From NCBI GenBank assembly GCA_020047815.1, contig JAIFNG010000035.1, positions 1 to 64,000 of the forward strand: 64,000 nucleotides of DNA. The letters run 5' to 3'. A program made the translations under genes and the position numbers. Each line of letters begins with the position of its first letter. Position 1 is the stretch's first letter. The notes below the pieces were generated by a model that ran no database searches, was not told the origin of the DNA, and saw only the letters and a list, made by a program, of their open reading frames with translations. This document shows positions 1 through 64,000 of the stretch, one piece after another. Source of the DNA: Anaerolinea sp. GTDB lineage: Bacteria; Chloroflexota; Anaerolineae; Anaerolineales; Villigracilaceae.

Positions 1-331
1 CCAGGAACTTAAATTGCGCGGAGGCTTGTAATTTGTGGTGCGTTCAATAATTGGAGTTTGTGAATTTTTTTCGTGATCGATCATAAATACCAGCTTGCAT
101 GCAAAAATATATATTCCTGATCCATAAAGGAATAAGGGTGGATTATAGTCTAAATTTGTTGTATATAACCACGCTCGAATATGCGGATCAGCGTTTTTGC
201 GATGTAATTTACTGCAATGCAAGCATGTGAAAATGCGATATAATTTAAACAGTGTTGGGGGTTTTATTAGGCAGGATGCAAGATATTAACAAGTTGTTGA
301 AAGAAAAGTAAAATTGATGTAGGAGACCATT
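1..331. other. Intergenic region upstream of glgC
   Basis: No convincing gene is seen in the first 331 bases. The stretch is AT-rich. A perfect TATAAT lies at 239-244 but has no good -35 box 17 bases upstream, so it is only a weak candidate promoter for glgC; if used, it would leave a leader of about 80 bases. The glgC ribosome binding site (GTAGGAG) sits just before 332. Confidence 0.4.
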
Positions 332-1585
332 ATGCCCTCGTTAAATGACATCCTGGCTGTAATTTTAGGTGGTGGACGTGGAGCGCGTCTCTACCCGTTG
401 ACTCAAATGCGCTCGAAACCTGCCGTTCCCATTGCGGGGAAATACCGCCTCATAGATATTCCCATCAGTAATTGCATCAACTCAGAGATATTCAAGATCG
501 CGATCCTGACACAATTCAATTCTGTGTCCCTGCATCGTCATATTACGCGCACTTATAACTTTGATGCGTTCCATGCCGGCTGGGTTCAGATCTGGGCTGC
601 AGAACAAACCATCGAAAGTGCTGACTGGTATCAGGGCACGGCTGATGCGGTGCGAAAGCAAACCCTTGAGATCATGTCCAGTGGGGCCAAACATGTCCTG
701 ATCCTTGCGGGCGACCACCTGTATCGTATGAACTACAAGGCGATGGCTGAATATCATTGGGAGAATCACGCGGATATTACCGTGGCGGTCCAGCCTGTTA
801 TGACGGAGGAGGCGCCGCGTTTTGGGATTTTGAAGCGCGAACCCGGTGGACGGATTTCCTCCTTTGTGGAGAAACCCAAGGATCCTGAAATTCAGAGGAA
901 ATATATCAGCCGTGACGATCCGGTTCGTCCATTCCTCGGCTCGATGGGAATTTATCTCTTCAGAACAAAGGTGTTGATGCATTTGTTGGAGAAATTCCCC
1001 AATCATGATGACTTTGGCGGCGACATTATCCCCGAGGCGATCCAAACCCATAAGGTATTCGGTTTTGATTTTAACGGCTACTGGCAGGACATTGGAACGA
1101 TCCGTTCATTTTATGAAACAGGGCTGATGTTGACACGGTCCGATTCACCGTTCAATTTCCACGATGCCAAGGAGCCGATCTATACAGACATCCGGTTCCT
1201 GCCCAGTTCCATTGTGGAAGACAGCAGGTTAAAGGATGTCCTTCTGTCGGAAGGATGCCGGATCCTGCAGTCTGACATTACTCACTCGATTGTGGGGATC
1301 CGAAGTCAGATCTCATCAGGATGTGTTATCAAGGACACGATCGTGATGGGGTCGGACTATTATGAACGGGATTTTGAAGAAGGCTTGCCCATCGGCATTG
1401 GATCGAATTGTCATATTGAGGGCGCCATCCTCGATAAAAATATTCGGATTGGGAACGATGTGACCATTCTTCCATTCCCCCGTGGAGTGGATTTGGACCA
1501 CGGCAAATGGTATGTCCGTGATGGAATTGTTGTCATCCCGAAAGATGCAGAAATTGAGTCTGGAACGAAGATCGCGCCTGAATAA
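332..1585 (+). CDS. glgC: Glucose-1-phosphate adenylyltransferase
   Basis: Makes ADP-glucose and pyrophosphate from glucose-1-phosphate and ATP, the committed step of bacterial glycogen synthesis in the cytosol. The 417-residue protein has the family's usual length. Near residues 9-35 it carries the nucleotide-binding stretch LGGGRGARLYPLT followed by RSKPAVPIAGKYRLID; a DNFGGD-like stretch (DDFGGDIIPEA) and the GYWQDIGT motif follow. The last 120 residues fit the left-handed beta-helix regulatory domain. The ATG at 332 is preceded by GTAGGAG at good spacing. It appears to be a single-gene unit: the next gene starts 240 bases away after a hairpin at 1642-1680. No glycogen synthase or branching enzyme is adjacent. 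Confidence 0.96.
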   Translation: MPSLNDILAVILGGGRGARLYPLTQMRSKPAVPIAGKYRLIDIPISNCINSEIFKIAILTQFNSVSLHRHITRTYNFDAFHAGWVQIWAAEQTIESADWYQGTADAVRKQTLEIMSSGAKHVLILAGDHLYRMNYKAMAEYHWENHADITVAVQPVMTEEAPRFGILKREPGGRISSFVEKPKDPEIQRKYISRDDPVRPFLGSMGIYLFRTKVLMHLLEKFPNHDDFGGDIIPEAIQTHKVFGFDFNGYWQDIGTIRSFYETGLMLTRSDSPFNFHDAKEPIYTDIRFLPSSIVEDSRLKDVLLSEGCRILQSDITHSIVGIRSQISSGCVIKDTIVMGSDYYERDFEEGLPIGIGSNCHIEGAILDKNIRIGNDVTILPFPRGVDLDHGKWYVRDGIVVIPKDAEIESGTKIAPE

Positions 1586-1641
1586 TACACAGATCGAATG
1601 CCTTTCCTGTACTTAATGGATGGCTTCTTGGGAAGTTTACG

Positions 1642-1680
1642 CAAAGCCGCAGAGATAGAAACATTCTCTTTGCGGCTTTG
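1642..1680 (+). terminator. Hairpin downstream of glgC, possible terminator
   Basis: CAAAGCCGCAGAGA at 1642-1655 pairs with TCTTTGCGGCTTTG at 1667-1680 (13 Watson-Crick pairs and one G-T). The downstream tract TGTGTTGG is not a clean T-run, so termination is plausible but not certain. Confidence 0.45.
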
Positions 1681-1810
1681 TGTTGGCGTTGTGGGTTGAG
1701 CGGGAATTATTTTGTGCATGTACTGCCCGGACAAGGTTTGACTTTCCTGGAATTGCAACCCACTTGTAATAACCGGATGTGCGGCATGACACAAGTCGAC
1801 ATTAAAATTA

Positions 1811-1819
1811 TGCTATACT
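1811..1819 (+). promoter_or_regulatory. Extended -10 promoter of the 1829-9850 operon
   Basis: TGCTATACT gives TG-N-TATACT, an extended -10 element, with no good -35 box. The predicted transcription start (about 1826) falls two or three bases before the ATG at 1829, which has no Shine-Dalgarno sequence. This suggests a leaderless mRNA. Confidence 0.55.
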
Positions 1820-1828
1820 CGCATAAAT

Positions 1829-2077
1829 ATGAATTCACCCCGCGAATATTGGCCGCGCTGGGCAGAAACCTTGCGCCGTTATCGTCTTCATGAACTGACT
1901 GCCATGTTGCTTGAGGCGGGAAGTCCGCTTGCCCTGCTTGGGGCGCAGATGTTGTATTTTGGCCGCGGTTTGATCGCGAATGACCAACTCACGGCTTTGG
2001 CAATCACCCTGGAAGAAGATAATGAAGCACGTGCGTTCGCATCCTTCCTGGTTGAGGAGAGGGCATCATCATGCTGA
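1829..2077 (+). CDS. Small protein of unknown function, first gene of the zinc-ribbon/MutL operon
   Basis: An 82-residue protein I do not recognise. It is Ala/Leu-rich with an N-terminal basic and aromatic segment (YWPRWAETLRRYRLHEL) and looks helical; no signal peptide or clear membrane segment is seen. Reality is supported by context: an extended -10 box lies just upstream, and its stop overlaps the start of the next gene (ATGCTGA at 2071-2077), typical of translational coupling. There is no ribosome binding site, so translation is probably leaderless. Function is unknown; it may be an accessory of the membrane proteins downstream. Confidence 0.6.
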   Translation: MNSPREYWPRWAETLRRYRLHELTAMLLEAGSPLALLGAQMLYFGRGLIANDQLTALAITLEEDNEARAFASFLVEERASSC

Positions 2078-2811
2078 TCCCCATCGAATTGATTATCATC
2101 GCGGTCAGTGCGATTCTTTTGGGGGTGATCGCACTATGGAAGCGTAAAGCTCCTGCACGCCTGCGTGATGTCCCTGCGCTTGCCCGCCTGGTTCGAATGC
2201 TGGGGTTGAGCGTGGAAGATGGCACTCGCCTGCATATTTCCCTTGGATCTGGAAACCTGCTCGATGTGCGTGGCGGATCTTCCCTGGCCGGACTTGCCAT
2301 GCTGCGTCATATTGCAGAACGCACATCAGTAAGTGACAGTCCTCCGGTCGCTTCTTCAGGAGATCCTCTGCTTGGCTTGCTTTCACAGGATACCATACAG
2401 GCGGGCTATAAAGCCGCAAACGCGGGGGAGTTATATTCGCATACTGCGGGGCGTGTGGCCGGGTTAAGTCCGTTTGGATATGCCGCCGGCGCGATGCATA
2501 TTTCACAAAATGAGAACGTCTCTGCAAATATTTTGATCGGGCATTTTGGCGCGGAGGTTGCTTTACTGGCTGATGCGGCGGAACGCGAAAATGTAGCGAT
2601 AATTGGCGCCAGTGACAACCTGGCCGGTCAGGCTGTGCTTTTTGCGAACTCACAGGATGCGCTGCTCGGTGAAGAGTTATTTTCCGCAGGCGCGTATCTT
2701 GGCGCAGGCGTTTCACACCTGGCAAGCCTGACATTACAGGATGTGTTCCGCTGGGTGATCATCTTCATCTTATTGGGCGGCGCGGCTGCCAAATTTGCGG
2801 GGGTGATGTAA
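2071..2811 (+). CDS. Membrane protein, possibly the DUF6754 family
   Basis: A 246-residue protein with an N-terminal membrane segment (residues about 4-22), a central soluble domain and a C-terminal membrane segment (about 227-245, VIIFILLGGAAAKFAGV). The central part has several small-residue-rich motifs (HISLGSGNLLDVRGGSSLAGL; GAEVALLADAAER; AIIGASDNLAGQAV) and resembles what I recall of the DUF6754 family of Chloroflexi; that family name comes from memory and was not checked. It overlaps both neighbours by a few bases (stop TAATG shared with the next ATG at 2811), so it is part of one polycistronic unit. Biochemical function unknown. Confidence 0.75.
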   Translation: MLIPIELIIIAVSAILLGVIALWKRKAPARLRDVPALARLVRMLGLSVEDGTRLHISLGSGNLLDVRGGSSLAGLAMLRHIAERTSVSDSPPVASSGDPLLGLLSQDTIQAGYKAANAGELYSHTAGRVAGLSPFGYAAGAMHISQNENVSANILIGHFGAEVALLADAAERENVAIIGASDNLAGQAVLFANSQDALLGEELFSAGAYLGAGVSHLASLTLQDVFRWVIIFILLGGAAAKFAGVM

Positions 2812-3431
2812 TGCGCGTGATCACTGTTTTTATCGTAACGCTTTCAGGTCTTGCCATTTTGAGCGGATATTTTCTGACAGATCTCTTCCCTGTGCTGGCA
2901 GAAGTTCAGACTCAGATCTTGAATGTGGCGATTACCCTTGCGGGTGTTGCCATGTTGGTGGGGATCTTCAATTTGGTTTCAGTGCATACTGACAAAGTCC
3001 GCCGCAGTCAAAAGGGCGGCGTTTACAGTGCGCTTCTTGTCATTAGTTTATTGATTACCCTTGTCCTCGGCATAATCCTGCGTCCCGGACATGTAGCCAT
3101 GCAGGCGGTGGTGAATGGCATCATCATTCCGACTGAATCCGCCTTGATGGGGATTCTGACCATCTCACTGCTTTATGCGGCAATCCGTCTCCTGCGCCGT
3201 CGCGTGGATGTGATGAGTATCATTTTCCTTTTAACCGCCGCGATCATTCTTTTTGGCTCAGCCACGTTGCCTTTTGGCGATATCCCCCTGCTGGGTGATT
3301 TCGCTCGCTGGTGGTCTCAGGTATGGGCGCTCGGTGGAATGCGAGGCATTTTGATCGGTGTTGGGCTTGGCGCACTGACCACTGGACTGCGTGTTTTGTT
3401 TGGCGCAGACCGTCCTTATGGCGGCAGCTAA
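2811..3431 (+). CDS. Polytopic membrane protein of unknown function
   Basis: A 206-residue protein with about six hydrophobic segments: residues 3-22, 34-58, 73-89, 103-125, 134-153 and 169-190. Short polar loops contain RRSQKG and RRRVD, suggesting cytosolic positive loops. I recognise no catalytic motif. The start codon overlaps the stop of the preceding gene and its own stop (TAATG) overlaps the next ATG at 3431, so the four genes are translationally coupled. It probably forms a membrane complex with its neighbours; this is inference from gene order. Confidence 0.75.
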   Translation: MRVITVFIVTLSGLAILSGYFLTDLFPVLAEVQTQILNVAITLAGVAMLVGIFNLVSVHTDKVRRSQKGGVYSALLVISLLITLVLGIILRPGHVAMQAVVNGIIIPTESALMGILTISLLYAAIRLLRRRVDVMSIIFLLTAAIILFGSATLPFGDIPLLGDFARWWSQVWALGGMRGILIGVGLGALTTGLRVLFGADRPYGGS

Positions 3432-6310
3432 TGGCAAACGTTATTAAATGCCCTGTATGCGGAGAGAACAACCCGTCAGATCTGGAGTTCTGCCAGGTTT
3501 GTCAAGCACGTCTGCAGCCGTTGACTGGAAATCTCAAAGGGGAGGATAAACCCCTCACGCCCGGACAAATTCCCACTGAAAAAACCACTGCTGATCTTGA
3601 ACCTGTCCTGCCCAAATGGTTAAGGGATACGCGTAGTTCAGCGCGGCAAACTCCTGAAGATGATGCAGCAAAAACACCCCAAACAACCGGCTCCAAATTT
3701 TCCGGCTCGGATTTATTGGCAGGTCTGAATTCTCAAGCACAGGATGATGAAGAGGATACCCCGGATTGGCTTGCGAACATTACCGGTGAGACGCCAAAGC
3801 CCAGGAAACCCAAAACCGAATCTTCTGATGTGCGTTGGGTGGAGTTGGGAAATACCAAGGACTTTGCACAATCTCAACCTGAGCCCGAACCTGAGATGCC
3901 GCCCTGGTTGGCAGGGATGAATCGTCAAACCCCACAGGCTGACGACAAAGATGAATTAACTGATTGGCTGCGGGATGCAGATGCTTCCCGTAAATCACAA
4001 GAGGCTGCGCAGCCGTTTGCATTGGATGATACGCCTGCTTTTGAAGCGGCAGGTGAAACGCCAGACTGGCTGCGGTCCATAGTTGCAGATGGCGGTGCGG
4101 GCTTTAATGATTCCGTGAACACTGCGGATGAAGCCTTTACATCCTCAGATACGCCGGACTGGCTGCGCGCGTTGGATGCAGAAATTACCTCCCCCAAAAA
4201 CAGCGCCGCCTCAAAAGACTCAGACATACTCCCTGCTTTTTCAGAGACACCGGACTGGCTGCGCGCGATGGATGCGGAAAATGCCGCGCCGAAAACCAGT
4301 GTTCCGTTGAACACGCCCGATACATTGCCCGATCTTTCCGACACACCAGACTGGCTGCGCGCGATGGATGCGGAAAACGCCGCGCTCAAAGACAGTGTGC
4401 CTTCAAGCAGTTCGGATACACCGGATTGGTTGAGAGCGATGGACTCTGAAATTCCCGCATCCAAAGCCAGCCTGCCTTCGGACAACTCCAATATGCCTGA
4501 TTGGTTGAGCGCAATGGATTCAAAAGTTACCCCGTCGATTCCTGGCGCACCGATCGATAGTTCTGACCTGTCTTCCTGGCAGCCTGTAATGGATGGACAG
4601 GATAAAACTCAAAGTACTGATCCTTCCGCTTTTTCAGGATATGGCTTGGAAGAGATGGATGCCGTTTTTTCATCTGCAGTCGATACACCTGACTGGTTGA
4701 AGGGTCTCGAAGCAGGTACTTCTTCATCTGATCAGGATTGGTTGAAGAGTCTTCAGCCTGCTGAAGGTGAACAACCCGTGCAAGATTCAACGCCTGCCTG
4801 GTTGAAAGCAGATGACCTTGCGCCGGTCGAAAAAGATATGCAGGAACAACCAACTGCTGAAGAGAACCCTGACCAGGATATCCCGGGTTGGCTGAAAGCT
4901 TCCGCGTTGGGGTCCTCTATTTTTGCTGAACCCCCTGCCGTGCAGGAAGCACCAGTTCCCACCCCGTCTTTTTCTGATACACCTGAGCGGCTCAATACAG
5001 CCAAGCCGGTTAACGCGTCTGTGTCTCAACCCAGCCCCGATACGGACTCCCTGTTTACAGAAATGCCTGACTGGCTTTCGATTGTGGATGAGTCGGCCGC
5101 ACCTGAATCCATGTCCGCGCCAATCACCAGTGTGGATGCGATCGCTCCTGGTGATCTCCCCACCTGGGTGCAAGCCATGCGCCCTGTGGATGCGGGCAAT
5201 CCGCAGTCTTTCACATCCGGTGACAAGACGCTGGAGGCACACGGTGCACTGGCTGGCTTGCCGGGTGTACTCCCTGCGGGGTCGGTTTTTTCTCCCACCA
5301 GCAAACCAAAAGCTTATTCGATCAAATTACAGGCCAGCGAAGAACAGCAGGCTCATGCGGCATTGTTGGAGCAAATCCTTGCGGCAGAAACTGCGCCTGT
5401 TCCCCTTGATTCTTTTTCCGTGATCGGAACTTCGCGCGTTTTACGCTGGTTCCTGTTTTTCATGTTTTTTATAATTTTGCCCACTGTGTTATCCATGCGG
5501 ACACAGATTTTTCCCCTGCCAAGCAGTTTACTGGTTCCGCTTGAATTCGGCGGGGCATTGCACGCGGCGCAATCCGTTCCGGAAGGCGCGCCGGTGTTGG
5601 TGGTGTTTGATTATGAACCCGCCCGTGCGGGGGAAATTGAAGCCGCCGCAGGACCGATGTTTGACCAGATGATCCTCCTGCGCCATCCGCGCATGACTTT
5701 TATTTCCACCAGTGAGACAGGTGCGGTTCTGGCAGAGCGTTTCATTTCCTCTGGATTTTTGGCTGGGCATCACTACCAAAGTGGAGTCCAATACTTGAAC
5801 CTGGGTTACCTTCCTGGTGGACAGATGGGCATCCGGGCATTTGCTGAAAATCCATCTGAAACTGCCCGGTATACAGTTCCTCAAAGCTCCAATCTGGTTG
5901 ACTTTGCGCCGACTCTTGCCTGGTCATTGCCTCCGCTGGAGGGTGTGACCTCACTTTCACAATTTGCAGCATTGATCCTGATCACAGACGATGCGGATTC
6001 TGCCCGCGCCTGGATCGAGCAGACAGCTTCAGCGCGAAAGACAGTCCCCCTTGTGGCGGTTTCCAGCGCACAAACCGCACCGATGATACAGCCGTATTAT
6101 GCCTCGCAGCAGATCGCCGGCCTGGTGAGCGGTTTGTACGGTGGCGCCTTGTTCGAGCAGAATAACAGCGGACGCCCCGGCACCGCGCGCGCTTTCTGGG
6201 ATGCGTACAGCATTGGAATGCTGCTTGCCATGGTGTTTATTTTGGGCGGTGGTTTATTGAACCTGGCTTTGGGCTTGCGTGACCGTGGTGCGGCGAGGGA
6301 GGCAAAATAA
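3431..6310 (+). CDS. Zinc-ribbon membrane protein with an array of PDWL-type motifs
   Basis: A 959-residue protein. The start at 3431 is chosen because it overlaps the previous stop and puts a zinc ribbon at the very N-terminus: CPVCG and CQVC around residues 7-24. Residues about 58-585 are acidic, Ser/Thr/Pro-rich and probably disordered, and carry about 17 copies of a short motif of the type TPDWLRAMDAE. Two membrane segments follow (about residues 676-694 and 930-950), enclosing a roughly 230-residue extracytoplasmic domain containing LVVFDYEPARAGE and ILITDDADSARAW stretches. The topology implies that the zinc ribbon and motif array are cytosolic. It lies between two membrane proteins in an operon that also encodes an ASKHA ATPase. 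A scaffold that recruits partners through the repeated motif is a reasonable guess. Confidence 0.85.
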   Translation: MANVIKCPVCGENNPSDLEFCQVCQARLQPLTGNLKGEDKPLTPGQIPTEKTTADLEPVLPKWLRDTRSSARQTPEDDAAKTPQTTGSKFSGSDLLAGLNSQAQDDEEDTPDWLANITGETPKPRKPKTESSDVRWVELGNTKDFAQSQPEPEPEMPPWLAGMNRQTPQADDKDELTDWLRDADASRKSQEAAQPFALDDTPAFEAAGETPDWLRSIVADGGAGFNDSVNTADEAFTSSDTPDWLRALDAEITSPKNSAASKDSDILPAFSETPDWLRAMDAENAAPKTSVPLNTPDTLPDLSDTPDWLRAMDAENAALKDSVPSSSSDTPDWLRAMDSEIPASKASLPSDNSNMPDWLSAMDSKVTPSIPGAPIDSSDLSSWQPVMDGQDKTQSTDPSAFSGYGLEEMDAVFSSAVDTPDWLKGLEAGTSSSDQDWLKSLQPAEGEQPVQDSTPAWLKADDLAPVEKDMQEQPTAEENPDQDIPGWLKASALGSSIFAEPPAVQEAPVPTPSFSDTPERLNTAKPVNASVSQPSPDTDSLFTEMPDWLSIVDESAAPESMSAPITSVDAIAPGDLPTWVQAMRPVDAGNPQSFTSGDKTLEAHGALAGLPGVLPAGSVFSPTSKPKAYSIKLQASEEQQAHAALLEQILAAETAPVPLDSFSVIGTSRVLRWFLFFMFFIILPTVLSMRTQIFPLPSSLLVPLEFGGALHAAQSVPEGAPVLVVFDYEPARAGEIEAAAGPMFDQMILLRHPRMTFISTSETGAVLAERFISSGFLAGHHYQSGVQYLNLGYLPGGQMGIRAFAENPSETARYTVPQSSNLVDFAPTLAWSLPPLEGVTSLSQFAALILITDDADSARAWIEQTASARKTVPLVAVSSAQTAPMIQPYYASQQIAGLVSGLYGGALFEQNNSGRPGTARAFWDAYSIGMLLAMVFILGGGLLNLALGLRDRGAAREAK
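3607..5180 (+). repeat. Degenerate coding repeat, about 17 PDWL motifs
   Basis: Inside the zinc-ribbon gene, a unit centred on (T/M)PDWL(R/K/S)x(M/L)D recurs from LPKWLRD near 3607 to LPTWVQAM near 5160. Spacing is irregular (roughly 20-45 residues). The most conserved block (about 4135-4520) has six copies so similar that the DNA also repeats (GACTGGCTGCGCGCGATGGA). Low similarity at the ends suggests old repeats and recent duplication in the middle. Confidence 0.85.
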
Positions 6311-6311
6311 T

Positions 6312-7031
6312 ATGTTGATCTCAGCCGACCTGATCAATCTGGTCACTGGTTTGATCAGTTTCCTGTTTACCCTGCTCATTTTTAGTTATGTACTTGGCGA
6401 TAATCCGCTCTTTCGGATCGCGGTGTATATTTTTGTAGGCGTTTCAGCAGGCTATATTGCGGCCGTTACGTGGTGGCAGGTGATCATGCCGCGCCTCGTT
6501 TACCCTTTAATGTCTGCCATTGCCTCCGGCAACATGCTTGACCTGGGCTTAATGCTGGCACTCTTGTTCGCTGCGTTTTTACTCCTGACAAAAGCCTCGC
6601 CGCACCTGTCGGGCATGGGCCGGATCGTGGTGGCATTTCTGGTTGGGGTGGGTGCGGCAGTGACTCTTGCCGGCGCATTGATCGGCACGCTCATTCCGCA
6701 GGTGCTTGGAACCATCAATGCATTTGATATGACATTTGTCAGCGGAAAAGACATTGGCTATTTTATAGAGGCAATATCCAACAGCGTGATCATTCTGGTT
6801 GGTACAGTCCTGACGCTTTCCTATTTTCACTTTGGTGCACGTCCAAAGGCCGATGGCTCCATGCGCCGCCTGGGTTTGATCGAAGCGCTGGCTTGGGGTG
6901 GCCGCATTTTTATTGGCATTGCATTGGGCGCGGTATTTGCGGGTGTGTATGCTGCCGCGTTGACCGCGTTGATCGAACGCATCTCGTCGCTGATCAATTT
7001 CATCCTTGAGCTGCTAGGGAAATTCCAGTAA
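6312..7031 (+). CDS. Polytopic membrane protein of unknown function
   Basis: A 239-residue, very hydrophobic protein with about six membrane segments. The ATG at 6312 is preferred over an earlier in-frame GTG-type start because GGGAGG lies about 9 bases upstream and the gene then follows the previous stop by one base. No motif for transport or catalysis is recognised. It sits between the zinc-ribbon protein and the MutL-like ATPase, two bases before the latter, so it very likely belongs to the same complex or pathway. Confidence 0.8.
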   Translation: MLISADLINLVTGLISFLFTLLIFSYVLGDNPLFRIAVYIFVGVSAGYIAAVTWWQVIMPRLVYPLMSAIASGNMLDLGLMLALLFAAFLLLTKASPHLSGMGRIVVAFLVGVGAAVTLAGALIGTLIPQVLGTINAFDMTFVSGKDIGYFIEAISNSVIILVGTVLTLSYFHFGARPKADGSMRRLGLIEALAWGGRIFIGIALGAVFAGVYAAALTALIERISSLINFILELLGKFQ

Positions 7032-7033
7032 CT

Positions 7034-8791
7034 ATGACTTCATCATTGGTCGATGGTAACTCCATTCTTGCTGTAGATGTCGGCGCGGCAAATACGCGTG
7101 CGGTTTTATTTGACGTGGTCGAAGGTGAATACCGCTTTGTGGCTTCCGGCACTGCTCCTTCCACTGCTGAAGCACCTTTCAAGGATGTGAGCGAAGGGGT
7201 TCGCAACGCAATTACCAATTTACAGACGGTTTTGGGGAAGTCCCTGCTTGATGATTCACGCAACCTGATTACGCCGAGCCAGCCCAACGGTTCAGGCGTG
7301 GACTCGCTGGTCGTCACCATTTCCGCAGGTCCCACCATTAAAACCGCCCTGGTGGGGCTGCTAAAGGAAGTCTCGCTTGAAAGCGCGCGCCGCCTGACTG
7401 AATCAATGTATGCGCGGATCGTGGAGACGATCAGCCTGAATGACCGTCGCAAACCTGAACAGCAAATTGACAGCCTTCTGCGCGCACAGCCTGACCTGAT
7501 CATCATCACTGGCGGCACCGATGGCGGAGCATCACGTTCGATCCAAAAACTGCTTGAGCCAATTGGCCTTGCCAGTTTCATACTGCCGAAGGAGAAAGTC
7601 CCGGCAGTTCTATTTGCAGGGAATGAGAAAATTGCAGAGGAAGTCAAAACCCTTGTTGGTTCATTTTCTTCCGCCCTGCACATCAGTCCGAATGTCCGTC
7701 CTTCCCTTGAAACAGAAGATCTGGAGCCAGCTCAGAGTGAACTGGCGCGCATGGAGGTCAACATCCGCAAACGCCAGATCAAGGGCGTGGACCTGTTGGA
7801 TGTGTGGTCTGGCGGGCATTTACTGCCAACCGCCTACGCCACCGGGCGCATGGTGCGTTTTCTTTCCAAAGTGTACAGCGCTGACAAGGGGATCCTAAGT
7901 ATTGACCTGGGAGCATCTGCTGCGGTTGTTTCGGCTGGTTTTAAAAATAAATTTACATTGGGTGTATATCCGCAATTTGGAGTGGGCGAAAACCTGGCAG
8001 GCTTACTTAATTACACAACCCTCGCAGATATTTTGCGCTGGTCGCCCCTGGAAATTTCTGAAGGTGTGCTGCGGGACTATCTGTATCAAAAAGCTTTGTA
8101 TCCAGCCACCATTGCTGCAACAAAGGAAGACCTCGCATTATCACAGGCAGTTACGAGACAGGCGCTATACCTTTCCATGCAGTCTGCGGGCCGCGATTTT
8201 CCGCGCAATGCCTTGCGCATCAAAACCACGCTGGCTCCGCTTTTTGAGCCGATCATTGCTGGTGGAGGCGCCCTCAGTGACGCTTCACGACCTGGTCAGT
8301 GTCTGCTTCTGCTCCTCGATTCCATCCAACCTGTCGGCTTGACCACGGTCATTCTCGATCAAAATAACCTGCTGCCCTTGTTGGGTGCTGCTGCTGCGAA
8401 AAACAATATCATGCCTGTACAAGTGATCGATTCAGGAGCATTTCTCAGCATAGGCACAGTGGTTGCACCGGTCGTTTCTGTAAAATACGGTGTGCCCATC
8501 CTGCGCGCAACCCTGACCTATGAGAATGGGTCTGAGACACGTTTGGAATTGAAATGTGGAGCGCTTGAGGTCCTGCCATTGCGGGGCGGCGAGACAGGAA
8601 AATTAACCATCCAGTGTCTGCACGGTGCGGATGTTGGTTTTGGACCAGGGCGTGGTGGCACGCTCTCGGTGACTGGGGGCGCTTTGGGTGTGATCTTCGA
8701 CGGGCGTGGACGTCCATTATCCCTGCCGGTTGATGATATGCGCCGGCGTGAACTGATCAAAAAATGGGCCTGGACCCTCGGAGGCGAATAG
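7034..8791 (+). CDS. MutL-like ASKHA-fold ATPase (glutamate mutase MutL family)
   Basis: A 585-residue protein of the family annotated as glutamate mutase MutL. Two actin/HSP70-like phosphate-binding motifs are visible: ILAVDVGAANTRAVLFD near residues 9-25 and ILSIDLGASAAVVSAGF near 289-305, with a phosphate-2-type stretch (LIIITGGTDGG, about 155-165) and an adenosine-type stretch (IIAGGGALSD). In anaerobic clostridia the family accompanies the B12-dependent glutamate mutase, but no mutase (mutS/mutE, glmES) or B12 gene is present here. The setting among membrane proteins instead resembles the PilM or FtsA use of the same fold. Function here is inferred only as an ATPase partner of the membrane complex. 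Confidence 0.85.
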   Translation: MTSSLVDGNSILAVDVGAANTRAVLFDVVEGEYRFVASGTAPSTAEAPFKDVSEGVRNAITNLQTVLGKSLLDDSRNLITPSQPNGSGVDSLVVTISAGPTIKTALVGLLKEVSLESARRLTESMYARIVETISLNDRRKPEQQIDSLLRAQPDLIIITGGTDGGASRSIQKLLEPIGLASFILPKEKVPAVLFAGNEKIAEEVKTLVGSFSSALHISPNVRPSLETEDLEPAQSELARMEVNIRKRQIKGVDLLDVWSGGHLLPTAYATGRMVRFLSKVYSADKGILSIDLGASAAVVSAGFKNKFTLGVYPQFGVGENLAGLLNYTTLADILRWSPLEISEGVLRDYLYQKALYPATIAATKEDLALSQAVTRQALYLSMQSAGRDFPRNALRIKTTLAPLFEPIIAGGGALSDASRPGQCLLLLLDSIQPVGLTTVILDQNNLLPLLGAAAAKNNIMPVQVIDSGAFLSIGTVVAPVVSVKYGVPILRATLTYENGSETRLELKCGALEVLPLRGGETGKLTIQCLHGADVGFGPGRGGTLSVTGGALGVIFDGRGRPLSLPVDDMRRRELIKKWAWTLGGE

Positions 8792-8794
8792 ACC

Positions 8795-9850
8795 ATGCAG
8801 GCGCCTGTACATCATATTCTTGGCTTTGCTTCCATTGTGCGTGAACGCCTTTTACCGATCCCGGGCACGGTCCTTGTGCGCCTGCATCAAAAAGTTAACC
8901 CGAATGACGTGATCGCCGAGGCAAGCTGGGCGCGTGAGCATGTTCTACTGGATGTTGCCCAGAGGCTGGGCGTGAGTTCCGATGCGGCAGACCGTCTTGT
9001 AAAATGCAAAGCGAATGAGCGTCTTGTTGCCGGTGCTGAGATCGCCGTCGGCAGGGGACTTTTTCCGCGCAGCGTGGTTGCGCCGCGTGAGGGGCGGGTG
9101 ATCGTAGCGGGCGGCGGGCAAGTTCTGATGGAAGTGGGTGAATCGAAAATGGAGTTGCGTGCCGGTATCACCGGTACAGTGATTGAAGTCATTCCAAATC
9201 GTGGTGTGGTGATCCAGGCTGCAGGCGCATTGATACAGGGCGTTTGGGGGAATGGTCGAATTGATTCTGGTTTGTTGGTTAACCTTGCAGAACAACCCAA
9301 CAGTGTATTTACCGCCGGACGTCTGGATGTGAGCATGCGTGGATTTGTTATTTTGGGCGGCATGGTCAAGGATGCCGAGGCATTAAAAGCTGCATCAGAT
9401 CTGTCCATACGCGGATTGATCATTTCCAGTTTGTACCCATCGCTCATCCCGCTGGCGCGTGAGATGCGCTACCCAATTGTTGTGACCGATGGTTTTGGCT
9501 CCCTGCCAATGAATTCTGCAGCCTATAAACTGCTTAGTACAAATATCAAGCGTGATGTTACTGTAAACGCAGAGGCGCGTGATCGTTACAGCGGAGCATG
9601 CCCTGAAGTCATTATTCCCCTGCCCGTTTCATCAGCTCCGCCTGCCCTTCGTGAAGTGGAAACGTTTGCCCCCGGATCGCAGGTTCGGATGCGGCGTCCG
9701 CCTGCCATGGGGCAGATCGGTTCCATTGTCGTTGTTAAACCCGGATTAACCACGCTGTTGAGCGGCTTACGCGCTCCGGCGGCGGAAGTTAAACTTGAAA
9801 ATGGCGAAACGATCATCGCGCCTCTCATAAACCTTGAAGTTGTGGGATAA
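8795..9850 (+). CDS. Conserved protein with barrel-sandwich and KOW-like segments
   Basis: A 351-residue protein, no signal peptide. Residues about 80-150 alternate Gly-turned beta strands (VVAPREGRVIVAGGGQVLME, ITGTVIEVIPNRGVVIQ) like a barrel-sandwich hybrid fold. A Rossmann-like middle part follows (GFVILGGMVKDAEALKAA, GLIISSLYPSLIPLA, YPIVVTDGFGSLP). The last 50 residues resemble a KOW/SH3-like barrel (GQIGSIVVVKPGLTTLLSG, VKLENGETIIAPLINLEVVG). It starts three bases after the MutL-like gene and is the last gene of the operon. No enzyme activity can be assigned. Confidence 0.8.
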   Translation: MQAPVHHILGFASIVRERLLPIPGTVLVRLHQKVNPNDVIAEASWAREHVLLDVAQRLGVSSDAADRLVKCKANERLVAGAEIAVGRGLFPRSVVAPREGRVIVAGGGQVLMEVGESKMELRAGITGTVIEVIPNRGVVIQAAGALIQGVWGNGRIDSGLLVNLAEQPNSVFTAGRLDVSMRGFVILGGMVKDAEALKAASDLSIRGLIISSLYPSLIPLAREMRYPIVVTDGFGSLPMNSAAYKLLSTNIKRDVTVNAEARDRYSGACPEVIIPLPVSSAPPALREVETFAPGSQVRMRRPPAMGQIGSIVVVKPGLTTLLSGLRAPAAEVKLENGETIIAPLINLEVVG

Positions 9851-9950
9851 TACCCGCATTGTTGTTGTAAAATTAAGTCACGTGCCTTGAAATAACAAGA
9901 CATTCGGGATTATGAGCAAAAGTAATAAAAAATAACCAGGAGAGTGCTTG

Positions 9951-10532
9951 ATGTCTTTCGATGAAACCACCACAGATGATTTTGGAGAATCCCCGCTTCC
10001 AGAGGAATCAAATAACAATCGCACTTTTATGATCGCGGTTGGCATTTTAGGCGGGATAATATTGATCTCAGTTGCCTGCCTTGGCGCGGTGTATTTGTTC
10101 AGTCAAAACCGTGCGGCTTCGCAGCAGGAAGTCGCCATCAGTGCGGCTACTCAAACCGCCGCTGCTGCAATGGCAACTGTTGATTCTGCCTTGACAGCCA
10201 CGTTTGAAGCTGCCAGTTTCCCCACCACCACGCTCGTCCCTCCACCGACATTTACTCCGCCCGTGGCCGCTGCGTCTCCCACCAATACGCCTGATCCCTC
10301 GGTTCCTGTGGGACTGGCAGGTACGCAGGCCGCCGCTACAGCAACTGTAGGCGCTGCTTACACCAAAGCCGCTGCTGCAGAACTTACCGTGTTCCCCACC
10401 ACGACCGCCCTGGCAAACGGCGGTTTTGCTGATGATTATGGTTTGCCTGGTCTGGTAGTGATGGCTCTTGCCTTTGTGGTTGTAATTTTATTTGCCCGCA
10501 GGCTGAGAAACACGCCAGAAACAAACAGGTAA
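9951..10532 (+). CDS. Two-TM protein with Thr/Pro-rich extracytoplasmic linker
   Basis: A 193-residue protein. The ATG at 9951 has CCAGGAGAG about 8 bases upstream; a TTG three bases earlier is disfavoured. An acidic N-terminal tail of about 25 residues is followed by a membrane segment (about 30-50), an Ala/Thr/Pro-rich linker with PTNTPDPSVP-type sequence, and a second membrane segment (about 168-187) ending in basic RRLRN. The outside linker and two anchors resemble cell-surface stalk or anchor proteins, but no ligand domain is visible. It has its own intergenic region and a terminator at 10550-10585. Confidence 0.75.
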   Translation: MSFDETTTDDFGESPLPEESNNNRTFMIAVGILGGIILISVACLGAVYLFSQNRAASQQEVAISAATQTAAAAMATVDSALTATFEAASFPTTTLVPPPTFTPPVAAASPTNTPDPSVPVGLAGTQAAATATVGAAYTKAAAAELTVFPTTTALANGGFADDYGLPGLVVMALAFVVVILFARRLRNTPETNR

Positions 10533-10549
10533 ATTTCTTCTGGAAAAAA

Positions 10550-10585
10550 ATCAGGGCTATCCGCTAATTGGATAGCCCCTTTATG
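10550..10585 (+). terminator. Rho-independent terminator
   Basis: GGGCTATCC (10554-10562) pairs perfectly with GGATAGCCC (10570-10578), followed by CTTTATG. It lies 20 bases after the stop of the two-TM protein. Confidence 0.75.
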
Positions 10586-10776
10586 TTTAATCTGTTGATC
10601 CACCTCTGAAAGTCTCCTGCCAGCGAAGTAGTTATAATTCCATGGGCGCAATCACAGAAAATTCATAATAACCAAATGGCCCACTGTTACCCATTATTTG
10701 ACCGGAGAATCCTGTTTACCTATCTCATGATCACTTCCAAGTCGTGAACTGTCACCATCATTAAAAGGAGATTGAC

Positions 10777-11463
10777 ATGACAACAAAACTTACCTGGCAT
10801 GGACATGCCACACTCGGACTTGAAACGGGCGGATATAAATTAGTCATTGACCCCTTCTTTACCGGCAACCCAGCTGCTGATATTTCTCCAGCCGCAGTGC
10901 AAGCGGACTTTCTGCTTGTCAGCCATGGGCACGGAGATCACGTGGGTGATGCCATTGCCATTGCCAGGCGTACAGGGGCGACGATCATCAGCAACTACGA
11001 GATCGCCTCCTGGTTCGAGGGGCAGGGTGTGAAGAAAACGTACGGTCAACATTTGGGCGGCGGACACAAGCACCCATTCGGCTACCTTAAATTGACACTT
11101 GCTCTGCATGGCTCGATGCTCCCTGATGGCTCATACGGCGGCAATCCCTGCGGATTTTTGCTGACCACCAATGAGGGAAAGAAGCTCTATTTTGCGCAGG
11201 ATACAGGTTTGTTTGGGGATATGAAATTGATCGGGGAGGAGGGCCTGGATGTGGCGGTAATCCCCATCGGTGACAATTACACCATGGGTCCCAACGACGC
11301 CCTGCGTGCCGTCAGGATGCTGGAACCGAAGGTGGTGGTCCCCATCCACTACAATACCTGGGAATTGATCGCGCAGGATGCCGCCGCGTGGAAGGTGCGT
11401 GTGGAACAGGAGACTAACACGAAGGTGATCGTGTTAAAACCCGGCGAGAGTTATTCGGTGTAA
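10777..11463 (+). CDS. Metal-dependent hydrolase, UPF0173 (metallo-beta-lactamase fold)
   Basis: A 228-residue metallo-beta-lactamase-fold protein of the UPF0173/YtkL type. The metal motif HGHGDH is at residues 50-55, with further ligands likely in the DTGLFGDM and VVPIHYNTW stretches. The N-terminal THWHGHA-like beginning (LTWHGHATLGLETG) is typical. It is predicted to be cytosolic; its substrate is not established. AAAAGGAGATTGAC directly before the ATG is a good ribosome binding site. It appears to be monocistronic, with a terminator hairpin at 11625-11664. Confidence 0.93.
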   Translation: MTTKLTWHGHATLGLETGGYKLVIDPFFTGNPAADISPAAVQADFLLVSHGHGDHVGDAIAIARRTGATIISNYEIASWFEGQGVKKTYGQHLGGGHKHPFGYLKLTLALHGSMLPDGSYGGNPCGFLLTTNEGKKLYFAQDTGLFGDMKLIGEEGLDVAVIPIGDNYTMGPNDALRAVRMLEPKVVVPIHYNTWELIAQDAAAWKVRVEQETNTKVIVLKPGESYSV

Positions 11464-11624
11464 GTTCCCCTGCCCAGGAGCTCTTGAATGGAATTTCTAC
11501 GATTTTCATCCGGGCTCCTTGACCTGCGAAGCACGCATTGTGGAAAAGGGATGAGTACGAATAACCAATGAAAATAGGATAGAATGATTACAGCTTACTC
11601 AGTCTTTGCCGACGGTTTAAGTCA

Positions 11625-11664
11625 GACCCCTGTTTTTGCCTCGCCGCTGGACAGGGGTCGTTTT
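11625..11664 (+). terminator. Rho-independent terminator
   Basis: GACCCCTG (11625-11632) pairs with CAGGGGTC (11652-11659), followed by GTTTT. It lies about 160 bases after the UPF0173 stop and is the nearest terminator-like structure. Confidence 0.65.
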
Positions 11665-11813
11665 GTGTGAATCAGCAGCTCAGCAGTTGACTTTGTTTTT
11701 TTGTGGCTCCCGGAATTTTTTTGAAATATGCCTTCAAAATATAAATCATTTATACATAAACCTGATGATCAGGTTTTCAACTTCCAAATGAAGTTTTCCT
11801 AATCCTCACTCTC

Positions 11814-11822
11814 TGATAAAAT
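11814..11822 (+). promoter_or_regulatory. Extended -10 promoter of ettA
   Basis: TGATAAAAT forms TG-N-TAAAAT, nine bases before the ATG at 11832. There is no Shine-Dalgarno sequence in CACCCTACT before the ATG, so the transcript is probably leaderless. Confidence 0.5.
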
Positions 11823-11831
11823 CACCCTACT

Positions 11832-13502
11832 ATGGCAAATGAATCCCTTGTAATCTACTCCATGAATAAAGTGGGGCGCATTGTTCCTCCCAATAAACAG
11901 ATCCTGCGTGATATCTCGCTTGGATTCTATTATGGCGCCAAGATAGGCGTGCTTGGTCTTAATGGCGCGGGGAAGTCCACACTGCTGCGTATTATGGCAG
12001 GTATTGATAAGGACTATATCGGCGAAATCTCCGCGGCGAAAGGCTACACGGTCGGTCTGCTCGAACAGGAGCCAAAGCTGGATGAAACAAAAACAGTCAT
12101 CGAGGTTGTAAAAGAATCGGTTGCTCCCATTGTTGAAATGCTTGCGCGCTTCGATGAAGTCAACGCGAAATTTGCCGAACCCGATGCCGACTTTGACGCA
12201 CTTGTCACCGAGCAGGCCAAGTTGCAGGATCAACTTGACAAGCACGATGCCTGGAATCTGGATTCGCATCTTGAAGTTGCCATGGATGCGTTGCGCTGTC
12301 CTCCAGGCGATACACCGATCAAGATCCTGTCGGGCGGGGAAAGGCGCCGTGTTGCGCTAACCCGGTTGCTGCTCAGTGAACCGGACATTCTCCTGCTGGA
12401 CGAGCCCACCAACCACCTGGACGCGGAATCTGTGGCGTGGCTCGAACATCACCTGCGCGAATACAAAGGCACTGTCATCGCCGTAACGCATGACCGCTAC
12501 TTCCTTGATAATGTGGCAGGCTGGATCCTCGAACTTGATCGCGGCTATGGAATTCCGTGGAAGGGCAATTATTCTTCATGGCTTGAACAAAAGGAAGCCC
12601 GACTTGCGAACGAAGAGAAAGCCGAAAGCCAGCGCCAAAAGACCCTCTCGCGCGAACTCGAATGGATCCGCATGTCTCCCAAGGCGCGTCAATCCAAAGG
12701 GAAGGCGCGCGTTAATTCCTATGAACAATTGCTCGGACAGGAAGCCGAAAAGCGCCGTGAAGACCTGGAAATTTACATCCCCCCCGGTCCGCGCCTCGGT
12801 GACATCGTTTTTGAATTTGATGGCGTGACCAAATCTTTTGACGACCGACTCATTCTCGATGGATTTTCCGCATCCATTCTTCCCGGTTGTATTGTCGGGA
12901 TCATTGGCCCCAATGGCGCAGGCAAGACCACGTTATTGAAGATGATCACAGGCAAAGAAACCCCTGACAGCGGCACGATCAAGATCGGCGAAACCGTCAA
13001 GCTGGCGTATGCTGACCAGACCCGCACCCTTGACCCTGAGAAATCCGTTTATGAAGAGATCTCGGGCGGCGCAGACTTTTTGGAGCTTGGCAAACGGAAA
13101 GTGAATGCCCGCGGATATTGCTCCTCGTTCAATTTTGCAGGGGCAGATCAGCAAAAGAAAGTCGGCGTGCTCTCTGGCGGTGAACGCAACCGGGTCCATC
13201 TTGCCAAGACCCTGACCGAAGGCGCGAATGTTCTGCTGCTCGATGAGCCAACCAACGATCTGGATGTCAATACCTTGCGTGCTTTGGAAGAAGCTCTCGA
13301 GGAATTTGCAGGCGTTGCTGTAGTTGTCAGCCATGACCGCTGGTTCCTGGATAGGATCTGCACCCACATCATCGCCTTCGAAGGTGAATCGATCGCCAAA
13401 ATGTATGTCGGCAACTGGTCTGATTATGAAGAAATGATGGTGGAAAAATTTGGAAAAGATCTGCAGCCGCATAGAGTGAAGTACAGGCAGTTGAAGAGAT
13501 AG
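11832..13502 (+). CDS. ettA: Energy-dependent translational throttle protein EttA (ABC-F ATPase)
   Basis: A 556-residue soluble protein with two ABC ATPase domains and no membrane part, the normal size for EttA. Walker A motifs are GLNGAGKST (residues about 42-50) and GPNGAGKTT (about 358-366); signature motifs are LSGGERRRV (about 165) and LSGGERNRV (about 446); Walker B stretches LLLDEPTNHLD and LLLDEPTNDLD follow each. The linker with charged helices (about 240-320) and the arm region fit ABC-F proteins. The family binds the ribosomal E site and gates the first elongation step according to ATP/ADP ratio. A terminator follows at 13528-13553. Confidence 0.95.
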   Translation: MANESLVIYSMNKVGRIVPPNKQILRDISLGFYYGAKIGVLGLNGAGKSTLLRIMAGIDKDYIGEISAAKGYTVGLLEQEPKLDETKTVIEVVKESVAPIVEMLARFDEVNAKFAEPDADFDALVTEQAKLQDQLDKHDAWNLDSHLEVAMDALRCPPGDTPIKILSGGERRRVALTRLLLSEPDILLLDEPTNHLDAESVAWLEHHLREYKGTVIAVTHDRYFLDNVAGWILELDRGYGIPWKGNYSSWLEQKEARLANEEKAESQRQKTLSRELEWIRMSPKARQSKGKARVNSYEQLLGQEAEKRREDLEIYIPPGPRLGDIVFEFDGVTKSFDDRLILDGFSASILPGCIVGIIGPNGAGKTTLLKMITGKETPDSGTIKIGETVKLAYADQTRTLDPEKSVYEEISGGADFLELGKRKVNARGYCSSFNFAGADQQKKVGVLSGGERNRVHLAKTLTEGANVLLLDEPTNDLDVNTLRALEEALEEFAGVAVVVSHDRWFLDRICTHIIAFEGESIAKMYVGNWSDYEEMMVEKFGKDLQPHRVKYRQLKR

Positions 13503-13527
13503 GATATCCTTTGCAAAGCACTGTGGG

Positions 13528-13553
13528 AACCGTCCGAAAGGGCGGTTTTTTTT
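13528..13553 (+). terminator. Rho-independent terminator of ettA
   Basis: AACCGTCC, a GAAA loop and GGGCGGTT are followed by a run of eight or more T. This is a textbook intrinsic terminator 26 bases after the ettA stop. Confidence 0.92.
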
Positions 13554-13554
13554 A

Positions 13555-13583
13555 TTGACATTTGTAATATGTTGATATATTAT
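13555..13583 (+). promoter_or_regulatory. Sigma-70-type promoter of the GGDEF-RHH gene
   Basis: TTGACA at 13555-13560, a 17-base spacer and TATTAT at 13578-13583. It starts directly after the ettA terminator. Downstream, ATATGATAA occurs at 13590-13598 and again at 13603-13611 (13-base period), between promoter and start codon, and could be binding sites for the encoded ribbon-helix-helix tail. Confidence 0.75.
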
Positions 13584-13622
13584 ATACATATATGATAATA
13601 GTATATGATAAAAGGAGATACA

Positions 13623-14297
13623 ATGTCAACTGAACCCTCACTTCTTGACCCATTAACAGGGCTGATCAATCGCAAAGGCTTTGAAGAAAAATTAAAGGCA
13701 GCCATCCTGTATGCCCAGCAAAACGATCATCCCCTCACATTGGCTTTTCTGGACATTGACTTTTTTAAACGGCTGAACGATGGCATGGGACACGAAGCAG
13801 GTGATATCGTGATAAAAGCCATTGGCGATATCGTCCAGCATGTGGCGGGTGATAAGGCAATCGTATGCCGTTATGGCGGTGAGGAATATACCCTGATCTT
13901 TCCTGATACCGAACGTGAGCAGGCGTTCCTACTCGTTGAAAGTGCCCGCGCTGAAATTGATCAATTAAAAACCCTTTCTGATGGAAAAAAGAAAGTAAAC
14001 GCCCAGGTGACCATTAGTGGCGGTGTTGCGGCATTTCCCATCGATGCGCAGGATGAAAACGAACTTCTCCGCAAAGCAGATCAGGCATTGTATAAGGCAA
14101 AGAATTCAGGAAGAAACAAGATCGTTCTTTCGTATGAAGAGAGGATGGCTCCAAAGACCTCCCACTATACACTTACACAATTGGAACGACTTTCTGAGCT
14201 TGCAAGGGAGCAGGGCGTGGGTGAGGCTGTCCTGCTGCGTGAAGCACTCGATAATCTGTTGATCAAATATAAACACGCTTTTGCATCAAGAAAATAA
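13623..14297 (+). CDS. Diguanylate cyclase (GGDEF) with C-terminal ribbon-helix-helix-like domain
   Basis: A 224-residue protein. The ATG at 13623 is preferred over 13605 because AAAGGAGATACA precedes it. Residues about 8-170 are a GGDEF domain: DPLTGLINRKGFEE at the start, the metal-binding LAFLDIDFFKRLND, and the active-site variant GGEEY in CRYGGEEYTLIF. The usual upstream RxxD inhibitory site is not visible. It would make cyclic di-GMP from GTP. There is no sensory domain in front. After the cyclase, the last 45 residues (SHYTLTQLERLSELAREQG, then LLREALDNLLIKY) fit the strand-helix-helix pattern of CopG/Arc DNA-binding proteins. This domain order is unusual. The 5' leader has short direct repeats that could be its operator. 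Confidence 0.9.
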   Translation: MSTEPSLLDPLTGLINRKGFEEKLKAAILYAQQNDHPLTLAFLDIDFFKRLNDGMGHEAGDIVIKAIGDIVQHVAGDKAIVCRYGGEEYTLIFPDTEREQAFLLVESARAEIDQLKTLSDGKKKVNAQVTISGGVAAFPIDAQDENELLRKADQALYKAKNSGRNKIVLSYEERMAPKTSHYTLTQLERLSELAREQGVGEAVLLREALDNLLIKYKHAFASRK

Positions 14298-14493
14298 AAA
14301 TTATTTTGAGGATCGTGCAACAGATTCTTAATTCAACCTGTCATGCTGGCAGCAGCCTAAGAACCCAAGCGTCCCGATCGACGTAAAATAAATCCGATCG
14401 AGCGCAGATGAATTCCCGGTATTCTGGAATAAGTCTCATGGCTGGTGCGTCTTCAATGTGGATCATCTGAATTCCTTGTAATGCTAAAGGAGG

Positions 14494-14874
14494 ATGGTCT
14501 GTGGTTCATCGAAGTGGGTTTGGATCGTTCCATTTCTTTTTGCCTGACTGCTTCTGGGCTGCGTGCGATCGATGCGCAGCAGCCCATTGAGATCAGTGCG
14601 GGAAAGGAATTCAACATTATTCTCGAATCCAATCCCACCACCGATTATGACTGGGCGATTGTGGGCGAGTTGGATTAGAATGGGGTGGAGTATGTCAAAA
14701 CGGAGTACATCTCTACCAGTGACCCGAACCTGGATGGCGGCGGCGGGGCTGGACGTACAGACATTCAAGGCTGTCAACGCCGGCAGGACGCAGCTCACTC
14801 TTGGGTACTATTCACCTGCCAAAGACCCGGTGGTCCCGCAACAAACAACGATATTTACTGTTATAGTGAAGTAA
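14494..14874 (+). pseudogene. Decayed chagasin-family (I42) cysteine-protease inhibitor lipoprotein
   Basis: Pieces of one protein are spread over two frames. A signal peptide with a lipobox-like LLLGC is read from 14494 but interrupted by TGA at 14545-14547. The reading then continues in the next frame as IDAQQPIEISAGKEFNIIL and SNPTTDYDWAIVGELD, matching the NPTTGYxW loop of chagasin inhibitors, and stops at TAG 14676-14678. The same frame goes on with NGVEYVKTEYISTSDPNLDGGGG (read in two parts), and a further frameshift near 14745-14755 leads to LDVQTFKAVNAGRTQLTLGYY, matching the GGxG loop and final strands. At least four lesions make a working product unlikely, unless the assembly is wrong here. 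Confidence 0.7.
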
Positions 14875-14879
14875 ATAAA

Positions 14880-14910
14880 CAAGACGACCGAAAGGGGTCG
14901 TCTTTTGTTT
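14880..14910 (+). terminator. Rho-independent terminator after the decayed inhibitor gene
   Basis: AAGACGACC (14881-14889), loop GAAAGG, GGTCGTCTT (14896-14904), then TTGTTT. A perfect nine-pair stem lies six bases after the pseudogene's TAA. Confidence 0.85.
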
Positions 14911-14924
14911 ACAAGGAGGAAGAA

Positions 14925-15620
14925 ATGAAACGTCGTGTCCTGTTGGCAGGACTTATTACTATTTTCCTGTCGGCTTGTGCCTCGGCCACACCGGTCCCCA
15001 CGGCTACCCCCACTGTGCCCCTGTTGCCCACTTCCGTGCCGACATTTACCCCCACATCTGTGCCTGCCAGGGTGGATTTGCGTGTGGTAGCGGGGGTGGT
15101 CAATTGCCGGTTTGGACCTGGAACTGTGTTTGAATTGATCAATGAATTAAGCGAGGGACAGTCAGCGCGTGTGGTGGGCAGGAACGACGCCTCAACCTGG
15201 TGGTATGTCCGTGACCCCGGCAACCCGAATGGTTTTTGCTGGGTATCTGCCCTGGTAACTGCGGTAGAAGGCGAGGTGGAGGCTCTTCCAGTGATTCGAC
15301 CTCCTGTGGTAACGGTCACCAAAGCCACTTTACGCGCAGAGCCTGACCGGATTGTAGTGGGGTGTAATCAGTTCCCACAAACCATATTTCTTGAGGCCGA
15401 AATAACGACCAACGGTCCGACGTATGTTACCTGGAAATGGGAAGCCAGTACGGGGGTTTCATCCGAGCAGACCGTCCTTGTCTTTGAAGAAGCGGGGCCT
15501 CAGGTCATCAATGATTATTATCAAATCGGTGCGCCCAATGAATACTGGATCAAGCTTCACATTTTTTCACCCAATGAAATTATTAAGCAGGTGAATTTTC
15601 CCGTCAGTTGTACGCCATAA
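14925..15620 (+). CDS. Lipoprotein with SH3b-type domain
   Basis: A 231-residue exported lipoprotein. The ATG at 14925 follows ACAAGGAGGAAGAA. The signal peptide ends in the lipobox LSAC with Cys18. A Thr/Pro-rich linker (residues about 22-48) is followed by a bacterial SH3-like domain (about 50-110: DLRVVAGVVNCRFGPGT, DASTWWYVRDPGNPNGFCWV) that in other proteins binds peptidoglycan or wall polymers. The last 100 residues form an all-beta domain of unknown type. It lies immediately after a terminator, so its promoter is either within the terminator region or it depends on read-through. Confidence 0.85.
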   Translation: MKRRVLLAGLITIFLSACASATPVPTATPTVPLLPTSVPTFTPTSVPARVDLRVVAGVVNCRFGPGTVFELINELSEGQSARVVGRNDASTWWYVRDPGNPNGFCWVSALVTAVEGEVEALPVIRPPVVTVTKATLRAEPDRIVVGCNQFPQTIFLEAEITTNGPTYVTWKWEASTGVSSEQTVLVFEEAGPQVINDYYQIGAPNEYWIKLHIFSPNEIIKQVNFPVSCTP

Positions 15621-15750
15621 AGTCTTTTCATTCCCGGTTTGATTTTTTTAATTGAACATCGTTGGTGGAAAGTGCGGGGTATTGTGCGACAGAGGTAAAA
15701 AACAGGAACGGTTTTAAAACCCTGACCCATTGCCATATGATAAATTTTAT

Positions 15751-15785
15751 AAGAGTAGTACAGGAGATTTCCCTGCACTACTCTT
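15751..15785 (-). terminator. Bidirectional hairpin terminator between convergent genes
   Basis: AAGAGTAGT at 15751-15759 with CAGG pairs with CCTG and ACTACTCTT ending at 15785, a 13- to 14-pair stem. It lies 7 bases after the stop of the penicillin-binding protein gene (minus strand) and could also stop read-through from the lipoprotein gene. Confidence 0.75.
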
Positions 15786-15791
15786 ATCCTT

Positions 15792-18700
15792 TTATGGCAG
15801 TGATATTGGTGTTTCGGTTGGTGTTTCCGATGGAATGGGAGTCTCACTGGGAATGATGATTTGGGGCGTGGGAGTTTCCGTCGGGGGCAGGGTGGGGGGG
15901 ACGAGCGTCTCTGTGGCTGTTGGTGTGGGGCTTGGCACAGTGGGGGTCGGCAGGCTGAGGTTAAATCTGATCTGTTTTTCCACTTCAGTTTTATCGCCTA
16001 CCAGGGTCAGGCGCAGTGAAATAATCCCGTTTGGCAGGCTGGATATATTCCAGGAATAAAGTGTGTCATTTTTCACGGGCTTGTCGCTCTCGGTTAGGGT
16101 CGTCCATGAAGTGGGTTCGCTGCCCTCGCCATATTCGAGGAACCATTTTTTGAATCCTTCATCTGCGGCTGCGGAGCCTTTGATAACCAGTATTTCAGAC
16201 GTGATGACTTCGCCGTCGTCGATATTGATTGTAATGATGGGCTGCGGGTCATCGGCGCTGCATTCCCGTTTGGGGGCAAAGTATGGTTTGCGCGGCAAGC
16301 CACGATCCTCAAGCCAGGAGCGGCCGTCATCCGTTCCCAGCCAATCGCGTGCCCACTTGTCGGTGACGTTCAAAACCACCTCCTCTTCGGTGGGGCCTTT
16401 GCAGGCGTCGGATGCTTCGAGACCTGTCCAGAGGTCAATTTTGACCCGGCGGGCAAGGTCCTGTCCTGGTGGAAGCGGAGGTTGGTCAACGGCAAAAATT
16501 TCAGTGTGTTGTCTGCTGCAGGAGCTGGATGGCTGTGTACCTGAAAGACTGCACACCACCATGTCCACAATTCCCGCTGGACGGTTGAACGGGGTTGGCG
16601 CGCCGTTGGTGAGATACGGTACGGCGAACTCCATGAACTGTGACCAGATTGGAGCAGCGCCGCTCAAGCCTGACGAACTAACCATCGGTGTGTAATCGGC
16701 ATTACCGACCCAGACCCCCGTGACAAGGTCGGAAGTGTATCCCATCGTCCAGTTATCGCGGATATCATTGGTGGTACCTGTCTTGGCAGCAACAGGAAAC
16801 GATAGATTAAGCGCTGAATTGCGTCCAAAGGTGAAGTTGCGTGCTTCATTGTCTGAAAGGATGGACGAGATGAGGTAGGCATGTTCGGCGCGGATAACCT
16901 GCTCACCAGCCTGTGGTTTATATTCGTAAATGATATTCCCTGAAAAGTCGGTAATTTTGAGGATGCCAATTGACGGCACCCGCTGCCCACTGTTGGCTAT
17001 GACAGAATAGGCGGAGGTCATATCGATCAAGCTCACGTCACCACCGCCCAGCGTCAAGGAAAGACCGTAGTCGCTGCGGGTGAGTGAGGTGATTCCAAGT
17101 CTCTCCGCCATGCCGATCAAACCGTCTTTTTCGGTCGTGTTTGGGTTGTCGTAGATGCCGACGAATTCCAGTGTTTTCACGGCGGGGATATTAAACGAGT
17201 TGGCGAGCGCCAGCCGCAGGGTTAGTCCGCCGTGAAATTTGCCGTCATAGTTGCGCGGCTCATAAGGCGGGTTTGCGCCGTCGGGGAATTGGGTCGGTAC
17301 GTCCCAGATCAGCGTGGATGGAGTCCAGCCTTTTTCAAACGCCGCAATGTATGTGAATGGTTTGATGGATGATCCTGGCTGACGGGTGGGACTGGTGGCC
17401 ATATTGATCTGCCCTGCAATCGCCTCGTTGTTGAAATCGGGTGAACCGACCATGGCGAGAATTTCACCTGTGGACGGACGGATTGCAACCAGCGCTCCGT
17501 TGTGAGTATTATTGTCCACCATTGCCGTCACTTGATTTGTTACAAGCTGCTGGGCGACATCCTGCATAACAGGGTCGAGTGTGGTGTACACCACAAAGCC
17601 GGAACGATAGATGGTCTGTGCATCATATTGCTCTTCGAGTTGGGCGCGAATAAAATTAACCCAGTGCGGATACTTGGCATCGAACGAAGGCTGGCGGAAG
17701 GAGTACAACTTCATCTCGTCTGCAGCCTGGGTTGCGGTCACGGGATCAACACAGACGGGCATTTCGCTGTTACTGACCGTGATGCAGTTATTTTCACTGC
17801 TCATTTGAAACATCAAAACCAACACCTGCTGTTGGCGGATGAGTGTATCCTGTTGATTGGTGTAAATGTCGTACACGGCTGGCGATTGTGGCAGTCCCGC
17901 GAGGAAGGCGGCTTCACCCATCGTTAAATCTTTGGCTGATTTACCAAAGTAGGTTTCGGCACCAGCTTCCACTCCGTAAGCGAGGTTGCCGTAGTAGATC
18001 TCATTCAGGTACAGTTCTAGAATTTCGTCCTTCGAATAGCGGCGGGTGATCTCAGCTGCGAGGATGATTTCCCGTGACTTGCGGGTGTATGTTCGTTGTG
18101 AACGTTCTTCCGGGGAAAGCAAAAGTGCACGAGCCAGTTGCTGCGTGATGGTGGATGCGCCTCCACCTTGTCCATCTGTACGGTAGTTCTCCCACAAGGC
18201 GCGGATCATGGCGGGCAGGTCGAAGCCCGGATTGCTGTAAAACTCCTTGTCTTCTGTGGCGATGGTCGCCGCAAGAAGGTTGGGTGAAATTTGCGAAAGC
18301 GCAATGTAGTTGCGGCGCCCTGCGTTGGGGTCAAGGATTTCGTAAAGCATTTGCCCATTGCGGTCCAAAATGCGTGTTGTCTCGAACTGCGAGGCGCGCT
18401 GGCGTAAATCCCCCACATCGGGCAGGTCGCTGGCGATCTCATAGTATTTATAGACAAAATAGGAACCCACGCCCAACCCAACCACGATCGCCACGAAAGC
18501 CATCACGATCAAACCACGCAGGAAGCAGCCCCAGTTCTTGACAGGACGACCGCTTCGTGTGCGGGATACCCTGGACGGTTGTAAGGGCGGCTTGGTACCA
18601 CCCGTCACAGGCCTGGGTTGCGCAGACTGAGGTTGTTGGTGGTTGCGAGTTGGCTGGTATGCGGCAGGCGTCACCCGCGTACCTTCCAAGTCGATCTCAT

Positions 18701-18863
18701 TTACGCGGCGCGGCAGGGGCATGTTGTCCTTGTCCAGTGCGGGACGATAATACTTATCAGTTGCCTGGGAAGGTGGGGTAACAGGCGCAGGGTTATTTAT
18801 CCCTTGTGTTTCTTCTTCCGATCTCAGAACTCGGCGTAGTCGGTCGTTATCTTCGTTGCTCAT
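15792..18863 (-). CDS. Class A penicillin-binding protein (PBP1A-type)
   Basis: A 1023-residue bifunctional peptidoglycan synthase. A cytosolic Pro/Arg-rich tail (about 110 residues) precedes one membrane anchor (about 113-137). The glycosyltransferase family 51 domain follows, with the catalytic Glu motif ATEDKEFYSNPGF near residue 205 and GGASTITQQLARAL. The transpeptidase domain has SSIK (about 497-500), SFN (about 556) and KTGT (about 695). The C-terminal 250 residues contain a beta-sandwich-like part and a long Thr/Pro-rich tail, an addition seen in Chloroflexi homologues. It polymerises lipid II and cross-links stem peptides at the outer face of the membrane. The ribosome binding site is weak (GGA before ATG). 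No operon partner is evident; the MaoC gene lies 100 bases upstream on the same strand. Confidence 0.96.
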   Translation of the reverse strand: MSNEDNDRLRRVLRSEEETQGINNPAPVTPPSQATDKYYRPALDKDNMPLPRRVNEIDLEGTRVTPAAYQPTRNHQQPQSAQPRPVTGGTKPPLQPSRVSRTRSGRPVKNWGCFLRGLIVMAFVAIVVGLGVGSYFVYKYYEIASDLPDVGDLRQRASQFETTRILDRNGQMLYEILDPNAGRRNYIALSQISPNLLAATIATEDKEFYSNPGFDLPAMIRALWENYRTDGQGGGASTITQQLARALLLSPEERSQRTYTRKSREIILAAEITRRYSKDEILELYLNEIYYGNLAYGVEAGAETYFGKSAKDLTMGEAAFLAGLPQSPAVYDIYTNQQDTLIRQQQVLVLMFQMSSENNCITVSNSEMPVCVDPVTATQAADEMKLYSFRQPSFDAKYPHWVNFIRAQLEEQYDAQTIYRSGFVVYTTLDPVMQDVAQQLVTNQVTAMVDNNTHNGALVAIRPSTGEILAMVGSPDFNNEAIAGQINMATSPTRQPGSSIKPFTYIAAFEKGWTPSTLIWDVPTQFPDGANPPYEPRNYDGKFHGGLTLRLALANSFNIPAVKTLEFVGIYDNPNTTEKDGLIGMAERLGITSLTRSDYGLSLTLGGGDVSLIDMTSAYSVIANSGQRVPSIGILKITDFSGNIIYEYKPQAGEQVIRAEHAYLISSILSDNEARNFTFGRNSALNLSFPVAAKTGTTNDIRDNWTMGYTSDLVTGVWVGNADYTPMVSSSGLSGAAPIWSQFMEFAVPYLTNGAPTPFNRPAGIVDMVVCSLSGTQPSSSCSRQHTEIFAVDQPPLPPGQDLARRVKIDLWTGLEASDACKGPTEEEVVLNVTDKWARDWLGTDDGRSWLEDRGLPRKPYFAPKRECSADDPQPIITINIDDGEVITSEILVIKGSAAADEGFKKWFLEYGEGSEPTSWTTLTESDKPVKNDTLYSWNISSLPNGIISLRLTLVGDKTEVEKQIRFNLSLPTPTVPSPTPTATETLVPPTLPPTETPTPQIIIPSETPIPSETPTETPISLP

Positions 18864-18962
18864 GATTTATCCAAAATTGATCTTCAACCATAAAGGCACC
18901 AGGTTGCGCCTGGATTTTCCGTAATAGCCCTATGTAATCTTCATGGTCTTTTTTTATCGGTC

Positions 18963-19412
18963 TTATTGCGACTTGCTCAATACCAGCAGAATTAGCGAGC
19001 CGCGCTGACAGATCTCATTGTGTTGATTCTTCACCGCAATTGCCGCGGTGATCGAACCGCCGCCGATACGCGGCAGGGCTTTGGTTTCCGTGATCTCCAA
19101 TTCGGCAGAGATGGTATCACCAATAAAAAAAGGTTTGACAAATTTCCACCCGGTGATCTCGCGGAATGCAAGGACTGTGCCTTCCAGGAAACCTGTCCGC
19201 ATGATCAAGCCTGTGGCAAGAGACAATCCCAAAAGTCCGTGCGCTATGCGTTGACCAAACTGGGTCTTGCCGGCAAAGGATTCATTGGTATGAATCTCAT
19301 TGAAATCACCTGTCAACCCTGCGAAGTTGAAAATATCCCCTTCGCTCACGGTTCGTCCAACCGTCATTATTTTTTGCCCAACTGAAAATTCTTCAAAATA
19401 AAGTCCAGCCAT
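18963..19412 (-). CDS. MaoC-like dehydratase
   Basis: A 149-residue hot-dog-fold protein. The ATG at 19412 is chosen because AAGGAGATTTAATT precedes it; a longer in-frame reading to 19439 lacks this. The hydratase motif GDFNEIH (catalytic Asp and His) followed by IAHGLLGLSLATGL is clear. The family hydrates (R)-specific enoyl-CoA or acts as a dehydratase in fatty acid or polyhydroxyalkanoate metabolism; the exact substrate cannot be read from the sequence. It is divergent from the GH63-like gene. Confidence 0.92.
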   Translation of the reverse strand: MAGLYFEEFSVGQKIMTVGRTVSEGDIFNFAGLTGDFNEIHTNESFAGKTQFGQRIAHGLLGLSLATGLIMRTGFLEGTVLAFREITGWKFVKPFFIGDTISAELEITETKALPRIGGGSITAAIAVKNQHNEICQRGSLILLVLSKSQ

Positions 19413-19491
19413 AATTAAATCTCCTTGTCTTGTGGTCATTCGTATTGTAGTTGACTATACAACGAATTGACTGTCTGACTAAATTATACCT

Positions 19492-19520
19492 TTGACCTCC
19501 CGCCATTTCGCTCTTACAAT
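19492..19520 (+). promoter_or_regulatory. Sigma-70-type promoter of the GH63-like gene
   Basis: TTGACC (19492-19497), a 17-base spacer and TACAAT (19515-19520). The start codon at 19528 is seven bases after the -10 box, so the message would begin at or within one base of the ATG: a leaderless mRNA. This also supports 19528 rather than the earlier in-frame TTG. Confidence 0.7.
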
Positions 19521-19527
19521 AGGCGCC

Positions 19528-21912
19528 ATGCGCGATTGGTCTTTACATCTCGGCGAGCCACTGTACCTTTCCCTGGCAGCGGATGCCCGTTTCTGCCAGC
19601 CTGACTACCTCAACGACCACATTTGGGAGGTGGAAATTGGCGCAGCAGATGCTGAACGAGCCTTTGTTTCACTTACCACCACATATGGTCTGCGCGCGCG
19701 CTCCATGCGGCTATTTTTGCGCTTCACCGAAAATAACATCTCAGTTACTGACCCTAACACCTTTGCGGTCAAACCGTCACTGCGCCGCTTCTATCCAAAC
19801 TTCCTATCCATTGATTTTGTTCCCCTGGAAGCCCTGCAAGTTTCAGCCGAATACTGGGTTCCCGAATCTCATGCGGTGGCGGGGCGCGTTATCCTGACCA
19901 ACAAAAGCACAGCTGTGCGCCAGATAAAACTGGAAGTATGTGCTGCCCTCTCTCCGCTTGATGGTCAATCCATCATTCCCACCCAACAGCAACAGGTGAA
20001 TATACTTGCGGGACAGACCAGTGGAATTGCGCCTGTTGTCTTTATGACGGGGGGCCCCAAGCATGGATCTGGAATTCAATCGTCCCTTCTACTGGAACTG
20101 GAACTTGGTCCTGGTTCAACCAGACAAATCACCTTTGCCCAGGCCGCATTGGATACCATTTCCTCCTCCTTTGAATTGGCACGCCGCAGTGCAGCCCGCG
20201 CATGGGATGCAGAACGCGCCCGCATTGAGCTGCTGAATGCTTCCCAAACCCTGGACATCCGCACCGGCGACCCTGACTGGGATGCTGTGCTTGCCTTTAG
20301 TCAGACTGCCGCGCTCGGCTTATTTTTTAATGGGAACGAACATTTACCCCACCCGTCCTTTGTGACTGCGCGCCACACCGATAATGGTTTCTCACGTAAA
20401 GGTGATGGCGCTGATTATCCCCCCTCGTGGAATGGACAAACCCCGCTGGATGCTTATTACATCTCCAGTATTTTGCCCGGCGCACCTGATGTGACAAAAA
20501 AACTCATCCTGAATTTTTTGGCATTGCAGGACGAAGACGGCGAAGTGGATGGCAAGCCTGGGCTGGTGGGACAGCGCGGAAAAATGCTTGCTGCCCCCCT
20601 GCTTGCCAGCCTGGCGTGGAGATATTTTCAAGCCACGCAGGATGAAGCTTTTCTTGTGGAAAATTTTCCAAAACTGATTAAATTCTACTGGTCATGGTTT
20701 TCATCCAACCATGACCGCAATCGCGATGGATCACCCGAATGGGACAACATCCTGCAAACAGGGTTTGACGATAACCCGATTTTTGATGTCTGGCATCCCT
20801 GGTCACAGGGGTTGGATATTTCCCTGGTACACAGCCCGTCGCTTGAAGCCATGCTGTACCGTGAGGCAAAATCCATTGCGAAGATCGCCAAACAACTTGG
20901 CAAGCCTGACGAAGAGGTCATGCTGGTTAACGCACAGGCGGACCTGCTCAAGTCCTCTCTTGCTGCAGGATGGAACGCTGGCCATGGTTTTTATGCATAC
21001 CGTGACCGAGAGACAAAACTGCCTTCGGCAGGTAGAGTGATTGTCAGGAAAAAGGGCAGCGGGAACATGCGTCCGAAAGAAGTGTTCGAGACTGCTGTCC
21101 GTCTGCTGATCGAAATTCAAACCCAAAGTCCAGCCGCAAAACGCCCCGAAATTCAGATCAGCGAATACTTCACCAGATCCAAGGGTGAAGTTGAGACCAT
21201 CCTTGGTCACCAATTCCAATGGCGCACGGGCGGGCTGGTCGCCACGACCCAAAAATTATTCACTCGTGTCGGCAGGATCAGTGTGGCAGGGCTGGATGAA
21301 AATGACAGGATTGCCGTTAAATTGATTGATACCACAGGCGAGGATCTGACTCTGGCGCTCCCGCTTTGGGCGCACGCCAGCGGGTTGGAGCAGGTGAATG
21401 AGTTGATCGAACGCAACCTGCTGATGCCGGATAGATTCGACCGCCCGTTTGGATTCCCATCCCTCGCCGCCTCGCCTGACCCCGATGCAGATGCGGTCTC
21501 GATGAGCGTTCATCTCCCCTGGAATCAGTTGATCGGCGAGGGTTTGCTCGCGTATGGCTTTCGCGCCGATGCTGCCCGCCTGATCGACCATCTGATGAGT
21601 GGGATCATCCAAAACTTGAAACAAAACCATTCCTTTTACCAGCGCTATCACGCGGATAAAGGGACGGGTATCGGTGAGCGAAATTCCCTGCAGGGTTTTG
21701 CGCCCGTGGGCTTTTTTATGGATACGTTGGGTGTGACCATTCTCTCCCAGCGCAAGGTTAAACTTGAAGGCAGGAATTTATTTCCCTGGGCGGTAACCAT
21801 CAAATATAAAGGACTGACTGTCGTGCGCGGATTGGAGCAAACCGTTGTGACCTTCCCGAATGGCGAAAGTGTGATCGTAAAAGAAGAAACACCCTGTATT
21901 GTTGAGATGTAA
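19528..21912 (+). CDS. GH63-like (alpha/alpha)6-barrel glycoside hydrolase
   Basis: A 794-residue, apparently cytosolic protein (no signal peptide). The first 250 residues are beta-rich. Residues about 260-720 show six-hairpin glycosidase features: a RHTDNGFSRKGDGADYPPSW stretch, LAWRYFQATQDEAFL, NRDGSPEWDNILQTGFDDNP, and a DAYYISSILPGAPD helix pair. This is the pattern of the mannosylglycerate/glucosylglycerate hydrolase branch of GH63. Because a glucosyl-3-phosphoglycerate synthase lies in the same cluster, hydrolysis of a glucosyl- or mannosylglycerate is a reasonable hypothesis, but other alpha-glucosides are possible. Confidence 0.8.
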   Translation: MRDWSLHLGEPLYLSLAADARFCQPDYLNDHIWEVEIGAADAERAFVSLTTTYGLRARSMRLFLRFTENNISVTDPNTFAVKPSLRRFYPNFLSIDFVPLEALQVSAEYWVPESHAVAGRVILTNKSTAVRQIKLEVCAALSPLDGQSIIPTQQQQVNILAGQTSGIAPVVFMTGGPKHGSGIQSSLLLELELGPGSTRQITFAQAALDTISSSFELARRSAARAWDAERARIELLNASQTLDIRTGDPDWDAVLAFSQTAALGLFFNGNEHLPHPSFVTARHTDNGFSRKGDGADYPPSWNGQTPLDAYYISSILPGAPDVTKKLILNFLALQDEDGEVDGKPGLVGQRGKMLAAPLLASLAWRYFQATQDEAFLVENFPKLIKFYWSWFSSNHDRNRDGSPEWDNILQTGFDDNPIFDVWHPWSQGLDISLVHSPSLEAMLYREAKSIAKIAKQLGKPDEEVMLVNAQADLLKSSLAAGWNAGHGFYAYRDRETKLPSAGRVIVRKKGSGNMRPKEVFETAVRLLIEIQTQSPAAKRPEIQISEYFTRSKGEVETILGHQFQWRTGGLVATTQKLFTRVGRISVAGLDENDRIAVKLIDTTGEDLTLALPLWAHASGLEQVNELIERNLLMPDRFDRPFGFPSLAASPDPDADAVSMSVHLPWNQLIGEGLLAYGFRADAARLIDHLMSGIIQNLKQNHSFYQRYHADKGTGIGERNSLQGFAPVGFFMDTLGVTILSQRKVKLEGRNLFPWAVTIKYKGLTVVRGLEQTVVTFPNGESVIVKEETPCIVEM

Positions 21913-22324
21913 TTTGAAGGTTGTTTTTGGGCGGGCAGCAAATACAATTTCGAATTAAATGTTGTCCAGCCTTTGTAGGACAATACCCTTCCCTCTGCGC
22001 CTCCTGTTTTTGGAACGGGTGAAAATCCATTCCGTACTGCTTTATTCCTTGTCTTACAAAAAAATTATAGATCAAATGACAGCCTGGTTGATCCCTCGCC
22101 AGACACTCACTATTCGAACCATGTGTTTCTCTGATGTCAATTCGTTCAACCTCAGCAGCAGTATTAATGGGTCCATGCTGTTTGATTTGGAGGTGATCTG
22201 TTTCTTTTTTTAGTTCCGGACCGCATTGAATTTGTTTAGCCGTATAAATTAATCTTAAGCCCCAAAAGTCATGATATAAAAAATCATAAAAAATGATAAT
22301 TGAGATTATTATGAAACAATAAAG
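21913..22324. other. Non-coding stretch before the GH13 gene
   Basis: No gene could be supported. Near its right end TGATATAAA (22272-22280) fits an extended -10 box that could drive the GH13 gene. Part of the stretch is open on the minus strand, but without a start signal or recognisable family. Confidence 0.4.
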
Positions 22325-22437
22325 ATGAAAAAACTTCTCAACCATCTCACCAGTTTGTATGGAAAAGACAAGGCACAGCTATAAGTGATTCAAGCCTGAC
22401 TGAACGCGACTCGCTTCTGATCACCTATGGCGACCAG

Positions 22438-23982
22438 GTGCAATCGCCAAATAAAAACCCCCTGCAAACGCTCAGTTTATTTTGTAAAACATATTTAACC
22501 AACAGCATCAACGGAATTCATATTTTACCGTTTTACCCCTGGACATCGGATGACGGCTTCTCCGTTATGGATTACCGCAAAGTGGACCCAAACCTGGGGG
22601 AATGGAACGATATTTCTTCAATGCAAAACCATTTTCGTTTGATGTTCGACGGGGTCATTAATCATATTTCGGCACAAAGTGAATGGTTCAAGGGTTTCCT
22701 GCAGGACGACCCGCGCTATTGTCATTACTTTATTACAGTGGAAGGTTCGCCTGATCTTTCACAGGTGGTGCGTCCGCGCATCCTGCCATTGCTGACGACC
22801 TTCAATACGCATTCAGGCGAAAAGCATGTCTGGACGACATTCAGCGATGACCAGATCGATTTAAATTTCAAAACTCCTGAAGTCCTGCTGGAGATTTTGG
22901 ACATCCTGCTCATGTACGCGGCACGCGGCGCGATATTTATTCGCCTTGATGCGATCGCCTATCTATGGAAGGAGATCGGCACAACCTGTATCCACCTTCC
23001 GCAAACACATCGGGTGATCCAATTCCTGCGCGCCGCATTGAATGAAGTTGCTCCGCATGTTCACCTGATCACTGAAACGAATGTGCCGCACGCCGATAAT
23101 ATCGCATATTTTGGCGATGGAACGAACGAAGCCCAACTTGTTTATAACTTTGCCCTGCCGCCGTTGACCCTGCATATATTCCACACAGGCGATGCGCGCG
23201 TACTCGCCCATTGGGCTGGTACATTAACCCTGCCCTCCTCTAAAACGACTTTTTTCAACTTCCTTGCCTCGCATGACGGCATTGGATTAAATCCCGCGCG
23301 CGGGATACTCTCTACTGAAGAAATTGATTCACTGGTACATAGAACACTTGAACATGGTGGACTGGTCTCCTACAAGCACATTGCAGACGGCGCGCAAAGT
23401 CCATATGAACTGAACATAAATTATTTTGATGCGCTTTCGAATCCCAAAGGAAATGAGCCTTTGGGGCTGCAAGTCGATCGCTTTATAGCAGCGCAAGCCA
23501 TTATGCTCTCGCTCCCCGGGGTGCCCGGGATCTATTTCCATAGTCTGTTTGGCTCGCGCGGGTGGCTTGAAGGCGTTCAGCGAACAGGGCGCAACCGCAC
23601 CATTAATCGTGAGAAATGTGATTTTGAGACATTACAAAAAGAACTTGTTGATCCGAATTCACTGCGCGCACGTGTTTTTTCACGATACCACCAGCTGCTT
23701 TTGGCGCGGAGGAATTCTCCTGCATTTCATCCGCACGGTGTGCATAGAATATTGGATGTCCATCCCTCTGTATTTGCCATTGAGCGGATTTCACCGGATG
23801 GATCATCGCGCGCCTTTTGTTTGCATAATGTCAGCAAGGCAAAAGTTTTGATCGAAACAGAACAATTCATTCTGATGCGTGGCAGCGTGGACAAAACAAT
23901 GGTGGATCTTTTCACGGGTCAGGCTTTACAGGTTTCCAAATTCATGCTCGACCCTTATCAAGTCTTATGGATAAAACTATGA
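22438..23982 (+). CDS. GH13 subfamily 18 phosphorylase (sucrose/glucosylglycerate phosphorylase type), disrupted 5' end
   Basis: The 514-residue reading contains a nearly complete GH13_18 catalytic domain: GIHILPFYPWTSDDGFSVMD, the nucleophile Asp in FIRLDAIAYLW, the acid/base Glu in HLITETNVPHADN and the third Asp in ASHDGIGLNPARG. Family members reversibly phosphorolyse sucrose, sucrose-6-phosphate or glucosylglycerate. The natural N-terminus appears broken: ATG 22325 opens MKKLLNHLTSLYGKDKAQL, typical of the family, but stops at TAA 22382; the homologous continuation SLTERDSLLITYGDQV is in another frame from 22381, after an apparent loss of some 20 codons. GTG 22438 would omit the first barrel strand. 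It may be a pseudogene. It is followed by a four-base stop/start overlap with a glycosyltransferase. Confidence 0.75.
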   Translation: MQSPNKNPLQTLSLFCKTYLTNSINGIHILPFYPWTSDDGFSVMDYRKVDPNLGEWNDISSMQNHFRLMFDGVINHISAQSEWFKGFLQDDPRYCHYFITVEGSPDLSQVVRPRILPLLTTFNTHSGEKHVWTTFSDDQIDLNFKTPEVLLEILDILLMYAARGAIFIRLDAIAYLWKEIGTTCIHLPQTHRVIQFLRAALNEVAPHVHLITETNVPHADNIAYFGDGTNEAQLVYNFALPPLTLHIFHTGDARVLAHWAGTLTLPSSKTTFFNFLASHDGIGLNPARGILSTEEIDSLVHRTLEHGGLVSYKHIADGAQSPYELNINYFDALSNPKGNEPLGLQVDRFIAAQAIMLSLPGVPGIYFHSLFGSRGWLEGVQRTGRNRTINREKCDFETLQKELVDPNSLRARVFSRYHQLLLARRNSPAFHPHGVHRILDVHPSVFAIERISPDGSSRAFCLHNVSKAKVLIETEQFILMRGSVDKTMVDLFTGQALQVSKFMLDPYQVLWIKL

Positions 23983-25313
23983 CACAGCATATCGGCTTTA
24001 TTTCAACACGTTTTGCCGGGACGGATGGCGTTTCGCTTGAAACGCAAAAGTGGGCAACAGTGCTGGAGCGTCTTGGGCACAAGTGCTTCTATTTTGCTGG
24101 AGAATGTGATCGAAGCAGCGACCAGTCCCAGGTGGTACCCGAGGCGTTTTATCGGCATCCCGAAATTGACAAATTAAATCAACAGGCATATTCAGGCAGT
24201 TGGACGGTCACAAAGGAAGCGCGCAAGGCGCACCCTGAAATTGCGGCGTTACACAAGGATTTTTTCTCCATGTATATCCGCCCGCCGCAAATGTCGCGCC
24301 GTGTTAGTGAACTGAAGGAATATATCAAAGAACAATTATATATATTTGCGAATCGCTTTGATCTGGAAATTCTTATCATCGAGAACGCTGTGACGATCCC
24401 GCTCAATCTGCCACTTGGACTGGCGCTGACTGAGTTTATTGCAGAGACGGGTTTTCCGACCATTGCGCACCATCATGATTTTCACTGGGAGCGCCAGCGC
24501 TTTCAAGTCAATTGTGTGGGGGATTATCTCGCGGCGGCATTTCCACCCAACCTGCCTTCGGTTCGGCATGTGGTTATCAACTCATTGCAAGCCCAGCAGA
24601 TCGCCTTGCGCCACGGGCTGACTTCGCGCGTGATCCCCAATGTCATGGATTTTGACTCGCCTCCTCCCGCACCTGATGCCTACAGCCAAACAGTCCGCGC
24701 GGACTTTGGCATTGAAAAGGACGAATATTTCCTGCTGCAACCCACGCGCGTCATTCAGCGCAAGGGTATTGAACATGCGGTTGAACTTGTACGGCGGCTT
24801 GAACTGCCTGCAAAACTTGTGATCTCACATGCCTCAGGCGACGAAGGTACCGACTATGAACAGCGTGTGCGTGAATATGCTCATTTGTTGGATGTGACCG
24901 TCCGTTTTGAATCAGATCAAGTGCAGGACGAACGCGGCACAACAAAAGATGGAAGGAAAATTTATACACTCGGTGATGTGTATCCTCATGCTGATCTGGT
25001 CACTTATCCCTCGACGGTTGAGGGGTTTGGCAATGCATTTCTTGAGGCCGTGTATTACCGCCGCCCGATTTTGGTCAACAATTACTCCATCTATGAAGTG
25101 GACATCAAACCCAAAGGATTTCGCGCTGTCTGGCTGGATGGGTTCATTAGTACAGAAACCATCAAAGCTGTTCGCCGCGTTCTACAAACCCCCGCACAGG
25201 CACAGGAATGGGCGGAGGAAAATTATCAGCTTGCCAAACGGCATTTCTCCTTTACGGTTTTGGATCGCTGCCTGCAATCCATGCTTGCAGATTGTTTGGG
25301 GCGGCAGATATGA
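23979..25313 (+). CDS. Glycosyltransferase family 4
   Basis: A 444-residue GT-B fold enzyme. The ATG at 23979 overlaps the previous stop (ATGA); an ATG at 23967 is possible but less natural. The N-terminal domain begins IGFISTRFAGTDGVSLETQKW. The C-terminal sugar-nucleotide domain has LLQPTRVIQRKGIEHAVEL and the acidic motif STVEGFGNAFLEAV. It uses a nucleotide-activated sugar, probably UDP- or GDP-hexose, in the cytosol. Its position in a cluster with glucosylglycerate-type genes suggests transfer onto a small solute rather than onto a cell-wall polymer, but this is inference. Confidence 0.9.
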   Translation: MTQHIGFISTRFAGTDGVSLETQKWATVLERLGHKCFYFAGECDRSSDQSQVVPEAFYRHPEIDKLNQQAYSGSWTVTKEARKAHPEIAALHKDFFSMYIRPPQMSRRVSELKEYIKEQLYIFANRFDLEILIIENAVTIPLNLPLGLALTEFIAETGFPTIAHHHDFHWERQRFQVNCVGDYLAAAFPPNLPSVRHVVINSLQAQQIALRHGLTSRVIPNVMDFDSPPPAPDAYSQTVRADFGIEKDEYFLLQPTRVIQRKGIEHAVELVRRLELPAKLVISHASGDEGTDYEQRVREYAHLLDVTVRFESDQVQDERGTTKDGRKIYTLGDVYPHADLVTYPSTVEGFGNAFLEAVYYRRPILVNNYSIYEVDIKPKGFRAVWLDGFISTETIKAVRRVLQTPAQAQEWAEENYQLAKRHFSFTVLDRCLQSMLADCLGRQI

Positions 25314-26527
25314 ACATTGCCATTCTGCATTATTCCGTCCCGCCCATTGTCGGCGGTGTCGAAAGTGTCATTGCCCACCATGCGCACCTGATGTCTGCAG
25401 TTGGACATTCGGTCCGTTTGCTCGCGGCGCGCGGCGCCTCTTTAAGTGACAATATCCCATTGACTCTCATTCCTCTCGCAGATTCGCGCCATGAGCGTGT
25501 GGCAAAGATGAAAAGTCAGTTGGATCACAGGGAAGTAACAGCAGATTTTGAAATGTTGCGTGATGAACTTGCCGAACAATTACAATCCGTTTTGTCCGGC
25601 GTGGACATTTTGATCGTTCACAATATCTGCTCCCTGAATAAAAACCTTGCGCTGACTGCCGCGCTTTATCAATTACATCTCTCCAAAAAACTGCCGCGTA
25701 TAATTCTTTGGCATCATGATCTTGCATGGACAACGCCGCGTTATCAACAGGAATTGCATGAGGGCTATCCCTGGAATTTGCTAAAAACAGCCTGGCCGGA
25801 TGCAACCCAAGTCACCATCTCTGAGATGCGGCGGGATGAGATCTCTGAATTAATGAAAGTGGAAAAAAATAAGATCCATGTCATACCCAACGGTGTGGAC
25901 GTGGGAAAGTTCCTCAAACTGGAAGAGCAGACGATTGAATATATACAAAAACTTGATCTGTTAAAGGCAAATCCCCTGCTTTTACTTCCCGTCCGCATCA
26001 CATCGCGCAAGAATATTGAACTGGCTTTACAAATTCTGGCGGCGCTGCACAAGGATCTGCCATGTGCGCAAATGGTGGTTACTGGTCCCCTTGGTCCTCA
26101 TAATCCTGCGAATTTGCAATACTTTGAAAAATTAAGCGCTTTGCGTAAAGAGTTGGACCTGGATGGCTCGGCGCATTTTCTTGCCGAATTGACGAACGAG
26201 TTCATTCCCGACGAGATCATTTCAGATTTCTACAAACTTTCAGATGCGCTTTTATTCCCCAGTTTTGAGGAAGGATTTGGCATTCCAATTTTGGAGGCGG
26301 GCTTTGCGGGCATTCCCGTCTTTTGTTCGGATATTTCCCCGTTAAAAAAACTTGGCGGCGAATTTGTAACCTATTTTTCTCCAGAAGAAGAGCCCCATAT
26401 CGTTGCAAAGATCATGGCTGAATATTTCAAAAAGGATAAGGTCTTTGGATTGCGTGAGAATGTCCGGAGACAATTTACATGGGAGGGTATTTATATGGCG
26501 CAGATCGAACCCTTACTCAGGGAGTAG
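25310..26527 (+). CDS. Glycosyltransferase family 4
   Basis: A 405-residue GT4 enzyme. The ATG at 25310 overlaps the preceding stop (ATGA), so it is translationally coupled. The N-terminus IAILHYSVPPIVGGVESVIAHHA is the usual first Rossmann strand and glycine loop; the C-terminal domain has LLLPVRITSRKNIELALQIL and the motif SFEEGFGIPILEAGFAGIP. It is only distantly similar to its neighbour. A role in building a di- or trisaccharide glycerate solute (for example mannosylglucosylglycerate) is possible; a GDP-mannose or UDP-glucose donor cannot be told apart from the sequence. Confidence 0.9.
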   Translation: MNIAILHYSVPPIVGGVESVIAHHAHLMSAVGHSVRLLAARGASLSDNIPLTLIPLADSRHERVAKMKSQLDHREVTADFEMLRDELAEQLQSVLSGVDILIVHNICSLNKNLALTAALYQLHLSKKLPRIILWHHDLAWTTPRYQQELHEGYPWNLLKTAWPDATQVTISEMRRDEISELMKVEKNKIHVIPNGVDVGKFLKLEEQTIEYIQKLDLLKANPLLLLPVRITSRKNIELALQILAALHKDLPCAQMVVTGPLGPHNPANLQYFEKLSALRKELDLDGSAHFLAELTNEFIPDEIISDFYKLSDALLFPSFEEGFGIPILEAGFAGIPVFCSDISPLKKLGGEFVTYFSPEEEPHIVAKIMAEYFKKDKVFGLRENVRRQFTWEGIYMAQIEPLLRE

Positions 26528-26645
26528 GGGGAGGGGTATTGTCTTGCCGGTTCATTTTTCCTGCCCCCATTCCTAAAGGCTTTTCGGTTTCGTTTATGCA
26601 GGAGATCCATAGCGGTTTGACCGGGTAGTAATAAAAGGAGATACG

Positions 26646-28451
26646 ATGTACTCAATTCCAAGAAACGCTTTCATAGCAAAAGTCCTTGTGCCTGTGCTGT
26701 ATGGCTGCGAAACAAAGTCCGCCATCCATGCCGCACATTCGATCGCAGGCGAGGAAAATGTGCTGCTTACCGGCTTTATTTATGTCCCCGAAGGTCAATC
26801 ACTTAGTACCGCAGCATTAGACGCGCGCAGGTTGAGAAAAACTCTCAAACAACTTTACAAGGTAAAAAGAGGTGATAAGTGGGCACAGGTTAACGTCTCT
26901 CACAATCCCTGGGCAGATCTGGTTAATGTGGTGAAACGCGAAGATATTGACCTCCTTTTACTTGAATGGCCCTGTCACTTTAGCTCACTGCAGGTATCGG
27001 TTGCCGAGGTTCTTTCACAGGCGCCATGCAATATCGCCATTGTTAATAAGCATATTGGGGCAAACATCAAAAATGTACTGCTTCCCATCCGCGGCGGACC
27101 GTACGCAGAATTGGGACTGCGCATCGCATTATCGATCCGCAACTCAAATAATGCGAAAGTTTCATCCCTGCATCTCTTCTCCAGAAATAGCACAAGGGAG
27201 CAGGATATCGCCTTTAAAGGTGTGGACCGGGTGTTGAAAAAACTGCCCGAAATTACGAGGGAGGAGATCGTTACAGATGATCCCGCCAATGCGATTTTCG
27301 AAGCCGCCCAAAAATATGACCTGCTCATTATGGGTGCATCTGCCCGTCCCATGGAAGAAGTCCCATCCATTGGTCCCGTTGTGGAAAAGATCATGCTTGA
27401 GAGCCGCAATGGTGTGATCGTTGTGAAAACAAAGCTGCCCTATGCAGTTAACCCGGCCAGTGAAGAGGCGTCACAGGCTGCCATCTCGGTGCTTGTGGAT
27501 AAATGGTTTGCGGAAAACACATTTCATGCAAATGAGTTCGCGGATCTGAAATATTTGCTTGCACTGAAACAAAAACAAAACCTGACCATCAGTCTGGCAC
27601 TCCCCGCGCTTAATGAGGAGGAAACAGTTGGCAGGGTGATCAGAACGATTAAGAACGTGTTGATGCTGCGGGTTCCCTTGCTGGATGAAATCGTATTGAT
27701 CGACTCAAATTCAACCGACCGCACACGCCAGATCGCAGAGAAAATTGGTGTGCCAGTTCATATTCACCAGAACATGTTGCCGCAACATGGTGTGCGTAAA
27801 GGGAAGGGGGAGGCGTTGTGGAAAAGCCTGTACTGCACAAGCGGAGATATCATCATTTGGATCGACACCGACATTGTTAATATTCATCCGCGTTTTGTCT
27901 ATGGTTTGATCGGCCCCCTGCTCCTTCGCCCTGAAATTGATTTTATAAAAGGGTTTTATCGCCGCCCTTTGAAGGTCGGAAACAAGATGCAGGCAGGCAG
28001 CGGCGGACGTGTCACCGAGCTGACCGCGCGTCCGCTGCTTAATTTGTTTTATCCAGAACTCTCCGGCATGGTTCAGCCGCTTTCAGGTGAATATGGCGGC
28101 AGACGCAAAGTGCTGGAGCAACTGCCGTTTTTTTCAGGCTATGGTGTTGAGATCGGTTTGATGATTGACATGCTAGAAAAATTTGGGCTGGGTTCGATCG
28201 GTCAGGTGGATTTGCTGGAACGTGTTCACCATAACCAGCCGCTGGAGGCATTGGGAAAAATGTCCTTTGCCATTATCCAGGCGGTCATCCGAAAACTTGA
28301 AATCAAGTATGGGCAAAGCATTTTGGAGAACATAAACAAAACCATGAAGATGATCCGCTATGAACAGGATCGCTTTTTCCTTGATATCGAAGAGATCGCG
28401 GAAGGTGAACGTCCGCCGATGATCGAGATCCCTGAATATCAACAAAGATAA
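26646..28451 (+). CDS. Universal-stress-protein / glucosyl-3-phosphoglycerate synthase fusion
   Basis: A 601-residue protein. Residues about 1-270 contain two tandem UspA-like domains (KVLVPVLYGCETKSAIHAA; KNVLLPIRGGPYAELGLRIA; a nucleotide-loop-like LLIMGASARPMEE). Residues about 310-590 are a GT2/GT81-type transferase: LALPALNEEETVGRVIRTI, VLIDSNSTDRTRQIA, GKGEALWKSLY, the metal motif IDTD (about 407-410) and PLSGEYGGRRKVLEQLPF. This matches glucosyl-3-phosphoglycerate synthase, which moves glucose from a nucleotide donor to 3-phosphoglycerate. The matching phosphatase (GpgP) was not seen in the window. AAAAGGAGATACG precedes the ATG. A strong terminator follows. Confidence 0.88.
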   Translation: MYSIPRNAFIAKVLVPVLYGCETKSAIHAAHSIAGEENVLLTGFIYVPEGQSLSTAALDARRLRKTLKQLYKVKRGDKWAQVNVSHNPWADLVNVVKREDIDLLLLEWPCHFSSLQVSVAEVLSQAPCNIAIVNKHIGANIKNVLLPIRGGPYAELGLRIALSIRNSNNAKVSSLHLFSRNSTREQDIAFKGVDRVLKKLPEITREEIVTDDPANAIFEAAQKYDLLIMGASARPMEEVPSIGPVVEKIMLESRNGVIVVKTKLPYAVNPASEEASQAAISVLVDKWFAENTFHANEFADLKYLLALKQKQNLTISLALPALNEEETVGRVIRTIKNVLMLRVPLLDEIVLIDSNSTDRTRQIAEKIGVPVHIHQNMLPQHGVRKGKGEALWKSLYCTSGDIIIWIDTDIVNIHPRFVYGLIGPLLLRPEIDFIKGFYRRPLKVGNKMQAGSGGRVTELTARPLLNLFYPELSGMVQPLSGEYGGRRKVLEQLPFFSGYGVEIGLMIDMLEKFGLGSIGQVDLLERVHHNQPLEALGKMSFAIIQAVIRKLEIKYGQSILENINKTMKMIRYEQDRFFLDIEEIAEGERPPMIEIPEYQQR

Positions 28452-28492
28452 ATAATCAGCCCTCCAGTTTTCACTTGGAGGGCTGATTATTT
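28450..28492 (+). terminator. Strong hairpin terminator after the GpgS-type gene
   Basis: AATAATCAGCCCTCCA (28451-28466) pairs perfectly with TGGAGGGCTGATTATT (28476-28491); AT-rich flanks on both sides make it usable in either direction. Confidence 0.85.
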
Positions 28493-28564
28493 ATCTCCCG
28501 GATAATGATTTAAAATAGCCCCCCCACTTTTGACATATTCGCGACCTTATTATTCATTGGTAAT

Positions 28565-28656
28565 AATATTAAACGAGATTGCCATCCTTGCGGATGGCAA
28601 CCTTGGGGGCGCTGTGGCACTTCTTCGTTAGATCACGGAGAGGGATGCCACAGCGC
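28565..28656 (-). other. Two stem-loops downstream of/overlapping the small ORF
   Basis: On the minus strand GCGCTGTGGCA pairs with TGCCACAGCGC (11 pairs; plus-strand span about 28609-28655, overlapping the end of the small ORF), followed by TTGCCATCC-GCAA-GGATGGCAA (28578-28599), a perfect stem with a GNRA tetraloop and then TCTCGTTTAATATT. The second may act as a weak terminator. Confidence 0.6.
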
Positions 28657-28678
28657 TGGGTTTACTGCTACTTTTCAT
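28628..28678 (-). CDS. Candidate 16-residue peptide gene with its own promoter
   Basis: A tiny ORF (MKSSSKPSAVASLSVI, 16 residues) starting at 28678, or 19 residues if ATG 28687 is used. Upstream lies GGAGGTGAT (28688-28695 region), a nine-base match to the anti-Shine-Dalgarno end of 16S rRNA, seven bases from ATG 28678. A sigma-70-type promoter (28744-28772) precedes it, and two strong stem-loops overlap or follow its end. It stands alone between terminators of its neighbours. Such an arrangement suggests a small peptide, a leader peptide or a structured small RNA with a translated part. No family is recognised. Confidence 0.5.
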   Translation of the reverse strand: MKSSSKPSAVASLSVI

Positions 28679-28743
28679 AAGTGACATCACCTCCTCCATT
28701 TCAAAAAATGGCATTTGGTTGTTTGCCCCTGAATAATGATGGA

Positions 28744-28772
28744 AGTATGTCACAAAATAAATCGGATGTCAA
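28744..28772 (-). promoter_or_regulatory. Sigma-70-type promoter for the small minus-strand transcript
   Basis: Read on the minus strand: TTGACA (28772-28767), a spacer of exactly 17 bases, CATACT (28749-28744). The predicted start is about 28737, giving a leader of some 58 bases before ATG 28678. Confidence 0.65.
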
Positions 28773-28852
28773 TAGGATAAATTGAAAAAAAGAGCTCACC
28801 AAGTCTGTGCTGAAACCTGTCGCGGGCAGGTTGTTGAATAAATTGAAACAGG

Positions 28853-28890
28853 ACAAAAAATAATAACAGCCCCGCTTATGCAGGGCTGTA
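28853..28890 (-). terminator. Rho-independent terminator of the RRM gene
   Basis: On the minus strand ACAGCCC pairs with GGGCTGT (plus positions 28866-28872 and 28883-28889), followed by TATTATTTTTTG. It is 35 bases after the RRM stop. Confidence 0.8.
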
Positions 28891-28924
28891 AATTTTGGTT
28901 CAAGGTTCAAGGCTGGAAAAATTT

Positions 28925-29230
28925 CTAGTAACGATCCTGCCTGCCGCCGCCGCGATTTCGGTCAAAATTGCGGGGCTTGTCTTCACGGGGTTTGGCGACA
29001 TTGACTGTGATCGTGCGTCCCATGAAGTCCTGTCCATTGAACATGCCAATCGCCTTTTGGGCTTCTTCAGCGGAGGACATTTCCACAAATCCGAATCCTT
29101 TTGCGCGACCCGTGGCACGATCTTTGATCAATGCGGTGGATGTGACGGTGCCAGCCTTGCTGAAGTGGACTTTGAGGTCTTCTTCAGTAGCGGCGTAGGG
29201 CAGGTTGCCTACATATAACTTGTTTTCCAT
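28925..29230 (-). CDS. RNA-binding protein with a single RRM domain
   Basis: A 101-residue RRM protein of the bacterial/cyanobacterial Rbp type. RNP2 is LYVGNL (residues 5-10) and RNP1 is KGFGFVEM (44-51), the aromatic residues that stack on RNA. The last 20 residues are Arg/Gly/Asp-rich (RNFDRNRGGGRQDRY), a typical flexible RNA-binding tail. Homologues in cyanobacteria are often cold-induced and bind mRNA. TTTGGAGAAGAG precedes the ATG. It is monocistronic with its own terminator. Confidence 0.95.
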   Translation of the reverse strand: MENKLYVGNLPYAATEEDLKVHFSKAGTVTSTALIKDRATGRAKGFGFVEMSSAEEAQKAIGMFNGQDFMGRTITVNVAKPREDKPRNFDRNRGGGRQDRY

Positions 29231-29320
29231 CTCTTCTCCAAATGATTCAACGTCCAGCCTGAACGATGAGGAAGTTTATCATAAATTAATCTTTTATGAG
29301 AAGGGTTTTGAGTAAACCTG

Positions 29321-29719
29321 CTATCCGCCCCAGCCCTGGGGTAGTCTTGTCACGCCGATAAAGACGATAATGAGTGTGTCCAGGACTATGAAAAGTGTAT
29401 TACGGAATCGTTTTTTGTCATCGGCAGTTTTCCACATCACGTGCAGGTGGGCAACCACTGCGGCAACCGTCATGGTAACTGCATGTTCAATACGGAACAT
29501 TGGGAAACCCGCCCCGGCAAGTCCGTTCCAAACCAGGAAAATTAGACCAAGCATGGCTTGCAGATCCATTAAGCCGCTAAAGCCGGATGCAAGTCCGCGA
29601 TCCATGCCTTTGTATGTGCCGCCGCGCAGCCAGCCCACCGCAAACTTGACGACTGCGATCAGGGCAACGATCAGGATCAACCAGCGAAGATGGGAATGAA
29701 TGCTCAACAACAAAGCCAT
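29321..29719 (-). CDS. Four-TM membrane protein with conserved-looking histidines
   Basis: A 132-residue protein. ATG 29719 is chosen over the far upstream reading because TTGGAGAACAGAC precedes it and the resulting N-terminus starts directly with the first membrane helix. Four hydrophobic segments are seen (about 11-28, 48-66, 76-95, 106-123). Histidines and aromatic residues cluster near helix ends (SIHSHLRW, RIEHAVTM, VAHLHVMW), as in small haem- or quinone-associated membrane proteins, but no family is assigned. The gene is divergent from the crotonase gene, with TATAAT boxes for both directions between them. Confidence 0.75.
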   Translation of the reverse strand: MALLLSIHSHLRWLILIVALIAVVKFAVGWLRGGTYKGMDRGLASGFSGLMDLQAMLGLIFLVWNGLAGAGFPMFRIEHAVTMTVAAVVAHLHVMWKTADDKKRFRNTLFIVLDTLIIVFIGVTRLPQGWGG

Positions 29720-29834
29720 GTCTGTTCTCCAATTCTGTGATTTTAGGTATGCGAATTGCATTATACAGCAAAGCACATCATCCCTTATAATTTGAAATAC
29801 TTGGTTTTCAACCGTCAAGACATTTGGAGGAAAC

Positions 29835-30608
29835 ATGACCTATACAGCAATTCTTACAGAAATTCGCGGACATGTCGGTATTGTCACGCTTAACCGTCCA
29901 CAGGTGATGAATGCTTTTAATACTCTGATGTTGACAGAGTTATTCGACGCGCTCGAGACTTTTGACAGGGATGAAAGTGTCGGCGCGATCGTTGTGACCG
30001 GCAATGAGAAAGCCTTCGCGGCTGGCGCGGATATCAAAGAGATGGCGGAATCCTCTCCGTTTGGAATGCTTAAACAAGGACGGGTGGAGTTGTGGGATCG
30101 CATTCGCGGCATTAAAAAGGTCGTTATTGCTGCGGTCTCAGGCTGGGCTTTGGGCGGAGGATGTGAATTCTCGCTCTCCTGCGATATGATCATTGCTTCT
30201 GAAAGTGCCAAATTTGGTCAGCCTGAAGTGACCATTGGCATCATCCCCGGTGCGGGCGGCACACAGCGCCTTGCGCGCCTGCTTGGAAAAAATCTGGCCA
30301 TGGAAATGGTCATCAATAATCGCACCTTAACTGCCGCGGAAGCGCTTCAATTTGGTCTGGCTAATCGTGTGGTGCCTGTTGAGGAATATCTCGATGCTGC
30401 TGTCGCCTTCGCGGAAGAAATCGCCTCGCGTGCGCCGCTGGCTGTCCGTATGGCGAAGGACTCGGTCAATGCTGCATTTGAGACCACGCTTACCGAAGGT
30501 TTGAAGGCTGAAAAGCGAAATTTCTATCCGTTGTTTTCCACCGAAGATCAAAAGGAAGGCATGAAAGCCTTCATCGAAAAACGAAAACCAAACTGGAAAG
30601 GGTCGTAG
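29835..30608 (+). CDS. Enoyl-CoA hydratase/isomerase (crotonase family)
   Basis: A 257-residue crotonase-fold enzyme of standard length. The CoA-binding AAGADIKEM (residues about 62-70), the oxyanion-hole stretch GWALGGGCEFSLSCD with the first catalytic Glu, and QPEVTIGIIPGAGGTQRL with the second Glu are all present, fitting a true 2-enoyl-CoA hydratase. It probably acts in beta-oxidation or related acyl-CoA metabolism. TTTGGAGGAAAC precedes the ATG, and TATAAT at 29786-29791 may be its -10 box. No other beta-oxidation gene is adjacent. Confidence 0.93.
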   Translation: MTYTAILTEIRGHVGIVTLNRPQVMNAFNTLMLTELFDALETFDRDESVGAIVVTGNEKAFAAGADIKEMAESSPFGMLKQGRVELWDRIRGIKKVVIAAVSGWALGGGCEFSLSCDMIIASESAKFGQPEVTIGIIPGAGGTQRLARLLGKNLAMEMVINNRTLTAAEALQFGLANRVVPVEEYLDAAVAFAEEIASRAPLAVRMAKDSVNAAFETTLTEGLKAEKRNFYPLFSTEDQKEGMKAFIEKRKPNWKGS

Positions 30609-30656
30609 GTCGCTGCTCAAATTGCCGTTGGTTTAATGATTAAATGTTGATCTCTG

Positions 30657-31439
30657 ATGACTGACTTAACTGAACTCAAAACCGGTTTTGCCAAACTTGG
30701 ATTGGGCAGGAATCTGGTAATTGCCCACGCCTCACTGAAGGCATTTGGGCAGATCGATGGCGGGGCAGAGACAATGCTCGCAGCGCTGCTCGATTCTGTG
30801 CGCGGCGTGATCATGCCGACCTTCACTTATAAGACCATGATCAATCCCGATGTAGGTCCGCCGCGTAATGGCATCACCTACGGAAGCGAAACTGACCTAA
30901 ATAAATTGGCGGAGGCATATCATCCCAATATGCCTGTGGATAAAATGATGGGCATATTGCCTGAAACGCTTCGCAAACATCCCGGTTCAAAACGTTCCAT
31001 GCATCCGATCCAATCCTTTGCGGGCATTCACGCTGATCCGATCCTGAATTCGCAAACCATCTTCAATCCGCTCGCGCCGATCGGTGCACTGGCAGAGCGC
31101 GACGGTTGGGTGTTATTGCTGGGCGTGGATCATCGCGTTAACACAAGCATTCACTATGCCGAAAAACTTGGCGGGCGAATGCAGTTCATCCGCTGGGCGT
31201 TGATGCAGGATCGTGTGGTGGAATGCCCTGGTTTCCCCGGCGACTCGGAAGGTTTTGATGCCATTGCGCCTGCTGTGGAAAAATATACCCGCCGCGTGGA
31301 AATAGGGAGTGCGCTTGTACAAGCCGTGCATCTAAAGAGCTTGATCAGGGTGGTGGTGGATGAATTAAACAAAAACCCGTTCGCATTGCTCTGCCAAAGA
31401 CAGGAGTGCGAACGGTGTAATGCGGTCAGGTGGTCGTAA
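30657..31439 (+). CDS. AAC(3)-family N-acetyltransferase
   Basis: A 260-residue protein of the antibiotic/aminoglycoside 3-N-acetyltransferase fold. Typical motifs are VIAHASLKAFGQIDGG, MPTFTYK, and RSMHPIQSFAGIHAD, which has the HPxxS catalytic His segment; GVDHRVNTSIHYAE is the usual cofactor-side stretch. The family transfers acetyl from acetyl-CoA to amino groups; chromosomal members in environmental bacteria often act on unknown substrates, so drug resistance should not be assumed. The C-terminus carries an unusual CQRQECERC cluster. It converges, with a 3-base gap, on the exported phosphodiesterase gene. Confidence 0.9.
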   Translation: MTDLTELKTGFAKLGLGRNLVIAHASLKAFGQIDGGAETMLAALLDSVRGVIMPTFTYKTMINPDVGPPRNGITYGSETDLNKLAEAYHPNMPVDKMMGILPETLRKHPGSKRSMHPIQSFAGIHADPILNSQTIFNPLAPIGALAERDGWVLLLGVDHRVNTSIHYAEKLGGRMQFIRWALMQDRVVECPGFPGDSEGFDAIAPAVEKYTRRVEIGSALVQAVHLKSLIRVVVDELNKNPFALLCQRQECERCNAVRWS

Positions 31440-31442
31440 ACG

Positions 31443-32462
31443 CTATTTGCAGACGGGCAGATCCCTCTCTTCAACAGGCAGACCAAACGCTTCTGTTACC
31501 GGCACTCCATCCCACTCAGGTGGGATAGTCAGCCCCAACGCGAAGGCCGCTGTTGCGGCAGTATCGGTGATGTGAACATAGGTGGATAATTGGCGGCTCT
31601 GAATTCCCGCTCCTGAGATGATCCAGGGAATGGTCATATCCTCAAGGATGTCTGTGCCATGCGTGGTGTCATGTCCTCCGTGATCGGCTGTGACAATGAT
31701 CAGTGTGCCTTCGTACAAGCCCAAGTTTTTCAACGTTTCCAAAATATAACCAAACGCTTCGTCGTCACGTCCATATTGCTTTATTTGCTTGTAGGACATC
31801 CAGCCATGATCGTGTCCCTTCAGGTCGCCGTTGGGGAAGTGGACGAGCATCAAATTGAAGTCTTTCAGGATTTGCTGGATGGCCAACTGCTCGATGGTGA
31901 AGGGGTCGTTGATCTTGTCGGTATCATCCACGAAGGCAAAATAATCTGTACTGGCTGGCTCGGTGACCTGGCGTAGTTTTTCCTTGCCGCTTACCAGCAC
32001 CGTTCGCAAACCTGCCGCGTGTGCGAGATCAAAAATATCCGTGCCGATGGCGTATCCATTCTCAGGCACGTATTGATTCCAGCGTACGATGTGTTTTGCA
32101 GGACATGTCCCAACCAGCATCGAAGAATGGGCAGGTAAAGTCACGCTTGGCATGATGGTCTGTGCGCCGAATGTGTACGCTCCAGTTTGCATTAGCGACA
32201 GCACATTACTCATTTTTGCTTCTGCGATCGCATCGGGGCGCAAGCCGTCAAAACTGACGATCAACACGCGTTCGAATCCCGGCGCCGGGGTGGATGTGAT
32301 CGTCGGCTGGGGAGTTTCGGTGGCGGGATCTGACCTGGTGCTGATCGGGCTGGGAGTCGCTGTCGGGGGCAGATCAATTGTCGGCGGTTTCGGCGTGGAC
32401 AGGAATCCACATGACTGGAGAAGGATCATGAGCAGAGTCAAAAGCACGCTGCGTCGGATCAT
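31443..32462 (-). CDS. Exported type I phosphodiesterase / nucleotide pyrophosphatase-like lipoprotein
   Basis: A 339-residue alkaline-phosphatase-superfamily enzyme. It has a lipoprotein signal (LLQSC, Cys18) and a Thr/Pro-rich linker (about 20-62). Metal and nucleophile motifs are VSFDGLRPDAI, MPSVTLPAHSSMLVGT (Thr nucleophile), GHDHGW and TADHGGHDTTHG. It belongs to the ectonucleotide pyrophosphatase/phosphodiesterase group, so it probably hydrolyses phosphodiester or pyrophosphate bonds of extracellular substrates. It begins one base after the urocanate hydratase stop and is likely co-transcribed with it, although no functional link is obvious. Confidence 0.9.
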   Translation of the reverse strand: MIRRSVLLTLLMILLQSCGFLSTPKPPTIDLPPTATPSPISTRSDPATETPQPTITSTPAPGFERVLIVSFDGLRPDAIAEAKMSNVLSLMQTGAYTFGAQTIMPSVTLPAHSSMLVGTCPAKHIVRWNQYVPENGYAIGTDIFDLAHAAGLRTVLVSGKEKLRQVTEPASTDYFAFVDDTDKINDPFTIEQLAIQQILKDFNLMLVHFPNGDLKGHDHGWMSYKQIKQYGRDDEAFGYILETLKNLGLYEGTLIIVTADHGGHDTTHGTDILEDMTIPWIISGAGIQSRQLSTYVHITDTAATAAFALGLTIPPEWDGVPVTEAFGLPVEERDLPVCK

Positions 32463-32463
32463 T

Positions 32464-34125
32464 TTAAGTTGATTTTCCCAGCATTGGCATTTTCAATCCA
32501 TGACGTTTGGCGGCATCTATTGCAATTTCATAACCTGCATCAGCATGGCGCGCCACACCCATGCCTGGATCGGTCGTCAGTACTCTTTGCAGTCTGATGG
32601 CAGCTTCGGGCGTCCCATCTGCCACGATGACCTGTCCCGCATGTTGACTGTAGCCCATACCCACACCACCGCCGTGGTGGAACGAAACCCAAGTTGCGCC
32701 ACCGACAGCATTGATCAGCGCGTTAAGAATTGCCCAATCTGAAATTGCATCCGAGCCGTCCTTCATCGCCTCGGTTTCGCGGTTTGGCGAAGCCACAGAA
32801 CCCGAATCCAAATGGTCGCGCCCGATGACGATGGGCGCTTTTACTTTTCCGCTCGCCACCAGTTCGTTAAACATCAATCCCGCTTTGGCGCGTTCTCCAT
32901 ACCCCAGCCAGCAGATGCGCGAGGGCAGCCCCTGGAAAGGGACTTTCTCGCGCGCCATTTTCAGCCAGCGGTGTAAATGCATATCTTCGGGGAAGAGTTC
33001 CATGATGGCTTTATCTGTCGTGTAAATATCCTCCTTGTCACCCGAAAGTGCCACCCAACGGAACGGGCCCTTGCCTTCACAAAACAGCGGACGAATATAT
33101 GCAGGCACGAAACCGGGAAACTCGAAGGCATCACTCACGCCGTTGTTGAATGCCTGCTGGCGCAGGTTATTTCCGTAATCAAAGACTTCTGCTCCTGCGC
33201 GTTGGAATGCAAGCATGGCTTTCACATGGGTCGACATGGAATCCATCGCCATCTTTTTATATTTTTCCGGGTCAGACTCACGCAGCTGATTTGCGGCTGT
33301 AATGCTTAGCCCTGAAGGTACGTAAAATAAGGCTTCATGCGCCGAGGTCTGGTCAGTGACCACATCGGGAGTCACGCCGCGCGCCACGAGTTCGCTGTAC
33401 ACATCTGCGGCATTTCCGATCAGCCCGATGGATTTTGGAATTCCCTTTTCCTTGAATTCCTCCACCAGGGTCATCGCCTCCTCGAGGTTGTCCACCACCA
33501 TGTCCACATAGCCAATGGCGCGACGCCGTTCAGCACGTTCAGGGTCAACTTCAACGATCAATCCCACACCTTCATTCATGGTGATGGATAAGGGTTGTGC
33601 GCCGCCCATGCCGCCCAGGCCTGCGGTGAGGACAAATTTACCTTTCAGCGAATCCCAACCCTTGAGTTTGGCGAGTGCGCCGAAGGTCTCGTATGTTCCT
33701 TGCAAAATTCCCTGGGTGCCGATGTAGATCCACGAGCCTGCGGTCATCTGCCCGTACATAATGAGTCCTTTTTTATCCAGCTCGTCAAACTTCTCCCATG
33801 TTGCCCAATGCGGCACTATGTTTGAGTTTGCGATCAAAACTTTTGGAGCATCCTTGTGACTCTTGAAAACGATGACGGGCTTGCCTGATTGCACGAGCAG
33901 GGTTTCATCTTCTTCGAGATTCTTAAGGGACTCAAGGATCGCATCAAACGATTCCCAGTTGCGTGCGGCTTTCCCGCGTCCGCCGTAGACGACGAGGTCT
34001 TCGGGTTTCTCCGCCACCTCGGGGTCAAGATTGTTTTGGATCATGCGATAGGCGGCTTCGGAGAGCCAGTTCTTGCAGGTTAGTTGTGTGCCGCGCGGCG
34101 CACGGACAATTCTTGGTTTAGACAT
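32464..34125 (-). CDS. hutU: Urocanate hydratase
   Basis: A 553-residue urocanase, the usual length. It adds water to urocanate to give imidazolone propionate, the second step of histidine breakdown, with tightly bound NAD+. The NAD-binding stretch [25 protein letters not shown] and the signature [15 protein letters not shown] with the catalytic-region Cys are present; [12 protein letters not shown] and [17 protein letters not shown] follow. Starts at ATG 34125 with AAGGAGATACATC. No hutH, hutI or hutG is nearby. A large hairpin lies in its leader (34150-34182). Confidence 0.97.
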
Positions 34126-34541
34126 GATGTATCTCCTTGTTGAAATAAAAATGCCTCCCGGCTATTATAGCCGAGAGGCATTCGAAGGGATATTGGCATA
34201 TCAAACTCTTTTCACTGTCTTTCAAACGAACAGTCAGGTCAAAGTGCGGATTGGCGATCAGCCATCAACCGGTATGAACCTTCCCTGACATTTCGATGGA
34301 GACCAGGACGTATTTCCCTGGAAGTCAGGCCGCAGCCCAGGGATCTGAAAATTTGACTTAAGCCGCGGGGTTTGATGCCATGCAGATCACAAAACCGCCA
34401 GATCTTGGGGGATTTCCCGGCGATGGTTTCTTTACAACGCTGTGTACCTCCCCAAAGTAACATTTACCGTGACGCATTCGCATCTGTGTTAATATTGTGG
34501 CGGGTGTTATCATTGAAATTTCCTTGAAGGAGAACTGTATC
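34126..34541. other. Divergent intergenic region upstream of hutU
   Basis: About 415 bases between hutU and the 34542 gene. It contains the hutU ribosome binding site and a near-perfect palindrome at 34150-34182. A 74-codon minus-strand reading (34463 to 34239) ends 56 bases before the palindrome and could be a small gene with that hairpin as terminator, but its protein resembles nothing I know and evidence is too weak to call it. Confidence 0.35.
34150..34182 (-). terminator. Hairpin in the hutU leader: terminator or attenuator
   Basis: AATGCCTC (34150-34157) pairs with GAGGCATT (34175-34182) and CGGCTAT (34159-34165) with ATAGCCG (34167-34173), with only one mismatch. On the minus strand it is followed by TTTTATTT, so it looks like an intrinsic terminator 25 bases before the hutU start. 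Its centre also reads TATAAT on that strand. Confidence 0.6.
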
Positions 34542-35303
34542 ATGGATCAACTCAAAAATAACCCGGGTAAAAAGATGCGGATTTTACTCGCGGGGGATAA
34601 AACCTCTCCGCTTACTCATTTGCCGAAGAAGTCGAAAACCGATTCCATCTCTTCACGAAGCGAGAGGATTTCGGAGGAGCCGCAAGGCGCGGCGGGGAAG
34701 GAAACTCCCAGGCGCGCAAGGGGCGGTCATTATAACTTCGGTCCACCTTTTTGGACAATTGCGAGTATTCTTTCCCTCATTATTAATCTCATCCTGATCG
34801 TTATTTTGCTTGTCGTCTGGTTAAACATGCAGGCCCTTAATCATAATTTGGGCAGTGCCATGAATATAGGCAATAATTTGCTGGGTGGCCTGTTCACCAA
34901 TTTTGAAAAGATGGATCGTGCCCATATCACTACATCCATTCCTGTTGAAACCACGATCCCTGTCAAATTTGACCTGCAGCTGAATCAACAAACGAATGTG
35001 GTCTTGAGCCAGGCGGTGACCATAAATAATGCCCTTGTCACTGTCAGGACAGGGGGCTTGAATATTGCCAACGCATTAACAACCATTGTCCTGCCGCAGG
35101 GGACGAACCTTCCCATCGTACTGAATTTGACCGTCCCTGTGGATCAAATGGTGCCTGTCGTTTTGACTGTTGACGTGGACATCCCGTTGGAACAAACTCA
35201 ATTGCACGAACCGTTTGTCGGCTTGCAGGAGGTTGTCAAGCCGCTTTATTGTATGATCAACCCCAACGCACTTGACTTGAGCGGCCAGGCAGTATGTAAA
35301 TAA
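34542..35303 (+). CDS. Single-TM membrane protein of unknown function
   Basis: A 253-residue protein. ATG 34542 follows TTGAAGGAGAACTGTATC; an earlier in-frame GTG-type start is unlikely. A basic cytosolic tail (about 75 residues, rich in Lys, Ser and Arg) precedes one membrane helix (about 77-98). The outside part is largely beta, with a repeated valine/threonine pattern (TTSIPVETTIPVKFDLQL, VLSQAVTINNALVTV, LNLTVPVDQMVPVVLTVD) that may be a repetitive beta structure; a Cys pair (CMINPN and a C-terminal CK) may form a disulfide. No known family. The M16 gene starts 20 bases after it. Confidence 0.8.
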   Translation: MDQLKNNPGKKMRILLAGDKTSPLTHLPKKSKTDSISSRSERISEEPQGAAGKETPRRARGGHYNFGPPFWTIASILSLIINLILIVILLVVWLNMQALNHNLGSAMNIGNNLLGGLFTNFEKMDRAHITTSIPVETTIPVKFDLQLNQQTNVVLSQAVTINNALVTVRTGGLNIANALTTIVLPQGTNLPIVLNLTVPVDQMVPVVLTVDVDIPLEQTQLHEPFVGLQEVVKPLYCMINPNALDLSGQAVCK

Positions 35304-35323
35304 CGGTATTTATTTGGAGCCAA

Positions 35324-36586
35324 ATGGAAAATAAGATCACGAAAGTTTCCCTTAAAAACGGCATGAAAGTGCTGCTCAAGGAAGTACATACTTCGCCCAT
35401 CATCTCTTCATGGTTGTGGTATCGTGTTGGTTCAAGGGATGAACCAACTGGAAAAACGGGTATTTCGCATTGGACTGAGCACATGCAGTTTAAGGGGACA
35501 AAAAAATTCCCCGCCAATATCCTGGATAAAGCCATTTCACGCGAAGGCGGGCGCTGGAATGCTGCCACTTCACGTGATGCCACGCATTATTATGAAACCA
35601 TGCCTGCCGACAAGATCGATCTTGCCCTGCAACTCGAAGCAGATCGCATGAATAACAGTCATTTTAACAAAAAAGAAGTCGCGTCCGAGCGCACGGTGAT
35701 CATTTCGGAACGCGAAGGACATGAAAACGAGCCGGTCTTTCGGATGACGGAAGCCGTCCAGCAAACCGCGTTCCGGGTGCATCCATACCACCATGAGGTA
35801 ATTGGTGATATGGTGGACCTGCGCACGATCACACGCGATGATCTGTACGACCATTATCGCAAGTATTATGTCCCGAACAATGCCGTGCTGAGTGTGGCGG
35901 GTGATTTCCAGACAAAAACAATATTAAAGCGCATCAGGGAATTATTTGAGCCGATCCCCAGGGGAAAAACACCGCCAAGGCTTAGTCGCCCTGAAGCCGA
36001 ACAAAAAGGGGAGGTGCGGGTCTCGGTTGAAGGTCCTGGGGAAACCACTTTTATTCAGGTCGCTTATCGTTTTCCCAACGCCACACATCCGGATTATTTT
36101 CCCCTTCAAGTATTTGACAGCCTTTTGTGCGGTGCGAGCGGGCTTTCCAGTAAAACATCCCGTCTTTATCGCGCGCTGGTGGATAAGAAATATGCAGTGG
36201 AAGTTTCCGGCTGGTCGGAGGCTACTATTGACCCTTATCTTTATCGGATCACCATGATCAAACATCCAAAACGCAAACCCGATGAGGTGCTGGCGGCATT
36301 GGATGCGGAGATCAAAAAACTGCAGGATGTTTTTGCGACCAGGGATGAGATCAAACGCGCAGTGAAACAGGCCCGGGCAGTCTTTGTGTATGGTAATGAG
36401 AATATCACCAGTCAGGCATTCTGGATGGGATATGTCGAAATGTTTTCATCTTATGAATGGTACACAACCTATCTGGATAATCTTGCCAAAGTCACTCCGC
36501 AGGATATCCAACGCGTGGCACAAGAATATTTTCAACCTGCAAGCCGTGTCATCGGCACATATATTCCGAAAGGAAGTGAGGCATAA
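35324..36586 (+). CDS. M16 family zinc metallopeptidase, catalytic subunit
   Basis: A 420-residue processing-peptidase-like protein. The inverted zinc motif HxxEH is intact as HWTEH (His49, Glu52, His53), with the distant ligand Glu in the ISEREGHENEP stretch about 75 residues on. Two half-domains of about 210 residues are expected in each M16 monomer. No signal peptide is visible, so it is either cytosolic or exported by another route. It is followed one base later by a non-catalytic partner, which fits the heterodimer organisation of bacterial and mitochondrial M16B peptidases. Confidence 0.93.
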   Translation: MENKITKVSLKNGMKVLLKEVHTSPIISSWLWYRVGSRDEPTGKTGISHWTEHMQFKGTKKFPANILDKAISREGGRWNAATSRDATHYYETMPADKIDLALQLEADRMNNSHFNKKEVASERTVIISEREGHENEPVFRMTEAVQQTAFRVHPYHHEVIGDMVDLRTITRDDLYDHYRKYYVPNNAVLSVAGDFQTKTILKRIRELFEPIPRGKTPPRLSRPEAEQKGEVRVSVEGPGETTFIQVAYRFPNATHPDYFPLQVFDSLLCGASGLSSKTSRLYRALVDKKYAVEVSGWSEATIDPYLYRITMIKHPKRKPDEVLAALDAEIKKLQDVFATRDEIKRAVKQARAVFVYGNENITSQAFWMGYVEMFSSYEWYTTYLDNLAKVTPQDIQRVAQEYFQPASRVIGTYIPKGSEA

Positions 36587-36587
36587 A

Positions 36588-37865
36588 ATGGCAAAACCCA
36601 GCATGAAGCCGTCTTTGCCCGGTCCTGAAGATATTTATCGAGTACAGTTGCCCAACGGCATCACTGTTCTTGCACGTTCAAACTTCAGCAGCCCGTCCAT
36701 CAGTATGGGCGGATACCTGCCTGCGGGCTCGATCTTTGAGGTTGATGAAAAACTTGGGCTTGCAGATTTTGTCTCATCCTGCCTGATGCGCGGGACACAA
36801 ACGCGCACATTTGATGAGATCTATAACGAACTTGAATCTGTTGGCGCGAGCATGGGCTTTGATTCGACTGTCCATAACTTGAATTTTGGCGGACGTTCAC
36901 TGGTGGAGGATTTTCCACTTCTGCTTAAATTGCTTTCCGAATCATTATTTGCGCCGGCATTCCCAAAAAACGAAGTTGAAAATTTACGCGTGCACATGTT
37001 GACGGGACTTGCCCTTCGCGAACAGGATACCTCGGATCTGGCGGCGATGGCATTTGACCGCATGTTGTTTGAAGGGCACCCATACAGCAGACCTGGCGAC
37101 GGATTCGTGGAAACCATCCAATCCATTACGCGCAAGGATATGCAGGAATTTCATCACCGCTATTTTGGCCCCAGTGGCATGACCATTGCAATTGTTGGCG
37201 CGATTGACCCGAAGAAGGCGGCTGAGGCAGTGGAAAAAGTTCTTGGCAGCTGGCAGATTCCCGGGCAGGTGTCTCCACCCGAACTGCCTGACCACAAACC
37301 GGTTAAAAAAACGGTCACAAATCATCATGTCCTGCCTGGCAAGTCGCAATCTGACCTGGTGATCGGCATGATCGGTCCAGGCAGGAAAGACCCTGAATAT
37401 TTTCCCGCATCCCTGGGGAATTCCGTGCTGGGTCAATTTGGGATGATGGGTCGTATTGGGGAAGTGGTGCGCGAGAAATCCGGGCTGGCGTATTATGCCT
37501 CTTCCAGTCTGAGCGGCGGCACAGGTCCTGGAAGTTGGGAAGTCAGTGCGGGTGTGAATCCCAAAAATCTTAAGAAGGCGATCGAGCTGATCGAAAAAGA
37601 ACTGCGTCGATTTGTTAAGAGCGGCGTCACGAAAGATGAACTGGCAGACAGCCAGGCTAATTATATTGGGCGTTTGCCGCTTTCACTCGAATCAAACAGT
37701 GGTGTGGCCGGTGCGATCTTGAATATGGAGCGTCATAGCCTCGGGCTGGATTATTATCAACGTTATGAAGGCATGGTGCGTGGTGTGACACGCGCCGACG
37801 TACTGCGGGCGGCACGTAAATATATTGACCCGGATCGGCTTGTTATTTCTACAGCGGGGCCTTGA
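36588..37865 (+). CDS. M16 family peptidase-like protein, non-catalytic subunit
   Basis: A 425-residue M16-fold protein. The start at ATG 36588 is one base after the catalytic gene's stop, with AAGGAAGTGAGG upstream. At the place of HxxEH it has LGLADFVSSCLMRGT, so zinc ligands are missing; the rest of the fold is kept, including SGLAYYASSSLSGGTGPGSW, equivalent to the R/Y region of the C-terminal domain. It probably forms the substrate-binding half of a heterodimer with the upstream gene, as in the alpha subunit of mitochondrial processing peptidase. Confidence 0.92.
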   Translation: MAKPSMKPSLPGPEDIYRVQLPNGITVLARSNFSSPSISMGGYLPAGSIFEVDEKLGLADFVSSCLMRGTQTRTFDEIYNELESVGASMGFDSTVHNLNFGGRSLVEDFPLLLKLLSESLFAPAFPKNEVENLRVHMLTGLALREQDTSDLAAMAFDRMLFEGHPYSRPGDGFVETIQSITRKDMQEFHHRYFGPSGMTIAIVGAIDPKKAAEAVEKVLGSWQIPGQVSPPELPDHKPVKKTVTNHHVLPGKSQSDLVIGMIGPGRKDPEYFPASLGNSVLGQFGMMGRIGEVVREKSGLAYYASSSLSGGTGPGSWEVSAGVNPKNLKKAIELIEKELRRFVKSGVTKDELADSQANYIGRLPLSLESNSGVAGAILNMERHSLGLDYYQRYEGMVRGVTRADVLRAARKYIDPDRLVISTAGP

Positions 37866-37872
37866 TCATTTT

Positions 37873-38247
37873 ATGAAGCTTTGCAGCGGCGTTGATCTGA
37901 TTGATATTGCCCGCGTTCGTGATGCGGTTGAACGTCATGGCGGGCACTTCGTCTCGCGAATATTTACTGTGACTGAACAGCGTGAGTGTCATGGACGTTT
38001 TGAGTCCCTTGCGGCACGTTTTGCTGCAAAAGAGGCAGTTGCAAAAGCCCTGGGTTGCGGCATTGGTGTTGTAGGCTGGCTGGATATTGAAATTCGAAGC
38101 GACGAGAATCATGCGCCGCGATTATATTTGCATGGCGCTGCGCATGATCTGGCAAATACGTTGGAACTCTCAACCTGGTCTGTGAGTTTGAGCCATACAC
38201 AGACTCAGGCAATTGCTTTCGTGGTGGCAATCTCAAGTTCACCCTGA
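37873..38247 (+). CDS. acpS: Holo-[acyl-carrier-protein] synthase
   Basis: A 124-residue enzyme that moves 4'-phosphopantetheine from CoA to acyl carrier protein. The two metal-binding motifs are present: GVDLIDIARV with Asp8, and RFAAKEAVAKALG with Glu near residue 57. The C-terminal WSVSLSHTQTQAIAFVV is the typical last strands. ATG 37873 is chosen because the protein then starts with the usual short strand before GVD; it is seven bases after the M16 stop, so it is probably co-transcribed with the M16 genes. Confidence 0.94.
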   Translation: MKLCSGVDLIDIARVRDAVERHGGHFVSRIFTVTEQRECHGRFESLAARFAAKEAVAKALGCGIGVVGWLDIEIRSDENHAPRLYLHGAAHDLANTLELSTWSVSLSHTQTQAIAFVVAISSSP

Positions 38248-38304
38248 GCGAAGACGGGCGGATATTTTTCATCCTTGTGTTTCGGCAATTCCAATGTGAA
38301 AGAA

Positions 38305-38344
38305 CCATAAAAAAACATCCCGCAGCCAGTATCTGCGGGATGTT
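38305..38344 (-). terminator. Rho-independent terminator of the FtsK-like operon
   Basis: On the minus strand AACATCCCGCAG pairs with CTGCGGGATGTT (plus positions 38314-38325 and 38333-38344), followed by five or more T. It ends the 38410-39480 operon and also lies at the end of acpS. Confidence 0.88.
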
Positions 38345-38409
38345 CGTGAAGATTGTTTGGAGTGCAGTGAGCGGCGAAGGTTTTCACTTCTCTCACTGCC
38401 GCCCAGGTT

Positions 38410-38646
38410 TTATTTCTGGTCTTCGACGCCGATCCAAAGGTGTCCAGGCATGACAGGACGATAGGAGCGAATGGTGAGTTTTCCGAGCTCGACCTGCTTT
38501 TTACCGCCATCCAACATGCTGGGGTGTACCAGGCAAAGGTCCGGGGTGCGCCCAAATTTTTTACTGTAATAATCCATGGCCTTCTGGATTTTTACACTTA
38601 ATGTAGTGCGGGGGTCATTGTCAAACCATAACATTCCAGTGTGCAT
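38410..38646 (-). CDS. Small conserved-looking protein of unknown function
   Basis: A 78-residue protein. ATG 38646 is preferred because AAAAGGAAAAATATC precedes it. It begins MHTGMLWFDNDPRTTL, has a helix (KIQKAMDYYSKKFGR) and a strand-rich second half (CLVHPSMLDGG, LTIRSYRPVMPGHLWIGV). No domain is recognised. It lies 51 bases downstream of the FtsK-like ATPase gene, in the same direction and before the shared terminator, so it is likely the second gene of a palindrome-controlled operon. Confidence 0.75.
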   Translation of the reverse strand: MHTGMLWFDNDPRTTLSVKIQKAMDYYSKKFGRTPDLCLVHPSMLDGGKKQVELGKLTIRSYRPVMPGHLWIGVEDQK

Positions 38647-38697
38647 GATATTTTTCCTTTTTATTCGGAAGTAAAACTTCCACACTCCAAAAATCGG

Positions 38698-39480
38698 TTA
38701 ATCAATTGTTGGAGCCCAAAAATTCAGCCAGTTGTTTCCTTCGCGCATGGTAAATTGTGAAGCCGCCAGATCGTCAAATATTTTGTCTGGATCATTGGCT
38801 ATGAGATGTGAGTTATGTGCATCCTGGGTATGACCAAACAGGCGTGTGCGGAAGAAACCAAGCCATGCTTCCATGTTGTGTGCGCTGTTTGGGTTGATGG
38901 TAACGATGGGCCAGATCCGACGGCTTGGGCCGCGCAGTAAAAGCCAGCGTAAGTTTTGCTCTGTTTGAGGGTTGATGTTTATCAGCGTCTCAAGGTCGTC
39001 AATAAGCAGCAGGATGAATTGCCTGTTTTCCTTGTTGTTATGTGCCCATGTCACGAGAGACTGCAGCAGTTCACCTGCTTCACTTCCCTGGGCTGGATAG
39101 ATCCCTACGACACTCTGGCTGTCCTGAAAGTCTTTCCACTCGTCAGGGTATGGGGTAATGACCCCGGATTGAACATCAGATGGACTGTGCAATAATTCAA
39201 TGGAGCGGGCGATCATTTGCAGGAACGATGTTTTTCCGCAGGCAGCATCGGCAGTGATCAGAAGGGGACCAGGGACGGGATCACCCAGATCCAGCAGGAC
39301 AGACAAGCCGTCCTCTGCAAGTCCGAGGAAGAGCGCTGTATCGGGCAGCGGAGAACTGTCGGCAATGATGGAGCTTAATGTGGGCAGATCCGTCGCTGGC
39401 GCGGTTTGCAGGGTTTGCCTTTCGTCGGCAAGTTCAGTTAATGTGTTTATCATCAGGGAGAAGTGGTTTAATTTATCCAT
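38698..39480 (-). CDS. Short FtsK-like P-loop ATPase
   Basis: A 260-residue cytosolic ATPase. A Walker A variant ADAACGKTS is at about residues 77-85, Walker B FILLLIDDLE at about 150-160, and the following LRWLLLRGPSRRIWPIVTIN and LIANDPDKIFDDLAASQFTMREG resemble the FtsK/HerA-type core. It lacks membrane helices and the gamma DNA-orienting domain of full FtsK, so it is not the division translocase. ATG 39480 has no ribosome binding site; the codon directly abuts a perfect palindrome overlapping the promoter. Role unknown; damage-inducible control is suggested by the operator. Confidence 0.8.
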   Translation of the reverse strand: MDKLNHFSLMINTLTELADERQTLQTAPATDLPTLSSIIADSSPLPDTALFLGLAEDGLSVLLDLGDPVPGPLLITADAACGKTSFLQMIARSIELLHSPSDVQSGVITPYPDEWKDFQDSQSVVGIYPAQGSEAGELLQSLVTWAHNNKENRQFILLLIDDLETLININPQTEQNLRWLLLRGPSRRIWPIVTINPNSAHNMEAWLGFFRTRLFGHTQDAHNSHLIANDPDKIFDDLAASQFTMREGNNWLNFWAPTID

Positions 39481-39502
39481 ATTAGAACAACTGTTCTAAT
39501 AT
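39479..39502. promoter_or_regulatory. Perfect 24-bp palindrome with SOS-box-like core
   Basis: ATATTAGAACA (39479-39489) and TGTTCTAATAT (39492-39502) are exact inverted repeats around two bases. The core GAAC-AACT-GTTC (39485-39496) is the GAAC-N4-GTTC pattern of LexA boxes in Bacillus and many Actinobacteria. It overlaps the -10 box and touches the start codon of the minus-strand ATPase gene, so a bound repressor would block transcription. Confidence 0.75.
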
Positions 39503-39527
39503 TACATTCAAAGATTTAAATTGTCAA
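39499..39527 (-). promoter_or_regulatory. Sigma-70-type promoter of the FtsK-like operon
   Basis: On the minus strand: TTGACA (39527-39522), a 17-base spacer, TAATAT (39504-39499). The predicted start is about 39492, inside the palindrome, leaving a leader of roughly 12 bases without a Shine-Dalgarno sequence. Confidence 0.75.
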
Positions 39528-39637
39528 GGTTTTTAATCTCGTAATTTTTTTGGATCTGTCATAAAAAGGGGAGGTGCAAAAGTACAAGAGCCTGAGAGCT
39601 TTGACCAGATAACGTTTGCCTGGCAGTATTTTAATAA

Positions 39638-39646
39638 TGCTATACT
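39638..39646 (+). promoter_or_regulatory. Extended -10 promoter of the TauE/SafE gene
   Basis: TGCTATACT, the same TG-N-TATACT form as at 1811. The predicted start near 39653 leaves a leader of about 29 bases that includes the AAAAAAGGAC ribosome binding site. Confidence 0.55.
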
Positions 39647-39681
39647 TGCCACCATTCCAGGTCAAAAAAGGACATCACACC

Positions 39682-40446
39682 ATGCCCAATGGATTCGAAC
39701 TTGTACTTGTCGGACTTGCCGCTTTGGCAGCGGGGGTGGTAAACGCTCTTGCGGGCGGCGGAACATTGATCACCTTCCCCGTGTTGACTTTTCTTGGCAT
39801 ACCGGCTGTGGCTGCGAATGTAACCAACACGGTCGCTCTCTGTCCCGGTTACTTTGGCGGGACTTTGGCTCAGAAGAATGATCTGCGCGGACAGTCTGCC
39901 CGCTTGTGGCTGGTGATTCCTGCGGGCGTTGCCGGCGGTTTGCTTGGAGGGTTTCTGTTGTTGCAAACGGGGGAAAAATTGTTCAAGGATCTGGTTCCCT
40001 ACCTGATCCTGCTTGCCTCGGGGTTGTTGGCAATGCAGGACACGGTCCGTGCCTGGTTGACAAGGCGTTTGAGCGAACATCACAAGGGAAATCTGGAAAA
40101 GTGGACATGGCTTGTTACTGGGCTGGGTTCCATTTACGGTGGATACTTTGGCGCCGGGTTGGGCGTGATCCTGATGGCGGCGCTGGGGCTAACGCTTGAA
40201 GATACGCTCACGCGCCTGAATGCGCTCAAACAAGCCATCTCTCTGGCAACGAATCTGACTGCTGCGATCTTCTTCCTTTTTTCAGGACAAGTGGTCTGGT
40301 CAGCGGCGCTGGTGATGGCAGTCGGTGCGCTGATCGGCGGAACATTGGGCGGAAAACTGGCGGGCAGGATCAAACCCTCCACCCTGCGCTGGACAGTGGT
40401 CATAATTGGTGTGATCGTCTCAGTGATCTATTTTGTACGCGGGTAA
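39682..40446 (+). CDS. TauE/SafE (TSUP) family membrane permease
   Basis: A 254-residue inner-membrane protein with about eight helices in two repeats. Typical TSUP motifs are [23 protein letters not shown] near residues 18-40, and in the second half [21 protein letters not shown]. The family exports or imports sulfite, taurine-derived anions, sulfoacetate or other sulfur/organic anions; substrate cannot be told here. ATG 39682 follows AAAAGGACATCACACC. Single-gene unit. Confidence 0.93.
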
Positions 40447-40633
40447 TCGGATGACTTTCAAAAACTGTTGGATCGGGTTTTGGGCAAGAACGCAGACCTA
40501 TATAAACGGCTGGCATAAATGCACTATTTGACGGTGGGAGAAGTATTGGAAATTTACAGCCAGGTGATGAAACAATCGGGTGGTTTTATCTAATAAATTC
40601 AGGCACAACGCTTTTCAACGTTTGGGGGTACGG

Positions 40634-40639
40634 TATAAT
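40634..40639 (+). promoter_or_regulatory. Probable -10 box of glyQS
   Basis: A perfect TATAAT 43 bases before the glyQS start; a -35 candidate (TTTTCA, 16-base spacer) is poor. The short leader has no T-box features. Confidence 0.4.
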
Positions 40640-40682
40640 CTTCCCGCTTCAGAAAAATCCATTCTTGAATATTGAGTATCCA

Positions 40683-43600
40683 ATGACACAAAAAGCCTCC
40701 TCTTTCCAGGAAATCATCCTAAAACTCCAGGACTTTTGGGCAGCGCACGGATGCCTGATCACACAGCCTTACTACACCCAAGTGGGTGCGGGGACAATGA
40801 ACCCTGCCACCTTCCTGCGCGTGCTTGGTCCCGAGCCGTGGAACGTGGCCTACGTCGAGCCGTCTGTCCGTCCCGATGATGGGCGGTACGGTGAGAACCC
40901 CAACCGTTTCCAACTGCATACCCAGTACCAGGTCATTCTCAAGCCCGACCCGGGCAACCCGCAGGAACTTTATCTCGAGTCGCTTAAAGCCCTCGGCATT
41001 GACCCGCGCCAGCACGACATTCGCTTTGTGGAGGACAACTGGGAACAACCCGCCATCTCTGCCTGGGGTCTGGGATGGGAAGTCTGGCTCGACGGGCAGG
41101 AGATCACGCAGTTCACCTACTTCCAGCAGATGGGTGGCGTGGCGCTTGACCCGGTCTCCGTTGAGATCACCTACGGGCTCGAACGCATTCTCATCGCACT
41201 CAACAATGCCAAATCCATCTGGAATGAGCCCTGGGGGAGCATCCAGGACAGGGAATCCGTCAGTGTCGTGACCTATGGTGAGATTCGCCGTCAGGAGGAG
41301 TTCGAACACTCCAAATATTATTTTGAGACCGCAGACGTTGAACGCGTTCGCGCCATGTACGATCTCTTTTCCGCCGAAGCCGATGCCTGCCTGGCGGGTG
41401 GTCTGATCGTCCCCGCGCACGACTATGTTCTCAAATGCTCGCACTGCTTTAACATCCTCGATACCCGCGGCGCTATTTCTGTCGCCGAACGTCAGGCATT
41501 TTTTAGGCGCATCCGCGAACTGGCGAAGGGTGTGGCGGTAAGTTATGGGGAACAGCGTAAAGGCCTTGAGTATCCTTTATTGAAGAATGAAGCAGGCAAA
41601 AAGCAGAAGGTGGCAGCGCCCGCTCTTTCCAGCTTCCATGATCAGTCATCCACTTTTCTGCTGGAGATCGGAGTTGAGGAATTACCCGCCAACGATGTCG
41701 ATGCTGCTCACTTGCAGCTTGTTTCCCGTATCCCGTTACTCTTTAAGGAACTGAATCTTACTCACGGCGATGTCCGCGTCTACACTACCCCGCGGCGGAT
41801 CGTAGTTTCAGTTGATTCTCTCTCCCCGAATCAACCTGACCGCGAAAACCTTGTTAAAGGTCCGCCTGCTGATAAAGCCTTCGACAAAGATGGCAGGCCG
41901 ACTCAAGCCGCGCTTGGTTTTGCAAAGAAAAATAACCTCGACCCGGCTTCGCTGGAGGCGCGCGAGATCGATGGCGGGAAGTATGTCGCAGCTGTTGTCA
42001 AACAAAAAGGACGTCCGACCCCCGAAGTACTGGTGGACGTTCTGCCCAAATTGGTCGAAGGTATCAAGTTCGAGAAGTCCATGCGGTGGAATGACTCTGG
42101 TGTTGCCTTCTCACGTCCCATTCGCTGGTATGTGGCTTTGCTTGGAGACATGGTCATCCCCTTTGAATATGCAGGCGTCGTCTCCGGTAATATCTCCCGT
42201 GGACTTCGCCCCTATGCTTCCCCTGATATTCTCATTCCTTCCGCTGACAAATATTTCGCTGTGATGCGTGAAGCGGGGATTCTGCTTGATAAGGAGGAAC
42301 GCAAAGCCTCCATTGTTGAACAAGTCAACCAGGCTGCAGCCCTTATTGGTGGCGAAGCCATCATCGAAGAAGGCTTGCTCAATGAAGTCACCAACCTGAT
42401 CGAAATGCCGACTGCAGTCATGGGTGGTTTCAACGAAGAATTCCTTTCATTACCAAGGGATGTTTTGATCTCGGTCATGAAAAAGCATCAACGTTATTTT
42501 CCGGTTGAAAAGAAGTCAAAAGCCGATAAGCCTGCTTTAACCCCGGTGAAGGATCAAGATTCTGATGAAGGCACGGCCTCAACCTTGTTACCGCATTTCA
42601 TCGCGATCAGGAACGGTGATGATCTACACGTTGATACAGTAAGGGAGGGAAATGAGCATGTATTGGGCGCGCGCTTTGCAGATGCCAACTTCTTTGTCCG
42701 CGAAGATGTAAAACTTAAGATCCAGGACTACCGTCCCAAACTGTCCACGTTGACCTTCCACACCAAACTTGGTTCCATGTTGGATAAATCAAACCGCATG
42801 TTGAAGCTCGGCGCGGAGTTGGGCGAAATGCTTGATTTCAAAGATGTGGTGGACATCAAACACCTGGCGCGCGCAGTCTATCTTTCCAAAGCCGACCTTG
42901 TAACGCAGATGGTGACCGAAATGACTTCCCTGCAAGGCATTATCGGTGGTGAATATGCCCTGCGTTCTGGTGAATCTCCCGAAGTGGCGCAGGCGATTTC
43001 TGAGCAATACCAGACCGTCCCAAAGACCAGGGTTGGGCAGGCGCTCGCCTTGACAGACCGCCTCGACTCTTTGGTTGGCCTCTTCGCAGCGGGGCTCGCT
43101 CCTACAGGTGCGAAAGACCCCTTCGGTCTGCGCCGTGCCGCAATCGGTGTTGTCCAGCCGTTGATCGAACATGATCTTGATTTTGATCTGGCCAAAGCTG
43201 TGAAGGAATCCGCGAGGACCCAGCCCATCGAAGTCACTGCCGAAGCGCAAAAACAGATCCTGGAATTCATCGCCGGGCGTTTGAAGGTTGTCCTCAGTGA
43301 CATGGGCTTTAAGCATGATGTGGTCGAGGCTGTCCTGGCTGCGCAGTCCAACAACCCTGCGGGGACCGTCCGTGCTGTAAAACAACTGTCCGCGTGGGTC
43401 GAGCGGGAGGATTGGTCGACTATTTTGGATGGTTTTGCTCGCTGTGTCCGTATCCTGCGGAGCCAGACCGTGGAGGATGGACCGTTGACCGTGAGCGAAG
43501 GTCACCTGGTTGAAGTGGAAGAGAAAGCGCTTTATCAAGCCATTCAAACAGCTGTGCAGCATTCGCCGTCCACCGTTAACGAGTTCCTCACGATCGTTGC

Positions 43601-43751
43601 CGCCCTGATTCCATCCATCACCGCCTTCTTTGACAAGGTGCTGGTCATGGCGGAGGATGAGAAAGTGAAACAAAATCGCCTTGCGCTGGTTGGGAAGATC
43701 GCCAGCCTATCCAAAGGCATGGCAGACCTCAGCAAGCTTGAAGGGTTCTAA
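40683..43751 (+). CDS. glyQS: Glycyl-tRNA synthetase, fused alpha and beta subunits
   Basis: A 1022-residue fusion of the two subunits that are separate (GlyQ, GlyS) in most bacteria. Residues about 5-290 are the alpha catalytic part ([32 protein letters not shown], the class II motifs [18 protein letters not shown] and [23 protein letters not shown]). A short linker at about 300-320 leads to the beta part, starting [19 protein letters not shown], with the tRNA-binding body and a C-terminal anticodon-binding-like region. It charges tRNA-Gly. The ATG at 40683 is used; an upstream in-frame TTG at 40665 is less likely. A bidirectional terminator follows. Confidence 0.97.
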
Positions 43752-43755
43752 AAGC

Positions 43756-43796
43756 AAAACGGGAACAAGCATCAGCCTGTTCCCGTTTTTTCTTTT
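43756..43796 (+). terminator. Bidirectional terminator between glyQS and the GT-C genes
   Basis: AAAACGGGAACA (43756-43767) pairs with TGTTCCCGTTTT (43778-43789), followed by TTCTTTT on the plus strand and TTTTGCTTTT on the minus strand. Convergent genes on both sides can use it. Confidence 0.9.
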
Positions 43797-43815
43797 GTAT
43801 GCTGCCTCATTGTTC

Positions 43816-45396
43816 CTAACTGTCAGCGTTTATACCTTTCAGCAGGTGATCGTACCTGCCTGTGTTCAAATTCCAAATTTCCACGATCCGCTGCCAGTCC
43901 CAGAGATCTCCACTGACCACAATTGAAAGTTTGTCATAATACAAGGCGATGTTTTGATCTGTGATCAAGTTTTTACCTTGCTTAAGAGTTTCAAGGTAAC
44001 CCTTGGGGATAATATGCCGAAAGTGGCCGATGCGCCATTTCTTTACATCATAAAGCGGCATGCGCGTCATCAACGGGTCAGCCAATGAATAATGATCAAC
44101 GACATGGAAGTTGGGTCCCATGGTCATGGCATTCAATCCCAACGCCCCCACCAGTTTGACCTTTACAGGTTTGAGGGAGAAGTACTCCCATTTATCACGG
44201 CTGAAGTTCATTGCTGGAATGCTGTTATTTTCCAGACATTCAAAAAGGCCCAACTCCGTATAGAAGACGCGCTCATCTGCGATGCCATATTCGTTGATGA
44301 GGGATTTCCTTTCCACCTCATTTGCAATATTGATGGAAGAGCTGCGTTCGGGAATTAAATAAATAGGTGCGGTGCCAATGAGAAGAACAAGGGCAATGGC
44401 AAGTCCATAAATTTTTGACGAATTAAATTCCATGGTTGATAGCAGTGCAACACAAGCCAGCAGGGGAGCCGAAAAAAAACGTCCGCTCATGAAGATGCCG
44501 CCGATGAAGATCGTGTAAATCAGGTAAATCAACATGCCCGCGATGATCAGTCTGTGCTGTTTATTCTTGTTACCCAGCCCCAGCCCGGCGGTCGTAAAAA
44601 TGGTCAGCAGGGTGATCGGGTCAACTGTCAGCGAATTTCGATAATAGTGCATCCCATGCATGACCAGGCTGGAAACGGGGATGTTCGTATTGATCTTTGC
44701 GTATGCCGTATTTGGGAAGGGGAAGCCGTAATAAAAAAGGGAGAATAATTCCCATGCGATAAGCGGCAGAAATCCCAGCCCAAGTGTGAGCAGGGTTCTG
44801 GTTTTGTTTGGGTTTTGCCAGAAAAGGACGAGCAGAGCCGGGAGGTAAAACACCAGTGTGTCGAGTCGATCCACTCCGCTGAGGGCTGCCAGCAGCGCGA
44901 GAATAAGGATGCTGCGCTGTGAGTTCAAGTACACCAGAATGAAAAGCAACAGGATGAGATGTGTGAGCGGGTTTTCCAGCCCCGAGGTGGAGTAATCGAT
45001 GAACGACTTGGAGACGGAAAAGACCAACAACCCCAAAATTGCGCCTTTTGTGGATGTGGCGACTTTGAACGCAAAAACTGCGGCCATCAAAATGGAAATT
45101 GCAATGGATATGATGATGTTCAGAAGATACATCTGCCCTTGACCGAGTGGATTGTCCCTCCAAAGATTGAGGACGAAATTTACTGCTGCCTGGATCAAAA
45201 ACCAGAGCGGATGAGTAAATGTCTGCACCCGCTCGCCAATGTTGAAGACTAATCCGTAACCGTGCAGGAAATTTTCCAGTGAACGAAAGGTGATGTACGC
45301 ATCATCGCTGACCCACGAGTTTCGGATGACCAGCCATGAATAAAGGATCAGGAAAGGGATCGCTAGTATCTTATATTTACTGCCTGATGATCTCAT
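43816..45396 (-). CDS. GT-C fold membrane glycosyltransferase-like protein (copy 2)
   Basis: A 526-residue protein with about 11 membrane segments and a C-terminal soluble part. The first outside loop has the acidic pair in NSWVSDDAYITFRSLENFLHG, the usual place of the catalytic Asp in GT-C enzymes that use polyprenyl-phosphate sugars, as in the AftB-like arabinosyl/mannosyltransferases. The C-terminal segment (about 390-526: GALGLNAMTMGPNFHVVDHYSLADPLMTRMP) is probably outside the cell. It is one base from, and clearly a duplicate of, the gene at 45398-47005. Donor and acceptor are unknown. Confidence 0.82.
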   Translation of the reverse strand: MRSSGSKYKILAIPFLILYSWLVIRNSWVSDDAYITFRSLENFLHGYGLVFNIGERVQTFTHPLWFLIQAAVNFVLNLWRDNPLGQGQMYLLNIIISIAISILMAAVFAFKVATSTKGAILGLLVFSVSKSFIDYSTSGLENPLTHLILLLFILVYLNSQRSILILALLAALSGVDRLDTLVFYLPALLVLFWQNPNKTRTLLTLGLGFLPLIAWELFSLFYYGFPFPNTAYAKINTNIPVSSLVMHGMHYYRNSLTVDPITLLTIFTTAGLGLGNKNKQHRLIIAGMLIYLIYTIFIGGIFMSGRFFSAPLLACVALLSTMEFNSSKIYGLAIALVLLIGTAPIYLIPERSSSINIANEVERKSLINEYGIADERVFYTELGLFECLENNSIPAMNFSRDKWEYFSLKPVKVKLVGALGLNAMTMGPNFHVVDHYSLADPLMTRMPLYDVKKWRIGHFRHIIPKGYLETLKQGKNLITDQNIALYYDKLSIVVSGDLWDWQRIVEIWNLNTGRYDHLLKGINADS

Positions 45397-45397
45397 C

Positions 45398-47005
45398 TCA
45401 GTCTTCTTCAGGAGGGGCGGATGAAAAAGCGCTTCCTACCAGATAGTCATACTTGCCTGTGTTCAAATTCCAGATTTCCACGATTCGCTGCCAGTCCCAT
45501 AGATCACCCTTGATGACATGGGATAACTTATCATAATACTGGGCAACATTTTGGTCTTCGATCAGGTTCGTTCCTGCCTTGATGCTTTCAATATAGCCCT
45601 CGGGGATGACATGCCGAAAATGCCCGATGCGCCATTTGTTTTGGTCATAGAGCGGCATGCGCGGCATCAGCGGGTCAGCCAGTGAATTCATGTCAATAAT
45701 GTGAAAGTTGGGTCCCATCGTCATTGCATTCATCCCCAGCGGACCCACCACCTTGACCCTGACCGGCTGGTTGGGCAGATAAACCCAATTATCGCGGGCG
45801 TAGCCTGTGGATGGCGCACTCTTCTTTTTTAGCCGTTCAAAAAATCCCAACCCTGTATAAACAATGCGCTCGTCGGAAATTCCATATTCGTCAACAAAGA
45901 CGCGGTGATCCCTGTCATCGCCGACTCCGTAGGCGGGATTCCGTTCGGTTATGATGAAAATGGGCGCAATGCCGATGAGTAAGACCAGGCCAAGCGCCAG
46001 ACCGTATGTTTTACTTGATCTAAATTCCATGGTTGCCAGCAGCGCAGTGCAAGCCAGAAGCGGCGTGGAAAAATACCGACCGCTCATGAAGTCGCCGCCA
46101 ATGTTGACCGTGTAGAGCAGATAGATCACCACCCCCGCAATAATCGTCCTGTGTTGGTTGTTTTTATTGATCAAAACTACGCCAGTGACCGCGAATATGG
46201 TCAGCAGGGTGATGGGATCCATTCGCAGGGAATTCATGTAGTAATTAATTCCCTGCGTGATCAGACTGGCGGCGGGAATGCCGGTATTGATCTTTGCATA
46301 TGCTGTGTTTGGGAATGGAAAGCCGTAATAAAAAATGGAGAATAATTCCCATGCGATCAGCGGTAGAAATCCCAACCCAAGGGTGGCGAAAGTTTTTCCC
46401 TTGTCGGGACTTTGCCAGAAAAGGACGAGCAGGGCGGGGAAGTAAAACACAAGCGTGTCCAGCCGGTCCACACCACCGAGGGATGCCAGCAGCGCAAGGA
46501 GGAAAATGTCGCGCTGTGAGTTTTCTTTTTGGGTCAGGTGGAGAAAAATGAAAAGCAAAAGAATGAGATGGGTCAGCGGATTCTCCAGCCCCGAAGTGGA
46601 ATAATCAATGAAAGCCTTGGAGAGGGAGAAGATCAACAGCCCCAAAATTGCGCCGTTTGTGGATCTGGCAACCTTGAAGGCAAAGATCGTTGCCATCAAA
46701 ATGGAAATTGCAATGGACATGAAGACATTTAAAAAATACATTTGTCCCTGTCCAAATGGATTTGTCTTCCAAATGTTGAAGAAGAAATTTGCCCCTGCTT
46801 GGATCAAAAACCAGAGTGGATGCGTAAATGTCTGCACCCGTTCGCCAATGTTGAATACGAGGCCGTAGCCATGCAGGAAATTTTCGAGCGAACGAAAGGT
46901 GATGATCGCATCATCACTGACCCATGAGGTTCGAATAACCAGGAATGCGTAGAGTGCCAGGAATGGAATAATGAGTGTCTTACGTTGGTTAAACCATGAA
47001 TTCAT
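45398..47005 (-). CDS. GT-C fold membrane glycosyltransferase-like protein (copy 1)
   Basis: A 535-residue protein with the same layout as its neighbour: a first loop with TSWVSDDAIITFRSLENFLHG, about 11 membrane helices, and a C-terminal outside domain. Many stretches are identical between the two (FNIGERVQTFTHPLWFLIQA; FIDYSTSGLENPLTHLILLLF), so they arose by tandem duplication. ATG 47005 is chosen over an upstream TTG; a TATACT box (minus, 47019-47014) eight bases before it hints at a leaderless start. Likely decorates cell-envelope glycans or glycoproteins; this is inferred from the fold. Confidence 0.82.
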   Translation of the reverse strand: MNSWFNQRKTLIIPFLALYAFLVIRTSWVSDDAIITFRSLENFLHGYGLVFNIGERVQTFTHPLWFLIQAGANFFFNIWKTNPFGQGQMYFLNVFMSIAISILMATIFAFKVARSTNGAILGLLIFSLSKAFIDYSTSGLENPLTHLILLLFIFLHLTQKENSQRDIFLLALLASLGGVDRLDTLVFYFPALLVLFWQSPDKGKTFATLGLGFLPLIAWELFSIFYYGFPFPNTAYAKINTGIPAASLITQGINYYMNSLRMDPITLLTIFAVTGVVLINKNNQHRTIIAGVVIYLLYTVNIGGDFMSGRYFSTPLLACTALLATMEFRSSKTYGLALGLVLLIGIAPIFIITERNPAYGVGDDRDHRVFVDEYGISDERIVYTGLGFFERLKKKSAPSTGYARDNWVYLPNQPVRVKVVGPLGMNAMTMGPNFHIIDMNSLADPLMPRMPLYDQNKWRIGHFRHVIPEGYIESIKAGTNLIEDQNVAQYYDKLSHVIKGDLWDWQRIVEIWNLNTGKYDYLVGSAFSSAPPEED

Positions 47006-47041
47006 AAGATGTAAGTATAATTCAAAGAAAGACAATGGACG

Positions 47042-47077
47042 AATGACCAGAGCAGAGAAAAGCCCTGGTCATTTTTT
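47042..47077 (+). terminator. Hairpin with T-run between divergent genes
   Basis: AATGACCAG (47042-47050) pairs with CTGGTCATT (47065-47073), followed by TTTTA in the plus direction. No plus-strand gene ends here, so it may stop a short transcript or reduce antisense read-through into dnaG. Confidence 0.5.
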
Positions 47078-47258
47078 ATCGTCTATAATTGCCTTGATCA
47101 CTTCCCTCCAGTTTCCATTCCTTTTTGTTCACGCTCAGGGAACTCTCATGCCTTTTGAGCTGGAGAAACTGAAAAATTATCAAGCTGTATTGGCGTATTC
47201 AGAATTGTCTTACAATACAGGTGAAACGTAATCTCCGACCTTTGTCCCCATCCAAACC

Positions 47259-49184
47259 ATGTCCACCATTGATGAAATCAAAGCCAGAATAGATATTGTA
47301 GACCTCGTCTCTGAGGCGGGTGTGAAACTGCGCCACGCAGGCAAAAATTACACAGGATTCTGTCCATTCCACGATAACAAGCACACGCCGGCCTTTGTGG
47401 TCTGGCCTGAGTCTGGGACATGGCGCTGCTTTGGCCAATGCAACGAGGGCGGCGATATCTTCAAGTTTGTTATGAAGCGCGAGGGGATCGACTTCAAGGA
47501 GGCACTGGCAAAACTGGCGGATCGCGCAGGGGTGAAGCTGGAATCCTTTGTCGCGGAGAGGCCTGAGGCCAGGGAAGCCCATGAACATTTGCGCGCTGTG
47601 CTTGAAGATGCGATTGTCTATTACCGGACCCATCTATTTAATAATAAGGATGTTCTGACCTACCTGCATGAAAAGCGTAAATTAACAGACGCCACCATTG
47701 AGACTTTCGGCTTGGGCTACGCACCCCAGGGCTACGAAAACCTGCTCAAAAACTTCACAGCCAAGGGGTACATGGAACAGGACTTAATTGACGCAGGATT
47801 GTTGTCTGTCCGTGAGGCAGATACTTCGACACCCGGCCACTCAGACACCCGTATTTATGATAAATTCCGCAACCGCATCATGATTCCCATCCGCGATGAG
47901 AATGGGAAGATGGCCGGTTTTGGTGCTCGTATTGTTGACCCGAACGATGTTCCCAAGTTTCTGAATTCACCTGAAACCCCGATCTTTACGAAGGGGCACA
48001 TTCTTTATGGGTTGGATCGCGCCCGTAAGCCGATCCGCGCGGCAGACCAGGCTGTGATCGTGGAAGGCTACCTCGATGTGATCGCCCTGCACCAGGCGGG
48101 CTATGAGAATGTTGTCTCGCCGATGGGTACGGCTCTGACCGAGGACCAGTTGCGGCTCCTGAAACGCTCGACGCGGCGTATTGTCCTGGCACTCGACCCC
48201 GATGTGGCTGGACAAAAAGCCGTCCTGCGCGGACTTGACGCGGCCCGCTCTGCGATGGATCGCGAAGGGGAGTTGGGATTCGATGCGCGTGGACTGCTGC
48301 GCAATGAGGCGCGTTTGCAGGCAGATCTACGGGTAGCCTCAATGCCCGATGACCTTGACCCCGATGAGATCGTGGCACGTGACCGAGACGAGTGGAAGCG
48401 CCTGATCGAAAACGCCAAGCCCATTGTGACACATGTCATGGATTCCCTGGCGGTCGGTCAGAACCTGAACGATGCCAAGGTCAAGAATCAAATTGCGGCA
48501 CAGGTACTCCCGCTGATCGAGGATCTGCCCAGTCCTCTGGAGCGTGACACCTATCGTCAGGCGCTGGCGCGAATGTTAAGGGTGGATGAAGGCTCATTGA
48601 CCAGCACTCTGGTTCAGGGAGTGCCTGTTAAGCGCAAGCCGCGTGGATCAGGCTCAAGCCCGCAGGTACAGAAAATGCCTGTGGTGGCACTCAATCCCAC
48701 TTTGAAAATCGAATCCTATTGTATTGGGGCTTTGTTCCGCAAGCCTGCCCTTTTGTACCGCCTGGACCGCAAGTTGCAGGAGTTTGGCTTGAGCGCTTTG
48801 GCGGTGGAGGATTTCGAGTATACTGACCATCAACTGGTGTTTGGCGTAATTCGTCTGGCTGTGGAGCAGGATGAGAAGGATCATCAGCATTATTTGATGA
48901 GCCATTTACCTGAAACGATCAGCAGCCTTTCAAAAGATTTGCTCGCAGAAACAGAGCAGCTTGATCCTGTGGAGGATAAATTGCTTGATGAGCTGTTGTC
49001 GCGTCTTCTGGATTTGCGCCGTGTATATGCAATGGCAAACATAAATCAGTTGCGTTTTTTTCAGGAGGAGGAACAACAACAGGGCGGCGGCAACATAAAA
49101 ATATACCAGGAGCAGGCTGTGCAATTAACAAAACTGCTCAATAGTCTGGATCAGGCAAAGAGAAAGTTGTCTTCGAAGCGGTAG
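47259..49184 (+). CDS. dnaG: DNA primase
   Basis: A 641-residue DnaG. The N-terminal zinc-binding domain has Cys35, His38, Cys57 and Cys61 (CPFH ... CFGQC; a C-x3-C spacing). The RNA polymerase core includes the usual [13 protein letters not shown] and [22 protein letters not shown] stretches and a Toprim part with [16 protein letters not shown] and [11 protein letters not shown]. The C-terminal helicase-interacting region is shorter than in E. coli. It makes RNA primers at the replication fork. No ribosome binding site is visible before ATG 47259; TACAAT at 47211-47216 could be the -10 box. The sigma factor gene follows, as in the macromolecular-synthesis operon. Confidence 0.96.
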
Positions 49185-49261
49185 TAATAATTGGCATTTG
49201 GAAATTCCAATTCCAAATGCAGAGCTGTTTCGCTCCGCGTATTTTATTAAAAAGGGAACCC

Positions 49262-50887
49262 ATGCCCGCAAAATTAAAACCCGGAACCAAAGGAAAGCCA
49301 AAACAAAAGCCGAAGGCAAAGGTGCAGGTATCTGCCCGCACATCAAAGGCTGCAGCTCTCGAACTGCCAGTGGATGCCATTTTATATCCCCTGGTAGACG
49401 ATGAACAATCCCTTGATACGGTGGCGGACGAGATCATTGAGCCCGATGAATCCCTATTCGCGCAGCAGGAGGAGGAGGATAGCGATGAAATTTTGCCGTT
49501 GCGTTCGCATGAACTTGCGGCGGAACTTTCTGAAGATCCCGTGCGCTTGTACCTGCGCGAGATCGGACAGGTGAAACTGCTTGATTCTGACAGTGAGTTC
49601 CGGCTTGCCACATTGAGCGAAGCAGACCGCCACATTACCGCGCTTCGGAATTTGAAACAGCGCAAAGGTGTTTCACAGGCTTCCTCCATTTATCATTCTT
49701 TGCTTTTGGAAATGCTAACTTCGTGGGAGCGGCTCATCGAGGATGCCGAGCAACTGGACCAGGAACTCCCCAATCTTGCCTTGATGATCGCCGAAGCCCA
49801 GTCGCTGCATGCCGGCTGGCAATTTGATTCCCCCTCTTATTTTCGGGCTTATTTGGATAACGGCCATTGGGGTGTGGATCATCTTTGGGGCGGTCTTGTC
49901 CGCCATGCCTACTGTGTATTTCTTGGCTTATACCTGCTCCCGTTTAAATATGCGGAGTGGCTGGTGTCTTATGCCCGCACTCAACATGCCTTTCCTGCCC
50001 GGCGGACTCTATTTCGCAACCTGCCGCCTGACGAGGACCTTTTCACCGAAATGGATGCGGTGCATGCCCGTGCAGTGGAAGGCAATCAGGCACTGATCCG
50101 TGCGAACCTGCGGCTGGTGGTAAGCGTTGCCAAGCGCTATCTTGGGCGCGGCATGTCGCTATTGGATCTGATCCAGGAAGGCAACATGGGGTTGTTGCGC
50201 GCCATAGGCAAGTTCGATCCGCGCCGCGGTTTCAAGTTCAGTACCTATGCCACGTGGTGGATTCGTCAATCCATTAATCGTTCAATTGCAGAGCAGGCGC
50301 GCACCATTCGCATCCCCGTCCATTTGTTTGAATCGATCTCGCGTATTTTGCGTGCTCAACGGCACCTTACACAGGCGCTGGGCCGGGATCCAAGCAAGGC
50401 AGAATTGGCTTTGGAGATAGGTTACCTTTCTGCTGCTGATGTGCAAATGATCCTGCGCGCGCGTGCTGAGAACAAGCCGCTCAAACCTGAATTACAGCAT
50501 CGCTTTGAGACTGCCACTCAAAAAGTGACTCGCATTCTGCGCTCCGCCGAGGAACCCATATCACTTGAGGGACCCGTGGGTGATGAAGATTCCAGTTCTC
50601 TGGGCGATTTCATTGAAGACGAAGATGCGCCCTCTCCCATGGATGTTGCCGCGCGTGAGATGCTCCGTGAGCAGGTTCAGCACGCGTTGGAGTCGCTCTC
50701 AGACCGCGAACGCGAAGTTTTGGAACTGCGCTTTGGATTGCGTGATGGAAAGGAGCATACGCTTGAAGAGGTCAGTCACTACTTCAACGTTACCCGTGAG
50801 CGTGTGCGCCAGATCGAAGCGAAGGCACTTCGTAAAATGCGACATCCTGCGCGCAGTCGTGATCTGCGCGATTATTTGGGTGATTAG
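49262..50887 (+). CDS. rpoD: Primary sigma factor (RpoD/SigA type)
   Basis: A 541-residue sigma-70 factor. ATG 49262 follows AAAAGGGAACCC. After a Lys-rich N-terminus and acidic stretch come region 1.2 ([16 protein letters not shown], about 97-112), a non-conserved spacer, region 2 ([20 protein letters not shown] and the -10-binding [17 protein letters not shown]), region 3 and region 4 with the -35-binding helix-turn-helix ([20 protein letters not shown]). The full set of regions points to the housekeeping or a close primary-like sigma factor. It lies 77 bases after dnaG. In Chloroflexi several group 1/2 factors can exist, so the gene name is likely but not certain. Confidence 0.92.
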
Positions 50888-50986
50888 AAAATTTCGCAGG
50901 TCACCTTTCAAATGTGACATTACGGAATTTTCTTGCTCCGTGTTTTGTGAAACATGGCACATTCCCTAGCCCCTGCAAGTCCATTA

Positions 50987-50995
50987 TGATATACT
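50987..50995 (+). promoter_or_regulatory. Extended -10 promoter of the nuo operon
   Basis: TGATATACT (TG-N-TATACT) 41 bases before nuoA. The leader of about 34 bases carries the AAAGAGGTG ribosome binding site. Confidence 0.55.
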
Positions 50996-51035
50996 TGACC
51001 AAAAGTGTCTTATTTCACACACCAAAGAGGTGTTT

Positions 51036-51392
51036 ATGTTGTTGGAGTACATTGCCATAGCAGTCATGATCGCGGTCGCCACGTTCATTGCGTTCGCCGC
51101 GATAGGTTTGGGGGAGTTATTGGGTCCGAAGAAAAACACAGAGGCAAAGTCCACGCCCTATGAATCAGGTATGAATCCGTATGGGGAAGGAACACGACGC
51201 ATGCCCGTCCGCTTTTACCTGATCGCTGTGCTCTTCATTCTCTTCGATATTGAAGTGGTATTCTTTTTGCCCTGGGCGATCGCATTCCGCAGACTGGGTA
51301 TTTTTGGCTTGCTTGAAATGGTCGTCTTTATCGTTATCTTATTGGTAGGCTATGTATACGCCTGGAAGAAAGGAGCGTTGGAATGGGAGTAG
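51036..51392 (+). CDS. nuoA: NADH-quinone oxidoreductase subunit A
   Basis: A 118-residue membrane subunit of respiratory complex I with three helices (about 3-27, 61-82, 90-110). The conserved [32 protein letters not shown] stretch (read in parts) is diagnostic, with Cys replaced by Ser in the ESG motif position where many homologues have ECG. ATG 51036 follows AAAGAGGTG; a GTG two codons earlier is in frame. First gene of the nuo operon; overlaps nuoB by ten bases. Confidence 0.96.
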
Positions 51393-51877
51393 AACAAAAA
51401 CTTGGAGATATGGGCGTGGTTACTACCACGCTGGAAAATGTGGTTAATTGGTCGCGGACCAATGCCATGTGGCCGATGTTGTTTGGTCTGGCTTGCTGCG
51501 CGATCGAGATGATGGCTGCGCAGGCTTCGAACTACGATATGAGCCGCTTTGGCATGGAGTTAATGCGGGCCAGCCCCCGTCAGTCTGACCTGATGATTGT
51601 GGCCGGCCGTGTTTCGAAGAAAATGGGTCCTGTCCTCCGCCGGTTGTACGACCAGATGCCCGAGCCGAAGTGGGTAATTGCAATGGGCGACTGTGCATCG
51701 TGCGGCGGCGTCTTCAATAACTATGCGATCTTTCAGGGTGTGGATGAAGTTGTCCCGGTGGATGTGTACGTGGCGGGCTGTCCGCCGCGCCCTGAAGCTT
51801 TGATCCATGGTGTGCTCACTTTGTATGAAAAGGTGAAAGGCGAGAAGTTCAAGGACCTGGCTGAAAAGTACGGATAA
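51383..51877 (+). CDS. nuoB: NADH-quinone oxidoreductase subunit B
   Basis: A 164-residue soluble arm subunit that holds the terminal N2 [4Fe-4S] cluster next to the quinone site. Ligands are visible: the tandem Cys38-Cys39 in GLACCAIEM, Cys104 in MGDCASCGG and Cys133 in AGCPPRPEA. The [20 protein letters not shown] stretch is typical. The start overlaps nuoA. A short palindromic stretch separates it from nuoC. Confidence 0.98.
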
Positions 51878-51881
51878 TTAC

Positions 51882-51932
51882 GCACCCTCACCAGAGTCTT
51901 CCCCCTGCGGGAGAAGGACAGGGAATGAGGGC
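51882..51932. repeat. Imperfect palindromic intergenic element between nuoB and nuoC
   Basis: CCCTCA (51885-51890) and TGAGGG (51926-51931) flank an imperfect inner stem (CTTCCCCC, TGC, GGGAGAAGG). It resembles the GC-rich repetitive palindromes scattered in many genomes. Only one copy was noticed here. Confidence 0.4.
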
Positions 51933-51944
51933 GTGGAGCAATGT

Positions 51945-52481
51945 ATGGATACAAAACTGGAACCTATTGTTAAAAATATTCAGCAAAAATTCAACGCGAC
52001 TTTTGAAGAATTTCGCGGTGAAGTGCATCTATTTTTAAAGCCGGAGCAGATCGTGGATGTGTTGACTTTGTTGCGCGACGAACATCACTTTGAATTGCTT
52101 TCGGCATTAACTGCAGTGGATTATTACCCGCAGACTTCACCGCGCTTTCATGTGATCTATCAACTGACATCACTCGCCAAAAATCTATCCCTGCAGCTCA
52201 GAATCCCGATAAATGGAAATAACCCCGGGGTTGGAGCCGGGTCATATCCTCGTATCCCGACTGCCACCGGAGTGTATGGCGTGGCGAACTGGCGTGAGCG
52301 TGAACTTCTCGATATGTTCGGCATTGAATTTGAAGGTCACCCAGACCCGCGCCGCATTTTGATGCCGGAGGGAACCGAGGGGCATCCGCTTCGAAAAGAT
52401 TTTCCGTTGGGGTATGAAGAACCGCAGTTCACCTTTAACTTTGATGAGATCGGTTTGCACAAGCCGCGCCCAAAGGAATAG
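51945..52481 (+). CDS. nuoC: NADH-quinone oxidoreductase subunit C
   Basis: A 178-residue peripheral-arm subunit (30-kDa family). The signature GVYGVANWRERELLDMFGIEFEGHPD (read in parts) followed by RRILMPEGTEGHPLRKDFPLGYEEP is clear. ATG 51945 is chosen with GTGGAG six bases upstream; a GTG at 51933 is the alternative. Separate from nuoD, which follows after two bases; no C-D fusion. Confidence 0.96.
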   Translation: MDTKLEPIVKNIQQKFNATFEEFRGEVHLFLKPEQIVDVLTLLRDEHHFELLSALTAVDYYPQTSPRFHVIYQLTSLAKNLSLQLRIPINGNNPGVGAGSYPRIPTATGVYGVANWRERELLDMFGIEFEGHPDPRRILMPEGTEGHPLRKDFPLGYEEPQFTFNFDEIGLHKPRPKE

Positions 52482-52483
52482 TT

Positions 52484-53713
52484 ATGACCCAGATTGAAGA
52501 AGTCAGTATTGATCAATTTAAACATCTTGTATCAGAGCGTGCCCTGACAGGCGAGACCATGCTCCTGAATATGGGGCCGCAGCATCCGTCCACGCATGGC
52601 GTTTTGCGCCTGCTGCTTGAGCTGGATGGTGAGATCGTTGTCAATTGCATTCCCGATATTGGGTACTTGCACACGGGCATCGAAAAGAACATGGAAGCCA
52701 AGACGTATCAAAAGGCGGAAGTGATGACCGACCGCCTCGACTATATGAACCCGATGGGCAATAACCTGGCTTATGTGATGGCAGTTGAAAAACTGGTCGA
52801 TCTCGATGTTCCCCCGCGCGCACAGGCTTTGCGTGTCATTCTGGTTGAATTGCAGCGCATCGCATCGCATTTGGTGTGGCTGGGCAGCGTGGGGCTTGAC
52901 CTGGCCGCCATGTCCATGTTCCTGTATTGTTTCCGCGAGCGAGAACAAATCCTCGATATTTTTGAACTGGTGTCCGGGCAGCGCATGATGACCACCTACT
53001 TCCGCCCTGGCGGTGTGTGGCGTGACGTGCCTGTGGAATTTGAAAAAGCAGTGCGCGAGTTTCTCAAGATCTTTCCAAAGCGGATCGATGAATATGAGAC
53101 TTTGCTGACGAAAAACCCGCTCTTTCTGGACCGTATGCTTGGGCTTGGCCTCTTGGATGCAGCCACCGCCTTATCCTATGGCGTAACCGGACCCACCCTG
53201 CGCGCTTCAGGTGTGGACTGGGACCTGCGTAAGGCACGCCCGTATTCAGGTTATGAGCAATATGATTTCAATGTGCCTGTACTTACTGAAGGTGACACAT
53301 ACGCTCGTTATCTGGTGCGTATTCAGGAATTTCGTGAGTCTTTGAAGATCATTGAGCAGGCTTTAAATAAATTGCCGTTTGGACCTGTTCGCTCTGAAAA
53401 CCGCAAGTTTGTCCCGCCGCCTCGTTCAGAGATCGGTGTCAGTATGGAATCCCTGATCCATCACTTCAAGCTGTGGACCGAAGGCTTCCCTGCGCCCAGA
53501 GCTTCCGTTTACAGCGCAATTGAATCACCGCGCGGCGAACTGGCCCTCATGCTTGAAGGGGACGGCGGACCCAAGCCCCTGCGCGTTCATTTGCGCACGC
53601 CTTCATTTGACAACCTGTCTGTACTTCCTCATATCGTGAAGGGACATTTGGTTGCTGACCTGGTCGCCATTCTCGCATCAATTGATATTGTCCTCGGAGA
53701 TATTGACAGATGA
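52484..53713 (+). CDS. nuoD: NADH-quinone oxidoreductase subunit D
   Basis: A 409-residue 49-kDa-type subunit that lines the quinone-binding cavity. Conserved stretches include LNMGPQHPSTHGVLRLLLEL with the quinone-region His, GYLHTGIEKNMEAKTYQK, DRLDYMNPMGNNLAY and, at the C-terminus, LPHIVKGHLVADLVAILASIDIVLGDIDR (read in parts). Its stop overlaps the start of nuoE by four bases. Confidence 0.98.
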   Translation: MTQIEEVSIDQFKHLVSERALTGETMLLNMGPQHPSTHGVLRLLLELDGEIVVNCIPDIGYLHTGIEKNMEAKTYQKAEVMTDRLDYMNPMGNNLAYVMAVEKLVDLDVPPRAQALRVILVELQRIASHLVWLGSVGLDLAAMSMFLYCFREREQILDIFELVSGQRMMTTYFRPGGVWRDVPVEFEKAVREFLKIFPKRIDEYETLLTKNPLFLDRMLGLGLLDAATALSYGVTGPTLRASGVDWDLRKARPYSGYEQYDFNVPVLTEGDTYARYLVRIQEFRESLKIIEQALNKLPFGPVRSENRKFVPPPRSEIGVSMESLIHHFKLWTEGFPAPRASVYSAIESPRGELALMLEGDGGPKPLRVHLRTPSFDNLSVLPHIVKGHLVADLVAILASIDIVLGDIDR

Positions 53714-54207
53714 GCCTTGTAAAAAAACATCCGAAGGAAGTAAAACAGATCCTGTCCAAGTATCCGCCCGAGCATAAACGCTCGGCGGTCATGCCGCTTC
53801 TTTATCTTGCCCAGCGCGGGGAGGGTTTTGTCAATAAAGCCGCCATGCAGGAGATCGCGCAGATATTGGAGATCACCGAAACTGAAGTGGCTTCGATCGT
53901 TGGCTTTTACACCCTCTATCATGATGAGAAAGCTGGCAAGTATCGCATGCAGGTCTGTACCGATCTGCCGTGTGCCTTGCGCGGCGCAGATGAGTTCCTG
54001 CAAAATTTGTGCGGCAACCTTGGTATCAAGGTCGGCGAAACCACAGCCGATGGCCTGGTAACCCTTGAAGCTGTAACCTGTCTTGCCGGGTGTGACAAGG
54101 CGCCGGTGTTCCAGACCCAGGGACCGGATGGAATCAAATATCACGAAAATATGACAGTGGATAAAACGCTGGAATTGATCGAAGCGCTTAAAGAGGTGAA
54201 GGAATGA
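53710..54207 (+). CDS. nuoE: NADH-quinone oxidoreductase subunit E
   Basis: A 165-residue thioredoxin-like subunit carrying the [2Fe-2S] cluster N1a. Likely ligands are the two Cys in VCTDLPCALRGA and the two in CLAGCDKAP. N-terminal helices with FVNKAAMQEIAQILEITETEV are standard. The stop and the nuoF start share ATGA. Confidence 0.97.
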   Translation: MSLVKKHPKEVKQILSKYPPEHKRSAVMPLLYLAQRGEGFVNKAAMQEIAQILEITETEVASIVGFYTLYHDEKAGKYRMQVCTDLPCALRGADEFLQNLCGNLGIKVGETTADGLVTLEAVTCLAGCDKAPVFQTQGPDGIKYHENMTVDKTLELIEALKEVKE

Positions 54208-55451
54208 GTCATATCCTTTTACGCCACCGTGACATTCCTGACCTCCACAAGATGGCCGTCTACAAAAAGAATGGGGGTTTTGTTGCTTTCAAAAATGCTG
54301 TCACAAAAATGAAACCTAACGAAGTGACCGACGTGGTCAAGAACTCAGGTTTGCGCGGCCGTGGTGGTGCGGGATTCCCGACTGGCATGAAATGGTCTTT
54401 TATTGATAATAAAGGTTGGCCTCATTATGTGGTTGCCAACGCGGATGAATCCGAGCCGGGTACATTTAAAGACCGCGAGATCATGGAAAATAATCCGCTC
54501 CAATTTTTGGAAGGCTTGGCAATCTCCTCCTATGCGGTCGGCGCAGCGGTGGCTTACATATATCTGCGCGGCGAATCCTGGCAGGTGGCTGCTCTGCTGG
54601 ATGAAAAAATCGCAGAAATGGAAGAGGCTGGTTATTTGGGTGAGAATCTTTTCGGCAACGATTATTCGTTGAAAATTCACACCCATCTTGGCGCAGGGGC
54701 TTATATCTGTGGCGAAGAGACCGCCCTGCTCGAATCTCTTGAAGGCAGGCGTGGGCAGCCGCGGGTGCGCCCGCCATTCCCGCCTTCGGTTGGTTTGTAC
54801 GGCAAACCGACCATCATCAATAATGTTGAAACCTTCACCAATGTTCCCATGATCATGGCGAACGGCGCAGACTGGTACAAAAGGATGGGTACTGCTGACA
54901 GTACGGGCGTGAAGATCTTTTCGCTTTCAGGCCGCGTGCGCAAGCCAGGGAATTATGAACTGCCATTCGGCACCACTTTCCGCCAGTTGATCTATGAACA
55001 TGGCGGCGGGATTTTGGATGGCAGGCCTGTGAAAGCGATCATGCCTGCGGGCGCATCGTCTTCCTTGATCGTGGTGGACGACAAAGTCCTTGATACGCCC
55101 ATGGACTATGCCAGTGTCCGTACGCTTGGCTCGGAACTCGGGTCGGCTTCGGTGATCGTGATTGACGACACCGTCAGCGTGGCTTGGATCATCAACAAGA
55201 CGGTACATTTCTTTAAGCATGAGTCCTGTGGTAAATGTACGCCCTGCCGGGAAGGCACGTACTGGATGCAAAACATCACGAAACGAATTCGTTCTGGAGA
55301 GGGGACGGAGGACGATGTAGACCTGTTGCTCAATGTGGCGAAGCAAATGCAGGGCAAGTGCCTGTGCGCGTTGGGCGAATTTTCCACGATGGCTGTGGTA
55401 ACCGGCATAGAAAGATTTCCGCAGGATTTCAAGAAAGCGGTCAAAGTGTAA
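54204..55451 (+). CDS. nuoF: NADH-quinone oxidoreductase subunit F
   Basis: A 415-residue NADH-oxidising subunit. The FMN-site glycine loop GRGGAGFPTGMKWSF, the NADH-binding GAGAYICGEETALLESLEG and the N3 [4Fe-4S] ligands in ESCGKCTPCREGTYW plus a later Cys (GKCLCALGEF) are present. It ends before a 316-base gap that holds a decayed toxin gene, an unusual break in the otherwise overlapping operon. Confidence 0.98.
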   Translation: MSHILLRHRDIPDLHKMAVYKKNGGFVAFKNAVTKMKPNEVTDVVKNSGLRGRGGAGFPTGMKWSFIDNKGWPHYVVANADESEPGTFKDREIMENNPLQFLEGLAISSYAVGAAVAYIYLRGESWQVAALLDEKIAEMEEAGYLGENLFGNDYSLKIHTHLGAGAYICGEETALLESLEGRRGQPRVRPPFPPSVGLYGKPTIINNVETFTNVPMIMANGADWYKRMGTADSTGVKIFSLSGRVRKPGNYELPFGTTFRQLIYEHGGGILDGRPVKAIMPAGASSSLIVVDDKVLDTPMDYASVRTLGSELGSASVIVIDDTVSVAWIINKTVHFFKHESCGKCTPCREGTYWMQNITKRIRSGEGTEDDVDLLLNVAKQMQGKCLCALGEFSTMAVVTGIERFPQDFKKAVKV

Positions 55452-55511
55452 GGGTGTTAAGACTGGAGGACGGCATGGCATTTGGTGAAATATTGATATG
55501 GCCGAATGAGC

Positions 55512-55756
55512 ATGACGAAGGATGTCATTGAACTTTTTTTGAAGGTTTATTAGCGATGGAAAACGAAGTCTTTGAAAATAAATTTTGAAAAGAAAAGCCT
55601 TGTTTGTGACAGGAGCAAAAACGACCAGCGGATATATTTTCATCCTGAAGCCAGTGCAAGAGTTGTAGTTCCTTATCATCGGAAAGACCTGCCTAAGGGA
55701 ATTTTGCTCAAATTCTCAAATTGGCTGGTATGGAAAGAGAAGAATTTCAGGATTAG
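55512..55756 (+). pseudogene. Decayed HicA-like toxin remnant inside the nuo operon
   Basis: Between nuoF and nuoG. ATG 55512 opens MTKDVIELFLKVY, like a HicA N-terminus, and meets TAG at 55551-55553. The same frame continues with SLVCDRSKNDQRIYFHPEAS and VVVPYHRKDLPKGILLK, matching the HicA core strand and the (V)PxHxKDLPKGTL motif; a frameshift near 55711 then gives ILKLAGMEREEFQD and TAG 55754, the usual HicA C-terminal helix. HicA proteins are small double-stranded-RNA-binding-fold mRNA interferases. The stop, an over-long middle and the frameshift mean it is probably inactive. No intact HicB antitoxin is seen; a short ORF (ATG 55475, 18 codons, with TGGAGGAC upstream) precedes it. Confidence 0.6.
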
Positions 55757-55767
55757 TTGGAGCATGG

Positions 55768-58215
55768 ATGAGTAAACTAGTTACACTAACAATTGATGGA
55801 AAACAAGCCGTCGTACCTGAGGGTATGACAGTGGTCGATGCCGCCAAGTCGGTGGGGATAGATATCCCTGTTTTTTGTCATCACCCCAAACTTGAACCTG
55901 TTGGCATGTGCCGCATGTGCCTGGTGGAGATCGGACGCCCGATGCTGGATCGTGCCACGGGCCAGGTCGTGATGGATAATGGTCTGCCAAAAATCCAGTT
56001 CATGCCCAAACTTGAAGCCGCTTGCACCAATCGCGTCTCGGAAGGCATGGTGGTGATGACGATCTCTGATAAGGCGAAGGAAGGTCAGCGGGGCACGATT
56101 GAATTCCTGCTCACTTCACATCCGCTGGATTGTCCCGTCTGTGACAAGGGTGGTGAATGCCCACTGCAAAATTTGACGATGGCGTTTGGACCGGGCCGCA
56201 GCCGCTTCATTTATGATGAGAAAAACCATCTTGAAAAACAGGTTCCCCTCGGCGAGTTGATCTGGCTTGACCGTGAACGCTGTATTCAATGCGCACGCTG
56301 TATCCGCTTTCAGGATGAAGTGGCGGGTGAAGCCGTTTTGGGATTTGACGAACGTGGGCGAAACACCCAGATCGTTTCTTTATCCACCCCCGGGTTTGAT
56401 TCTGTTTTCTCAGGCAATACCACCGACATCTGTCCTGTTGGTGCGTTAACCACGGCAGACTTCCGTTTTGGCGCACGCCCATGGGAGCTCAAGGCACAGG
56501 CTTCGATTTGTACACAATGTCCGGTTGGCTGCAATACCACGATCAACACACGCCGCGAAGCCCGGTCTGCAGGCGAGATTGTTGTCAAGCGTGTCATGCC
56601 GCGCCAGAATGAAGAGGTGAATGAGATTTGGCTGTGTGATAAGGGACGTTTTGCCTATCACTTCACCGAAAGTAAAAAACGCCTTACCAGGCCGCTTGTC
56701 AGAAAAGATGAAAAACTGGCACGTGCTTCATGGAGTACTGCTGTAAACCTTGCTGCGGAGAATTTTGTGAAATTCAAGAAGGATTTCGTTGTGCTGGCAT
56801 CAGGACGGCTGGCAAACGAAGACCTGTTCAACTTGAAATCGCTGGCAGATACCGCGGGCGGCAGAGCAATTTTATATTCCGACATGGGCGGGGGTGACAT
56901 TACATCCCTGGTGGGTGTGGGGCAGGGCACGAACATTGGCACGATGGGCAGGGGCGATGCCATCCTCGTGGTGGCTTCGGATCTGTATCAGGAAGCGCCT
57001 ATTTGGTGGCTGCGCGTCAAGCAGGCTGCGGACCGTGGCGCAACCCTCATTGTTGCCAATCCGCGCGAGACCAAACTGGATAAATTTGCGAAATATGTCA
57101 TCCGCTATGCATATGGCGATGAAGTCAAGACGATCAATGATTTTGGCAGGAAAACAAAAATTTCCGATGAGTTTGCGAAAGCGAAAAATGCCATTGTATT
57201 TTATGGCAACGAGGGACTTGGCTTTCATGGCTCATCCGGCCTTGCCTCTGCCTGCGGCATACTTTTGAAAGAGACAGGTCATATCGGCAAGCCGAACAAC
57301 GGCTTGGTGGGTGTCTGGCAGAGAGTCAACGACCAGGGTGCGTGGGAAGTTGGTTTCCATCCCGAGCCTGATCTCGAGAAGGCACTCAAGGGCAAGGTTG
57401 TTTACATCGTCGGATCTGATCCTGTGGGGGATGACCCTGCCCTGGCGAAGGCGCTCAGGGGCGCAAAGTTCGTGGCGGTGCAGGATATTCTTGAAACCGC
57501 AACGACGGAAATTGCGGATGTGGTTTTCCCAGCACAGGCTTACACGGAACGCGAGGGTACCTTCACATCAGGCGAGCGCCGTGTACAGAGATTTTATGCG
57601 GTAGTGCCGGCGAAAGGTGACTCAAAGCCCGATTTTTCCATTACCGCGCAGATCGCCAAAGGAATGGGTGTTATTCTTGAAGGTTCATCGGTGTCTGTTG
57701 TGTTTGATATTCTGGTGAATTCACTGGATGCCTTTGCAGACCTAAGTTATGAAAAACTTGCCATGGTCCATGGTCAATTTCCCATCGTTGGGCGCGGTGA
57801 TTTGTATTACGGTGGTACGACTTATCAGAACACGCAGGGCCTGGGGATACAGCTCGTCCCATCCGCCCAAACGGGGGCTGCGGTACATATCTCAAAGGTT
57901 AGGAAGGAAGCGGCTCTTCGTCCCAAAGAAAATGAACTGCTGGCTGTACCTGTCAACAAATTGTATGATCGTGGCGTGACCGTCAACCCCACGCAATTGC
58001 TTGACCAGCGTGTTGGTGAAGCGGCGATCACCTTGCATCCATTGACTGCGGGTGAACTCGGTCTGGAAGCGGGGGCGCGTGCGAAGATCAAGTTCGATGG
58101 CGTAAGTGCCGAAGTCACGGTGAAGATCGATGACTCGATCTCGACCGGCGTTACGCTTGTTCCAAGAAGCATGGGGCTGACAATTCGTGAGCCAGTTGTG
58201 GCGAAGGTGAAGTGA
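55768..58215 (+). CDS. nuoG: NADH-quinone oxidoreductase subunit G
   Basis: An 815-residue iron-sulfur and molybdopterin-oxidoreductase-like subunit. N-terminal cluster ligands: FCHHPKLEPVGMCRMC with an additional CTNRV for the [2Fe-2S] centre; HPLDCPVCDKGGECPLQN; RCIQCARCIRFQDEVAG; and CTQCPVGCNT for further [4Fe-4S] centres. The C-terminal 550 residues keep the molybdopterin-enzyme fold, with a final DMSO-reductase-like beta-barrel. TTGGAGCATGG precedes ATG 55768, which overlaps the toxin remnant's end region. Its stop overlaps the nuoH start (GTGATGG). Confidence 0.97.
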   Translation: MSKLVTLTIDGKQAVVPEGMTVVDAAKSVGIDIPVFCHHPKLEPVGMCRMCLVEIGRPMLDRATGQVVMDNGLPKIQFMPKLEAACTNRVSEGMVVMTISDKAKEGQRGTIEFLLTSHPLDCPVCDKGGECPLQNLTMAFGPGRSRFIYDEKNHLEKQVPLGELIWLDRERCIQCARCIRFQDEVAGEAVLGFDERGRNTQIVSLSTPGFDSVFSGNTTDICPVGALTTADFRFGARPWELKAQASICTQCPVGCNTTINTRREARSAGEIVVKRVMPRQNEEVNEIWLCDKGRFAYHFTESKKRLTRPLVRKDEKLARASWSTAVNLAAENFVKFKKDFVVLASGRLANEDLFNLKSLADTAGGRAILYSDMGGGDITSLVGVGQGTNIGTMGRGDAILVVASDLYQEAPIWWLRVKQAADRGATLIVANPRETKLDKFAKYVIRYAYGDEVKTINDFGRKTKISDEFAKAKNAIVFYGNEGLGFHGSSGLASACGILLKETGHIGKPNNGLVGVWQRVNDQGAWEVGFHPEPDLEKALKGKVVYIVGSDPVGDDPALAKALRGAKFVAVQDILETATTEIADVVFPAQAYTEREGTFTSGERRVQRFYAVVPAKGDSKPDFSITAQIAKGMGVILEGSSVSVVFDILVNSLDAFADLSYEKLAMVHGQFPIVGRGDLYYGGTTYQNTQGLGIQLVPSAQTGAAVHISKVRKEAALRPKENELLAVPVNKLYDRGVTVNPTQLLDQRVGEAAITLHPLTAGELGLEAGARAKIKFDGVSAEVTVKIDDSISTGVTLVPRSMGLTIREPVVAKVK

Positions 58216-59354
58216 TGGATTGGACTTTCTGGCTTGAATGGGTAATTAAAGGACTTGTGCTCTGCCTGATCCTATTGGTGGGCTTTGCCTACCTGACCTG
58301 GTATGAACGCCGTGCGCTGGCTCGGATGCAGGTACGCGTAGGACCGAACCGCGCTGGTTTTCAGGGCTTACTGCAGCCGATCGCGGATGCGGTCAAGTTG
58401 ATCTTTAAAGAGGAGTTGACGCCGTCGCATGTTTATAAGGTGGTCTTTATACTTGCGCCAATCCTGACGGTTGTGCCTTCCCTTGTGCTCGCCGCCGTGA
58501 TACCGTTTGGAACATCTTTCATGTTTTTTGGGCGCAGCATTACTTTGCATGTTGCGAATTTGAATGTCGGCGTTCTGTATTTGATGTCCATTGCATCCAT
58601 CGCAGTCTATGGCATCGTGCTGGCGGGCTGGTCAAGCAACAACAAGTACGCCATGCTTGGCGCAGTGCGTGCCTCGGCGCAAATGATCTCGTATGAACTT
58701 TCACTGGGGCTGTGCTTTGCAATTGCAGTCGTCATGGGGGATTCCATGAATCTGGTGGATATTGTCAACGCGCAAAGTGGAATGTGGTTTGCGGTGATTC
58801 AACCCGTTGGCGCGTTCATTTTTTTGATCGTCACTCTGGCGGAAGTCAACCGCGCCCCGTTTGACATGCCGGAAGCCGAGCAGGAATTGACCGCAGGCTA
58901 TCACTCGGAATATTCAGGGATGAAGTTTGCATTGTTTTTCATGGCTGAATATCAAAAGATGATCGTGATTTCCATGATCGCAGCGACGTTGTTCTTCGGC
59001 GGCTATCGTGAGATCTGGTTCCTGAAAGATACCTTTCTCAGTGTGGATCGTGCCTGGTTCCTCGGTCCTGTTTATTTGTTGTTGAAAGTTATCGTCCTGC
59101 TGTTTGGCATGATCTGGATCCGCGCCACCTGGCCCCGCATCCGCTATGACCGCTTGATGGCTTTTGGCTGGAAGGTGCTTTTGCCGCTTTCCTTTGTGAC
59201 CGCGTTCATCACTGCCGCGGGGTATTTACTGGCGCAGGAACTTCATAACCAACTTTATCTGTATGGCATCCCCGTACTTTCCATTTTCAGCGCATTGGTT
59301 GCGGTGGCGTTTATTTATCGTGACTTGAGGAGAAAATCCAATGGGCGTGTTTGA
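58212..59354 (+). CDS. nuoH: NADH-quinone oxidoreductase subunit H
   Basis: A 380-residue membrane subunit with eight or nine helices that joins the peripheral and membrane arms and forms part of the quinone chamber. Diagnostic loops: [36 protein letters not shown], and [29 protein letters not shown] (read in parts) with its line of acidic residues. It overlaps nuoG and nuoI. Confidence 0.98.
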
Positions 59355-59877
59355 ACCCGTTATTGAACTTGGACGCGGATTGGCTGAGACGCTCCGTTCA
59401 TTTTTATTTGAAAAAACAGTCACCGTTCAATATCCCGAAGAAAAGCGGGCGGTCCATCCGCGCTTCCGTGGACGTCATGTGTTGAAGCGCTATGAAAATG
59501 GACTCGAAAAATGCATCGGGTGTTCTCTCTGTGCTGCTGCCTGCCCTTCGGATGCGATCTTCGTTGAAGCTTCCGAGAATACGGACGAAAAACGATTCTC
59601 GCCCGGGCAGCGGTACGCTTCGACGTACGAAATTAATATGCTGCGCTGCATCTATTGTGGTTTCTGTGAAGACGCCTGTCCGACCGAAGCCATTGTCCTC
59701 GGCGATAATTATGAGCTTTCCTTCACCGATAGACGCGATGCGATCTATACCAAAGATACCCTGCTTGAGCCTGCCCCAGCTGAAGATCTGACTACCCCGC
59801 GTAAAGTGGAAGCAGGTGCGTTCACGCGCTCGGTGCCCGAAATGCAAAATCCCAGTGCTTATGGATTAGGTAAATAG
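59341..59877 (+). CDS. nuoI: NADH-quinone oxidoreductase subunit I
   Basis: A 178-residue ferredoxin-like subunit with two [4Fe-4S] motifs, [12 protein letters not shown] and [12 protein letters not shown] (clusters N6a and N6b). The [17 protein letters not shown] stretch before the first motif is typical. It overlaps the end of nuoH by 14 bases and is followed by a 78-base gap. Confidence 0.98.
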
Positions 59878-59955
59878 GAAACCGGTATGGATGATCGGGA
59901 AATAAAAGCACTCCCTCCTGATCGCCCGATTGCCTAATCACCCCCAAGGTTGCCC

Positions 59956-60486
59956 ATGACTTCTGAGCTGATTGTCTTTCTTGTTCTTTCCCTGGTTGCC
60001 GTTTCAAGCGCACTTGGAATGGCGTTTAGCCGTAATGCGATCTATTCGGCTTTGTTCCTCGTGCTGAACTTCGTGACCGTGGCAGTCTTCTATTTGATGC
60101 TTGGCGCGCCGTTCATTGCCATGTCGCAGATCACGGTCTATGCGGGTGCGATCATGGTCCTGTTCCTTTTTGTGATCATGCTGCTCGGCGCGGAAAGCAT
60201 GGCTCCATCGCCTCAAGCGCTGCCCTGGCAGAGACCCCTGGCATTCATCCTGGCAGTGACTTTGGCTGTGGAGTCGATCTATCTTGTCTTTGCACGCGCG
60301 CGCCTGAATACAGTCATTACCACACCCGATATCGCTGCGAACTCAATGGAGAGTCTGCGTGAGATGGCAATGACGCTTTTTAATCAGTTCCTTTTGCCGT
60401 TTGAGATCACCTCCATTCTGCTGCTGGTCGCGATGGTGGGCGTGATCGTGCTTGCAAATCGACAAAAGGCAGGACATAGATCATGA
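59956..60486 (+). CDS. nuoJ: NADH-quinone oxidoreductase subunit J
   Basis: A 176-residue membrane subunit with five helices. The conserved [42 protein letters not shown] region is present. ATG 59956 follows CCCAAGGT; a TTG two codons upstream is less likely. The stop overlaps nuoK by four bases. Confidence 0.95.
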
Positions 60487-60803
60487 TCCCAGTAGACTAT
60501 TACATTGTCCTTTCAGCCATCCTGTTCACCATTGGCGCGCTGGGCGTGCTGATCCGCCGCAACCCGTTGATTATTTTTATGTCCATCGAGTTGATGCTTA
60601 ACGCTGCAAACCTTGCCTTTGTAGCCTTTGGACGTTACTACGAAATTACAGGGCAACAATCGTTTTACACGGGACAAATATTTGTGTTTTTTGTCATCGC
60701 CGTCGCCGCTGCAGAAGTAGCTGTGGGTCTCGCGTTGATCGTTGAAATTTTTAAGACCAAGAAGAATATTAATATTGATGAGATGAATTCCTTGAAGGGA
60801 TGA
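60483..60803 (+). CDS. nuoK: NADH-quinone oxidoreductase subunit K
   Basis: A 106-residue, three-helix membrane subunit. The two buried acidic residues of the family are visible in [15 protein letters not shown] and [16 protein letters not shown], which belong to the proton path. It overlaps nuoJ; nuoL follows after 55 bases. Confidence 0.97.
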
Positions 60804-60858
60804 AAGTAAAGCGTAACTGGGTATTACGAATTGCCGGTAGCTAATTACGGAGAAATTT

Positions 60859-62997
60859 ATGCACTTAAGTGAAACAGTAGTTGGCGGATTTTCCTTCCTC
60901 GCCCCGTGGCTGGTCTTTGCGCCTCTGACAGGCTTGTTGCTCAATCTGGTCTTTGGCAGACGGTGGAGCGAAAAGTTGATCGGTACAGTGGCAAGCCTTG
61001 CATCGGGAGCGGCATTTGTCGTTTCGGTGCTGTTGGCTTATTCAGTCTCGATCAATCATGGCGAAGTGCTGCGTTGGCGTCTGGCTGAGTGGATCCACAT
61101 TGGCACGCTTAACCTTGATTGGACCTTTCGCATCGATTCACTCTCGACCACGATGATGCTGGTCGTTTCAGGTGTGGGCACGCTCATCCACATCTATGCC
61201 ATTGGTTACATGCATGAGGATGTGCGCTTCAAACATGACGAAGGGCGTTATGCCCGCTTCTTCATCTTCCTCAACCTGTTTATCATGGCAATGATGGTCC
61301 TTGTCAGCGGCGACTCGTACTTGATGCTTTTTGTCGGCTGGGAAGGTGTGGGGCTTTGCTCCTTTCTGTTGATCGGTTTTTGGCATGAGATGGATACACT
61401 TGGACGTCCATCCTGGGCAAATTCTGATGCAGGTAACAAGGCTTTTATTGTCAACCGTATTGGCGACTTTGGTTTTTTGATCGCGGTATTCCTGATATTT
61501 TGGAATTTCAACTCCCTTCAATTTGATGAGGTATTTGCAGGTGCCCGCTCGTTGTCTGTGATCAATTCTCCCCTGACTGTGGCAATCACCCTTTTTCTGC
61601 TTTTAGGGGTGGCGGGCAAATCAGCACAGATCCCCCTTTATATTTGGCTGCCGGATGCCATGGCGGGTCCCACACCGGTCTCGGCCTTGATCCATGCTGC
61701 GACGATGGTGACAGCGGGTGTTTATCTAGTTGCTCGTTCTGCCCCAATTTACACAACGGCTCCCGCTGCGCAATATCTGGTTGCGATGACTGGCGCGGTC
61801 ACCGCGCTCTTTGCCGCGACAATTGCGGTGGGTCAATACGACATTAAGAAGGTGCTGGCGTACTCCACGATTTCACAACTTGGTTTTATGGTTGCCGCGG
61901 TCGGGATGGGCGCATATACGGCAGGGATGTTCCACCTCATCACGCACGCCTTCTTCAAGGCCCTGCTCTTTCTCTCGGCCGGTTCGGTGATCCTTGGGCT
62001 TGAACGCGGACACCATTATGGCGAGGCACATGTGCATCATGGAGATAAAGGCAGGAAGAAAAAGAAGGAAGTAGCTCATACTCAGCCTGTCGAAGTGTTC
62101 GACCCGGGAGACATGCGTAACATGGGCGGGCTCCGCAAGACCATGCCTGTCACATTTTGGCTTTACATCATTGGCACGTTGGCGTTGGCGGGGATTTTTC
62201 CATTTGCAGGATTCTGGTCAAAAGATGAAATTCTTTTGGATGCCAGCCTGCATTTCACAGGTGTTTATTGGCTGTTGTCTATTGCTGCGTTCTTTACCGC
62301 CTTTTATATGGGGAGGCAAATCTGGCTGGTATTCTTCGGCGAGCCGCGGCACGTCGCAGCTGTGCACGCGGAAGAAAGCCCAAAGGTTATGACCCTGCCC
62401 CTCGTTGTACTGGCATTATTATCAGTGGCAGGCGGCGCATTGAATCTTCCCTTTGAGGGCTTTCACGATCTCGGTCATTGGCTCGCATATACTCTTGGCG
62501 AAAGCGAATCCCTTCCCTTGGATTTGACGATCGCAGGGGTCTCCACAGCGTTGGCTTTGACTGCGATCCTGATTTCCTGGCTGGTCTATGGACGCAACCC
62601 GCTCAAGGCAGGCCAGGTTGACCCGCTCAAACAACCGCTTGGGTTCGTCTTTACAGGCATGGAAAATAAATGGTTTGTGGATGAAGGATATTTTGCAGTC
62701 ATCATTGATCCATTCAGGAGACTCTCGCAATTCGTTGCGGATGTGATCGACTGGCGCTTCTGGCATGACTTTGTGCATGACACGGTCATTTTGGGAACTT
62801 ATAACTGGCTGAGTGAAGTTGCACTCGATCGTTATACCGATCAAAGGGGCATCGATGCTTTTGCCAACTGGCTCGGAACGGCTGCACAATGGCTCTCTGA
62901 AAAAATGCGTAAATTGCAAAATGGTTTTGTCCGCTCATACGCACTGGCTGTAATGTTGGGCGCCGTTTTGATCTTGGGATATCTCATATTTAAATAA
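60859..62997 (+). CDS. nuoL: NADH-quinone oxidoreductase subunit L
   Basis: A 712-residue antiporter-like proton-pumping subunit with about 16 helices and the long lateral helix at the C-terminus. Key segments: MLFVGWEGVGLCSFLLIGFW with the essential Glu, GVAGKSAQIPLYIWLPDAMAGPTPVSALIHAATMVTAGVYL (read in parts) with Lys and His of the channel, and STISQLGFMVAAVG. A charged, Lys-rich loop (HHGDKGRKKKKEV) interrupts the usual pattern after the seventh to eighth helix pair. GGAG precedes the ATG. Confidence 0.97.
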   Translation: MHLSETVVGGFSFLAPWLVFAPLTGLLLNLVFGRRWSEKLIGTVASLASGAAFVVSVLLAYSVSINHGEVLRWRLAEWIHIGTLNLDWTFRIDSLSTTMMLVVSGVGTLIHIYAIGYMHEDVRFKHDEGRYARFFIFLNLFIMAMMVLVSGDSYLMLFVGWEGVGLCSFLLIGFWHEMDTLGRPSWANSDAGNKAFIVNRIGDFGFLIAVFLIFWNFNSLQFDEVFAGARSLSVINSPLTVAITLFLLLGVAGKSAQIPLYIWLPDAMAGPTPVSALIHAATMVTAGVYLVARSAPIYTTAPAAQYLVAMTGAVTALFAATIAVGQYDIKKVLAYSTISQLGFMVAAVGMGAYTAGMFHLITHAFFKALLFLSAGSVILGLERGHHYGEAHVHHGDKGRKKKKEVAHTQPVEVFDPGDMRNMGGLRKTMPVTFWLYIIGTLALAGIFPFAGFWSKDEILLDASLHFTGVYWLLSIAAFFTAFYMGRQIWLVFFGEPRHVAAVHAEESPKVMTLPLVVLALLSVAGGALNLPFEGFHDLGHWLAYTLGESESLPLDLTIAGVSTALALTAILISWLVYGRNPLKAGQVDPLKQPLGFVFTGMENKWFVDEGYFAVIIDPFRRLSQFVADVIDWRFWHDFVHDTVILGTYNWLSEVALDRYTDQRGIDAFANWLGTAAQWLSEKMRKLQNGFVRSYALAVMLGAVLILGYLIFK

Positions 62998-63055
62998 GTC
63001 AAAGGTCAAACGTCAGACCTTGGGCCTTCGATGATTTTGCATTTGAGGATGGAAC

Positions 63056-64000
63056 ATGGAATTTCTTTTACAACCCCTTACTCTTCTGACCTTCTTCCCG
63101 CTTATGGGCGTGCTCGTGATTCTTTTTATGAAATCCGATGCAAAGAACGCCATTCGTTGGGTCGCAATGGCCACAACCCTGATCACGTTTGGCATTTCTC
63201 TTTGGGTGCTGACTCTCTTCACAAGTTCCAATCCTGACCTGCAATTGGAAGCCAGGTATGCGTGGATCAACGTAGCGGGCTGGAATATTTATTATTATCT
63301 TGCTGTTGATGGCTTGAGCATTTTGCTTGTTTTGCTCACCGCCTTTCTCACGCCGATCTCCGTTCTCTCCACATGGACTGCTGTGGAGGATCGCGTCAAG
63401 GATTTTATGATTTTCTTCCTGTTGTTGGAAGTGGGTATGATGGGTGTCTTCCTGGCCCAGGATCTTTTCCTGTTTTACATCTTCTGGGAATTTACCCTTG
63501 TGCCAATGTACTTTCTGATCGGCTTGTGGGGCGGTCCGCGACGTATTTATGCTGCGGTCAAGTTTTTCCTGTACACCATGGCAGGCTCCATTTTGATGCT
63601 GCTTGCCATTATCTGGCTTGGGAATCAAGGCAAAACTTTTTCGTTGCCTGAACTGATCGCACAGGGCGGTATTCCTGAAAATGTGCAAATGTGGCTCTTC
63701 ATTGCCTTTGCCGCCGCCTTCGCCATCAAAGTCCCAATGTGGCCCCTGCATTCCTGGTTGCCCGATGCCCACGTCGAAGCGCCAACTGCGGGTTCTGTGA
63801 TCCTTGCGGGTGTTCTGCTCAAAATGGGAACGTATGGTTTCCTACGCTTCAATATTCCGCTCTTCCCGAGTGCCACCCTCCAATCCGCCCCATGGATCGC
63901 GCTCCTGGCGACCATTGGCATTATATATGGCGCGGCGGTTTCCTATGCCCAGGCGGATGTAAAAAAACTGGTCGCATATTCATCGGTCAGTCATCTTGGC
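63056..64000 (+). CDS. nuoM: NADH-quinone oxidoreductase subunit M (partial, runs off the window)
   Basis: The first 315 codons of nuoM; the reading frame is open to the last base of the window. ATG 63056 follows TTTGAGGATGG. Conserved parts include FYIFWEFTLVPMYFLIGLWG with the essential Glu, and AFAIKVPMWPLHSWLPDAHVEAPTAGSVILAG (read in parts) with channel Lys. It is one of three antiporter-like subunits; nuoN is expected just beyond the window. Confidence 0.96.
   Translation, partial: MEFLLQPLTLLTFFPLMGVLVILFMKSDAKNAIRWVAMATTLITFGISLWVLTLFTSSNPDLQLEARYAWINVAGWNIYYYLAVDGLSILLVLLTAFLTPISVLSTWTAVEDRVKDFMIFFLLLEVGMMGVFLAQDLFLFYIFWEFTLVPMYFLIGLWGGPRRIYAAVKFFLYTMAGSILMLLAIIWLGNQGKTFSLPELIAQGGIPENVQMWLFIAFAAAFAIKVPMWPLHSWLPDAHVEAPTAGSVILAGVLLKMGTYGFLRFNIPLFPSATLQSAPWIALLATIGIIYGAAVSYAQADVKKLVAYSSVSHLG

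Follow-up and report, generated by a model that had tools for sequence, protein, structure and literature searches.

A conserved LexA-type operator precedes an operon for a probably disabled FtsK-type ATPase and a small protein in Anaerolineae

A two-gene operon of an Anaerolinea sp. encodes an FtsK-type ATPase, probably a disabled one, together with a small protein, and it lies behind a LexA-type operator that is conserved at orthologous loci. Control by LexA as part of the SOS response, which the preliminary description of this DNA had proposed, is strongly supported by the conservation of the operator relative to controls, by related boxes at lexA, uvrB, and a radical-SAM gene, and by distant relatives that lie beside lexA or recA. 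On balance, our sequence comparisons favor an SOS-regulon operon in which the disabled ATPase and a small effector would slow chromosome segregation or division. Below, the window is the whole stretch of 64,000 nucleotides that was analyzed (positions 1 to 64,000 of contig JAIFNG010000035.1), the class is Anaerolineae, and the phylum is Chloroflexota.

The operon is read from the minus strand. Its promoter is sigma-70-like and has, as first described, a −35 box TTGACA (39522 to 39527) read from the sequence, a spacer of 17 nt, a −10 box TAATAT (39499 to 39504), and two genes behind. A palindrome at 39479 to 39502 contains the LexA-type operator AGAACAACTGTTCT (39484 to 39497). This palindrome is the longest inverted repeat in the 64 kb (scan for arms of at least 9 nt and spacers of at most 4 nt), and it extends from the last 4 nt of the −10 box, across the presumed start site, into the ATG at 39480, whose first two bases it includes. 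The overlap is as originally reported, but the palindrome is not a perfect one of 24 bp, consisting instead of two 11-bp arms and a 2-nt AC spacer. The first gene (38698 to 39480, minus strand) encodes the 260-aa ATPase, a protein with an FtsK/EccC-type motor domain, and the second (38410 to 38646, minus strand) encodes a 78-aa protein without a convincing Pfam match, which most likely starts at ATG 38646 and not at GTG 38685 because its relatives align from the methionine at 38646. The two genes end, as had been stated, in an intrinsic terminator 3′ of the small gene (38345 to 38313, minus strand; a hairpin of 13 pairs and then a T-run), one of three such sites in the window against 1.7 expected. 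No Rfam family reached the gathering threshold between 38200 and 39800. On the opposite strand, downstream of the operon, are acpS-like and M16-peptidase-like genes (named by eye) that recur in many relatives. There was no division gene among the fetched neighbors (acpS-, M16 peptidase-, and tuf-like by eye), which counts against a division role.

The evidence for LexA control begins with the operator at orthologous loci. Among the best 80 of 208 loci found through the small protein, 78 hold the ATPase, and the exact core GAAC-N4-GTTC occurs at 65 of these 78 in the stretch from −300 to +200 relative to the ATPase frame, whereas each of ten control patterns occurs in 0 to 1 of the same 78 stretches; as the loci are related, they are not independent cases. 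At least 150 nt of upstream sequence was available at 72 loci of this set. Of these, 62 have the exact core and nine of the other ten have a high-scoring box with one mismatch; at the tenth (L088), the ATPase frame is in several pieces. A set of 28 loci, the window's own among them, overlaps the first (partly the same genomes, so that the counts are not additive) and gave 23 exact cores and 5 with one mismatch. Fifteen related promoters, restricted to those with TTGAC and an exact box and including three pairs identical in sequence, agree in the −35 box and in how far it lies from the operator, and most have the start codon immediately after. The bare core is found twice in the window, where 0.84 is expected and where two were reached in 19 of 100 shuffles; it is the conservation of the operator at orthologues, not the count of cores in the window, that exceeds chance. 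Scored with a matrix made from 61 exact boxes, the operator reaches 36.8 and the next-best site in the window 7.4.

The preliminary description had also asked whether the two genes stay together in related genomes. The ATPase gene adjoins the small gene at 25 of the 28 loci (own included) and at 78 of the best 80 of 208, and the gap between them is −20 to 60 nt in 67 of the 73 loci measured among these 80. A motif rule excluded the small genes of L109 and L147, and L229, a fetched stretch of 100 bases, was set aside. ATPase homologues at L027, L035, and L038 have no small gene detected alongside, and genomes G280 and G351 hold two ATPase copies each.

The motif GAAC-N4-GTTC serves as the LexA motif in Gram-positive bacteria and Dehalococcoides. 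In the same genome as the window, boxes with one mismatch to the 14-mer lie upstream of lexA, uvrB, and a radical-SAM gene, with matrix scores of 7.2, 12.9, and 21.0, respectively. LexA and UvrB exceed their NCBIfam cut-offs, and the radical-SAM protein is of a DNA-repair type (E = 1e-78, below the cut-off of the NCBIfam model); according to a passage of PMC9380542, a radical-SAM gene is a LexA target in Streptomyces venezuelae too. A LexA site had been expected to recur upstream of lexA, recA, and imuB. Upstream of lexA it does, with an exact core, although this box alone is weak evidence because its score is not above that of the second-best site in the window. For recA, which is absent from the window's own assembly (88.8% complete), we turned to 29 loci of the genus (28 genomes; the fragment L176 was left out of 30): the exact core occurs at none of them, and GAAC-N4-GTGC adjoins TATACT at all 29, with low matrix scores of 0.1 to 17.3. 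This variant is also used by some ATPase promoters. The single Y-family polymerase found in the own assembly, DinB-like by eye, has no box. Across the whole genome, the motif with at most one mismatch occurs at 58 places, against 113 for its reversed pattern. There is thus no enrichment, and this count was dropped as evidence in favor of the orthologue promoters. Fifty of the 58 places were listed and 34 were inspected with their surroundings, of which 11 lie outside large frames.

Three exact boxes elsewhere in this genome were recorded. The first, AGAACAAACGTTCT (L001/L052, G000:C59:101-114), lies in a TTGACA promoter before a gene that starts MAQYRNPLVDGLKTI and is cut by the contig end, and that is possibly another SOS gene of the genome. 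The second (L002 1501-1514, G000:C91:16519) lies in a TTGACA promoter; the protein encoded behind it has 151 aa and matches no NCBIfam model, and a 248-aa frame comes next. The third (L003 1501, G000:C98:78593) lies between two convergent gene ends and has no obvious LexA target. The fetched stretches of the two long FtsK genes of the genome contain no exact box; about 105 nt upstream of one of them is a LexA-like site with two mismatches (L248 3363-3388, matrix score 9.1), which recalls the SOS promoter of Escherichia coli ftsK.

By its sequence profile and its predicted structure, the ATPase is an FtsK/EccC-type RecA-like beta motor domain. A profile search of solved structures placed the FtsK/SpoIIIE-type EccC first and Rho next, and no Pfam cut-off was exceeded; an AAA or NACHT identity drawn from low Pfam scores was dropped, as the profile and fold searches point to EccC and FtsK. 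The AlphaFold model (pLDDT 89.4) matched EccC (E = 8e-12) and FtsK (E = 1.6e-10) in Foldseek, and in VIA the FtsK motor (Z = 24.1, RMSD 4.2, 236 aligned) and EccC domains (Z = 23.7) tied. TcpA and HerA defense complexes were also among the structural matches. The preliminary description had recognized an FtsK-type fold lacking the membrane and gamma parts. This was confirmed, since residues 28 to 260 of the 260 align to motor domains, and the losses go further: the alpha domain has no Pfam match and no room N-terminal of the motor, and the catalytic glutamate is gone as well.

The active site suggests how this motor may have changed. Walker A is ADAACGKT (residues 77 to 84), Walker B contains D161, and the position of the catalytic glutamate holds D162. 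Among 74 relatives that, like the window protein, have the beta domain only, this position is D in 49, G in 16, N in 5, E in 3, and H in 1, and the P-loop lysine is kept in 73; among 33 relatives with both alpha and beta domains, it is E in 31 and R in 2. Because the nucleotide-binding lysine is kept and the alpha, gamma, and membrane parts and the glutamate are lost, the protein most likely binds ATP without pumping DNA. That ATP is bound but not turned over would be the simplest reading, and the ATPase is probably a disabled FtsK relative. In a single-sequence search (E = 1e-8), it was found in 50 of 396 class genomes. The module is dispensable, since the ATPase went undetected in a 98%-complete member of the genus (G179) and in eight more of the order's listed genomes.

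Relatives elsewhere in the class point to where the pair may have come from. Three of them, of 364 to 431 aa, exceed the Pfam cut-offs of both FtsK_alpha and FtsK_SpoIIIE. In a tree of the motor region, 30 beta-only proteins, including that of the window, formed one clade (FastTree 1.0, UFBoot 100), which grouped with the alpha+beta proteins of L178, L179, L180, L191, and L197 (FastTree 1.0, UFBoot 98), and the beta-only and alpha+beta group stood apart from 31 full FtsKs (0.997, FastTree only); long branches call for caution here. The input comprised the 30 beta-only proteins (every second row of set A3 plus four of the order), 22 alpha+beta proteins, the 31 full FtsKs, and one other. Besides the window protein, set A3 comprised 49 of 75 available sequences and set A4 49 of 78; set A6, once 33 had been cut by length and E value, comprised 22 of 29 alpha+beta proteins. 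As the IQ-TREE supports above the 35-leaf clade are low (61, 59, and 37) and the separation from full FtsKs is taken from FastTree only, we claim no branching order for the alpha+beta groups. At the five alpha+beta loci that group with the beta-only clade, a lexA-like gene precedes the ATPase in 5/5, an exact box lies between the two in 4/5, and the small gene follows in 4/5. At two of them, L178 and L197, the alpha+beta proteins behind the lexA-like gene have arginine in place of the catalytic glutamate, possibly a step toward a disabled motor.

The neighborhoods of 39 fetched loci of the class (20 selected through the ATPase, 19 through the small protein, and many on short contigs) resemble a larger operon. 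A lexA-like gene was found at 21 of the 39, a protein with two hydrophobic helices (by eye) at 24, a DUF6504-like protein at 13 (one confirmed by Pfam), and, downstream on the opposite strand, a holA-like gene at 10 (one confirmed); these four counts lean towards a match because each homemade model was built from some of these loci (6, 9, 3, and a few, respectively). The ATPase is present at 13 of the 19 loci chosen by the small protein, and all 13 have the two-helix protein. Between 1,100 nt upstream and 150 nt inside the ATPase or small-protein frame, the exact core occurs at 27 of the 39 loci, twice or more at 15, and each of six control patterns occurs at 0 to 1 of the 39. Boxes lie just outside the tested stretch at L193, L228, L236, and L242 (by eye), and eight further loci have none there. 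The two-helix protein has a weak holin match in PHROGs (E = 0.0024), and its profile, run on 41 genomes of the window's family, gave 3 hits, all of them weak and none in the window's own genome. Taken together, the larger operon looks like a set of LexA boxes, an alpha+beta mini-FtsK, a two-helix membrane protein, a DUF6504 protein, and the small protein, often with lexA, and the two-gene operon would be its reduced form, the direction of this change being our own reading of the sequences.

Two further arrangements were seen among these loci. At L193, a LexA-type box is followed by recA and then, on the same strand, by an adjacent alpha+beta mini-FtsK. At L185, L186, and L242, the mini-FtsK comes after LexA-type boxes and a tandem pair of lexA-like frames, an arrangement that suggests a LexA paralogue dedicated to the operon.

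The small protein is under purifying selection (dN of 0.04 to 0.16 and dS of at least 0.9 or saturated against seven relatives) and has a predicted alpha/beta fold in the order strand, helix, and four strands. Searches with it gave no confident match: the best Pfam hit among 50 members had an E value of 0.025, none convincing; solved structures searched by sequence gave antibodies at E = 0.29; fold searches reached E = 0.76 in Foldseek against the PDB and Z = 5.4 in VIA; BFVD gave an unnamed viral protein over 61 columns (E = 0.019); and named phages and plasmids gave no match. It is nonetheless widespread, with matches in 147 of 396 class genomes against 50 of 396 for the ATPase, figures that are not like for like (profile at E = 0.001 and single sequence at E = 1e-8, respectively), and with matches in 86 of 400 phylum genomes, 56 of these outside the class. 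At 16 loci of other classes, the exact core lies within 400 nt upstream of the small gene in 10 and six control patterns in 0; some of these loci have a DUF6504-like neighbor, and boxed copies occur without a detected ATPase. One other-class locus, L265, has an alpha+beta ATPase and the two-helix protein and no box.

The small protein also occurs on 22 IMG/VR contigs (L309 to L330) that are predicted to be viral and would represent phages or other mobile elements. At 0 of the 22 does a core lie within 400 nt upstream, and at 0 does a beta-only ATPase adjoin, although two have another FtsK-type ATPase farther off. Four sampled contigs have neighbors matching integrase, ParA, helicase, and methyltransferase families, and in the small-protein tree the viral copies are scattered among chromosomal ones (by eye; supports were not extracted). 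Because it occurs alone on these contigs, the small protein may not need the ATPase. This distribution, its boxed copies without a detected ATPase, and its wider range, with the caveat on thresholds given above, would suit a different division of labor: the small protein would be the active agent on the SOS or recombination machinery, in a role like that of DinI, RecX, or PsiB, the ATPase would be an ATP-gated carrier, and mobile elements would have taken the gene to tune the host damage response. We regard this as unlikely, since the searches that were run gave the small protein no confident fold or sequence relative, and its adjacency to the ATPase in the window's order is very strong.

Among known systems, FtsK and SpoIIIE share the RecA-like beta motor domain with the window ATPase, whose class relatives keep the alpha domain, mostly with a KANFPxR-type motif. 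The window ATPase itself has neither the catalytic glutamate nor the alpha, gamma, and membrane parts, and it is additional to two long FtsKs of the same genome. EccC/EssC of type VII secretion is the best match by sequence profile and tied best by fold, but the window ATPase is a single free-standing domain behind an SOS-type operator, with no secretion genes noticed nearby. In Streptomyces, a passage of PMC4255298 describes SffA, a weakly FtsK-like protein that localizes to sporulation septa together with SmeA, a small membrane protein. There, too, a second FtsK-like protein is encoded beside a small-protein gene, and class relatives of the window have a two-helix membrane protein near the mini-FtsK. 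The Streptomyces pair is under developmental, not damage, control according to passages of PMC4850268 and PMC4255298; the window partner is a predicted alpha/beta protein, no membrane partner was found in the window's family, and the two systems are likened by gene layout, not by sequence.

The lexA-imuA-imuB-dnaE2 cassette likewise joins LexA to an inactive RecA-fold ATPase, since PMC3765255 describes ImuA as a RecA paralogue that is inactive and occurs together with LexA, ImuB, and DnaE2. The disabled motor could by analogy take the part of ImuA as a mutagenesis accessory in error-prone synthesis, and the operons with lexA-like genes and a DUF6504 protein, as well as the holA-like gene at 10 of the 39 class loci, would fit. 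We nevertheless think this quite unlikely: the window operon has an FtsK-family ATPase, other small partners, and no polymerase gene, with neither imuB nor dnaE2 among its two genes before the terminator; neither gene was noticed by eye in the fetched neighborhoods; the single Y-family polymerase found in the assembly is unboxed; and the matches of the ATPase are to EccC, FtsK, and Rho, and none is to ImuA, for which NCBIfam includes models. About equally improbable is a defense or mobile-element module. Anti-phage systems make use of FtsK/HerA-type ATPases, HerA defense complexes are among the structural matches, the small protein is carried on predicted viral contigs, and in PADLOC an alpha+beta relative scores on SspH, mads_8, HerA, and PtuA and the window ATPase weakly on mads_8. 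Any FtsK-family motor could give such scores, however, and the two-gene operon lacks an effector gene and is kept, LexA-boxed and beside the same neighbors, across many genera. That an unrelated local regulator binds the palindrome instead of LexA is highly improbable, for although palindromes suit many dimeric repressors, related sites occur at lexA, uvrB, and the radical-SAM gene of the same genome, a one-mismatch version is present at 29/29 of the genus's recA loci, and in distant relatives such sites adjoin lexA-like or recA genes.

For the SOS-regulon reading that we favor, a mechanism can be sketched from the sequence. LexA on the operator, over the −10 box and the start site, would keep the operon off, and DNA damage would relieve this repression. 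The ATPase, derived from an FtsK motor, would bind ATP without pumping DNA and might be a switch or decoy whose target is the housekeeping FtsK or, near the septum, damaged chromosomes. The second gene would supply a small effector, the most widely kept part of the module, and the pair would slow or redirect chromosome segregation and division during DNA repair. A role in segregation or division is plausible, not proven, by analogy, because PMC4080785 describes dinH, an SOS promoter, as driving E. coli ftsK, and because SffA and SmeA are found at septa. A bolder version is doubtful, and we offer it tentatively: the Chloroflexota may have an SOS checkpoint of their own, built from a LexA-controlled, split FtsK in which motor, membrane adaptor, DUF6504 protein, and small effector are separate, sometimes with their own lexA. 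In the window's order, this would have become an ATP-binding pseudo-translocase acting on the housekeeping FtsK, and the effector would be useful enough for mobile elements to have taken it up time and again.

A lineage-specific factor that holds back division or segregation during DNA repair is a frequent part of SOS responses. No such factor or module for Anaerolineae was found among the open-license PMC matches listed, and the module described here supplies testable candidates for one. The pair thus gives a way into the DNA-damage reaction of mostly uncultured bacteria. It also suggests that an FtsK motor has been becoming a non-hydrolyzing protein, and it brings to light a small-protein family without a Pfam model that is apparently used by the damage response across several classes and by mobile elements.
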